This document shows positions 1 to 39,544 of a stretch of DNA of 39,544 bases, in pieces. The first letter of the stretch is position 1. Every line of letters starts with the position of its first letter. The translations under genes and the position numbers were made by a program. The notes under the pieces are model-generated. The model had not been told where the DNA came from, did not search any database, and saw only the letters and a program-made list of their open reading frames with translations. The DNA is from Bacteroidota bacterium. GTDB taxonomy: Bacteria; Bacteroidota; Bacteroidia; Palsa-948. The stretch spans positions 1 to 39,544 of the forward strand of contig PLUL01000074.1 of NCBI GenBank assembly GCA_003164895.1. The letters run 5' to 3'.

Positions 1-30
1 TTGTTAATTATGAAAGAGGTCTATTTTGAT

Positions 31-237
31 TTACTCAATCGTCACGACTTTAGAATCAAAATCAACTTTAAATCCCGGAAATATTTTATTTCTTCTTCTT
101 ATCTCAACTGCGCCATTCACTTTTACTTTTCTGGTGTCAATCAAAGCGTTTGCATTGCCTCCGCTGTCGCACCAGCCCATTACTTTTAAAAGTTGGTTCA
201 GTTGAATATATTCTCCTTTTATTTTAAATGTTTCCAT
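31..237 (-). CDS. Small S4-domain RNA-binding protein
   Basis: A 68-residue protein made almost entirely of one S4 RNA-binding domain, with the typical pattern IQLNQLLKVMGWCDSGGNA, then a VKVNG turn and a basic RRRNKIFPG stretch. It belongs with the short YaaA/YbcJ-type S4 proteins, which are thought to bind structured RNA; the target here cannot be told. It is divergent from the mutase gene. A -7 box (TAATTTTG, minus strand, 242-249) lies exactly 4 nt before the ATG, so the transcript may be leaderless. The family call is solid, the biological role open. Confidence 0.85.
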   Translation of the reverse strand: METFKIKGEYIQLNQLLKVMGWCDSGGNANALIDTRKVKVNGAVEIRRRNKIFPGFKVDFDSKVVTIE

Positions 238-241
238 GAAA

Positions 242-249
242 CAAAATTA
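242..249 (-). promoter_or_regulatory. -7 box of the S4-protein gene
   Basis: On the minus strand this reads TAATTTTG, matching the Bacteroidota -7 consensus TAnnTTTG. Four bases (TTTC) separate it from the ATG. No TTTG was found at the expected -33 distance. Confidence 0.45.
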
Positions 250-315
250 TTAAAAGATTCTATCAATCATTGTTTGCTTTCAGGTTCGCAGGAAACGCAC
301 TAATCTTTCTTTTCT

Positions 316-323
316 TAAATTTG
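316..323 (+). promoter_or_regulatory. -7 box (TAAATTTG) of icmF
   Basis: TAAATTTG matches TAnnTTTG exactly and lies 9 nt before the ATG at 333. It supports the start at 333 over the longer frame opening at 270, whose extra N-terminus would overlap the promoter. No good -33 TTTG is present at normal spacing. Confidence 0.4.
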
Positions 324-332
324 CCATCACCT

Positions 333-3300
333 ATGACAGAGCCAGAACCTTACAAACCAAAAAATAAGATTCGCATTGTTACGGCAGCTTCGCTGTTCGA
401 TGGGCACGATGCCGCCATCAACATCATGCGTAGAATAATTCAGGCAAGCGGAGTGGAGGTGATCCATCTTGGGCACGACCGCTCGGTGCAGGAAATTGTA
501 GATTGTGCCGTTCAGGAAGATGCACATGCAATTGCGCTTACATCATATCAGGGCGGGCACATGGAATTTTTCAAGTACATGTTTGATCTGCTCAAGAAAG
601 CCGGATGCGGACACATAAAGATTTTTGGCGGTGGCGGTGGCACCATTCTTCCCGAAGAAATAAAAGAACTTCATAAATACGGAATCACGCGCATTTATTC
701 TCCCGATGACGGACGCGAGTTGGGTTTGCAAGGAATGATCAACGATCTGATCAAATTAACTGACGAAGACTTTGCACCATCCATTCCAAAAAGTGATGCA
801 ACACTTGTAAAAAACATAAAGAACAAAAACTGGAAAAGCATTGCGCAACTAATCTCCTGCGCAGAAAATGATCCAGATAAATTCAAAAAAATATTTTCTA
901 ATCTAAATTCTGATTCTAAAACACAAAAGAAAAATTCAACTCCTGTTCTCGGAATCACCGGCACAGGAGGCGCTGGAAAATCTTCTTTGGTGGATGAATT
1001 AGTTAGAAGATTTCTCATTGACTTCAAAGACAAAACTGCTGCAATAGTTTCTGTTGATCCATCTAAACGAAAAACAGGTGGAGCACTATTGGGTGATCGC
1101 ATCCGAATGAATTCTATTTCCAATGAACGCGTGTATATGCGTTCGCTGGCAACGCGCGAAAGCAATCTTGCACTTTCCAAATATGTGCAGGAAGCAGTGA
1201 ACGTGTTGAAAGCAGTAGGATATGATCTTATTATTTTAGAAACATCCGGCATCGGACAAAGTGATACCACCATCACGGATCATTGCGATGTTTCCCTTTA
1301 TGTGATGACGCCTGAATACGGTGCGGCAACTCAGCTTGAGAAAATTGACATGCTTGATTTTGCAGATGTAATTGCACTCAATAAATTCGATAAGCGCGGT
1401 GGATTGGATGCGTTGCGCGATGTTCGAAAACAGTTCAAGCGCAATCATAAATTATTTGAAAAAGCAGATGATAAATTGCCTGTGCTTGGAACTATCGCTT
1501 CTCAATTCAACGATCCCGGAATGAACCGACTGTACAAAACGGTGATGGAAAAAATTTCTTCAAAGATCGGAATAAAATTTAATTCCAAGCTTGACATTTC
1601 CGATGAGATGAGCGAAAAGATCTTCATCATTCCTCCTTCACGAGTGCGTTACCTATCAGAAATTTCTGAAAACAATAGAGGTTATGATTCATGGGTGAAA
1701 GAGCAATCTGACATTGCAAATAAACTGTACTCGATCGATTCTACAATTCATCATCTTGAAAAATCCAAACTTGACGATAAAGACCGTATCATCAAAAAAC
1801 TGAAAGAAGAATATTCAAACGTTGAACGCAATTTACATGGCAACTGTAAAGATATTCTTGACGGTTGGCAGAAGAAAGTAAAACAATACAAAGGGGAATA
1901 TTATATTTTCAAAGTCCGCGACAAAGAAATAAAAATTAAAACTCATACTGAAAGTTTATCGCACACACAGATTCCGAAAGTAGCTGTGCCGCGTTATGAA
2001 GCGTGGGGAGAAATTCTCAGATGGGTGCTGAGCGAAAATTTCCCGGGTGAATATCCATACGCTGCCGGAGTTTATCCTTTCAAACGCACCGAGGAAGATC
2101 CTGCAAGAATGTTTGCCGGTGAAGGTGGACCTGAACGCACCAACAAACGCTTCCATTATGTTTCGAGAGGATTGCCAGCGAAACGTTTGTCTACTGCATT
2201 CGACAGTGTAACACTTTACGGAAGAGATCCGAATATTCGTCCTGATATATACGGCAAAATCGGCAACTCAGGAGTTTCTATCTGCTGTTTGGATGATGCA
2301 AAGAAATTGTACAGCGGATTCAACCTTGCTGATCCGAAGACATCCGTTTCAATGACCATCAATGGTCCCGCACCTGCTATGACTGCATTCTTTATGAACG
2401 CTGCAATTGATCAGCAGTGTGAAATTTATATCAAGCAGAACGGACTGGAAAAAGAAATAGCAAAGAAGAGAGAAGCGCTCTTCAAGAAGAAAGGTGTAAA
2501 ACGTCCTGCTTATCAGGGAAAACTTCCCGAAGGAAATGAAGCGCTTGGCTTGATGCTTCTTGGAGTTACGGGCGATCAGGTTCTGCCAAAAGATATTTAC
2601 GAAAAAATAAAAGTCGAAACGCTTAAGCAAGTTCGAGGTACAGTACAGGCAGATATTTTAAAAGAAGATCAGGCGCAGAACACCTGCATCTTCTCTACAG
2701 AGTTTGCATTGCGTATGATGGGCGATGTGCAGCAATATTTTATTCTCAATAATGTCAGAAATTTTTATTCGGTTTCTATTTCCGGATATCATATCGCTGA
2801 AGCAGGAGCAAATCCAATTTCACAATTAGCGTTCACACTTTCCAACGGATTCACATTCGTGGAATATTATCTTTCGCGCGGAATGCATATTGATGATTTC
2901 GCTCCGAATCTTTCTTTCTTTTTTTCCAACGGTATTGATCCTGAATATGCGGTAATAGGAAGAGTGGCAAGAAGAATTTGGGCGAAGGCGATGAAAAATA
3001 AATACAAAGGCAACGAACGTTCGCAAATGCTAAAGTATCATATTCAAACATCTGGCAGAAGTTTGCATGCACAGGAAATTGATTTCAACGATATCCGCAC
3101 TACGTTGCAGGCGCTTTATGCCATTTACGATAATTGCAACTCGCTTCACACCAATGCGTATGATGAAGCCATCACCACTCCTACCGAAGAAAGCGTTCGC
3201 AGGGCAATGGCGATTCAACTTATTATCAATAAAGAATTGGGATTGGCAAAAAATGAAAATCCGATTCAGGGTTCATTTATAATTGAAGAGTTGACGGATT

Positions 3301-3734
3301 TGGTGGAAGAAGCTGTGCTTGTTGAATTCGATAAAATTACTGAACGCGGTGGAGTTCTTGGCGCTATGGAAACCATGTATCAGCGTGGAAAAATTCAGGA
3401 GGAAAGTTTGTACTACGAAACATTGAAGCACACAGGAGAATTTCCAATCATCGGAGTAAATACGTATCTTTCATCTAAAGGTTCACCAACAATTCTTCCG
3501 AAAGAAGTGATTCGAGCCACAGAAGAAGAAAAGAAATACCAGATAAAAATGCTGGAGCAGCTTCACAAAGGCAACGCGGATAAATCCCACAAACTTCTTC
3601 GCGATTTACAAATCGCTTCCGTTCAAAACAAAAATATTTTTGAGAGTTTGATGGAAGCCGCAAAATATTGTTCGCTCGGACAAATCACTTCGGCATTGTT
3701 TGAAGTCGGCGGACAGTATAGAAGGAATATGTAG
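333..3734 (+). CDS. icmF: Fused isobutyryl-CoA mutase IcmF (B12-dependent acyl-CoA mutase with G-protein chaperone)
   Basis: A 1133-aa fusion of three modules. An N-terminal cobalamin-binding domain has DGHDAAIN (about residues 24-31) and the SYQGGH segment. A MeaB-type GTPase has P-loop GTGGAGKSS, an ETSGIGQS switch and NKFD. A C-terminal radical mutase barrel follows. The order B12 domain / G domain / mutase is diagnostic of IcmF, which interconverts isobutyryl-CoA and n-butyryl-CoA using adenosylcobalamin, with the G domain gating cofactor loading. By my alignment from memory, F583 (in YPFKR) and Q782 (in AQNTCIF) sit where methylmalonyl-CoA mutase has Tyr and Arg, favouring a non-dicarboxylic substrate. 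I chose the start at 333 because the family begins a few residues before [17 protein letters not shown]; the upstream hydrophobic extension is not family-like. Confidence 0.93.
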
Positions 3735-3738
3735 AATC

Positions 3739-3771
3739 TACGAAAAACGAATTTGTACGAATTTACGAATG
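3739..3771 (+). repeat. Octamer-type TACGAAWW repeat overlapping a start codon
   Basis: Reads TACGAAAA, ACGAATTTG, TACGAATT, TACGAATG in succession: four imperfect copies of a roughly 8-bp unit. The last three bases of the final unit are the ATG of the next gene (3769). Related units in opposite orientation precede rsmE (12122-12155) and follow this gene (4516-4530). Confidence 0.7.
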
Positions 3772-4485
3772 AAAAAACTTCTTTGCTTTTTTTTTCTACT
3801 ATCTAATATCTCACATCTAACATCTGTTTTCTCACAGGAAAATATTTACACTGTTGGTTTTCAGATCAAGCCGATGCTCGTAAGTTCATTTTTTAATACT
3901 GGAAAAGGAGAAGTAATTCAAAGAAATATTGACTTTTCTGTTTTGCAACAGTCGGGCTATTGCGGTGGAATGATTATTAGAAGAGGATTCACAAAAAGAT
4001 TTTCAATGGAATTCGGAATCAATTATGTGAAAAGAAATTATTCGCTCACACTAAAGGATTCTACCTTCACCGATAAATCACATTTTACAATAATTGGCTA
4101 TGAAGTTCCTGTGATGGGAATGATTTTTCTTAGAGTTGCTCCGAAAATATTTATGACTACCGGATTTGGTTTGTCGTGCGATATGTATCCTTCGGATGTT
4201 GAAACGTCTGATGATTATTTTCAACATTATTCTCAGCGACATTCAATGTTTCAGAGCGCGGTGCTCGCCAATCTTGCTTATGAATTACGCACCGAGAAAA
4301 GCGGTTACTTTAATATTGGCGCATCGTATCATTTACCTTTTACAAATATTTATTATACAAATATTAAATTTTTACCTACTAATATTGTGCAAATGAAACT
4401 GCCCGGCAATTATCTCACTATTGATTTTCGCTACTTCTTTTACGAAAAACCGATGAAACCTAAGAAAGAAAAAAAGAAGAAATAG
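3769..4485 (+). CDS. Outer-membrane beta-barrel protein (PorT-like size)
   Basis: A 238-aa protein with a signal peptide (KKLLCFFFLLS...VFSQ) followed by alternating amphipathic strands rich in Tyr/Phe and Gly, as in the small porin-like barrel families of Bacteroidota. It ends in an unusual lysine tail (PKKEKKKK) after the last strand. The start at 3769 puts the signal peptide at the N-terminus; the frame extends upstream to 3700 but would overlap icmF. It lies 34 bp after icmF and could be co-transcribed, though no functional link is apparent. Part of the signal peptide is encoded by a 7-bp tandem repeat (3801-3828). The specific ligand or partner is unknown. Confidence 0.7.
   Translation: MKKLLCFFFLLSNISHLTSVFSQENIYTVGFQIKPMLVSSFFNTGKGEVIQRNIDFSVLQQSGYCGGMIIRRGFTKRFSMEFGINYVKRNYSLTLKDSTFTDKSHFTIIGYEVPVMGMIFLRVAPKIFMTTGFGLSCDMYPSDVETSDDYFQHYSQRHSMFQSAVLANLAYELRTEKSGYFNIGASYHLPFTNIYYTNIKFLPTNIVQMKLPGNYLTIDFRYFFYEKPMKPKKEKKKK
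3801..3828 (+). repeat. Heptamer tandem repeat inside signal-peptide codons
   Basis: Four consecutive 7-bp units: ATCTAAT, ATCTCAC, ATCTAAC, ATCTGTT. They encode part of the hydrophobic signal peptide (SNISHLTSV) of the barrel protein that starts at 3769. Confidence 0.75.
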
Positions 4486-4486
4486 A

Positions 4487-4513
4487 AAACCCCGCATGTT
4501 TGATGCAGGGTTT
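4487..4513. terminator. Bidirectional terminator between convergent genes
   Basis: Arms AAACCCCGCAT (4487-4497) and ATGCAGGGTTT (4503-4513) around a 5-nt loop. There is one C/A mismatch on the plus-strand RNA, which becomes a G-U wobble on the minus strand, where a T-rich run follows. It sits between the barrel gene (+) and the SiaC-like gene (-). Confidence 0.7.
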
Positions 4514-4515
4514 CA

Positions 4516-4530
4516 GTAATTCGTACAAAA
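4516..4530 (-). repeat. Inverted copy of the TACGAATT repeat
   Basis: GTAATTCGTACAAAA is, apart from a one-base gap, the reverse complement of TTTGTACGAATTTAC at 3752-3766. The barrel gene is therefore bracketed by inverted copies of the same short element. Confidence 0.5.
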
Positions 4531-4535
4531 TATTT

Positions 4536-4916
4536 TTATTCTTCTATCTGTATCATTTTAAAAGGCACGTTAATAATGGCTTGGTAATCCTCGCCTGCCT
4601 CTAACATGTCTTCGTCATCCTGTTCGTAATACCAGTTAATCACCAATTGGTTTCCGCCTTTGTGTATGTTTTCTAATTTCTTAAATACATCCAAAATACA
4701 TTTTGAAGAACTTGTATTGAAATATTCCAATTGAATATTCACAGTAGTAACTCCGGTAGGGGCAGAGCCATATTTTTCTAAAGATTCTACTATGGGTTTG
4801 TAAAACTCAATGGAGTTTTCAGGTATAGACCTTCCTTTGATTTCAAGAACTCCTTTTTCGAAATCAAAATTGATAGAAGGCGTTTTGGGTGTTGATTCGA
4901 TGTTGATCTTTTCCAT
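4536..4916 (-). CDS. SiaC-family regulatory phosphoprotein (DUF1987)
   Basis: A 126-aa single-domain protein resembling SiaC, the STAS-like phosphoprotein of the Pseudomonas SiaABCD switch. The signature YFNTSSSK is present, and T68 falls at the position I recall as the phosphorylated Thr of Pseudomonas SiaC. In the known system the kinase SiaB phosphorylates SiaC, the phosphatase SiaA reverses this, and unphosphorylated SiaC activates the diguanylate cyclase SiaD. Here the gene follows the SiaB-like gene by 15 bp on the same strand, so the two are almost certainly co-transcribed. No GGDEF protein is in the window, so the downstream partner is unknown. Confidence 0.85.
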   Translation of the reverse strand: MEKINIESTPKTPSINFDFEKGVLEIKGRSIPENSIEFYKPIVESLEKYGSAPTGVTTVNIQLEYFNTSSSKCILDVFKKLENIHKGGNQLVINWYYEQDDEDMLEAGEDYQAIINVPFKMIQIEE

Positions 4917-4931
4917 AGTAATAAAACAGTA

Positions 4932-5477
4932 TTATGATATTTTAATATTTAAACTGAAAAATGAATATTTGTCGTCCACCGGCATGAAATTATAATTTAA
5001 TTTCTGTCCGGTTTTTCTGGCAATGTCAATCATTCCTAAACCTCCGCCTCCTTTAGCCGACATTTCCCCGTTTGCCAAAACTTTTTTATAATATTCTTTC
5101 AATTCTTCTGGAGTGAGTTTGTTAATTTCCTCCAATCGTCCGCGAAGTCCATCTACATTTTCGGAACGAATGTAATTTCCGGTAATAATATTATATTGAC
5201 TGTCGAACTTTCCAATCATAAAAATAGCGGAACGATTTTTATCTGTAGGTGTTACAACATCTACTTCGCCCATATGATGGTAAAGATTCTGAAGACACTC
5301 CACAAGAACATTGTAAACTTTCTTTTTTACTTTGGGTTCTTCCTGAAGATTCTCCAGCTTCGATTCCATGATTTGGAGGATGGAAGTAAGAAGTTCTGAC
5401 GTGATGTCTCCTTTGAAGGAAAGCAAAATATGATTTCGCTCCATCTTATCATAAAAATCGTATATATCAAGCATCAT
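4932..5477 (-). CDS. SiaB-family protein kinase (DUF6272, GHKL-like)
   Basis: A 181-aa protein with the layout of SiaB kinases: an N-box-like helix VLVECLQNLYHH (E60, N64) and a glycine-rich ATP-lid motif GGGGLGMIDIAR (residues 143-154). SiaB phosphorylates SiaC on a Ser/Thr and is itself soluble. It is directly upstream of the SiaC-like gene, and the SpoIIE phosphatase that would oppose it is two genes upstream on the same strand. A -7 box (TATATTTG, minus strand, 5517-5524) lies about 40 nt before the start, so siaB-siaC may form their own transcript. The start could be either of two adjacent Met codons. Confidence 0.82.
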   Translation of the reverse strand: MMLDIYDFYDKMERNHILLSFKGDITSELLTSILQIMESKLENLQEEPKVKKKVYNVLVECLQNLYHHMGEVDVVTPTDKNRSAIFMIGKFDSQYNIITGNYIRSENVDGLRGRLEEINKLTPEELKEYYKKVLANGEMSAKGGGGLGMIDIARKTGQKLNYNFMPVDDKYSFFSLNIKIS

Positions 5478-5516
5478 GGGACTGTTCCTTTTCTTGATTT
5501 CTTTTATTTAACGAAA

Positions 5517-5524
5517 CAAATATA
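5517..5524 (-). promoter_or_regulatory. -7 box ahead of the siaB-siaC pair
   Basis: TATATTTG on the minus strand matches TAnnTTTG in the 77-bp gap upstream of the SiaB-like gene. No convincing -33 TTTG was seen. Confidence 0.4.
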
Positions 5525-5554
5525 GGAATTAATTATTTATGACCTTAAATAATA

Positions 5555-5878
5555 TTATTCAGTTACTTCAGCAGATTGAGTAACGGGTTTTTCTGAGCCA
5601 GACGCAAATCCTGTCATTCCATCCCATTTGCTCACAACAAGCGCAACGGCACGAAGTACATCCACATTGTGTTGCTTGGCAAATTTTTTCAAATCTTCTT
5701 TTGCCTTTGCCGGACTCATGTGTTCTCCTTTATTCCACAAAGCATTTGAAGGGAGATTAAAAGTGATTTCATCATGTCCTCTTTTAACTTTCCAGCTTGA
5801 CATATATCCGTTTGCAGCAAGTTCTTTTCTTACCTGTTCTTGCTTTTCGCTTACTTCAAAACAAAGCATTACATTCAT
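5555..5878 (-). CDS. Unrecognised 107-aa protein within the Sia-like cluster
   Basis: I do not recognise a family. The sequence has no signal peptide or membrane segment. It appears to alternate strand and helix (MLCFEV / KQEQVRKELAANG / WKVKR / EITFNL / KAKEDLKKFAKQHN / LRAVALVVS), compatible with a small ferredoxin-like alpha/beta fold, then a probably disordered polar tail. It lies between the SpoIIE phosphatase and the SiaB-like kinase on the same strand and has its own two-part promoter (5933-5962). A role as an accessory or output factor of the switch is possible but rests only on position. Confidence 0.7.
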   Translation of the reverse strand: MNVMLCFEVSEKQEQVRKELAANGYMSSWKVKRGHDEITFNLPSNALWNKGEHMSPAKAKEDLKKFAKQHNVDVLRAVALVVSKWDGMTGFASGSEKPVTQSAEVTE

Positions 5879-5932
5879 AGGAAGTGGTTTTTAATTAATG
5901 ATGTTTTTCCGAACGGTCAAATAAAATTTCTT

Positions 5933-5962
5933 CAAAAATACAAACTTAATTGAATATTCAAA
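5933..5962 (-). promoter_or_regulatory. Two-part Bacteroidota promoter for the 107-aa gene
   Basis: On the minus strand: TTTG (5959-5962), 18-nt spacer, TATTTTTG (5933-5940). This matches the -33 TTTG / -7 TAnnTTTG arrangement. It leaves a leader of roughly 50 nt before the ATG at 5878. Confidence 0.6.
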
Positions 5963-5970
5963 ATGAATTT

Positions 5971-8900
5971 TTAAACTCTGATTCCAATTACTAATACATC
6001 GTCCACCTGCGAATGGTTTCCTTTCCAATCTTCCAGCGTTTTTTCAAGCAATGCACTTTGTTCTTTCAAAGGTAAATTATTGACTGAAAGAAGAAGCTCA
6101 TGAAGTTGTTTTATCATGAATTTTTTTCCTTTATCACCTCCAAATTGGTCGGCAAAACCATCTGAAAACATATAAATCATATCGCCTTTGTTTGGGTTGA
6201 TAAGATGATTGGTAAAAATTCGTTCTGTATCTAACTGCGCGCCTCCGATAGGGAATTTATTCCCCACAATTTTTGTGATCTTATTTTCGCTGATGACAAT
6301 AAGATGCCTGAGCGCGGAGGAAAATTGAACTTCTCTGGCATTCGAGTCAATTGAACAAAGTGCAATGTCCATTCCATCGGTGGTTTCAATTTCATTGCGC
6401 ACACCTTGTTTTAATGCCGAACGTACGCCTTGATTCAGCGCAGATAAAATGGCAGCGGCATCGGTAATTCCATCTTCCAAAATAATCTGATTCAAAAGAT
6501 TTGTTCCTATCATGCTCATGAAAGCGCCTGGAACTCCATGTCCGGTGCAATCCACACAAGCAGCAATTTTTCTTCCGTTTTTTTCTCCGAACCAGTAAAA
6601 ATCTCCGCTCACAATATCTTTTGGTTTGAATAGTACGAATGATTCCGGGAAATGTTTTTGTATCTGTTCTCTGGTTGGCAGAATCGCCTGTTGAATTCTT
6701 TTCGCGTACTGAATACTGCTGGTGATGTCTTTATTTTTTTGTGCGAGTTCGGCAGTTCGTTCAGCCACTTTTTGTTCAAGAATTTTTTTCTCTTTCTGAA
6801 TTGCGGAGGTGCGGTAACGAATAAATCCGAATACAAAAGCGACAGTGAAAAGAACACAGAAAATGTAAAAAATATTTGTCTTCCACCAAGGCGGAATTAC
6901 TTTTATGTGCAGCTCCACACCTTTTTCATTCCAAACCCCGTCGCTGTTTGAAGCGCGAATGCGAAAAGTATAATCACCTCCCGGAAGATTGGTATAACTA
7001 ACATATTTTCTTGGCGAAGGCGGCGACCAATCATTGTCCAATCCTTCCATCATAAAAGAATATTTATTCTTTGCAGAAAAAGTATAATCAAGAGAAACAA
7101 AATCGAATGAAATAAAATTATCCTTATAAGAAAGTTCAAGATTTTTTTTATCGCTGATGCTGGTATCCAATTCGGTTTCCTTTCCAAATTTTTTGAATGA
7201 AGTGATATAAACCGGAGGAATGTGATTATTGTCGGCAATATCATCCGGATAAAAAGAATTGAAACCATTTAGTCCGCCAAAAAACATTTCGTCGGTTTTT
7301 TTATTTTGAAAATAAGAACCCTGATTAAATTCATCGCCCTGCAAGCCATCGCGTGTGGTAAAACTTTTGAATGCATTTCCTTCCTTGTTTTCTATGTTCG
7401 GATTAAAACGTGCGATTCCTTTATTTGTGCTTATCCAAAAATTTCCTTTTTTATCGCCAAGAATTCCCCATATATTTGAGTTGGGCAACCCATCTTTTTC
7501 ATAGAAATGTGTAAAAGTTTCTTTCTTAATATCAAACTTATCAAATCCATTTGAAGTTCCAATCCAGAGATTTCCTTTTTCGTCATCATAAATGCAGTTG
7601 ACGGTGTTATTGCTCAACGAATTTCTTCCTTTTTCATATTTATAAATTTTCACACTGCATTTTTTTTCTTTCGAGTTGCTGAGATTCAATTTATTCAATC
7701 CACCACCTGCAGTTCCAATCCAAATATTTCGATTCTTGTCTTCATAAATACAATTTATATCATTTGAGGAAAGCCCGTCATCGGCAGTAAAATTTGTCAT
7801 GCTTTGTGTTTCCTTGTTATAAGCAAAAAGTCCTTTTCCTCTTCCGTAAACTCCAATCCAAATTAAATGCCCGTTTCCCTGCGCGATGCAAGTAACGGCA
7901 TCCGATTCCATGATGCAATTTATCTTTCCAGTTTTTTTATCGTATGTATTTATTCCGCCTCCCCAAGTGCCAACCCAAATCAAACCGTCTTTATCTTCAA
8001 AAAGAGAAAGTACGCTGTTGTTTTTTGCTCTTGAAAGAGAGGTGGGAGTTCCGTTGCCAAAATTTTTATATGTATTTGTTGCACGATTGATGGTTGTAAT
8101 TCCACCTTGCAGAGTTCCTGCCCAGATGAGTCCTTCTCTATCCTCAGTAATAGAAAAAATTGTGTTAGACTGAAATTCATTTTCGTTTGTAATATCTTTA
8201 TGATAATGTTTGAAACGGGCTGCATTTGGAAAGTAAACATTAATACCTCCGGCTTCTGTACCGATCCAGATGTTGTTCTGCTTATCCATGTAAATGCAAT
8301 TAACAACATCGTTGCTCAGGCTCTGAAAATCATAATCGTTGTTGCGGAAATGCGAAAAAATATTTTCATTTTTTCTGTAACAAAAAATACCTTCTGATTT
8401 CGTAGCAATCCATAAAACCTTTTTGTCGTCAAAACAAACTGAGGAAATGCGGTTATCTAAAATACCTTTTGAATTTGGATTTCCGTCATAAGTGAATCGC
8501 TGCAAATATTTTTTTGTTTCAGGATTAAAGGAAGCAAGTCCACCATTGTCGGTAGTTATCCATAAAATTCCTGATTCATCTTCTGTAATCGTTTTTATTC
8601 TATTATAATATTGCGATTCCTTTCCGATAGATTCATCCAGATAACAATGAAATGTTTTTTGTGCAGGATTGAAAAGATTTAAACCGCCATCGTGCGTGCC
8701 AATCCAAAGGCGCCCTTTTTTATCTTCATAAATTGTTTCAACGCGAAAACCGCTCAGTAAAGTTGTGTCGCCTTCTTCGTGAAAATATTTTTCGAACTTA
8801 TTTGTTTTTCCGTCAAATGTGTTGAGTCCGTAATTTGTTCCAATCCAATAGGTGCCGTTTTTATCTTCGTGAATACATTTTATAATATCGTTGCTGATTG

Positions 8901-9288
8901 AATTTGGATTGTTGAGTTCCGTTTGGTAATGAGTAAATTTTTTCAGCATCGGGTTGTAGGCATTCAATCCGCCATCGTGCGTGCCCACCCAAATAATTCC
9001 TTTGCTGTCCTCGTACAAATATTCGATCCAATTATCCGAGAGTGAATTTGTATCGGAAGCATCGTGTTTATAAACCACCATGCCATAACCATCGTATTTA
9101 TTCAAACCATCCTGAGTTCCAAACCACAAGTATCCTTTTTTATCCTGAAGAATGCAATTCACCGATGCCTGAGAAAGACCTTGTTCAGAACCAATGCGAG
9201 TGAATTTTACATCCTGAGAAAAAGATGGTATAAGGTATATGGTATAAAGTATAAGGTATGATACAAATCGGTGCAATCGAATTTTCAT
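5971..9288 (-). CDS. Beta-propeller sensor / SpoIIE-type (PP2C) phosphatase, SiaA-like
   Basis: A 1105-aa membrane sensor. Order: signal peptide (ends SFSQ), about fourteen regulator-propeller repeats of the type GYLWFGTQDGLNKYDG forming two periplasmic propellers, a Y_Y_Y domain (to about residue 790), one membrane helix (NIFYIFCVLFTVAFVFGF), a coiled coil (KKILEQKVAERTAELAQKN, then SSIQYAKRIQQAILP), and a cytosolic PP2C domain with metal-binding motifs DIVSGDFYW, VDCTGHGVPGAF, SDGFAD and QVDDV. It replaces the histidine kinase of hybrid two-component propeller proteins with a Ser/Thr phosphatase. By analogy to SiaA it should dephosphorylate the nearby SiaC-like protein in response to an extracellular cue. 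The codons for the start and signal peptide are built from short repeats (9226-9304). Confidence 0.9.
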   Translation of the reverse strand: MKIRLHRFVSYLILYTIYLIPSFSQDVKFTRIGSEQGLSQASVNCILQDKKGYLWFGTQDGLNKYDGYGMVVYKHDASDTNSLSDNWIEYLYEDSKGIIWVGTHDGGLNAYNPMLKKFTHYQTELNNPNSISNDIIKCIHEDKNGTYWIGTNYGLNTFDGKTNKFEKYFHEEGDTTLLSGFRVETIYEDKKGRLWIGTHDGGLNLFNPAQKTFHCYLDESIGKESQYYNRIKTITEDESGILWITTDNGGLASFNPETKKYLQRFTYDGNPNSKGILDNRISSVCFDDKKVLWIATKSEGIFCYRKNENIFSHFRNNDYDFQSLSNDVVNCIYMDKQNNIWIGTEAGGINVYFPNAARFKHYHKDITNENEFQSNTIFSITEDREGLIWAGTLQGGITTINRATNTYKNFGNGTPTSLSRAKNNSVLSLFEDKDGLIWVGTWGGGINTYDKKTGKINCIMESDAVTCIAQGNGHLIWIGVYGRGKGLFAYNKETQSMTNFTADDGLSSNDINCIYEDKNRNIWIGTAGGGLNKLNLSNSKEKKCSVKIYKYEKGRNSLSNNTVNCIYDDEKGNLWIGTSNGFDKFDIKKETFTHFYEKDGLPNSNIWGILGDKKGNFWISTNKGIARFNPNIENKEGNAFKSFTTRDGLQGDEFNQGSYFQNKKTDEMFFGGLNGFNSFYPDDIADNNHIPPVYITSFKKFGKETELDTSISDKKNLELSYKDNFISFDFVSLDYTFSAKNKYSFMMEGLDNDWSPPSPRKYVSYTNLPGGDYTFRIRASNSDGVWNEKGVELHIKVIPPWWKTNIFYIFCVLFTVAFVFGFIRYRTSAIQKEKKILEQKVAERTAELAQKNKDITSSIQYAKRIQQAILPTREQIQKHFPESFVLFKPKDIVSGDFYWFGEKNGRKIAACVDCTGHGVPGAFMSMIGTNLLNQIILEDGITDAAAILSALNQGVRSALKQGVRNEIETTDGMDIALCSIDSNAREVQFSSALRHLIVISENKITKIVGNKFPIGGAQLDTERIFTNHLINPNKGDMIYMFSDGFADQFGGDKGKKFMIKQLHELLLSVNNLPLKEQSALLEKTLEDWKGNHSQVDDVLVIGIRV
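9226..9260 (-). repeat. Heptamer tandem repeat encoding a signal-peptide core
   Basis: On the coding (minus) strand: CATACCT, TATACTT, TATACCA, TATACCT, TATACCA, five exact 7-bp periods. They encode the hydrophobic core SYLILYTIYLIP of the propeller/phosphatase signal peptide. Because 7 is not a multiple of 3, the peptide repeats every three units. Confidence 0.85.
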
Positions 9289-9304
9289 CTGTGTAATCTG
9301 TGCT
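9266..9304 (-). repeat. GATTACACCGATT / TACACAGAT repeat spanning a start codon
   Basis: Contains AATCGGTGCAATC (9266-9278), one mismatch from the inverse of GATTACACCGATT found at 24503, 24528 and 37002. It also holds two 9-bp units ATCTGTGTA and ATCTGTGCT (9287-9304). The ATG at 9288 overlaps the first 9-bp unit. Confidence 0.6.
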
Positions 9305-9309
9305 TAAAG

Positions 9310-9317
9310 CAAAGGTA
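9310..9317 (-). promoter_or_regulatory. -7 box of the propeller/phosphatase gene
   Basis: TACCTTTG on the minus strand matches TAnnTTTG and lies 21 nt before the ATG at 9288. The -33 region is not clear. Confidence 0.45.
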
Positions 9318-9341
9318 AGAAAAGATAAAAGGTGAAATGAT

Positions 9342-9803
9342 TCAGATTTTTTTTATACTAAAGATTGTATGCGATTTCGCAGAATGTTCTACTCTCACCT
9401 TATCGTCGGCTTTCAGTTTGTCAAAATCAGGAACATCCAAAAGAATATTTTCTCGCTTGAACTGCTGATTGCCGATGAAGATTATTTCTCCTTCGCGTTT
9501 AACAATACGGGTTTCGATAACTTTTTTTGCAGGAGATTTGGTCTCTTTCCGGTATTCTGAAATATTACTTATATAAATTCGTCCGCAGAGTGCGATGGTA
9601 GTTAAAAACGCAAGCGTTACCAATCCGAGATTATCAAAACCTGCTGTGAAAAAATTAAAGTAAATAATAACACTGATGGACCCTCCGATAAGGAAAAAAT
9701 AAATTACACTTTTTGTCAGAAGTTTTTTGCTAAAGATTTCTTTTAATCTGGCTTTTTCTTCTTCGCTAAAATTTTCTTCGCGTGTTTGCTGAGATGGATT
9801 CAT
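9342..9803 (-). CDS. Small two-helix membrane protein of unknown function
   Basis: A 153-aa protein I cannot assign. It has a charged N-terminal stretch (EEEKARLKEIFSKK), two adjacent membrane helices (about residues 33-52 and 57-78), then a soluble C-terminal half that looks beta-rich (IIFIGNQQFKRENILLDVP). It lies 53 bp upstream of the propeller/phosphatase on the same strand and is divergent from dacB. A role next to the sensor is possible only by position. Confidence 0.6.
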   Translation of the reverse strand: MNPSQQTREENFSEEEKARLKEIFSKKLLTKSVIYFFLIGGSISVIIYFNFFTAGFDNLGLVTLAFLTTIALCGRIYISNISEYRKETKSPAKKVIETRIVKREGEIIFIGNQQFKRENILLDVPDFDKLKADDKVRVEHSAKSHTIFSIKKI

Positions 9804-9852
9804 GATTTACGAAGATAAAAATATTCGTTTTAACTATGCCCAACTCTTTTCA

Positions 9853-9860
9853 TAACTTTG
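9853..9860 (+). promoter_or_regulatory. -7 box of dacB, 4 nt from ATG
   Basis: TAACTTTG matches TAnnTTTG and is followed by ACGG and the ATG at 9865. A TTTT (9828-9831) at 21-nt spacing may serve as a weak -33. The arrangement predicts a leaderless or near-leaderless mRNA. Confidence 0.45.
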
Positions 9861-9864
9861 ACGG

Positions 9865-11346
9865 ATGAAAACATTGAGAATTGAATTTCTTATTTTATCC
9901 TTTTTTGTTTTTGGAACTTCCTTTTCACAAATCAAACTCATTGCAAAGATCAATTCTCTTAAATCCGATTCCGATATTGCTCATGCTTCATGGAGCATTT
10001 GCGTGCTGGATGTGAAGAAAGATTCCGTCATTACTTCATACAACAGCAATTTATCATTAGTTCCGGCAAGTACGCATAAAATTCTTACCACCGCTGCCGC
10101 ACTTGATTTGCTGGGATGGGATTTTAAATATGAAACGCGTCTTGAATACGATGGAAAGTTTGATTCCATTGCAGGAATTCTTCATGGGAATATTTACATC
10201 AAAGGAAGCGGAGACCCAACACTCAATTCGGAAACTTTTAAAAAGAAAAGCGATACTGTTCCGCTCACCGATCAATGGGCTCAACTAATTTTGGCGAAAG
10301 GGATAAAGAAAATAGAAGGCGCTGTGATTGCCGATGCAAGTGCGTTTGACGATGAAACAATTCCTTCCACATGGATTTGGGGCGATATGGGAAACTATTA
10401 TGGTGCAGGAGCAAACGGATTGAATTTTTCAGACAATAAATTTTCTATCTATTATAAATCCGGTAGCAAGAAAGGTGATTCTGCCATCGTCACAAAAATT
10501 TCTCCTCAAATTCCGGGAATGAAAATTACAAGTTATGTTCATACCGGATTATATCTTGATAATGCTTTTATTTATGGTGCTCCATACAATAATCTTCGCT
10601 ATGTGAAAGGCACAATACCTGCCGGTAAAAATAATTACCAAGTAGAAGGAAGCATTCCTGATCCTTCACTTTTTTGTGCGCAGTCGCTTGACAGTTCGTT
10701 GAAAAAAATAGGAGTGGTGATTAGTAAACCCGCAACCACCATCAGGGCTGTTAAACTTGAAACCTTAAATTCTAAACCTGAAACTGAGAAGCGGACACGC
10801 TTCTTCACTCAAACCTCACACACGCTCGATAAAATTATATATCAGACAAATATGCAGAGCAATAATTTATTTGCAGAAACGCTTTTAAAAACTATTGCCT
10901 GGAAAAAAACAAGTATTGGCAGCGAGCAAACCGGAATTGATATTGTTCAAAATTATTGGAAGCAAAAAGGAATTGACCTTAAAGGTTCTTACATGGCGGA
11001 TGGCTGCGGACTTTCGCGCTTTAATGCCATCACAACAAAACAGCTTTCAGAAATTCTCAGAGTCATTACACAGGATACCGTTGTGTTCAATAAATTTTAC
11101 AATTCGCTTCCTGTTGCGGGAAAAAGCGGCTCGCTCGGAAAATTATGTAAAGGTACACTTGCCGAAAATAATATTCATGCCAAGAGCGGGTACATGACGC
11201 GAGTTCGCAGTTATGCAGGATATGCCACCAGTAAAAAAGGCAATCTGCTTTGCTTTGCCATCATCATAAATAATTACGATTGCTCTCCGCAGCAGATGAA
11301 AGAAAAATTAGAGGAGCTGATGATTGCAATTGCAGAGATAGAATAA
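9865..11346 (+). CDS. dacB: D-alanyl-D-alanine carboxypeptidase/endopeptidase, PBP4 (peptidase S13)
   Basis: A 493-aa periplasmic enzyme of the PBP4/DacB family, which trims peptidoglycan stem peptides and cuts cross-links. The signal peptide ends FGTSFSQ. All three active-site motifs are visible: SxxK as S69-T-H-K72, SxN as S332-N-N, and KSG at K440-442 (the KTG position). The long insert between SxxK and SxN is typical of the class. A short segment near residues 297-307 (KLETLNSKPET) is encoded by a 7-bp tandem repeat and is probably a surface loop. Convergent with the CPBP gene, 14 bp apart. Confidence 0.93.
   Translation: MKTLRIEFLILSFFVFGTSFSQIKLIAKINSLKSDSDIAHASWSICVLDVKKDSVITSYNSNLSLVPASTHKILTTAAALDLLGWDFKYETRLEYDGKFDSIAGILHGNIYIKGSGDPTLNSETFKKKSDTVPLTDQWAQLILAKGIKKIEGAVIADASAFDDETIPSTWIWGDMGNYYGAGANGLNFSDNKFSIYYKSGSKKGDSAIVTKISPQIPGMKITSYVHTGLYLDNAFIYGAPYNNLRYVKGTIPAGKNNYQVEGSIPDPSLFCAQSLDSSLKKIGVVISKPATTIRAVKLETLNSKPETEKRTRFFTQTSHTLDKIIYQTNMQSNNLFAETLLKTIAWKKTSIGSEQTGIDIVQNYWKQKGIDLKGSYMADGCGLSRFNAITTKQLSEILRVITQDTVVFNKFYNSLPVAGKSGSLGKLCKGTLAENNIHAKSGYMTRVRSYAGYATSKKGNLLCFAIIINNYDCSPQQMKEKLEELMIAIAEIE
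10751..10785 (+). repeat. Heptamer tandem repeat inside dacB
   Basis: Five exact 7-bp units: TTAAACT, TGAAACC, TTAAATT, CTAAACC, TGAAACT (consensus TKAAACY). It is read in frame and adds roughly a dozen polar residues to DacB between catalytic motifs. Confidence 0.85.
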
Positions 11347-11360
11347 TAAATTTATAGTTT

Positions 11361-12071
11361 TCAAAGCAATCCTTTTTGCCACAATGCTGCCAGATCCATC
11401 ATCAAACCTACGCTGTAATGAATGCATACTCCAAGAAGAATAGAACGACTTTTTAAACTTAATGTGCCAAGTACAATTCCGGCAACGATTGCAGCTATGG
11501 TTTCGGGCAGTGGTTTGCCGAAGTGAATCATGCAATACGGAATCGTCATCACCAATACGGAATAAATCCCAAAGCGATGTTTCATTCCATGCACCATAAA
11601 TCCGCGAAAGAAAAATTCCAGCGAGATGAATTGCAGTAAATACAATGCTTCCCACATCCAGAAATTAGGATAGAGTTTTTCTCCTTTACTTAATTCGTAA
11701 AATGGATACCTTGCCTGAAAAGAAGAAGTTTTAGAAAAAAAATAAACCAACGGAATCATCACCGCAAGCATGATGAGATATAAATAATAATCTTTGAAAG
11801 CTCCCTGAAATTTCAAACCGTAATCGCAAAGATTTTCTCTGAAGATAAGTTTGATAGTTAAAACCGGAACCACAAAATAAAAAGTGCAGAGAATAAAAAC
11901 CCAATTTGCTAAACCGGATAATTGAGCGTTATCGGAAAAATGAATCCACGTCTGCATTTCCGGCAGATACTTGTTTAGTGTTAGGCAAAGTGCCGAAAGA
12001 ATACAAATGATAATTACTTTTTTATCTATGCCTTTTTCAAGTTCCTGCGAAAAAAAATCATTTGTCTTCAT
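11361..12071 (-). CDS. CPBP-family intramembrane protein (Rce1/CAAX-protease-like)
   Basis: A 236-aa polytopic membrane protein with about seven helices. The CPBP signature region reads SLEFFFRGF, then PYCMIHFGKPLPE and CIHYSVG. In active family members the first motif is EExxxR; here the first Glu is Leu while the second Glu and the Arg are kept, together with both His motifs. It may be catalytically altered or use another residue. Divergent from rsmE. A -7 box (TACTTTTG, minus strand, 12079-12086) lies 7 nt before the start. Confidence 0.8.
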   Translation of the reverse strand: MKTNDFFSQELEKGIDKKVIIICILSALCLTLNKYLPEMQTWIHFSDNAQLSGLANWVFILCTFYFVVPVLTIKLIFRENLCDYGLKFQGAFKDYYLYLIMLAVMIPLVYFFSKTSSFQARYPFYELSKGEKLYPNFWMWEALYLLQFISLEFFFRGFMVHGMKHRFGIYSVLVMTIPYCMIHFGKPLPETIAAIVAGIVLGTLSLKSRSILLGVCIHYSVGLMMDLAALWQKGLL

Positions 12072-12078
12072 AAGAAAT

Positions 12079-12086
12079 CAAAAGTA
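12079..12086 (-). promoter_or_regulatory. -7 box of the CPBP gene
   Basis: TACTTTTG on the minus strand matches TAnnTTTG, 7 nt before the ATG at 12071. No -33 TTTG at standard spacing. Confidence 0.4.
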
Positions 12087-12121
12087 GTTCATATTTTTTA
12101 CACACCTTTGCAATACTTATG

Positions 12122-12155
12122 TTTTCGTATTTTTCGTATAATTTCGATTTTCGCT
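12122..12155 (+). repeat. TTTTCGTA-type repeat upstream of rsmE
   Basis: Units TTTTCGTA, TTTTTCGTA, TAATTTCGA, TTTTCGCT in succession. The first is the inverse of TACGAAAA at 3739-3746, so this is the same family in opposite orientation. It ends 5 nt before the rsmE start codon. Confidence 0.6.
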
Positions 12156-12160
12156 GATTT

Positions 12161-12913
12161 ATGAATCTTTTTTATCATCCGGAAATAAACAATTTACAAA
12201 CCATCATTCTTTCAGAAGAAGAATCTACTCATGCAATTCGTGTGCTGAGAATGAAGGCAGGCGATGCAATTTTTATGACTGACGGAAAAGGAATGTTTTA
12301 TGAAGCGGAGATTATTTACGACAATTCAAAAAAATGTCTTGTAAAAATTGTAAAATCTGTTGCTGATAAGTCGAAAAGAAATTTTCATCTGATCATTGCC
12401 ATTGCTCCAACAAAAAGCATTGACCGCTTTGAATGGTTTCTTGAAAAAGCAACGGAGATTGGATGTGATGAAATTATTCCTATTTCCTGTAAACATTCCG
12501 AAAGAACCAGTATAAAAGCTGAGCGCTTGAATAAAGTGATTGTATCTGCAATGAAACAATGTTTAAAATCCCAACTTCCTAAATTAAATGAACTAAAGGA
12601 TTTTAAAATCTTTATTGAATCAACAAAACAATTTTCCGGACAAAAATTTATTGGACATATTCCTGAAGTTTCAGAATCTAAATTTCCGCCACAGAATCCA
12701 AATGGAAAACCACTTTCAAAATCCTTAATCCTTAATCCTAAATCCCAAATTTTGATTTGTATCGGTCCCGAAGGAGGATTTTCTGAAGATGAGGTAGCAC
12801 TCGCGATCCAAAATGGTTTTACATCCATCAGTTTGGGAAACTCGCGCCTGAGGGTTGAAACAGCCGGAGTGGTAGCTTGCAGCGTGGTGAATATGATGTA
12901 TTTAGAACAATGA
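12161..12913 (+). CDS. rsmE: 16S rRNA m3U1498 methyltransferase
   Basis: A 250-aa SPOUT-class enzyme that methylates N3 of U1498 in 16S rRNA. The N-terminal PUA-like domain contains HAIRVLRMKAGD. The C-terminal knot motifs are clear: IAPTKSIDRFEWFLEKATEIG, then CIGPEGGFSEDE and the SAM-binding LGNSRLRVETA. An extra stretch before the GPEGGF strand (KPLSKSLILNPKSQ) is encoded by a 7-bp repeat and is not part of the usual family core. The start fits the family's beginning (MNLFYHPEI). Confidence 0.94.
   Translation: MNLFYHPEINNLQTIILSEEESTHAIRVLRMKAGDAIFMTDGKGMFYEAEIIYDNSKKCLVKIVKSVADKSKRNFHLIIAIAPTKSIDRFEWFLEKATEIGCDEIIPISCKHSERTSIKAERLNKVIVSAMKQCLKSQLPKLNELKDFKIFIESTKQFSGQKFIGHIPEVSESKFPPQNPNGKPLSKSLILNPKSQILICIGPEGGFSEDEVALAIQNGFTSISLGNSRLRVETAGVVACSVVNMMYLEQ
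12717..12752 (+). repeat. Heptamer tandem repeat inside rsmE
   Basis: About five periods of 7 bp: (C)AAAATCC, TTAATCC, TTAATCC, TAAATCC, CAAATTT. Read in frame, they encode SKSLILNPKSQI just before the conserved IGPEGGF strand. Confidence 0.8.
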
Positions 12914-12995
12914 AGTATTTAACATCATTCTGTTTGCAACTATTATAAGACACTTTCCGTACAAAATGCTTATTAGGTAGTTTCGGTTAACCTTT

Positions 12996-13025
12996 TTTGT
13001 ACTGATAATTTTTTTTCTATCTTTG
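12996..13025 (+). promoter_or_regulatory. Two-part Bacteroidota promoter
   Basis: TTTG (12996-12999), 18-nt spacer, TATCTTTG (13018-13025). This is the clearest -33/-7 pair in the window. It implies transcription from about 13030 and supports the ATG at 13053 over the frame opening at 13023, which lies inside the promoter. Confidence 0.75.
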
Positions 13026-13052
13026 TATTATTCTTATTATCAATCGTATGCA

Positions 13053-14378
13053 ATGAAAAAATCTGCTATTCACATTTTATCGGTTTTAATCATTCCAATT
13101 GTGATTTTAGGATTTGTCGGTAAGTCTTTCTCGCAAGACGAACCTATTAATTTGCTTTCTGTTACCGGAGGAGGAGGAGTTCTTACTTTCAATGGAAATA
13201 TTGGTAAAGGAAAAGATGTAAGTGCATATACATACATAAGAGGTGGATATGTTTTAAATGTTGAAAAGAAATTTTTGAAAGATTGGATGGGTGCTTCCCT
13301 GAATATTATGACCGGTCAACTTGCCATGGGAGAACGATCAACGGATACTTCTAAAAATAAAAATTTCCAAAGCTCTTTGATGCAATTTGGTTTGAATCTC
13401 AACTTTTATTTGCAAAATAAAAAAGGTATTCCTCTTATTCCATATTTAACAACCGGATTTTCTTACGCGATGCTTAATGCGAAAACTGACATCAAATTCA
13501 ATGGCGATTCACTATATTATTATTGGACTGATGGCAGTATTCGGAATCTTCCTCAATTACCTCAAAACGAAGTAAAAGCGCGTTATGTAAATCGTGATTA
13601 TATTTATGAAACACCGCTTGCAGGTGCTGCGAAAAGTGCTATTGGAATTCCGGTTGGTATTGGCGTTAAGATGATCATTTGTAAACAAGTTGAAGCAAAT
13701 ATTGGAGCCACCTATCATCTTACGTTCACCAAAGCAATTGACGGAGTGTCAGGAGGTATAAATGACAAATACCTTTATTCGTATTGTTCCCTTACCTATA
13801 ATATTTATGTAAAATCGAAAGCAACAAGAGAAAAAGAAAAGAAAGATAAGAAATCTGCGCCCAATATTGATTTTGCAAAACTTGATAAACTTGATGCAGA
13901 CGGTGATGGAGTGAAAGATGCAGATGACGAATGCCCAGGTACACCTAAAGGAGTAAAAGTTGATGCCAAAGGTTGTCCGCTTGATTCGGATGGTGATGGA
14001 GTTCCAGATTATTTAGATAAAGAACCAAACACTCCCAAAGGAGCTATTGTTGATGCTCAAGGAAAAACTGTTACCGATGCAATGATATTGGCAAAAGCAA
14101 AACAAGATGAGCTTGCGGTTTCAAGAAGTAATAATTTCATGGCAAATCCTTCTACATCTGAGCTCTCAAAATTAGATAAAGAGATTAAAAATAAATCGCA
14201 ACAAAAAGGATCTATTACATCTAAAATCCCAAAAGAGTTTCAATCCGCAGATACAAATCATGACGGAATAATTTCTTCTACAGAAATCACTGCCGTACTT
14301 GATGGTTTCTTTGACGGCACCAACGATTACACAGTAGAAAGAATTCATGCGCTGATTGATTATTTTTTCGAGCAATAA
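13053..14378 (+). CDS. Outer-membrane barrel with thrombospondin type 3 repeats and C-terminal EF-hand (paralog A)
   Basis: A 441-aa secreted protein. The signal peptide ends GKSFSQ; a beta-barrel-like region runs to about residue 260; a lysine-rich hinge (KEKKDKKS) follows; then calcium-binding thrombospondin-3 repeats (DADGDGVKDADDECPGTP and DSDGDGVPDYLDKEPNTP). A linker leads to a C-terminal EF-hand-like loop (SADTNHDGIISSTEI) and the end LIDYFFEQ. The usual OmpA peptidoglycan-binding domain after TSP3 repeats is absent; an EF-hand takes its place. The next gene is a paralog with the same layout 17 bp downstream, so they form an operon. A calcium-dependent envelope role is inferred. Confidence 0.8.
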   Translation: MKKSAIHILSVLIIPIVILGFVGKSFSQDEPINLLSVTGGGGVLTFNGNIGKGKDVSAYTYIRGGYVLNVEKKFLKDWMGASLNIMTGQLAMGERSTDTSKNKNFQSSLMQFGLNLNFYLQNKKGIPLIPYLTTGFSYAMLNAKTDIKFNGDSLYYYWTDGSIRNLPQLPQNEVKARYVNRDYIYETPLAGAAKSAIGIPVGIGVKMIICKQVEANIGATYHLTFTKAIDGVSGGINDKYLYSYCSLTYNIYVKSKATREKEKKDKKSAPNIDFAKLDKLDADGDGVKDADDECPGTPKGVKVDAKGCPLDSDGDGVPDYLDKEPNTPKGAIVDAQGKTVTDAMILAKAKQDELAVSRSNNFMANPSTSELSKLDKEIKNKSQQKGSITSKIPKEFQSADTNHDGIISSTEITAVLDGFFDGTNDYTVERIHALIDYFFEQ

Positions 14379-14395
14379 TCATTTGTTGATTTCAA

Positions 14396-15718
14396 ATGCA
14401 AAAACTTACTACTCTTTTTGTTTTTTTTCTGATGTCGGTTTTCTATTCCTTTTCGCAGGATAGCAAAGATCAGCCGAAAGAAATTATTGCAATCGGAGCC
14501 GGAGCCGGAGTGCTAACTTTCCATGGAGCTGTAGGTGAGAAATCGTTGGTGGGAGCTTATACTGATATTCGCAGTGCCTATTCGATTTCTGCAGAAAAAA
14601 ATCTTAATAAATATTTTTCTTTATCGCTGAATTTTTTGAAAGGAAAAGTTGCTGCCGATGATAAAGCATCCGACAATATTCAAAAGCTGAATTTTGAATC
14701 TCCCATTACTCAAATCGGAATCAACGGAACATTTTATCTGAATATAAAACCGGAACAGGTTGTCATTCCGTTTGTGTCAACAGGAATTTCTTTTTTTTCC
14801 TTTGACCCGCACGGAGATTTAAAAGATAAATATGGAAACACATATTATTACTGGAACGATGGAAGCATCCGAAATATGCCTGAAAATTCTCAGGATGTTT
14901 TTTATGCAAAAGTAATAAGTCGCGATTATACTTATGAAACGCAATTAGGAAAAGACATTGGGTATTCTCGTACAGCTTTTTCAGTGCCGGTTTCATTAGG
15001 AGTGAAATTAAAAATAACTCCTCACTTCGATGTAAAGCTTGGGTTCTCGTATAATTTTTCTACCACAAGTTACATTGATAATGTAAAATCAAGCACCAAC
15101 AATAAATATCTCTACACTTTTGCTTCCTGCGACTGGCATTTCTTGAAGCCAACTAAAAAGGAAAAAGAATATTCCAATATTGATTTTGCCACTCTTGATA
15201 AAATGGATTCAGACGGCGATGGAGTTCCGGATATGGATGATATGTGTCCTAATACTCCAAAAGGCGTTAAGGTGGATGCAAAGGGTTGCCCGATTGACAG
15301 CGATGCTGACGGAGTTCCAGATTACTTGGATAAAGAACCTCACTCGAGAGGAGGATTACCTGTGGGACCCGATGGCGTAGAACTTACAAGAGAACGGCTG
15401 GCGCAACTGCAAAAAGAATCTGCTTTTGGAAAAGATGCTGCATCGCATAAAGATGTAATGAGCGAGCAGTTTAACAAAAAACCCAGCGCGGCATTTATGA
15501 AAGAAGTAGAAGCAATGGAAATTGATAAGAGAAAAAAACAAGATGCTAAAAAAGCAACCGTTCCAATCCCTTATGATTTGCGTATTGCCGATTGGAACAA
15601 AGATGGCTTTATCACTTCAGATGAAATTGCAAAAACCATTGACGCTTTTTTTGACGGTAGTATAAACTTTTCTGCCGAACAAATTCACCGACTCATTGAT
15701 TTCTTCTTTGAGCAGTAA
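14396..15718 (+). CDS. Outer-membrane barrel with thrombospondin type 3 repeats and C-terminal EF-hand (paralog B)
   Basis: A 440-aa tandem paralog of the preceding gene. The signal peptide ends YSFSQ, and the N-terminal GAGVLTFHGAVG matches GGGVLTFNGNIG in paralog A. TSP3 repeats (DSDGDGVPDMDDMCPNTP, DSDADGVPDYLDKEP), an EF-hand loop (ADWNKDGFITSDEI) and the closing LIDFFFEQ follow. The Ca-binding modules and C-terminus are better kept than the barrel segment, which suggests an old duplication under selection at the C-terminal end. It probably shares the promoter at 12996-13025. Confidence 0.8.
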   Translation: MQKLTTLFVFFLMSVFYSFSQDSKDQPKEIIAIGAGAGVLTFHGAVGEKSLVGAYTDIRSAYSISAEKNLNKYFSLSLNFLKGKVAADDKASDNIQKLNFESPITQIGINGTFYLNIKPEQVVIPFVSTGISFFSFDPHGDLKDKYGNTYYYWNDGSIRNMPENSQDVFYAKVISRDYTYETQLGKDIGYSRTAFSVPVSLGVKLKITPHFDVKLGFSYNFSTTSYIDNVKSSTNNKYLYTFASCDWHFLKPTKKEKEYSNIDFATLDKMDSDGDGVPDMDDMCPNTPKGVKVDAKGCPIDSDADGVPDYLDKEPHSRGGLPVGPDGVELTRERLAQLQKESAFGKDAASHKDVMSEQFNKKPSAAFMKEVEAMEIDKRKKQDAKKATVPIPYDLRIADWNKDGFITSDEIAKTIDAFFDGSINFSAEQIHRLIDFFFEQ

Positions 15719-15744
15719 CCATTAATACCTTTCCTCTAATTTTC

Positions 15745-15752
15745 TATCTTTG
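15745..15752 (+). promoter_or_regulatory. -7 box of thrS
   Basis: TATCTTTG matches TAnnTTTG, 17 nt before the thrS ATG. No TTTG at the -33 distance, so this is a partial promoter call. Confidence 0.4.
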
Positions 15753-15769
15753 TTTCCCATTTTAAAATT

Positions 15770-17707
15770 ATGATTACAATTACTTTTCCTGACGGAAACA
15801 CAAAACAATACGAAGCCGGAGTTTCTGCATTGGATGTTGCAAAAAGCATCAGCGAAGGATTGGCACGCAATGTGCTTTCCGCAAAAGTGAACGGAGTTGT
15901 CGTTGACGCAACTCGCCCGATAAAAGAAGATGCAAAAATTCTCTTTCTCACTTGGAAAGATGAAGAAGGAAAATCCTCTATGTGGCATTCTTCCGCTCAT
16001 CTTATGGCAGAAGCGTTGGAATGTTTTTATCCCGGAGTGAAATTCGGAATCGGTCCTCCGGTGGAAAATGGATTTTATTACGATATTGATTTAGGCGATA
16101 AAACCATTTCTTCCGAAGATTTCAAAAAGATCGAGGATAAAATTCTTGAACTGGCAAGGCAGAAAAATTCTTATATCAGAAAAGAAGTTTCAAAAAAAGA
16201 CGCGATAGATTATTTTACCAAGAAAGGTGATGAATACAAATTGGAATTGCTCAATGAACTTCAGGACGGACAAATTACTTTTTATCAGCAAGGAAATTTT
16301 ACCGACCTCTGCCGTGGCCCGCATATTCCCAATACAGGTTTTATCAAAGCAGTGAAGTTGATGAACATTGCAGGTGCCTACTGGCGCGGGGATGAAAGCA
16401 AAAAACAATTGACCCGTATTTACGGAATTACTTTCCCCGCGCAAAAAGAACTAGATGAATATCTGGCGATGCTCGAAGAAGCCAAGAAGCGCGACCATCG
16501 CAAACTCGGAAAAGAACTGAAGATTTTCACATTCAATGATGATGTCGGTCCCGGACTTCCGCTTTGGCTTCCGAATGGTGCTGTGATAATTGAGCAATTA
16601 GAAACCCTTGCAAAAACTGCAGAAGAAAAAGGCGGATACAAAAGAGTTCGAACTCCGCATTTGGCAAAAGAGAATATGTACAAAACCAGCGGACATCTTC
16701 CTTATTATGCTGAAAGTATGTTTCCGCCAATGGATATGGATGGAGAAAAATATTATCTCAAGTCAATGAACTGTCCCCATCATCATAAAATATTTGAAGC
16801 GCTAAATCCAAGTTATAGAGATTTACCTTTGCGCCTTGCAGAATATGGTACCGTTTATCGTTACGAACAAAGCGGTGAATTGTTTGGGTTGATGCGTGTC
16901 CGTTCCATGCAAATGAACGATGCACATATCTATTGTACCAAAGAACAATTTGCAGAGGAATTTATTGCCGTAAATGATTTGTACCTGAAGTATTTTAAAA
17001 TCTTCGGGATAGATAAATACGTGATGCGTTTTTCCACACATTCAAAAGAAAAACTCGGAAAAAAATATGTGAACGAACCAGAACTCTGGCTTGAAACGGA
17101 AGATATGGTGAGAAAAGTTTTGATTGATTCAAAAATTCCTTACAAAGAAGTTCCTGATGAAGGTGCTTTCTATGGACCAAAAATTGACGTTCAAATCTGG
17201 AGCACCATTGGAAGAGAATTTACTCTTGCTACCAATCAGGTTGATTTCGCGCAGCCAAAAAGATTTGGATTGACCTACGTAAGCAATGAAAATAAATCCG
17301 AAACCCCCATTTGCATTCACCGCGCACCTTTGGGAACACACGAACGCTTTATCGGATTTTTGACCGAACATTACGCAGGCAATTTCCCTGTATGGCTGGC
17401 ACCCGAACAAGTAACCATTCTCCCTATTAGCGACAAGTTTAATGACTACGCAAAAAATATACTTGCATTGCTGAAAAAATATCACATCCGCGCTTCTTTT
17501 GACGACCGCAGCGAAAAGATTGGAAAAAAAATACGCGATGCAGAGATGATGAAAATTCCTTATATGCTGATAATAGGAGAAAAAGAAGTTTTGGCAAATG
17601 CAGTTGGCGTGAGAAAACACGGAGAAGGAGATTTAGGAAGCGTAAATGCAGAGGAGTTTGCAAAAAAAATAAAACAGGAAGTGGATGCAGTAATGAACTT
17701 TAACTAA
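15770..17707 (+). CDS. thrS: Threonyl-tRNA synthetase
   Basis: A 645-aa full-length class II enzyme that charges tRNA-Thr. Domains in order: TGS (residues 1-60); editing domain with HSSAH and the CRGPH motif; the catalytic core with zinc ligands in MNCPHHH, DAHIYC and IHRAPLGTHERF; and an anticodon-binding C-terminal domain (QVTILPISDKFNDYA). Length and motifs are normal. It starts 51 bp after the EF-hand paralog B, with its own -7 box. A strong hairpin terminator follows. Confidence 0.97.
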   Translation: MITITFPDGNTKQYEAGVSALDVAKSISEGLARNVLSAKVNGVVVDATRPIKEDAKILFLTWKDEEGKSSMWHSSAHLMAEALECFYPGVKFGIGPPVENGFYYDIDLGDKTISSEDFKKIEDKILELARQKNSYIRKEVSKKDAIDYFTKKGDEYKLELLNELQDGQITFYQQGNFTDLCRGPHIPNTGFIKAVKLMNIAGAYWRGDESKKQLTRIYGITFPAQKELDEYLAMLEEAKKRDHRKLGKELKIFTFNDDVGPGLPLWLPNGAVIIEQLETLAKTAEEKGGYKRVRTPHLAKENMYKTSGHLPYYAESMFPPMDMDGEKYYLKSMNCPHHHKIFEALNPSYRDLPLRLAEYGTVYRYEQSGELFGLMRVRSMQMNDAHIYCTKEQFAEEFIAVNDLYLKYFKIFGIDKYVMRFSTHSKEKLGKKYVNEPELWLETEDMVRKVLIDSKIPYKEVPDEGAFYGPKIDVQIWSTIGREFTLATNQVDFAQPKRFGLTYVSNENKSETPICIHRAPLGTHERFIGFLTEHYAGNFPVWLAPEQVTILPISDKFNDYAKNILALLKKYHIRASFDDRSEKIGKKIRDAEMMKIPYMLIIGEKEVLANAVGVRKHGEGDLGSVNAEEFAKKIKQEVDAVMNFN

Positions 17708-17783
17708 TATTTACATTTGTAAAAATCATTTGTTTTTTCTTATCCAAAAACATCCTTGTCAAAACAAAACGTTCTAAAAAAGG

Positions 17784-17814
17784 AAAAGCTACCTCAGCTG
17801 TTGAGGTAGCTTTT
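17784..17814. terminator. Bidirectional terminator, thrS / C10 protease
   Basis: Perfect 13-bp stem AAAAGCTACCTCA (17784-17796) / TGAGGTAGCTTTT (17802-17814) with loop GCTGT. A-rich and T-rich flanks serve both convergent genes. Confidence 0.88.
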
Positions 17815-17834
17815 TATAAAGTCCATAGAAAAAG

Positions 17835-20120
17835 TTATTCTACAATTATTTTCTTTGTTACCGCGTAGCCATTTACATTCAGTTTTACAAAGTAAACACC
17901 GGATTTAAGAGTATTTCGGTTTAAAGGTAATGTATATGAACCGGCATTTAATTCTGTGGTAGGAGCAACTTGCATTACTTCTCTGCCAATAACATCACAT
18001 AGATTGATAGCAACATTATTTTTTTCAAGGAGGTTGAATGAAATTGTAGTGTTGTCATTCAATGGATTTGGAAAAACTGAAAGATTAAATCCATTAGCAA
18101 ATTCTTCTGCAACGCCGGCACCGGTTGCGCTTGATAGATTAATGTCATCAATGTAAATATTATTGCCAGCACCATAAACATTAGTAAATTGGAACATAAA
18201 CCGAACATCTGTTTGCCCTGCTACATTGCCGATATTTACGGTTTCTTTTCTCCATTGGCTTTGCGATGTAGGAGTGAAAGCAGTAGAAAGAATCCCATCA
18301 TTTGCAAGTGTAGCACCTGCTTTTGAATAACGTTGAGACCATGTATTTCCACAATCAAAGGAAGTGTAAACCGATAATTGATCAGCATCAGAAGAATTAA
18401 GTTGTGCATGAGCGAGTTCGAATGTCAATGTTGGAGTTGTAGCACTCATATCCACAGAAGGTGTAATGTATGTAGCAACGTATCCTGAAGTAGAAAAAAA
18501 GTTGTTGAGTTGCATTGATACAATACCTGTATAAGCCGCAGTGGTGGTTGCATTCCACTGTGTTGAAGTGGAAGAAGTGGTATAGCAATCTGCACCAGGG
18601 AATCCTCCAGTTTCAAACCCTTGTACATATGGAGCTGTTTGAGTTGCAGTATTTGAAATAACATTTAGTGTAGTTTGCATTTTATCATTACTCGAATTAC
18701 CATCAACACCACCGTTTGGACTACTTGTAGTGATTGTTAAAATGTGTGCACCGATAGTACTAACAGTGAAAGTTGAAAGAGTAATGGCGGTTGATTGAAA
18801 TGCACTTAAGGAACCAGTCCAAATAAAAGTTGAGTCAGTATTATTATCTAAATGGTAAAGAATTGTGCAAGAAGTGAGTGGAGTAGAGCCAAAGTTTCTG
18901 ATTGAAACCTGAGGAGTAAATACAGCAGGATTGCAAGCTGTGCTTGGAGGAGAAATAGAAAAAACTCCTGCATCCAATGATGTAGTAGGTGCCAAAGGTT
19001 GAATGTGAAATAATCCTCCAAGTTGAGAAGAAAAATCAATTCCTTGACCCGGAGGAACAAGATTGGTAACAGCATAATAACCATTATCTACACCCGACCA
19101 TCCCCAGTTCATGTGCATGTTGTCACTTGCGTCATTCCCATCACAAACCCATGAGTGTCCTTCGTGTAAAGTAGGATCAGAACCTTCATAGTTCACTGGT
19201 CTTCCAGCGGCAAACTCAGTTTCTAAAAGTGTATTCCAATTTGCTGTCGTATAACTCGCCTGTGCAAAATAACTTATTATTGGATCATATTTGAAATAAG
19301 TTTTAAAAGAATATTGAGCACTTGGATTACCACCATTTACTTGTGCGCCACTTCCACTGGGTGCATAATTCATGTTAACACTTACTCCGGCTTGATACAT
19401 AATCAGAGCAACATCACCATTGGAACCAGCTAACGGCATATTTGCCCAGTTATATGTGGAGCTAGCATAATTTGCAGATAATGTTCCATAAGAACCAGCA
19501 GAATATTGACTTGCACCTGAACCTTGAGAAGGATAACACCAGTATCTCATTATCTGAGCCATAGCGGTAGCAACACAGCCTGTTACTGAGCCTCCAGGAC
19601 AAAGTGTATTATATGCGGGATTCCCTCCACCTGATTGATCCCAAGTTGTTTGTACAAGAGGACCAACTGGTGTACTTAAAGTTTGAATAGGAATATATTT
19701 ACTACTTGCGTAATTATTCCACTCAGAAGATATTTCAGAAGTTGCTTGTACATTTTGTGTTCTCATTGCTATAATTTCGGATTTACGTTTTTCCATCCAA
19801 AAATTAAATTCAGTATTGGAAGTTGCAGAGGGAACAATATAAGTTCCTTCGGTGGAATATCCGATTATCGGACGTCCAGCGTCTTCTGCTGAAACAATCA
19901 CAAATCCCTCTTTGTTATTCATATTGAAAACATAAAAGATTGGGTCACCCGTTGCAGATTTTTCAGTATACGCCAAGGTAGCGTCTGCAACCTGTTTGTG
20001 AGCATTTTGCTTGTAATAATTAGACGCAACGGTTTGCGCTGTACCGGAAGCAATTTGATTTGCATTGACCATGCTGATCCCAATCATAAACGCAGCCAAA
20101 GAGTAAATTAATTTTTTCAT
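17835..20120 (-). CDS. Secreted C10-family (SpeB/PrtT-like) cysteine protease with T9SS sorting domain
   Basis: A 761-aa secreted protease. Order: signal peptide (MKKLIYSLAAFMIGISMVNA), Spi-type propeptide (about 22-95), C10 catalytic domain with C182 in TGCVATAMAQ and H322 in EGHSWVCDG, a CARDB-like domain (LDAGVFSISPPS...), a jelly-roll/MAM-like adhesion domain (QGFETGGFPG...), and a type A T9SS sorting domain (FPNPLNDNTTISF ... GVYFVKL). The protein should be exported by Sec, then T9SS, to the cell surface. The longer frame to 20240 was rejected because its N-terminus is not a signal peptide and contains the promoter at 20194-20225. Substrate unknown; family members digest extracellular proteins. 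Confidence 0.92.
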   Translation of the reverse strand: MKKLIYSLAAFMIGISMVNANQIASGTAQTVASNYYKQNAHKQVADATLAYTEKSATGDPIFYVFNMNNKEGFVIVSAEDAGRPIIGYSTEGTYIVPSATSNTEFNFWMEKRKSEIIAMRTQNVQATSEISSEWNNYASSKYIPIQTLSTPVGPLVQTTWDQSGGGNPAYNTLCPGGSVTGCVATAMAQIMRYWCYPSQGSGASQYSAGSYGTLSANYASSTYNWANMPLAGSNGDVALIMYQAGVSVNMNYAPSGSGAQVNGGNPSAQYSFKTYFKYDPIISYFAQASYTTANWNTLLETEFAAGRPVNYEGSDPTLHEGHSWVCDGNDASDNMHMNWGWSGVDNGYYAVTNLVPPGQGIDFSSQLGGLFHIQPLAPTTSLDAGVFSISPPSTACNPAVFTPQVSIRNFGSTPLTSCTILYHLDNNTDSTFIWTGSLSAFQSTAITLSTFTVSTIGAHILTITTSSPNGGVDGNSSNDKMQTTLNVISNTATQTAPYVQGFETGGFPGADCYTTSSTSTQWNATTTAAYTGIVSMQLNNFFSTSGYVATYITPSVDMSATTPTLTFELAHAQLNSSDADQLSVYTSFDCGNTWSQRYSKAGATLANDGILSTAFTPTSQSQWRKETVNIGNVAGQTDVRFMFQFTNVYGAGNNIYIDDINLSSATGAGVAEEFANGFNLSVFPNPLNDNTTISFNLLEKNNVAINLCDVIGREVMQVAPTTELNAGSYTLPLNRNTLKSGVYFVKLNVNGYAVTKKIIVE

Positions 20121-20193
20121 AGTTCTTTGATTTTTTCTGTTAATTATTCCAAAATATTTAACAGAGGTTATTTCTTCTTTTAAATAAGCAATC

Positions 20194-20225
20194 CAAAGGT
20201 ACAATAAATAAATATAATCGCCAAA
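20194..20225 (-). promoter_or_regulatory. Two-part Bacteroidota promoter of the C10 protease
   Basis: On the minus strand: TTTG (20222-20225), 20-nt spacer, TACCTTTG (20194-20201). Transcription should start near 20188, leaving a leader of about 68 nt before the ATG at 20120. Confidence 0.7.
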
Positions 20226-20240
20226 TATATTTTCAAACAT

Positions 20241-21380
20241 TTAACCTAATGCCTGCTTTAAATCTCTAATCAGATCTTCCCCATCTTCAATACCCACGCT
20301 TAAGCGCAAAAGGGAATCCACTACACCTGATTTTTCGCGCTCAGCTTTTGGGATCGAGGCATGCGTCATACTTGCTGGATGCCCAAGAAGCGATTCTACT
20401 CCACCAAGCGATTCTGCCAGAGAAAATACTTTTACGCTAGATGCAATTCGAAATGCTTCTTCCATAGAATTTCCTTTTAAGGTGAAGGAAATCATTCCAC
20501 CAAAATTTTTCATTTGTTTTTTTGCGATGGCATGATTTGGAGAATCTGGAAATCCTGGCCAGTTTACTTTGTCAACCTTTGGATGCGATTTTAAAAATTC
20601 GGCAACCTTTTTTCCATTTTCGCAATGACGGTCCATTCTTACATGCAAAGTTTTTATTCCGCGCAAAACTAAAAAACTGTCCATCGGTCCGGGATTTGCA
20701 CCACTGGAGTTGAGAATGAACGCCAGTTGCTCGTAAAGTTTATCATCATTAGTACAAGCAGCACCCATCACAACATCCGAATGACCGCCAAGATATTTTG
20801 TAGCAGAATGCATTACGATGTTCGCACCAAGATCAAGAGGATTTTGCAGGTAAGGTGAAGCAAAAGTATTATCCACAACAAGAATTAAGTTTTTCTCTTT
20901 CGCAATTTTTGCACAAGCCGCAATATCAATAATTTTCATCATCGGGTTGGTTGGAGTTTCCACCCAAAGCATTTTTGTTTTTGAATTGATGAACTTCGAA
21001 ATATTATTTACATCCATCATATCCACATAATGGAATTTGATCCCGAACGGAGAATAAATTTTTTCAAACATGCGGTAGCTTCCGCCATATAAATCATCGG
21101 TGGCAATTACCTCATCGCCTGGCTTCATTAATTTTATTATCGCATCACATGCACCCATTCCGCTTGAAAAACATAAACCGTGCTTGGCATTTTCTATCGA
21201 AGCAATACATTTTTCGAGAGCAACTCTTGTTGGGTTTTTTCCACGAGCGTACGCATATCCTTTGTGTTTGCCGGGTGATTCCTGAACGTAGGTTGAAGTT
21301 TGATAAATGGGAGTCATGATTGCTCCTGTGGTTGGATCAGGTTCTTGCCCTGCGTGAATGGCTTTGGTTGCGAATTTCAT
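20241..21380 (-). CDS. Cystathionine gamma-synthase/lyase family PLP enzyme
   Basis: A 379-aa member of the Cys/Met metabolism PLP family. The PLP lysine is in HSATKYLGGHSDV, with substrate and cofactor motifs YARGKNPTR, SSGMGA and SLAESLGGVESL. It should act in trans-sulfuration between cysteine and homocysteine. The motifs do not separate cystathionine gamma-synthase (metB) from beta- or gamma-lyase, so no symbol is given. It is upstream of the C10 protease but separated by that gene's own promoter. A -7 box (21410-21417, minus strand) precedes it. Confidence 0.9.
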   Translation of the reverse strand: MKFATKAIHAGQEPDPTTGAIMTPIYQTSTYVQESPGKHKGYAYARGKNPTRVALEKCIASIENAKHGLCFSSGMGACDAIIKLMKPGDEVIATDDLYGGSYRMFEKIYSPFGIKFHYVDMMDVNNISKFINSKTKMLWVETPTNPMMKIIDIAACAKIAKEKNLILVVDNTFASPYLQNPLDLGANIVMHSATKYLGGHSDVVMGAACTNDDKLYEQLAFILNSSGANPGPMDSFLVLRGIKTLHVRMDRHCENGKKVAEFLKSHPKVDKVNWPGFPDSPNHAIAKKQMKNFGGMISFTLKGNSMEEAFRIASSVKVFSLAESLGGVESLLGHPASMTHASIPKAEREKSGVVDSLLRLSVGIEDGEDLIRDLKQALG

Positions 21381-21409
21381 AATTGAGTTTTGTTTGATGT
21401 GTGATTGGG

Positions 21410-21417
21410 CAAAGATA
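21410..21417 (-). promoter_or_regulatory. -7 box of the trans-sulfuration gene
   Basis: TATCTTTG on the minus strand, matching TAnnTTTG, about 29 nt before the ATG at 21380, in the gap shared with the divergent transporter gene. Confidence 0.4.
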
Positions 21418-21464
21418 AATTTTTTCCATTCCTACGTTTAAAACTTATTCGATATTCGTACCCG

Positions 21465-22349
21465 ATGAATAAAACTTTAAAAGCCCATCTTGCTCTTTTC
21501 ATTGCGCAGGTTTTGTACGCAGCAAGTTTTCCTATAGCGAAAATCGTGATGGAAACAATTCCTTATTCTGCGCTGGTGATTCTTCGAGTTGCAGGCGCTG
21601 TGATTTTATTCTGGGCTTCTTCGCTTTTTATAAATGAGAAAGTTGAGCGAAAAGATTTTTTCCGTTTGTTTTTACTCGGAATATTTGGAGTGGCAGTCAA
21701 TCAGTCACTCTTTCTGAAAGGACTTCATCTTACTTCGCCCATTGATGCAGCCATTATGATGATCACCACACCAATTCTTGTTCTCATTATTGCAAGCCTG
21801 ATAATAAAAGAAAGAATTACCATGCTGAAATTTTCCGGAATCATCATCGGATTTTCAGGAGCGGCATTTTTGATTTATAAAAATCTTAACGGTGTTCACA
21901 AAGAAGCTTCTTTCCTGGGAGATTTATTTGTATTTATAAATGCAATTTCATGGGGAACTTATTTGGTGCTTGTAAAACCGTTGATGAAAAAATATCACAC
22001 GGTTACAATTCTGAAATGGACTTTTCTTTTCGCCTTGCCAATGATTCTGCCGTTTGGAATAAGCGATGCAATCACGGTTGATTGGACAAGTTTGTCTATG
22101 ACGATATTACTTTATGCGGGTTACGTGGTTGTGTTCACCACGTTTGTTGCTTATTTGCTAAACACACTTGCGTTGAAAGAATTAAGCCCGCCAATTGTAA
22201 GTGCGTATATTTATTTTCAGCCGTTGCTGACTGCACTTATCACCATTTATATTTTCAGAAACGATGAACTCACTTGGGAAAAAGCTACTTCCGCACTCTT
22301 GATTTTTATCGGAGTTTACTTAGCGAGCATGGAAAAAGAAAAATCGTAA
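21465..22349 (+). CDS. EamA-family (DMT superfamily) transporter
   Basis: A 294-aa inner-membrane protein with about ten helices in two EamA repeats (first ALFIAQVLYAASFPIAK..., second FLGDLFVFINAISWGTYLV...). DMT members export or import metabolites such as amino acids; substrate cannot be predicted. The start at 21465 gives a normal length, whereas the frame extending to 21405 adds a non-family N-terminus lying over the divergent promoter. Being divergent from a Cys/Met enzyme, sulfur amino acid export is conceivable but unproven. Convergent with the next gene, 8 bp apart. Confidence 0.87.
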   Translation: MNKTLKAHLALFIAQVLYAASFPIAKIVMETIPYSALVILRVAGAVILFWASSLFINEKVERKDFFRLFLLGIFGVAVNQSLFLKGLHLTSPIDAAIMMITTPILVLIIASLIIKERITMLKFSGIIIGFSGAAFLIYKNLNGVHKEASFLGDLFVFINAISWGTYLVLVKPLMKKYHTVTILKWTFLFALPMILPFGISDAITVDWTSLSMTILLYAGYVVVFTTFVAYLLNTLALKELSPPIVSAYIYFQPLLTALITIYIFRNDELTWEKATSALLIFIGVYLASMEKEKS

Positions 22350-22357
22350 ACTTAATT

Positions 22358-23281
22358 TCAATCTTTTATTTTCTCGAATACAATTCTGTAGTGCTCGAAA
22401 ATTTCTCTCTCGAACACTAAAAGATTGGCTTGTATTTTAAATCTGCGCATCCATTCTCTGAAAGATCTGCTTGCTAAATATTCTGGAATGTACGAAGCGA
22501 AAAGTAAATATTTCTGAAAATTAAATGCAGTAAATGCGGCTGTCCATCTTTTGATCGTTTCAATGTAATCTAATCTGCCGCTGTCAACAGAAATTACTTT
22601 AAAGTGTTCTCCTGCAGGGTTAATCAAACCTTCTTTTCCATAAGGAAGCCATGAGCCGGGAAATACGCGACAAATAATATCCATCAATTCTTCATCCGTA
22701 AAATTCTTTTTCGATAAATCGGTTTTGTCAAACGGAATGTCTTCAAACTTCACCATGTTGGGACCAAACACCATCGCCTGACAATAGAAACGTCCGCCAA
22801 CCGGAAGTAAACTTGCTACTTGTTTAAAATATGTTTTATAAATTTCATCCTGCTTGCCGGCTTTGTATTCCTCCACTGAACACAAATGTTCAGGACTTCC
22901 CATGGCAGCTACCGCGTCAAACTTTCCAAAAGTTTCGGGAGTGATTTGTTTAGAATCCATGTGTTTAACTTTCAACCCGTTTTTTATGCAGGCATCCGCT
23001 TGCCCTTTTGCTAACACCACGCCATACGCATCAACTCCCTGTTCAGTTAAATAATTTACAAAGGCACCCCAGCCGCAACCAATGTCAAGAACTTTTGAAC
23101 CTTTTTTTATGTTACATCCATTTACAATGAACTGATGTTTTTTTAATTGAGCCGCTTCTGTGGTCATAGAAAAATCACCGTCAAACCGCGCGCAACTATA
23201 TGCGCCTTTTTCGCCTAAGCTTAAGCGGAATATTTTATCCATTCTTGTATAATGTGCATCTAAATGTTCTTGTTTTGCCAT
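22358..23281 (-). CDS. SAM-dependent methyltransferase of the cyclopropane-fatty-acid synthase family
   Basis: A 307-aa class I methyltransferase. SAM motif I is VLDIGCGWGAF, and the flanking layout (KQHQF-like helix before motif I, AMGSPEHL acidic loop, GGRFYCQAMVFG) resembles CFA synthases and related lipid methyltransferases. It lacks the N-terminal extension of E. coli Cfa, so the acceptor could be a lipid or another small molecule. The C-terminal part is aromatic-rich (FNFQKYLLFASYIPEYL). No operon partners on this strand overlap it. Confidence 0.75.
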   Translation of the reverse strand: MAKQEHLDAHYTRMDKIFRLSLGEKGAYSCARFDGDFSMTTEAAQLKKHQFIVNGCNIKKGSKVLDIGCGWGAFVNYLTEQGVDAYGVVLAKGQADACIKNGLKVKHMDSKQITPETFGKFDAVAAMGSPEHLCSVEEYKAGKQDEIYKTYFKQVASLLPVGGRFYCQAMVFGPNMVKFEDIPFDKTDLSKKNFTDEELMDIICRVFPGSWLPYGKEGLINPAGEHFKVISVDSGRLDYIETIKRWTAAFTAFNFQKYLLFASYIPEYLASRSFREWMRRFKIQANLLVFEREIFEHYRIVFEKIKD

Positions 23282-23308
23282 GATATATTTGTTTTGTTTG
23301 TTATGATT

Positions 23309-23683
23309 TTAATTTCCGCCGTGCTGAGAGCACAAACCATTCGGACTCTTGGTCATTTGCGTGCATCTTGCTCCTGATTTTGTTTTTGCAGAACACTGAA
23401 CCGATTTTGCAGTTTTAGCTGTGGAAGTTTTTGCAGGAACTTTTTTTGTTTTACTGTTTGAAGAAGATTTGCTTTTTTCATGTGGAGGATGACAAGTTGG
23501 ACAAGGAGTATATCCGCGCTGAAGAGCATCCGACACCTGCATCTTCGTGGAAGTTTTGCCTACATTTTTACAGTTTGCAGTATGATAATGTTGTCCGGTA
23601 GATGTAGTATACACAGTTTGAGAAAAAATATTCCCCGATAGAAAAACAAGAATTGCAGCGAGCAAAAGAAAATTCTTTTTCAT
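23309..23683 (-). CDS. Small secreted Cys-rich protein (DUF5763-like zinc-binding C-terminus)
   Basis: A 124-aa secreted protein. The signal peptide ends GNIFSQ. The first mature module carries YHTANCKNV...TPCPTCHPP, a metal-site-like pattern seen in small secreted or nuclease-linked domains. A Lys/Ser/Thr-rich linker (about residues 70-95) follows. The C-terminal module CSAKTKSGARCTQMTKSPNGLCSQH matches the C-x-C-x-C-x-H layout of DUF5763. Start at 23683 chosen because it begins the signal peptide. Function unknown; metal binding is inferred from the Cys/His spacing. Confidence 0.75.
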   Translation of the reverse strand: MKKNFLLLAAILVFLSGNIFSQTVYTTSTGQHYHTANCKNVGKTSTKMQVSDALQRGYTPCPTCHPPHEKSKSSSNSKTKKVPAKTSTAKTAKSVQCSAKTKSGARCTQMTKSPNGLCSQHGGN

Positions 23684-23694
23684 AATTAAGGATG

Positions 23695-23702
23695 CAAAAA
23701 TA
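23695..23702 (-). promoter_or_regulatory. -7 box of the Cys-rich secreted protein gene
   Basis: TATTTTTG on the minus strand, 11 nt before the ATG at 23683. Only the -7 element is recognisable. Confidence 0.35.
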
Positions 23703-23815
23703 ACATTTAGCTTTTGCCACATTCACTTTTTTTTCTACAAAAGAAAAGAGATAACAAATGGAATTAATATTCTTTCAATTAAAAAGAAGATTATTTTTGC
23801 GTTTAATAAAATATA

Positions 23816-24502
23816 ATGATGAAAAAGATTACCCCATTAATTATTCTTTTCTTCGCAGCAAATTTTATTCATGCTCAATCTTTTGAAAAAGGCGATCGCA
23901 TTTTTGATGTTAACCTTGGGCTTACTGTTTCTAATTTAACGGTAAAAGATAATCAGAAAACCGGCGACACAGCTTCAAAAGGGAAAGCTGCCTGCACTGT
24001 TCTTGCTCCTGCAATGGAGTGGGCGGTAGGCAAACGCATCAGCATTGGAACTTCTCTTGTGTATAGCAGTTATTTATCTAAAAAAGATTCGTCAGGATAC
24101 AAGCCGTCAGCTAAAGGATTGGACGGAAATTTTATTTTCAACTTTCATTTTGTGAAAAGCAAAAGCGTGGATTTGTTTCTCGGGCTTCGACTTGGGCTTG
24201 CCGGATTTCGCTATAATCCTAATGACGGCTCTAAAGCAATTTATGGTTCTATGGGTAGCGCGTTTGATTTGCATCTGGGCGGCAGATTTTATGTTTCGCG
24301 CCGCGTAGGAATTTTATTCAACATGGGTGTGCCAAGTTACACGTTTAAGAAATTCGGTTACAGTTTGGCTTATACTTATACGCTCAAAGAAAGCGGATTT
24401 TATATCGGTACAGGAATTGCCATAAAACTCGGCAAGAAACAAACCGAAGCTATCCCTACATCTGCTACACCTGCTCCAACAGATGATAAAAAGTTTCGCT
24501 GA
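23816..24502 (+). CDS. Outer-membrane beta-barrel protein
   Basis: A 228-aa protein with a signal peptide ending FIHAQS, then strand-rich sequence with alternating hydrophobic residues and glycine turns, ending in a barrel strand (SGFYIGTGIAIKLGKK) and a short Pro/Thr tail. Two adjacent ATG codons (23816 and 23819) are possible starts. A -7-like TATTTTTG lies at 23792-23799. No specific ligand can be named. Confidence 0.7.
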   Translation: MMKKITPLIILFFAANFIHAQSFEKGDRIFDVNLGLTVSNLTVKDNQKTGDTASKGKAACTVLAPAMEWAVGKRISIGTSLVYSSYLSKKDSSGYKPSAKGLDGNFIFNFHFVKSKSVDLFLGLRLGLAGFRYNPNDGSKAIYGSMGSAFDLHLGGRFYVSRRVGILFNMGVPSYTFKKFGYSLAYTYTLKESGFYIGTGIAIKLGKKQTEAIPTSATPAPTDDKKFR

Positions 24503-24584
24503 GATTACACCGATTTTATAAAACACAGATTACACCGATTACGTTGTTGCGTTACCATCGGTGGAATCTTTTTTAAATCTGTGT
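24503..24584. terminator. Repeat-derived inverted repeat / convergent terminator
   Basis: Two direct copies of GATTACACCGATT (24503-24515, 24528-24540). The second copy pairs with ATCGGTGGAATC (24557-24568, one mismatch), followed by TTTTTT. An outer pair ACACAGATT (24523-24531) / AATCTGTGT (24576-24584) extends the structure. It lies between a plus-strand barrel gene and minus-strand ndk and probably ends both transcripts. Confidence 0.6.
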
Positions 24585-24593
24585 AATCAAAAT

Positions 24594-25010
24594 TTAAACC
24601 CTCTCCATCATCGAGAAGAAAAAATCTCCTTCAATCTTTGCATTCTCATCGCTGTCGGAACCGTGAATGGCGTTGGCATCAATTGATTTTGCAAACAGCG
24701 AGCGTATGGTGCCTGCATCGGCTTTTTTAGGATCGGTGTTGCCAATGAGCGTGCGGAAATCGGCAATGGCATTATCTTTTTCAAGAATGGCAGCCACAAT
24801 GGGACCCGAGCTCATGAACTGCACCAGCTCGCCATAAAAAGGACGCGCCTTATGCACTTCATAAAATGCTCCTGCTTTTTCGCGTGTGAGATGTACGGTT
24901 TTCATTGCAATGAGCTTGAAACCTGCTTTGATAATTTTATCAAGTATAGCTCCGGTATGCCCGTTTGCAAACGCATCGGGTTTTATCATGGTAAAGGTAC
25001 GGTTGGTCAT
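24594..25010 (-). CDS. ndk: Nucleoside-diphosphate kinase
   Basis: A 138-aa enzyme that moves the gamma-phosphate from ATP to other NDPs. The catalytic His is in [12 protein letters not shown], and the N-terminal [10 protein letters not shown] and the [15 protein letters not shown] segment are family-typical. Length is normal. A -7-like TATTTTTG (minus strand, 25028-25035) precedes it, and the terminator of the upstream susCD unit (25097-25126) separates the two. Confidence 0.95.
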
Positions 25011-25027
25011 AAGTTTTTTTTAGACGG

Positions 25028-25035
25028 CAAAAATA
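25028..25035 (-). promoter_or_regulatory. -7 box of ndk
   Basis: TATTTTTG on the minus strand, 17 nt before the ATG at 25010. No -33 TTTG at normal spacing. Confidence 0.35.
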
Positions 25036-25069
25036 ATAAAAAGGATGAGCGGAGAGCTTTTTCTATTTC

Positions 25070-25087
25070 CCGTCATTGCAATGACGG
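25070..25087. repeat. Perfect 18-bp palindrome upstream of ndk
   Basis: CCGTCATTGCAATGACGG is an exact palindrome, 34 nt upstream of the ndk -7 box and 9 nt from the susCD terminator. It could be an operator or a fragment of a dispersed repeat. Confidence 0.6.
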
Positions 25088-25096
25088 ACAAATAAA

Positions 25097-25126
25097 AAAC
25101 CCCGATTGATTTCTCTTTCGGGGTTT
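25097..25126 (-). terminator. Terminator of the susCD operon
   Basis: Stem AAACCCCGA (25097-25105) / TCGGGGTTT (25118-25126) with a 12-nt loop. On the minus strand a T-run follows. It sits 24 bp past the susD stop. Confidence 0.85.
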
Positions 25127-25149
25127 ATTTTTTTTCTTTCCTTCTCCTA

Positions 25150-26535
25150 TTATTGAGCATACCAAACAGGCACACTTAATGCGGGTGTTGGAGCATTAGG
25201 ATTAGTGGTGCGCTCTTGTTCAGGAGTTGGTAAGCGTTTAGGAATATATGGTATTAAACCAATGGGATTCATCATTAAAACAGGAAAACCTGTTCTTCTA
25301 TAATCCGAATACGATTCAACCGGATCAGCAAACATTGCTTTCCATTTTTCCAAAATAATAGTATGAACTGTAGTATTGGCAGCTGTGTAATTAACAGGAA
25401 GCGTGCCTGAAAATGGTGTTCCGGTAACTTCGGAAATGGATGCAGTTATTGCGGCTTTTAAATCGGCAACAGCAGCCGGATTTGACAAACGAGACTCAGC
25501 TTCTGCCTGTAAAAACATTGCTTCAGCATAAGTAACCAAAGGAATACTTTTTGACTGATTTGTATTACCTGTATTATCTAATCCTCCAAGGTAAGGTCCC
25601 CAATTAGAAACATTTGGATTCAAATTGCCTAACACATTTCCAACGGCTACATTACCTTGCCCGGTAGTGTCGAAATAATAAGGAGTACGTGGGTCGGTCA
25701 TATTGCCCATAGAATCAATCAATGTTTGACATGCCACCACATAACCATATCTGTTATTTAAAAATGAAGTCCACTGATTGGTTGCACCGGCTGCTGTTCC
25801 ATGAACTGCATAGCAGTTATCAGCATTGCTTGCAATACCCAAACCTAATTCAGTGAGTATAGTAGCAGCGTTAAAAGTCGATTTTTTGCTTAAACGCATT
25901 AAATACCTTGCTTTTAAAGTGTGTGCTACTTTCGTCCAAGCAGCAGTGTTTCCCTTAAAAATAAAATCATCATTTCCCGGCGTTACATTATTAGTTGTGT
26001 TTGCAAGATCTACAATTGCTCCGTCCAGTAAAGTTTGAATATCATTCAAAATACTTTGTTGCGCATCATAGTGCGGAGCAAGATTTCCTGTAGCGCCTTG
26101 AAACGCGTCTGAATATGGAACATCTCCCCACATATCAGTTGCTAATCCAAGATTCATAGCAAATAATACTCGTGCAATACCTCTGTAGTTAGGGTCTGCT
26201 GCGCCATAATTATCGCCAATTAATTTACAGTTAAGCATGGTTGGATAAATTGTATTCCAATAATTATCCATATCACTTTCTATTGGCTGATATTGTTCCG
26301 GTTGAACTGCTTGTCCATAAACTCCAGAATTATTTTGCATAAAGATGGAAGCTATTCTTACAGCTCCGCTTTCCAAACAATTAAAGGTTCCTACTTCACA
26401 GCTTGACAACATGGATGCAGGTGTTGCTGTTAAAGGAGCATTGGGACTAACATACAGGTTATCTTTCTTTTTACAAGAATCTAATCCTATAAAAAAGAAT
26501 GCTATTGCTATTGTTTTGTATATTATGTTTTTCAT
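25150..26535 (-). CDS. SusD/RagB-family nutrient-binding outer-membrane lipoprotein
   Basis: A 461-aa surface lipoprotein. The signal peptide ends in a lipobox (GLDSC), followed by KKK, and the body matches the SusD-like group often called SusD/RagB nutrient-binding lipoproteins (LFAMNLGLATDMWGDVPYSDAF, then AEAMFLQAEAESRL and EKWKAMF). SusD caps the SusC barrel and captures substrate. It is 33 bp downstream of susC, in one operon. No glycosidase, peptidase or regulator is adjacent, so the nutrient is not indicated. Confidence 0.93.
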   Translation of the reverse strand: MKNIIYKTIAIAFFFIGLDSCKKKDNLYVSPNAPLTATPASMLSSCEVGTFNCLESGAVRIASIFMQNNSGVYGQAVQPEQYQPIESDMDNYWNTIYPTMLNCKLIGDNYGAADPNYRGIARVLFAMNLGLATDMWGDVPYSDAFQGATGNLAPHYDAQQSILNDIQTLLDGAIVDLANTTNNVTPGNDDFIFKGNTAAWTKVAHTLKARYLMRLSKKSTFNAATILTELGLGIASNADNCYAVHGTAAGATNQWTSFLNNRYGYVVACQTLIDSMGNMTDPRTPYYFDTTGQGNVAVGNVLGNLNPNVSNWGPYLGGLDNTGNTNQSKSIPLVTYAEAMFLQAEAESRLSNPAAVADLKAAITASISEVTGTPFSGTLPVNYTAANTTVHTIILEKWKAMFADPVESYSDYRRTGFPVLMMNPIGLIPYIPKRLPTPEQERTTNPNAPTPALSVPVWYAQ

Positions 26536-26568
26536 GTTACTTATAGTTTTTTTATTAATAGTTTATAA

Positions 26569-29500
26569 TTAAATTCCTGCCTTGAGACTAAACATTACTG
26601 ATTTTGTGCCAGGGTTGTTAAAATAATCAAAACCTTTTATATTAGATGCAGCACCAGTCAAACTTGTTTCAGGATCAACACCGGTATATTTTGTTTTTAA
26701 ATAAAGATTTCTTCCGCTTGCGCCTAATTCGAGATATTTGAATGTATGTTTTTTCTCTTTATTGGAAGTAAAATCAAAACGGTAGCTGATACTAACAGAG
26801 CGTAAGCGCACCCAACCACCATCTTGAATTGCGCTTATGTCAGCACCATTTTGTCCCATGTAGTATGTGAAATAATCATTGCCTGTTCCGTTATAACCCG
26901 GTAGCATTGTAGTGTGTGCTTGTCCGGCATTAGGTGTTCCTGCATCATATACACCAGATATAGCATACGTTGAGTTTCTATCAATCGTAGCTGCTGATTT
27001 TCCTTTGGTATTCAAACTTTGCTGAGTACCATTCCACATATCGCCACCGTGACGTATATCCCATAAGAAACTAAAATTCCATGCTTTATATTTAAAAGAA
27101 TTGTTGATATTCATTAACCATTTTGGATTTGGATTTCCAACTACAGATGCAGTTTGACTTACCTGTGGAAGTCCGTTTGCATCTAACAATAATTGTCCAG
27201 CTGAATTTTGTTTCCATGTAGAACCATAAAACACTCCGTATGGTTGACCAAGAACTGCTTCAGAACTTAATCCGCCAAATCCCGGTTCATAAGTAAATTG
27301 AGTTAAACCATTTGCTAAAAAAGTAACCTTGTTGTGATTTTGCGACCATCCGGCTGAAATATTCCAATCAAAGTTTTTTGTCTTAATAGGATCACCACCT
27401 ACTGCTAATTCAATTCCTTTGTTAGTCATTGTTCCGGCATTAACTTGATGAGATAAATATCCTGTAGAAGCAGGTATAGGAACAGAAATTAACAAATCAC
27501 TGGATGTTTCATTATAGTATGTAGCATCAACAGTTAGGCGATTATTAAAAAAACTTAAATTTATTCCGCCTTCCTGATCTGCAACTCTTTCCGGTTTAAT
27601 ATTTGGATTGCCCATAGCGGTTGATTGCGCTAAACCTGCTTGTCCTAAATAGGGAAGAGTGTTTCCATTTGTGTAACCATCTGTGAAAATAGGAACTGTA
27701 TAGTACGTTCTGTCTGAGTAAGGCGATGGAGCAATACCTGTATTGGCATAAGCAGCTCTTATTTTTCCTAAACTAAACCATTTAGGCATTTTAAATGCTT
27801 CGGTAAATACCCAAGACATATCAGCTTTAGGATAGAAAAAACTTTTCCCGTTTTTACCAAATGCTGTATTCCATTCGTTTCTGCCTGTTAAATTAAGGTA
27901 GAGCATTCTTTTGTAATTAACAGTCGCGTCCAACAATGCTGCATTTTGTTCTTGAAACGTTTGTCCATTACTGCTATACAATTCAGCAGCATTATTCAAG
28001 TTGTAATAATTGGGTACGGTAAGTGTGCGACCTCTTGCAAAAATAAATTGTGATTCATCGTATATAAAGTTGTGTCCAATCAATGCATCCAAACCAAAAT
28101 CTTTTGATACCTGCTTGGTTATTTTTGCAAATAAGTTAGAACTTACGTCTCTGAATAAAAGAGAACTCATATTAACCTGACCTGTACCATCTACGTTATC
28201 ATTTCCCATAGATGAAATAGCATAAACCTGTTGCGTATTAGTACTGTAAACATCTGTACCTACTTTCCAATTAAAGTCTAAATAATCTAATGGTTTATAA
28301 TCTAAAAAGGCATTACCAACCATTCTATTGGTTTGATCGGTATAAGGATTTTGATAGGCAGTATATAAAGGATTATCATAATTAGGAAAATATTTTATTT
28401 GCGTTCCATCCGGATTTATATAATTTTTAATATTAAATTCTGCTGGAGTACGTGTCAGTGTTAGCATAGTACCCGCAAGATTAGATCCATTTTGAACTCT
28501 GGTTCCTGCAGTATTTGTGTAGTTAATAGTACCTCCTGCAGTTAATTTATCCGTCAATTTGGTATCATCTGTTAATCTGATATTTGATCTTTTCAGACTT
28601 GAATTAGGTACAATACCTGATTGGCTTGTGTTTCCTGCAGATAAACGCAAAGAGGAATTGTCACTGCCTCCATACACGGACACATTATTATTATAGGTAT
28701 AACCTGTTTGAAAAAAATCTTTATAGAGGTCGTGTGAAGTCATCCCTGGAAGGGTCGAAATGGCAGGTCCCCAACTGTTGGAAGAAGTTTTGGAATAAAC
28801 TCCATTTGAACCTTGAGCATAGGTGCTTTGTAATGCAGGTAAATTGCTTACTTTGTCAATAGCAACAGAAGAGCTGAAAGAAACTCCAAATTGTTTTCCT
28901 TTGCCTCTTTTTGTTGTGTAAACAATAGCGCCATTTGCCGCAGATGAACCATATAAAGCCGCCGCCGCCGGTCCTTTTAAAATACTTACCGATTCAATAT
29001 CATCAGGATTAATATCAAGTGCTCTGTTCGATTCATTTATTCCAGATAAGTTTACATTGAATGCAGCATCTCCAGGAGTAGGAACATTTGTAGAGTTATC
29101 CATAATAACACCATCAATAACGATGATGGGTTGATTTGTACCAGAAAAATCTGTAGGTCCACGAAGAGTAATTTTAGTGGATGCACCTGGTGTACCGCCT
29201 GAGCCAACAACTTCTGTTCCTGGCGCTTTTGCGGCAAGAGCTTCAATAATGTTTGATTCTCCTGATTTACGAATATCATCACCACTCACCTCTGATACAG
29301 AATATCCAAGCGATTTTTTTTCTTTAGAAACTCCTAATGCAGTTACCACCACATCATTTAATACTTTTGAGTTATCTTCTAAAGCAATGTTAATGACATC
29401 TTTATCTGCCGATACTTTTTGAAGAGTGTATCCAAGGTAGGAGAAGACTAATGATTTGCCTTCGCCTTCTACCTTAATACTAAATTCTCCTTTTTCATTG

Positions 29501-29667
29501 GTGGTAGCACCGATTGTAGTGCCTTCAACCAATACGGTTACACCCGGAAGTGTTTCTTTTGTTTTAGAATCAGTAACTACTCCCTTAATTACCTTACTGC
29601 TCTGTGCGAACAGAACAACTTGAAGGAGCATAAACAATGCAACGAATAGTGTAGTTTTAATTTTCAT
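26569..29667 (-). CDS. SusC/RagA-family TonB-linked outer-membrane transporter
   Basis: A 1032-aa TonB-dependent barrel. Order: signal peptide (ends LFAQ), carboxypeptidase-D regulatory-like domain (IKGVVTDSKTKETLPGVTV), a TonB-box region (LNDVVVTALG), plug domain with the SusC signature (VSILKGPAAAALYGSSAANG), and a 22-strand barrel to the C-terminus. No STN signalling domain is present, so no anti-sigma coupling is expected. It forms a pedal-bin pair with the SusD-like lipoprotein. Two-part promoter at 29695-29725. Confidence 0.95.
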   Translation of the reverse strand: MKIKTTLFVALFMLLQVVLFAQSSKVIKGVVTDSKTKETLPGVTVLVEGTTIGATTNEKGEFSIKVEGEGKSLVFSYLGYTLQKVSADKDVINIALEDNSKVLNDVVVTALGVSKEKKSLGYSVSEVSGDDIRKSGESNIIEALAAKAPGTEVVGSGGTPGASTKITLRGPTDFSGTNQPIIVIDGVIMDNSTNVPTPGDAAFNVNLSGINESNRALDINPDDIESVSILKGPAAAALYGSSAANGAIVYTTKRGKGKQFGVSFSSSVAIDKVSNLPALQSTYAQGSNGVYSKTSSNSWGPAISTLPGMTSHDLYKDFFQTGYTYNNNVSVYGGSDNSSLRLSAGNTSQSGIVPNSSLKRSNIRLTDDTKLTDKLTAGGTINYTNTAGTRVQNGSNLAGTMLTLTRTPAEFNIKNYINPDGTQIKYFPNYDNPLYTAYQNPYTDQTNRMVGNAFLDYKPLDYLDFNWKVGTDVYSTNTQQVYAISSMGNDNVDGTGQVNMSSLLFRDVSSNLFAKITKQVSKDFGLDALIGHNFIYDESQFIFARGRTLTVPNYYNLNNAAELYSSNGQTFQEQNAALLDATVNYKRMLYLNLTGRNEWNTAFGKNGKSFFYPKADMSWVFTEAFKMPKWFSLGKIRAAYANTGIAPSPYSDRTYYTVPIFTDGYTNGNTLPYLGQAGLAQSTAMGNPNIKPERVADQEGGINLSFFNNRLTVDATYYNETSSDLLISVPIPASTGYLSHQVNAGTMTNKGIELAVGGDPIKTKNFDWNISAGWSQNHNKVTFLANGLTQFTYEPGFGGLSSEAVLGQPYGVFYGSTWKQNSAGQLLLDANGLPQVSQTASVVGNPNPKWLMNINNSFKYKAWNFSFLWDIRHGGDMWNGTQQSLNTKGKSAATIDRNSTYAISGVYDAGTPNAGQAHTTMLPGYNGTGNDYFTYYMGQNGADISAIQDGGWVRLRSVSISYRFDFTSNKEKKHTFKYLELGASGRNLYLKTKYTGVDPETSLTGAASNIKGFDYFNNPGTKSVMFSLKAGI

Positions 29668-29694
29668 GTTATGGAATTGTTAAAATTAATTTTG

Positions 29695-29725
29695 CGAATG
29701 TAGAATAATCCTTTTAACCACCAAA
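29695..29725 (-). promoter_or_regulatory. Two-part Bacteroidota promoter of susCD
   Basis: On the minus strand: TTTG (29722-29725), 19-nt spacer, TACATTCG (29695-29702, one mismatch to TAnnTTTG). It lies 27 nt before the susC ATG. Confidence 0.65.
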
Positions 29726-29818
29726 AAAAATAATTTCACCAAATTTTGCCAAATCTTTTTTTGACTTTACCTCTCAGCTAAGTATTAATGTGGGATAGAA
29801 AACGAAGGATGTATCTTG

Positions 29819-29860
29819 AAAAGAAAAAGCTCTCTGATTACTCGGGGAGCTTTTTCTTTT
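29819..29860 (-). terminator. Terminator downstream of tRNA-His
   Basis: Perfect 14-bp stem AAAAGAAAAAGCTC (29819-29832) / GAGCTTTTTCTTTT (29847-29860), lengthened by a C-G and a G-U pair. It has T-rich 3' arms on both strands and lies between the tRNA and the susC promoter, so it probably ends the tRNA transcript. Confidence 0.75.
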
Positions 29861-29933
29861 CATAAAGTGCCAGAATCACAATCACTAACGAATGAACATC
29901 GATGCGCCTAAGCCGCGATGTTATTTTAAGAAG

Positions 29934-30008
29934 GGTGGATGACGGGATTTGAACCCGCGACCCCTAGAACCACAATCTAGTGCTCTAACCAACTGAGCTA
30001 CAACCACC
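29934..30008 (-). tRNA. tRNA-His (GTG)
   Basis: The minus strand folds as a full cloverleaf. Anticodon loop TTGTGGT, with stem CTAGA/TCTAG, gives anticodon GTG. The extra 5' G (G-1) needed by histidyl-tRNA synthetase is encoded and pairs with C73; the 3' CCA is not encoded (C then TT). T arm has GGGTTCGAATCCC. One oddity: acceptor pair 5-68 is T-T. A -7-like TACTTTTG (minus strand, 30019-30026) precedes it. Confidence 0.95.
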
Positions 30009-30018
30009 GTAAGGGATG

Positions 30019-30026
30019 CAAAAGTA
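30019..30026 (-). promoter_or_regulatory. -7 box of tRNA-His
   Basis: TACTTTTG on the minus strand, 10 nt before the tRNA 5' end, divergent from an identical element for rarA at 30080-30087. Confidence 0.45.
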
Positions 30027-30079
30027 AAAAATTACTCATTCCTTTTATTTTATTAGCGAAAAGAACATTTCCTAATTGT

Positions 30080-30087
30080 TACTTTTG
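30080..30087 (+). promoter_or_regulatory. -7 box of rarA, 4 nt from ATG
   Basis: TACTTTTG followed by CATC and the rarA ATG at 30092. Same 4-nt spacing as dacB and the S4 gene, suggesting a leaderless mRNA. No -33 TTTG found. Confidence 0.45.
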
Positions 30088-30091
30088 CATC

Positions 30092-31366
30092 ATGAGTATT
30101 CCTTTAGCAGAACGACTTCGTCCAAAAACGCTGGATGATTTCATCGGACAGAAACATTTAGTAGGTGAAGGTGCTATTCTCAGGCGAGCAATTGAAGCCG
30201 GAACAATTCCTTCTATGATTTTATGGGGACCACCTGGCGTAGGCAAAACAACACTTGCGAGAATTATTGCAACTCACTTGAAACGACCCTACTATCAGCT
30301 AAGCGCAATTAATTCAGGTGTGAAAGATATTCGTGAAGTGATTGACAAAGCATCTTCCGATTCTTTTTTCGGAACAAATTATCCTATACTTTTTATAGAT
30401 GAAATTCATCGTTTCAGCAAAGCGCAACAAGATTCATTGCTTGGCGCGGTTGAGAAAGGAACGATTACGTTGATTGGTGCTACTACAGAAAATCCTTCGT
30501 TCGAAGTTATTTCTGCTTTGCTTTCTCGCTGCCAGGTTTATGTTTTGAATCATCTGGATAAGCAGGATTTAATTTCTCTTATTGATTATGCAATTCATGC
30601 AGATGAAATTCTGAAGAAGAAAAAAATAATTGTGAAAGAAAGCGATGCGCTTCTTCGTCTTTCAGGCGGAGATGTAAGGAAACTTTATAATGCCTTGGAA
30701 CTTTACGTGAATTCTGTTTCGGAAGATGTTATAGAAATTTCGGATGAAAAACTTTTAAATGTGGTTCAGCAAAAAATGGCTTTGTATGATAAAACGGGTG
30801 AACAGCATTATGATATTATTTCAGCGTTCATTAAATCAATCCGTGGCAGCGATCCGAATGCAGGAGTTTATTACCTGGCAAGAATGATTGAAGGCGGAGA
30901 AGATCCGCTTTTTATAGCAAGAAGATTGCTGATACTTTCTTCGGAAGATATTGGTAATGCAAATCCGATGGCGCTGGTGCTTGCCAATAATTGTTTTCAA
31001 GCGGTGAATGTGATTGGTTTTCCTGAATCAAGAATTATTCTTTCGCAGTTGGTTGTTTATCTTGCCTGTTCTCCCAAGAGCAATGCTTCCTACAAAGCGA
31101 TTGGAAGTGCGCAGGAACAAGTAAAAAAAACTGGCGACTTATCTGTTCCGCTCTCTATTCGAAACGCTCCAACAAAACTGATGAAGGAACTTAATTACGG
31201 AAAAGAATATCAGTATGCTCACAGCTATGAAGGAAATTTTATCAATGCAGAATTTCTTCCCGAAGAATTAAGCGGAACAAAATTATATGAACCGGGAGAT
31301 AATGATGTGGAAAAAAGATTCAGAGAATTTTTGAAAAAGAATTGGAAAGAAAAATACGGATACTAA
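30092..31366 (+). CDS. rarA: Replication-associated recombination protein A (RarA/MgsA AAA+ ATPase)
   Basis: A 424-aa clamp-loader-like AAA+ ATPase acting at stalled replication forks. Walker A GPPGVGKTT (residues 46-54), Walker B LFIDEIHRF (100-108) and sensor region ATTENPSFEV are intact. The C-terminal RarA tetramerisation region (DPNAGVYYLARMIEGGEDPLFIARRL) is complete. The start agrees with the family (MSIPLAERLRPKTLDDFIGQ). The stop overlaps the convergent membrane-protein gene by 4 bp. Confidence 0.96.
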   Translation: MSIPLAERLRPKTLDDFIGQKHLVGEGAILRRAIEAGTIPSMILWGPPGVGKTTLARIIATHLKRPYYQLSAINSGVKDIREVIDKASSDSFFGTNYPILFIDEIHRFSKAQQDSLLGAVEKGTITLIGATTENPSFEVISALLSRCQVYVLNHLDKQDLISLIDYAIHADEILKKKKIIVKESDALLRLSGGDVRKLYNALELYVNSVSEDVIEISDEKLLNVVQQKMALYDKTGEQHYDIISAFIKSIRGSDPNAGVYYLARMIEGGEDPLFIARRLLILSSEDIGNANPMALVLANNCFQAVNVIGFPESRIILSQLVVYLACSPKSNASYKAIGSAQEQVKKTGDLSVPLSIRNAPTKLMKELNYGKEYQYAHSYEGNFINAEFLPEELSGTKLYEPGDNDVEKRFREFLKKNWKEKYGY

Positions 31367-31812
31367 TCGCCAATAATTTTTCTGCCGATGACTTCAACAG
31401 GATTGCCGTCATAAATCCAAATATAAATAAACGAAACGGCAATTCCTCCAAATGTTTGTTCTATAGTTTGCCATGACATGTCAAAAATTATGTTGCGCAT
31501 CGAGAGTGAGTAATTGAACGAAACTCCAACAACAAGCGAAACAATATAAGTGCATATACCAAGAATTGCACCTGAAATCAATCCTCTTACAAGTGGTTTC
31601 TTTGCAATTGATTTTGGGAATTTCATTAAATAAATTTTTGTAACAAGAAAACCGAGTATTAAGTAAGTAATGATGCATCCTGTCAGGAAAATTCCTTTTG
31701 GATAGGAGAGGCGCTGCAAATCATTTAAAAAAATACCGTGCCACAGGTAAGAAATGGAAAACATTACCAATGAACTCAGTATCCAAGCGAGAAAAAATCT
31801 TTTTGTATTCAT
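31363..31812 (-). CDS. Small four-helix membrane protein of unknown function
   Basis: A 149-aa protein with four predicted membrane helices (about residues 5-28, 40-62, 75-100 and 120-135) and the motif SYLWHGIFLNDL after helix 1, which I recall from uncharacterised Bacteroidota membrane proteins. No enzymatic motif is seen. It is 3'-overlapping with rarA and lies downstream of cinA on the same strand. A -7-like TAACTTTG (minus strand, 31841-31848) precedes it. A short inverted repeat CTCGT/ACGAG (31815-31828) lies in the leader. Confidence 0.65.
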   Translation of the reverse strand: MNTKRFFLAWILSSLVMFSISYLWHGIFLNDLQRLSYPKGIFLTGCIITYLILGFLVTKIYLMKFPKSIAKKPLVRGLISGAILGICTYIVSLVVGVSFNYSLSMRNIIFDMSWQTIEQTFGGIAVSFIYIWIYDGNPVEVIGRKIIGD

Positions 31813-31840
31813 ACCCTCGTGTTAACGAGAATTTCTTCAT

Positions 31841-31848
31841 CAAAGTTA
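31841..31848 (-). promoter_or_regulatory. -7 box of the four-helix membrane protein gene
   Basis: TAACTTTG on the minus strand, 28 nt before the ATG at 31812, matching TAnnTTTG. The -33 element is not clear. Confidence 0.35.
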
Positions 31849-31864
31849 CAATTTTTTGTTGAAA

Positions 31865-33133
31865 TCAGGAGTTAGTTTCTAACAGGGTTCTTAACAGGTT
31901 GAGTGCCGATAAGGAAGCACGCCTGATATTTCTTTCTCTGTTATTTCCAAAATTAAATTTCTCGGATATGATTTTATCTTCAGAAGCAACCGAAACCCAA
32001 ACTGTGCCAACTGGTTTTTCAGTGCTTCCGCCTGTTGGCCCTGCAATTCCTGTTGTTGAAATTCCAAAGTCAGCTTTCAATCTTTTTCTTACTCCATCCG
32101 ACATTTGTTCCGCTACTTCTTTGCTTACTGCGCCATTATCATCCAAAGTTTTTGCATCTACCTTTAATACATTTATTTTTATTTCATTTGAATAAGCAAT
32201 AATTCCTCCATTAAAATAATCCGAACTTCCGGCAATGCTTGTGATGAGATGTGCAATATATCCTCCTGTACAACTTTCTGCAACCGCAAGCGTTTTCTTT
32301 TTTTGCCTCAGTATTTCTCCTATTACTTTTTCTAAAGTTTCAGGTTCTTTGCCGAATTCTTCAATTGCAAAAATATAGCCGGGAATAATTTGCCTTAGTT
32401 CCGTTATTTTTTTGTCAATAGATTGAATAATCTTTTCTTGATTAATACCTTCAGCAGATAAACGAAGTTTTACTTGTCCGGGTGCAGGAAGATAAGCAAG
32501 TTTGATTTCATGTTTAGCAAGAGAATCTTCCCACTCTTTAATTTTTTCCGCAAGTGATGATTCTCCGATGCCTTGAGTATGAACCGTTTTGTGTACGATG
32601 AAATTTTTATTAAACTTTTTTTGCAATTCCGGAATAACAAAATCAGACATCATCGCTTTCATTTCATAAGGAACACCGGGAAGTGAAACGAAAATTATTC
32701 CGTTAGGATTTGATTCAAACCACATTCCTGGAGCCGTTCCGTTTTTATTTCGGATGGGAATACAATTCTCCGGAATTTCAGCTTGTCCACGGTTAATGGC
32801 AGGCATCTCAAGATTTCGTTCGGCAAATATTCTTGTTACATCTTCAAAACATTGTTCGTTGAAAATAAGTTTCGTGTTGAAAAATTCGCAGAGGCATTGT
32901 TTGGTGATGTCATCATTTGTGGGACCTAAACCACCCGTAATCAGAATAATGTCAGCACGATTCTTAGCTTCGGAAAATATTCTGATGATGTCATCTCGAT
33001 TATCGCCAACAGTACTGATTTGTTTTACTGAAATTCCGATCAGATTAAGTTGCTGCGCCATCCATTGAGCATTGGTATTTGTAATTTGCCCGATTAGAAT
33101 TTCATCGCCTATTGAAATTATTTCAGCATTCAT
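31865..33133 (-). CDS. cinA: CinA-family protein (competence/damage-inducible; NMN amidohydrolase domain)
   Basis: A 422-aa two-domain protein. The N-terminal molybdopterin-binding-like domain (IISIGDEILIGQITNTNA, ITGGLGPTNDDITKQ) is an ADP-ribose pyrophosphatase-type module in studied homologs. The C-terminal PncC domain (LAVAESCTGGYIAHLITS, ISTTGIAGPTGGSTEKPVG) deamidates nicotinamide mononucleotide. The start at 33133 fits the family; the longer frame runs into the upstream gene. It starts one base after the stop of the 138-aa gene, giving tight translational coupling in a three-gene operon. Confidence 0.93.
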   Translation of the reverse strand: MNAEIISIGDEILIGQITNTNAQWMAQQLNLIGISVKQISTVGDNRDDIIRIFSEAKNRADIILITGGLGPTNDDITKQCLCEFFNTKLIFNEQCFEDVTRIFAERNLEMPAINRGQAEIPENCIPIRNKNGTAPGMWFESNPNGIIFVSLPGVPYEMKAMMSDFVIPELQKKFNKNFIVHKTVHTQGIGESSLAEKIKEWEDSLAKHEIKLAYLPAPGQVKLRLSAEGINQEKIIQSIDKKITELRQIIPGYIFAIEEFGKEPETLEKVIGEILRQKKKTLAVAESCTGGYIAHLITSIAGSSDYFNGGIIAYSNEIKINVLKVDAKTLDDNGAVSKEVAEQMSDGVRKRLKADFGISTTGIAGPTGGSTEKPVGTVWVSVASEDKIISEKFNFGNNRERNIRRASLSALNLLRTLLETNS

Positions 33134-33134
33134 T

Positions 33135-33551
33135 TTATTTACGTTTAAATATTTTATTGAGAATTGAAAAAACATCTCCGCTTTCTTCTTCGTCCAATCG
33201 TTTTCTGATCGTTTCGGCAAGAATTAAATAATGGTCTAATTTATTTTTCTTCAGCCATATTCCTGCTTCTCTCTTTTTGTAAATCACCTGAACAGTTGCA
33301 GCCAAAATAAATTTTTTATTTTCTGCCAGCCAGTTAAATGCTCTTGCATTTCCTCGAATGGATTGGGCAAATGCAGTAACTTCTACATAATTCTTTTTCA
33401 TTAACTCTTTTAAAGCATCATCGCGCTTATTAATAGAGTAGTGAAGTAAAACCAATTCAGGGAAATTATTTTTAATGAGCCAGAGACGCGATTCGTCATT
33501 GCCCTTGATGAGTTCAGATAAATGCAATATGGCATCTTTTTCGTAAGTCAT
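33135..33551 (-). CDS. Helical repeat protein of unknown function in the cinA operon
   Basis: A 138-aa soluble, mostly helical protein that I do not recognise. It shows three related segments: DESRLWLIKNNFPELVLLHYSI, NARAFNWLAENKKFILAATV and REAGIWLKKNKLDHYLILAE. The shared pattern is roughly xA-W-L-x2-N-x5-hydrophobic. The start overlaps the end of the upstream TfoX-like gene (ATGA, 33548-33551) and it stops one base before cinA, so all three are made from one message. No signal peptide. Basic C-terminus. Confidence 0.7.
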   Translation of the reverse strand: MTYEKDAILHLSELIKGNDESRLWLIKNNFPELVLLHYSINKRDDALKELMKKNYVEVTAFAQSIRGNARAFNWLAENKKFILAATVQVIYKKREAGIWLKKNKLDHYLILAETIRKRLDEEESGDVFSILNKIFKRK

Positions 33552-33931
33552 GCGCGAACTTTTTTCTTTTTTGATTTAGGGATTTTTCCGATTCTGGAAT
33601 CTCTGCGTAAAACCATTTCGCAAATTTTTATTGCTGATTCTTCAAAATCATCATCATCTTCATGAATCATCTGCCAGTCGGTTTCTTTTTTTCCATCGCT
33701 TAAGATATAAACGGATTTCATATTTGGAAATTCTTTTTTCAAACTTTGATGATGTTCTTTCGAGGTTGCCATCCAAATTCCGTTTGCTTCTAAATGATCA
33801 TCGCGTTTTCTTAAAATGAAAAATATTTTCCCATTCGCATAAATTGCATGGCAGCCAAACATCGGTTTGATGGTAATTTCCAACGGATGCAAATAGTCAA
33901 ATACAAACTCAAAAGGGATTTTCTTTTTCAC
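33548..33931 (-). CDS. TfoX N-terminal-like domain protein, first gene of the cinA operon
   Basis: A 127-aa protein (GTG start at 33931). The central segment PLEITIKPMFGCHAIYANGKIFFILR resembles the TfoX/Sxy N-terminal domain, where PMFG and a following G-K strand are typical. A basic tail (KIPKSKKKKVRA) follows. The longer frame opens with TTG at 33964 and would overlap a -7-like TACATTCG (minus strand, 33952-33959), so the GTG start is preferred, with moderate certainty. TfoX proteins regulate competence in gamma-proteobacteria, but this short domain is widespread and its role here is unknown. Confidence 0.68.
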   Translation of the reverse strand: MKKKIPFEFVFDYLHPLEITIKPMFGCHAIYANGKIFFILRKRDDHLEANGIWMATSKEHHQSLKKEFPNMKSVYILSDGKKETDWQMIHEDDDDFEESAIKICEMVLRRDSRIGKIPKSKKKKVRA

Positions 33932-33951
33932 AAAATCAATATTATAGCTGG

Positions 33952-33959
33952 CGAATGTA
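33952..33959 (-). promoter_or_regulatory. -7 box of the cinA operon
   Basis: TACATTCG on the minus strand, identical to the susC -7 element, about 20 nt before the GTG at 33931. No -33 TTTG at normal spacing. Confidence 0.4.
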
Positions 33960-34049
33960 CACAAACGATAAATTTTTAGTGATAAATCTTTATTTCACTT
34001 TTCATTGTATTCGAAATTCTTGTATATTCGCAATCCAAAATTTAAAAAC

Positions 34050-34289
34050 ATGTCACAGATTTGCCAGATAACAGGAAAAAGAGTAATGGTTGGAAACAAC
34101 GTTTCCCATGCCAACAATAAGCGCAAACGCGTTTTTCTTCCTAACCTCAAGGTTAAACGTTTCTTCCTTGTAGAAGAAAATAAATGGATTACTTTAAAAG
34201 TTTCAGCTCACGGAATGAAAGTGATAAATAAAAAAGGATTGAGCGCATGCCTTAAAACTTCAAGAGCAAAAGGTTTGGTAAAAAGATAA
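34050..34289 (+). CDS. rpmB: Large-subunit ribosomal protein L28
   Basis: A 79-aa basic protein with the L28 signature [20 protein letters not shown] and a typical [20 protein letters not shown] core. It binds 23S rRNA in the 50S subunit. The start at 34050 gives the normal length; the frame extends to 34005 with no family support. A terminator hairpin follows 31 bp after the stop, inside the next gene. Confidence 0.96.
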
Positions 34290-34297
34290 TTATCAGA

Positions 34298-35695
34298 ATG
34301 ATTTTTATTTCAAATAAGACCCCGAAAATTTTCGGGGTTTTTTTATTGGTTTACTTTTTTTCACTTTCTGGATTTTCACAATCTCTTTACGATAATGATT
34401 TACTGACAAAAGAATTTCATTCCGGCAGAAGAGAAGCATTGCGCAAACTGATGGATGATAGTTCGGTTGCTGTTTTTTTTTCAGGAATAATAAAAACCCG
34501 ATCCAACGATGTGGATTATGAATTTCATCAGGATCCAAATTTCTATTATCTCACAGGATTAAATGAATCTAATGCGATTCTCCTGATTTTTAAAAATGAA
34601 TTTATTTTAAGCGATGGTTCGCCAACGAACGAAATTCTTTTTTTACAAGACAGAAATCCTAAAATGGAAAGATGGACTGGAAAGTTGCTTGGTGTGGATG
34701 GCACAAAAAGTATTTTAGGAATTCAGAATGCAGCTACTTCCGATGCGTTTGATGATTTTAAAATTCAATTCAATTCTTTCAAGAAAGTTAATTACATAGA
34801 ACAAAAACATGCAGGATATAATTTATACTATGAGCAATTCCAATCAAAATTATCGAACGCAAAAATAAATGCCGATACTTATTCGTTGAAGGAATATATG
34901 GCGAAGCTCCGCGAAATAAAATTAAAAGAGGAATTAGATTTGGTGCGCAAAGCAATCAGCATTACTTGCGATGGAATCAAAGAAGCGATGAAAGCAATTG
35001 AACCCGGAATGCACGAGTACGATGCCGAAGCAATTGTTGAATATGTTTTCAAAAGTAAAGGCGCTGAAGATGTGGGTTATCCGAGTATTGTTGGCGGAGG
35101 AGAAAATTCCTGCATCCTTCATTATGAATCAAACCGGAAAAAATTGGTTGAGATGGATATGTTAGTAAGTGATGTGGGCGCGGAATATCACGGTTACAGT
35201 GCGGATGTTACGCGTACTTATCCGGTGAACGGAAAATTTTCGGAGGAGCAAAAGTTAATTTATAATATTGTTTATGATGCGCAGGCGGCAGGAATTGCAA
35301 AATGCAAACCGGGAGAAGATTTTCGCGCACCGCATAAAGCTGCTACAGAAGTAGTGCAAAAAAGATTGATGGAACTCGGGATTATTAAAACTCCCAGCGA
35401 GTCAATGAAATATTTTTTTCATGGCACTTCGCATTATCTTGGGTTGGATGTACACGATGAAGGAACTCACGGTCGGTTGCAACCCAACAGCGTTATTACC
35501 GTTGAGCCGGGAATTTATATTCCATTTGGATCCGATTGCGATGAAAAATGGTGGGGAATCGGAATTCGGATTGAAGACGATGTTCTCATCACCGAAACTG
35601 AACCCGAAGTGCTTTCTGCCTGCGTTCCTAAAACCGTTGATGAGATTGAAGCATTAATGAAGCAGGAAAGTTTATTTAACCTGATGAAGAAATAA
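34298..35695 (+). CDS. Secreted Xaa-Pro aminopeptidase (M24B)
   Basis: A 465-aa aminopeptidase P-type enzyme removing N-terminal residues before proline. The N-terminal creatinase-like domain contains NFYYLTGLNE. The pita-bread catalytic domain has the five metal ligands in DVGAEYHGYSADVTRTYP, HGTSHYLGLDVHD, ITVEPGIYI and GIRIEDD. A signal peptide (IFGVFLLVYFF...GFSQ) indicates a periplasmic location. The start is 8 bp after rpmB, and the rpmB terminator hairpin (34320-34344) is read as part of the signal peptide (TPKIFGVF). No later start would keep the signal peptide. Confidence 0.92.
   Translation: MIFISNKTPKIFGVFLLVYFFSLSGFSQSLYDNDLLTKEFHSGRREALRKLMDDSSVAVFFSGIIKTRSNDVDYEFHQDPNFYYLTGLNESNAILLIFKNEFILSDGSPTNEILFLQDRNPKMERWTGKLLGVDGTKSILGIQNAATSDAFDDFKIQFNSFKKVNYIEQKHAGYNLYYEQFQSKLSNAKINADTYSLKEYMAKLREIKLKEELDLVRKAISITCDGIKEAMKAIEPGMHEYDAEAIVEYVFKSKGAEDVGYPSIVGGGENSCILHYESNRKKLVEMDMLVSDVGAEYHGYSADVTRTYPVNGKFSEEQKLIYNIVYDAQAAGIAKCKPGEDFRAPHKAATEVVQKRLMELGIIKTPSESMKYFFHGTSHYLGLDVHDEGTHGRLQPNSVITVEPGIYIPFGSDCDEKWWGIGIRIEDDVLITETEPEVLSACVPKTVDEIEALMKQESLFNLMKK
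34320..34344 (+). terminator. Intrinsic terminator inside the next gene's signal-peptide codons
   Basis: CCCCGAAAATTTTCGGGG (34320-34337, perfect palindrome) followed by seven T. It is placed as an rpmB terminator but lies 22-46 nt into the Xaa-Pro aminopeptidase frame. It could limit read-through into that gene. Confidence 0.85.
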
Positions 35696-35724
35696 TTTCT
35701 TTATAAAATTTCTTAAATCCCCCA

Positions 35725-36990
35725 ATGAAATTAAAGAACATAATTTTGTCTTGTTTTGTTTTCTGCAATTTTATTTTATTCTGTTTTAATTCTTTCGCGC
35801 AATCAACTAACTCGCCTACACATACCGGAGCCGACACGGTGGCGACGCATTCTTTACAAAAAACCCTTGATAGTATTTCCAAACAAAAAGATATTATTGA
35901 TATTGCTTTCAAGATAACGAAGATGAAAGTTTTTGTTCGCAAGCCGGATAGCATAAAAATGAAACCGGGCAAGCTGCTCATCTCCGGCAATCCCGCAACC
36001 GGATATACTATTCAAACCGGAATAACTGCGCTGTGGACAGAAAACATTTCTTTTTTTGCCGGTCCATTTAATACTACCAATCTATCCACCATTAATGCTT
36101 CGCCTGAATATTCAATTTTCGATCATCAGATAATTTTGCCCGTAGTATTTAGTATCTGGACGAAAGCAAATAAATATAATTTTCAGGGCGACTGGCGTTT
36201 TTACCAATATCCATCTTACACCTATGGTTTGGGCGGACACACTTCGTTGGCAGACCGAGATTCGATTAATTATTCTTACTATCGGATTTATCAGCAGGTG
36301 GTGAAAGAACTATTTCCTAATTTTTATGCCGGAGTTGGTTACGCGCTGGACTATCATTATAAAATTACTGACAGCGGAAACAAAACCGATTTCCAAAGTT
36401 ATAACGACAGCGCAACTAAAACAGTTTCATCGGGAATATTATTGAATATTGCATACGATAGTCGGCACAATAATAATAATCCGCAGGGTGGGATTTTTGC
36501 AAGCGTAACCTATCGCCCCAATTTTACTTTTTTAGGAAGTGATCAAAACTGGCAGATGCTGCAATTTGATTTCAGAAAGTATTTTAAGTTTCCTGCCGAC
36601 TCTAAAAACATTTTTGCGATTTGGAGTTACGACTGGCTCACGTTTGGCAAAGCGCCGTATCTGGATTTGCCAAGCACCGCGTGGGATACTTATTCCAATC
36701 TGGCGCGCGGATATATTCAGGGGAGATTGCGCGCACCAAATTTACTTTATATGGAAGCGGAATATCGCATTTCTTTAACGCGCAACGGATTGTTGGGTTG
36801 CGTTGTATTTACAAATGCTCAGGCGGTGTCGGAATATCCGTCAAACAAGTTTGAAACTATTTTACCTGCCTTTGGTACGGGAATCCGATTTAAATTAAAT
36901 AAATATTCCAATGTGAACTTTGCTGCCGATTATGCTTTTGGAACCGATGGCTCCAACGGAATTTTCTTTAATATCTGCGAGGTGTTTTAG
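35725..36990 (+). CDS. BamA/TamA-family outer-membrane barrel protein
   Basis: A 421-aa protein: signal peptide ending NSFAQ, a short N-terminal segment with no clear POTRA repeat, then a surface-antigen (Omp85-type) barrel. Indicators are LNIAYDSRHNNNNPQGGIFASVTYRP, the LARGYIQGRLRA segment resembling the RGY-type motif of such barrels, and LYMEAEYRISL near the end. BamA insertases carry several POTRA domains, so this short form is probably not the main BamA. It is 29 bp after the Xaa-Pro peptidase and likely in the same transcript. Confidence 0.8.
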   Translation: MKLKNIILSCFVFCNFILFCFNSFAQSTNSPTHTGADTVATHSLQKTLDSISKQKDIIDIAFKITKMKVFVRKPDSIKMKPGKLLISGNPATGYTIQTGITALWTENISFFAGPFNTTNLSTINASPEYSIFDHQIILPVVFSIWTKANKYNFQGDWRFYQYPSYTYGLGGHTSLADRDSINYSYYRIYQQVVKELFPNFYAGVGYALDYHYKITDSGNKTDFQSYNDSATKTVSSGILLNIAYDSRHNNNNPQGGIFASVTYRPNFTFLGSDQNWQMLQFDFRKYFKFPADSKNIFAIWSYDWLTFGKAPYLDLPSTAWDTYSNLARGYIQGRLRAPNLLYMEAEYRISLTRNGLLGCVVFTNAQAVSEYPSNKFETILPAFGTGIRFKLNKYSNVNFAADYAFGTDGSNGIFFNICEVF

Positions 36991-37001
36991 GGTTTCACCT
37001 T

Positions 37002-37014
37002 GATTACACCGATT
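37002..37014 (+). repeat. Dispersed 13-mer GATTACACCGATT
   Basis: Exact third copy of the 13-mer found twice after the barrel gene at 24503-24540. It again lies just downstream of a stop codon (36990). Confidence 0.55.
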
Positions 37015-37126
37015 TCTGAACACTACCCCATTTTGAACTTGAGGGCAATGCGAACTTCTTGAACCTCATTTGGAACTAATTTTAGATTGATTCATTCTGA
37101 CTCTAAGATTTGTAATTCTCGGGATG

Positions 37127-38179
37127 CTAATTGGTCACCACTATTTTTGCAAAGCGGATTGAAGTACCACCGGAAAGCCGAACAAAATAAACTCCTTTGT
37201 TTTCTAAATACATATCAAGTGGTTCTTTATTAGACACAGTAACTTTTTGAATAGTTTGCCCAACTACATCTACAATCTCAATTTGTTTGGTATCATCAGG
37301 TAGTATTAAAGTAAATCTTCCGCTAGTAGGATTAGGAAATGCAAGAGCGCTTTCATAAACAGTGTTATGGATTTCATTTGCAGATGAAAATGTATAAGGT
37401 ATGCATCTGTAAAATACTGCTGAATCAGACATGAAAGAATCAAATATTATTTTTGTAGTAGCAGTTGCAGTAAAGTAAACAACTGAGTTCGCACCTGATG
37501 GACTGAAACCTGTAGATGGAACATTAAGGTAATTATTATACCGCAATAAAGCGTAAGATTGACCTGATGTAAGAGAGTCAATTGTAAGTGTTGCTTTTAA
37601 GATACAAGCCTGAGCGCTTAAGCTCACATTGGGTTCGTCATTTGAATCAAGAACAATATGTATGGGTTTAGTAACATGCCCCGGATCTTTGTTTCCTGTT
37701 ACTGCAGCTCCGTAATCAACGTTTTGCGGAACGTAGTAGGCAAAAGGAGCGGAGTTATTAGCAACTGCACGAGTACCATAAAGAGATGAGAATATTCGTT
37801 TGAAAGGAACGGTATCAAAATTTGTATTAAAGAAAAGTGAATCTGTGGCTGAATATGAATTCACGCTGGTTGCACTGAATCCAATAGCCGGAATAATATG
37901 ATCGTAATCCGGATCCGTCATTCCACTTACATAAACTGAAATGATAACAGGTTGTTTTTTATTTAGAAATTGTTTTACCCAATCAAGATAATTTTGATAC
38001 TGAGGAGTTGCTGCATTCGGGTTCCATTCAGAATAGGTAAATGAAAATGCATTTAGAGCTATCGTGTCATTCACATAAATAAGTAACTCGCCTCCGGCTA
38101 CACTGCGGCAAATCCCCTTCGGAAATATAATTGCCATAATACAACCCGCGCCCTGTCGGAAGCAAGAAACTAAAAGCAT
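37127..38179 (-). CDS. 5'-truncated secreted protein with C39-like half-domain and T9SS sorting domain (probable pseudogene)
   Basis: A 350-aa frame without a signal peptide. Residues near 75-110 (KQPVIISVYVSG, then DYDHIIPAIGF) resemble the C-terminal, His-containing half of a C39-type papain-fold domain; the Cys half is missing. The middle is beta-rich, and the end is a T9SS type A sorting domain (FPNPTSGRFTLILP, KGVYFVRLSGG). The lack of an export signal with a sorting domain present implies loss of the 5' part. The break coincides with a RelE-toxin remnant on the other strand (38140-38298). Confidence 0.6.
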   Translation of the reverse strand: MLLVSCFRQGAGCIMAIIFPKGICRSVAGGELLIYVNDTIALNAFSFTYSEWNPNAATPQYQNYLDWVKQFLNKKQPVIISVYVSGMTDPDYDHIIPAIGFSATSVNSYSATDSLFFNTNFDTVPFKRIFSSLYGTRAVANNSAPFAYYVPQNVDYGAAVTGNKDPGHVTKPIHIVLDSNDEPNVSLSAQACILKATLTIDSLTSGQSYALLRYNNYLNVPSTGFSPSGANSVVYFTATATTKIIFDSFMSDSAVFYRCIPYTFSSANEIHNTVYESALAFPNPTSGRFTLILPDDTKQIEIVDVVGQTIQKVTVSNKEPLDMYLENKGVYFVRLSGGTSIRFAKIVVTN

Positions 38180-38298
38180 CTGCTGAGAATCTTTGGAGAA
38201 TACGCATAGGCGATTACCGAGTTATATATCTTATTGACGATTCCATTCTGATTATTGACGTAAGAAAAATAGGGCACCGAAAAGATATTTACCGATAG
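38140..38298 (+). pseudogene. RelE/ParE-family toxin, C-terminal remnant
   Basis: Reading from 38140, just after an in-frame stop, to the TAG at 38296 gives about 52 residues matching the end of RelE toxins: NPRPVGSKKLK, then LWRIRIGDYRVIYLIDD and RKIGHRKDIYR. The first half of the toxin and any antitoxin are missing. It overlaps the 5' end of the truncated T9SS gene on the other strand, marking a rearrangement junction. Confidence 0.75.
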
Positions 38299-38308
38299 GC
38301 ATAATTTC

Positions 38309-38336
38309 ATTCTCCATTTTCAATTATCCATTATTA
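38309..38336 (+). repeat. Intergenic heptamer tandem repeat
   Basis: Four consecutive 7-bp units ATTCTCC, ATTTTCA, ATTATCC, ATTATTA, possibly with decayed units on both sides, just after the RelE remnant. The gap 38299-38516 holds this array, a second one and a C8 tract, but no gene. Confidence 0.65.
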
Positions 38337-38406
38337 AATATTTATTTACATTTGCATACACTTGTTTTTTTAATGCTCACTACACACTCATACAGCGCCC
38401 ACAATA

Positions 38407-38434
38407 CATCATTATCAATTATTCATTTGCATTT
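38407..38434 (+). repeat. Second intergenic heptamer repeat
   Basis: Units CATCATT, ATCAATT, ATTCATT, TGCATTT at exact 7-bp steps, ending just before a run of eight C (38436-38443). Confidence 0.5.
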
Positions 38435-38516
38435 ACCCCCCCCGAAATTTTTTTATTAGCAGAAAAGCAGCTTACATTAATTGCATTTTTACAATCACTT
38501 TTAAAAACAATTTATC

Positions 38517-38993
38517 ATGAAAAAACTATTACTATTTGCAATTGTTTCAATTTTTCTTTTACCAAGTTGTGCAACAATTATGTCTGGAACAAAGAAAAAT
38601 GTTATTCTTGTTGAATTACCTAAAGATTTAGAGGTGAAAAAAGGCAGTGAAGTATTAGAAATAAAAGATAGGAGAGCCGCTTCAGCTAATAACGGTAATG
38701 GTCATTCCACACTATATATGTATCCTGGAGTAAGAGTAAAATTGACAAACGATCTTTCTTTAAAATTAATATCCGGAGGTCAAACTGCATCAGTTCCAGT
38801 AATGTATAACTACATGATTGGTGGTCTTATTTTTGAAACCTTTTATACTCTGGGTGTAGGAACAATTATTGACTTGGTAACAGGTGCTGCTAAAAAACCT
38901 AAGCTTAGATATATAGATGTTCCTGCTGCATTTAATAAAACAAAACCTCGTAGCCAAAAAGAATTGAAACGAGTTGTTATGGGTATGAATTAA
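38517..38993 (+). CDS. Small lipoprotein with CATIxSG N-terminus
   Basis: A 158-aa predicted lipoprotein: signal peptide with lipobox LPSC, mature start CATIMSGTKK, a pattern common to small envelope lipoproteins of several phyla. The body may carry a C-terminal hydrophobic segment (YMIGGLIFETFYTLGVGTIIDLVTGA) that could form a glycine-rich membrane helix. Function not recognised. It is followed 24 bp later by the GloVer-repeat gene on the same strand. Confidence 0.7.
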   Translation: MKKLLLFAIVSIFLLPSCATIMSGTKKNVILVELPKDLEVKKGSEVLEIKDRRAASANNGNGHSTLYMYPGVRVKLTNDLSLKLISGGQTASVPVMYNYMIGGLIFETFYTLGVGTIIDLVTGAAKKPKLRYIDVPAAFNKTKPRSQKELKRVVMGMN

Positions 38994-39017
38994 TTATATT
39001 TCCTAAAACCAAGAATA

Positions 39018-39544
39018 ATGAAAAAACTTTACACAATTATTTTGTTCGCTTTTGTTTACACAATTGCAAACGCACAATTTCACACTATCCTTGTTTTCAA
39101 TGGTACTAATGGTAGTAATCCTTATGGTGATCTTATTTACGATGGTACTTTTCTCTATGGGATGACACAGATTGGTGGTACACCTACAAATGGTTGTGGT
39201 GGTAACGGTTGCGGGGTGATCTTTAGGATAAAGCCGGATGGAACCAGAGATAGTGTGTTACTTAATTTCAATAGCACAAATGGAGCTACCCCTTTTGGAT
39301 CCCTTATTTACGATGGAACTTTTTTCTATGGAATGACAGCGGCTGGTGGTACAAACACTGATGGTGTCGTCTTCAAAATAAAGCCGGACGGAACAAATTA
39401 TGCAAAACTCCTCGATTTCAATAATGCAAACGGAATGAATCCAGATGGCTCTCTTTTTTCAGATGGAACTTTTCTATATGGAATGACACGGGTAGGTGGT
39501 ACAAACAATATTGGGACAATATTTAAAATAAAACCGGATGGAAC
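39018..39544 (+). CDS. Secreted GloVer-repeat protein, partial (runs off the window)
   Basis: An open frame of at least 175 codons that continues past the window. The signal peptide ends IANAQ. Three tandem repeats of about 45-52 residues follow, each of the form LxFNxxNGxxPxGxLIxDGTFLYGMTxxGGTN...GVIFRIKPDGT, matching the choice-of-anchor GloVer repeat family (TIGR03803). These are beta-propeller-like surface proteins, often ending in a T9SS sorting domain; that end is not visible here. The first repeat carries an extra CGGNGCG insertion. Confidence 0.85.
   Translation, partial: MKKLYTIILFAFVYTIANAQFHTILVFNGTNGSNPYGDLIYDGTFLYGMTQIGGTPTNGCGGNGCGVIFRIKPDGTRDSVLLNFNSTNGATPFGSLIYDGTFFYGMTAAGGTNTDGVVFKIKPDGTNYAKLLDFNNANGMNPDGSLFSDGTFLYGMTRVGGTNNIGTIFKIKPDG

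Follow-up and report, generated by a model that had tools for sequence, protein, structure and literature searches.

Heptanucleotide arrays in the coding sequence of predicted signal peptides in a genus of Bacteroidota

The 39,544-nucleotide stretch analysed here (contig PLUL01000074.1, positions 1 to 39,544; hereafter the window) comes from a Bacteroidota bacterium and carries a gene whose export signal and translation start both appear to be made of short repeats. How do such repeats come to encode these parts of a protein, and is the gene an isolated case? The gene encodes a two-component-regulator-like sensor/phosphatase with Pfam matches to Reg_prop (E-value 2.7e-69), Y_Y_Y (1.9e-16) and SpoIIE (6.8e-15), and its ATG lies at position 9288; the initial annotation had the gene and the coordinates right. 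The N-terminus, MKIRLHRFVSYLILYTIYLIPSFSQ followed by DVKF, looks like a signal peptide, and its residues fit the Sec-type features (a basic n-region, a hydrophobic core, and cleavage followed by Q, or a lipobox) on visual inspection and under a simple hydropathy rule. The cleavage point before DVKF is our own reading; it is consistent with the Q-rule, according to which Bacteroidota signal peptides usually end before Q or D (PMC5837995).

The hydrophobic core, SYLILYTIYLIP, is encoded by five heptamers that are arranged head-to-tail without gaps and read CATACCT, TATACTT, TATACCA, TATACCT and TATACCA on the coding strand (Table 1). The initial annotation had described five exact copies of TATACCW that encode the core; the assignment to the core holds and the five tandem heptamers are present, but only three match TATACCW exactly and the other two carry one mismatch each. 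Tandem Repeats Finder calls the same interval independently (period 7, 4.7 copies, 84% matches), and the 13-mer TATACCTTATACC, with up to two mismatches, matches the window five times against 0.52 expected, four of the matches falling in the array. The call and this excess indicate that the array is not a product of chance. An Rfam scan of the window returned tRNA only.

The leader, the start codon and the first codons were said to be covered by a neighbouring 9-bp/13-bp repeat family. A dispersed repeat is indeed present there, separate from the heptamer array, but it is more aptly regarded as pieces of a palindromic intergenic element than as a 9/13-bp tandem repeat. The element is about 125 bp long with arms GATTACACMGATT...AATCKGTGTAATC; it forms 24 clusters in 720 kb of the own genome compared with 2 in shuffled sequence, 21 of the 24 lie outside coding DNA, and few copies are found in the sampled sister species. 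The sequence CACAGATTACACAGATG at 9286-9302 is a member of it, with 3 matches in the window where 0.10 are expected. The fragment at 9262-9302, CACAGATTACACAGATGAAAATTCGATTGCACCGATTTG on the coding strand, aligns with L067:7619-7654, an arm of one copy of the element, over 36 bases at 86% identity, with a score of 47 compared with at most 29 for the shuffled leader. The ATG sits where other copies of the element commonly read GATTTT. One arm of the element is the source of the start codon and the basic n-region, separately from the heptamers. The suggestion that mobile or expanding short repeats had supplied export and start sequence is supported, with "expanding" suited to the heptamers and "mobile" to the element at the start codon.

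Table 1. Features of the window and related loci. Positions without a locus prefix are those of the window.
Feature	Position	Strand	Basis
Second signal-peptide heptamer array, unit near ATCTAAC, in gene 3769-4485 (MKKLLCFFFLLSNISHLTSVFSQ)	3795..3825	plus	
Reg_prop/Y_Y_Y/SpoIIE gene, 1105 aa	5971..9288	minus	ORF call and Pfam
Predicted signal-peptide coding segment (n-region, h-region, cleavage region)	9214..9288	minus	Translation; predicted cleavage site
Heptamer array of the hydrophobic core	9226..9260	minus	Sequence inspection and Tandem Repeats Finder
Array unit TATACCA	9226..9232	minus	
Array unit TATACCT	9233..9239	minus	
Array unit TATACCA	9240..9246	minus	
Array unit TATACTT	9247..9253	minus	
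Array unit CATACCT	9254..9260	minus	
Fragment (one arm) of the dispersed palindromic intergenic element, supplying leader, ATG and codons 4-8	9262..9302	minus	Family matches and alignment
AATCCTT/AATCCTA array encoding SLILNPKSQ, in a coding loop of the RNA methyltransferase at 12161-12913 (Pfam Methyltrans_RNA, PUA_4)	12720..12750	plus	
More complete intergenic copy of the palindromic element	24499..24592	.	Family matches
Other copies of the palindromic element	L042:1547; L065:5990; L071:9727, 11312, 12124; L077:17520		
C-terminal YPNP...IYN arrays	L066:17309; L048:1266; L054:17860; L205:8859; L287:6554; L274:9099-10880		

Period-7 arrays in signal peptides are a genus-wide pattern that involves dozens of exported proteins, and the reported array is one case of it. 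Stretches that sample 720 kb of the own genome, about 22% of the total, contain 39 period-7 arrays with many different units, whereas Markov shuffles contain 3. Periods 4-6 and 8-13 yield 0-9 arrays each, and periods 14 and 21 are themselves multiples of 7. In this sample 17 arrays lie in signal peptides, from which about 75 are predicted for the entire genome. The location of the arrays was determined in 1.63 Mb from four sister species, with one genome per species, simple ORF calls, and signal peptides called by a crude hydropathy rule rather than a trained predictor. Signal-peptide DNA contains 39 arrays in 49 kb, the starts of genes without a signal peptide contain 1 in 72 kb, the remaining coding DNA contains 44 in 1338 kb, and upstream or intergenic DNA contains 39 in 173 kb. 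Signal-peptide DNA is thus enriched about 20-fold relative to other coding DNA and about 3.5-fold relative to intergenic DNA (p = 7e-29 for the signal-peptide share of arrays; p = 7e-8 against intergenic DNA).

Searches for single words gave the same picture. Exact TATACCTTATACC occurs at three places in the whole own genome, namely the reported gene, a lipoprotein signal peptide and a segment of a membrane protein; with mismatches allowed, four of the six array loci of this type are signal peptides (C7:9227, C19:158609, C19:17144 and C80:8020). In the first of two blind checks, on both strands of all seven genomes of the genus, (TATTGGC)3 with at most one mismatch is found at 15 distinct loci; all 15 encode LLAIGYWLLA as the h-region of signal peptides, and none is in intergenic DNA. 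For (TTCT[GT]GC)3 on both strands of the same seven genomes, 17 of 20 distinct loci are signal peptides, and the other three fall in coding or near-coding loops or segments: a loop of a MurC-like gene, read by eye, where the opposite strand encodes PEARSQK; the strand opposite a lipoprotein-like N-terminus just past its lipobox, also read by eye; and a membrane-protein-like segment. A genome-wide search for heptamers near the starts of secreted proteins, which the initial annotation had proposed, is therefore strongly positive.

The same proposal extended to orthologs, and within the genus their signal peptides differ, two of them being built from other heptamers. The ortholog of the reported gene in genome G004 uses TTCTGTC units, while that in G001 (L014) uses TGTTTAT/TGTCTAT units interrupted in frame by a GC-rich hairpin, CCGCCCTTGGCGAGGCTCGCCCTTTTGGGCGG; no clear heptamer array was found in the orthologs of G006 and G003. 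Distant orthologs with the same residues but no repeat, which would have pointed to chance composition, were not seen. In the own genome the h-region of a TPR lipoprotein consists of TTCTTGC units; the corresponding units are TTCTGGC in G005, TTGTACT in G006, TTGTACA in G002 and TTTTTAC in G003, with a degenerate core in G004 and G001. Throughout the series, n-region and lipobox (SSCSQKKNT) are conserved, and the signal peptide has 23-25 residues in all orthologs. TTCTTGC and TTCTGGC differ by one base that is repeated in every unit, which points to homogenisation within the array. In 17 of the 74 sampled pairs of signal-peptide orthologs, one or both proteins show a strong array; both members have an array in 9 of the 17, and the consensus unit is identical in none. 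Some units are conserved: TATTGGC is common to two pairs between the own genome and G005, and a DUF1573 lipoprotein uses TATACCT both in the own genome and in L135, where the protein is 79% identical. Orthologs thus keep the signal peptide, often keep an array, and frequently use a different heptamer. The signal peptide at L261 also carries a hairpin (CCTCTCCTGTGGAGAGG), and that at L242, the G006 ortholog of L080, is built from the octamer ATTGTTTT where the own genome uses TATTGGC.

We propose, with a probability of roughly 0.7, that slippage-prone heptanucleotide microsatellites have been recruited and re-homogenised as signal-peptide cores in a lineage-specific manner. Such microsatellites would be taken up repeatedly to encode parts of proteins for which only composition matters. 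As the initial annotation had pointed out, gain or loss of units alters the reading frame except when three are gained or lost at once, and this arithmetic is right. The annotation did not mention that, since 7 mod 3 is 1, all three frames of a heptamer array free of stop codons translate into one and the same cyclic heptapeptide, so that an array can supply an h-region in any register. By computation, stop codons are absent from about 69% of heptamers, 10% encode hydrophobic, uncharged peptides, and the hydropathies of sense and antisense translations are anticorrelated (r = -0.71). Pyrimidine-rich sense units give uncharged hydrophobic peptides (YTLYLIP, YWLLAIG, FWLLASG and FLLLASC) that make up h-regions, and the opposite strand tends to give charged hydrophilic ones (ARSQKPE and STKYKVQ) that make up n-regions, linkers and surface loops. 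The heptamer-encoded signal peptides would function in export. Units would mutate, slippage would homogenise or replace them, and selection would act as a filter on frame, length and hydrophobicity; replacement under such selection would leave orthologs often with an array in the same place but in a different word. Because other periods that are not divisible by three share the frame property, the preference for seven over five or eight must be mutational. According to Mrazek et al. (2007), as reported by MacGregor (2015; PMC4679880), no other repeat class is as abundant as heptanucleotides in the majority of genomes, and polymerase slippage was proposed as the cause, which makes slippage the most likely generator. 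The homogenised units of orthologs give indirect support to a possible variation in unit number by slippage.

Hydrophobic signal peptides in an AT-rich genome may look repetitive by composition alone, because their complexity is low and L, I, F and A predominate. This explanation is practically negligible. In 260 signal-peptide segments, 15 lag-7 arrays are present compared with 0.9 after synonymous-codon shuffling, and other lags give about 0; the removal of the arrays by synonymous shuffling shows that the periodicity lies in the DNA and is not a by-product of the peptide. The mean lag spectrum over all signal peptides has z = 4.9 at lag 7, but lags 1, 3, 4, 14, 15 and 28 are also raised; averaging is therefore a weak test and array counts were used instead. 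In addition, the units run through all three codon phases, and no period-7 arrays were found in E. coli (50 kb) or in three other families of the class (40-80 kb each). The heptamers could instead be sequence-specific binding sites for RNA- or DNA-binding factors near gene starts, as proposed for the TAACTGA repeats of Beggiatoaceae, which also occur in Cyanobacteria and Bacteroidetes, sporadically and near gene starts in some genomes (PMC4679880). Those repeats and the heptanucleotide repeats of Mrazek et al. (2007) resemble the arrays described here in being tandem 7-bp units of the most abundant period class and in being known from Bacteroidetes. Some arrays of the genus precede a gene by at most 60 nt (16 in 55 kb of the four sisters), and in two loci of Patescibacteria (L101 and L147) (TATACCT)n directly precedes the start codon of an mraZ-like and a tsaD-like gene. 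In contrast, TAACTGA-type repeats are mainly intergenic, use one unit and, read forward, place stops in all frames, whereas the units of the genus are many, mostly stop-free and located inside signal peptides and loops, with most near-start arrays past the start codon. A unit that differs between genes and between orthologs does not form a fixed conserved site, and we consider the binding-site explanation very improbable.

Phase variation offers a further explanation, in which arrays would be maintained because frame shifts switch surface proteins, as at the Neisseria opa genes, where CTCTT pentamers in the leader-peptide code switch expression (PMC3960869, PMC3899988). The arrays of the genus occupy the same place in the gene, their unit length is likewise no multiple of three so that a change in unit number shifts the frame, and perfect arrays of 4-5 copies are common (e.g. 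L042:13680 and L080:6903). However, equal occupancy of the states would put two thirds of the arrays out of frame, and no out-of-frame alleles came to light when arrays of the own genome and of four sisters were checked frame by frame, with the proviso that consensus assemblies can hide minority alleles; genes with a signal-peptide array but no ATG have an in-frame GTG or TTG, or else are not signal peptides. Unlike in opa, the units are 7 bp long, vary by gene and species and occur in many unrelated genes, including housekeeping types (the TPR lipoprotein and NamZ); many arrays, the reported one included, are degenerate; and arrays also occur in cytosolic loops (MurC and the RNA methyltransferase), where switching makes little sense. 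We therefore hold phase variation to be improbable. Copying of array tracts between signal peptides by ectopic recombination or template switching, by which a genome amplifies favourite words, is unlikely, yet slippage alone fails to explain why TATTGGC occupies nine loci of the own genome, all in different genes, compared with 0-3 in six sisters and none in three of them. TTCT[GT]GC is also uneven, with 6 loci in G004 and 0 in G003. These counts hint at copying between loci, although TATTGGC was chosen for its abundance in the own genome. Loci that share a unit differ in their n-regions and flanks, which indicates that only the array itself could have moved, and the same-position difference between TTCTTGC and TTCTGGC points to homogenisation in place.

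Recruitment and re-homogenisation of slippage-born heptamers is thus the reading that we prefer. A tentative extension is that signal peptides form an evolvable, repeat-generated module, in which a process that generates heptamers would keep rewriting the h-regions of about one in fifteen exported proteins, genome-specific words may pass between genes, and an export signal may arise from one expansion in any frame. Heptanucleotide repeats are also tied to surface-protein genes in Haemophilus influenzae, where they occur at hmw promoters and TonB-dependent receptor genes (PMC2651432). The cited repeats are mainly upstream, with 13-38 copies at hmw, whereas the arrays of the genus have 3-5 copies and lie within the DNA that encodes the signal peptide. 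Both heptanucleotide repeats and a repeat in a leader peptide have been described before, but no report of heptamer-built signal peptides, or of a recurrent, species-specific code for many of them, was found in the open-licence literature searched. The genus would be a lineage in which the origin of new signal peptides can be read directly from DNA. It would be a case of frame-independent microsatellite translation used repeatedly as an export signal, in which the protein stays but species often differ in the word, and it links a mutational process, heptamer slippage, to protein targeting in a testable form. Heptamer arrays also account for unusual peptides that recur in these proteins, among them YWLLAIGYWLLA and LLASGFWLLASG.

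The taxonomic distribution of the pattern is narrow. At least 120 stretches of public genomes, from many phyla, contain exact (TATACCT)3, mostly in non-coding DNA. A phylum-wide trait was considered and rejected, as 3 of the 395 genomes in the phylum contain exact (TATACCT)3 and other sampled families have few or no arrays. The concentration in signal peptides is found in the reported genus and is absent from the other families sampled. Signal-peptide enrichment was not seen in other taxa that bear (TATACCT)3 either, where the other arrays in the flanks are mainly intergenic. One signal peptide made of TATACCT was found outside the genus, at L108.

Arrays are also present outside the cores of signal peptides. 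Mean hydropathy is +1.0 for signal-peptide arrays, a class that is hydrophobic by definition, and -0.8 for interior coding arrays (p = 1e-8), which sit in loops and linkers and tend toward the hydrophilic-encoding orientation. One such array lies in the lipoyl-domain linker of an E2-like subunit. Others lie in C-terminal loops that show the YPNP...IYN pattern of type 9 secretion sorting domains by motif reading, and heptamers are therefore present at both ends of exported proteins. In a LuxE-like protein, one internal site carries an array in two species, with CAAATCT and CAGTCGT as the respective units. Different units at the same internal site were also observed in other orthologous proteins (L050:9679 and L208:15503; L042:2940 and L296:2571). 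The purine-rich heptamers AAAAGGC, AAGGCAG and GTTACAA encode basic n-regions of signal peptides (L068:16800, L202:3412 and L050:6083), the strand-opposite counterpart of the hydrophobic cores.
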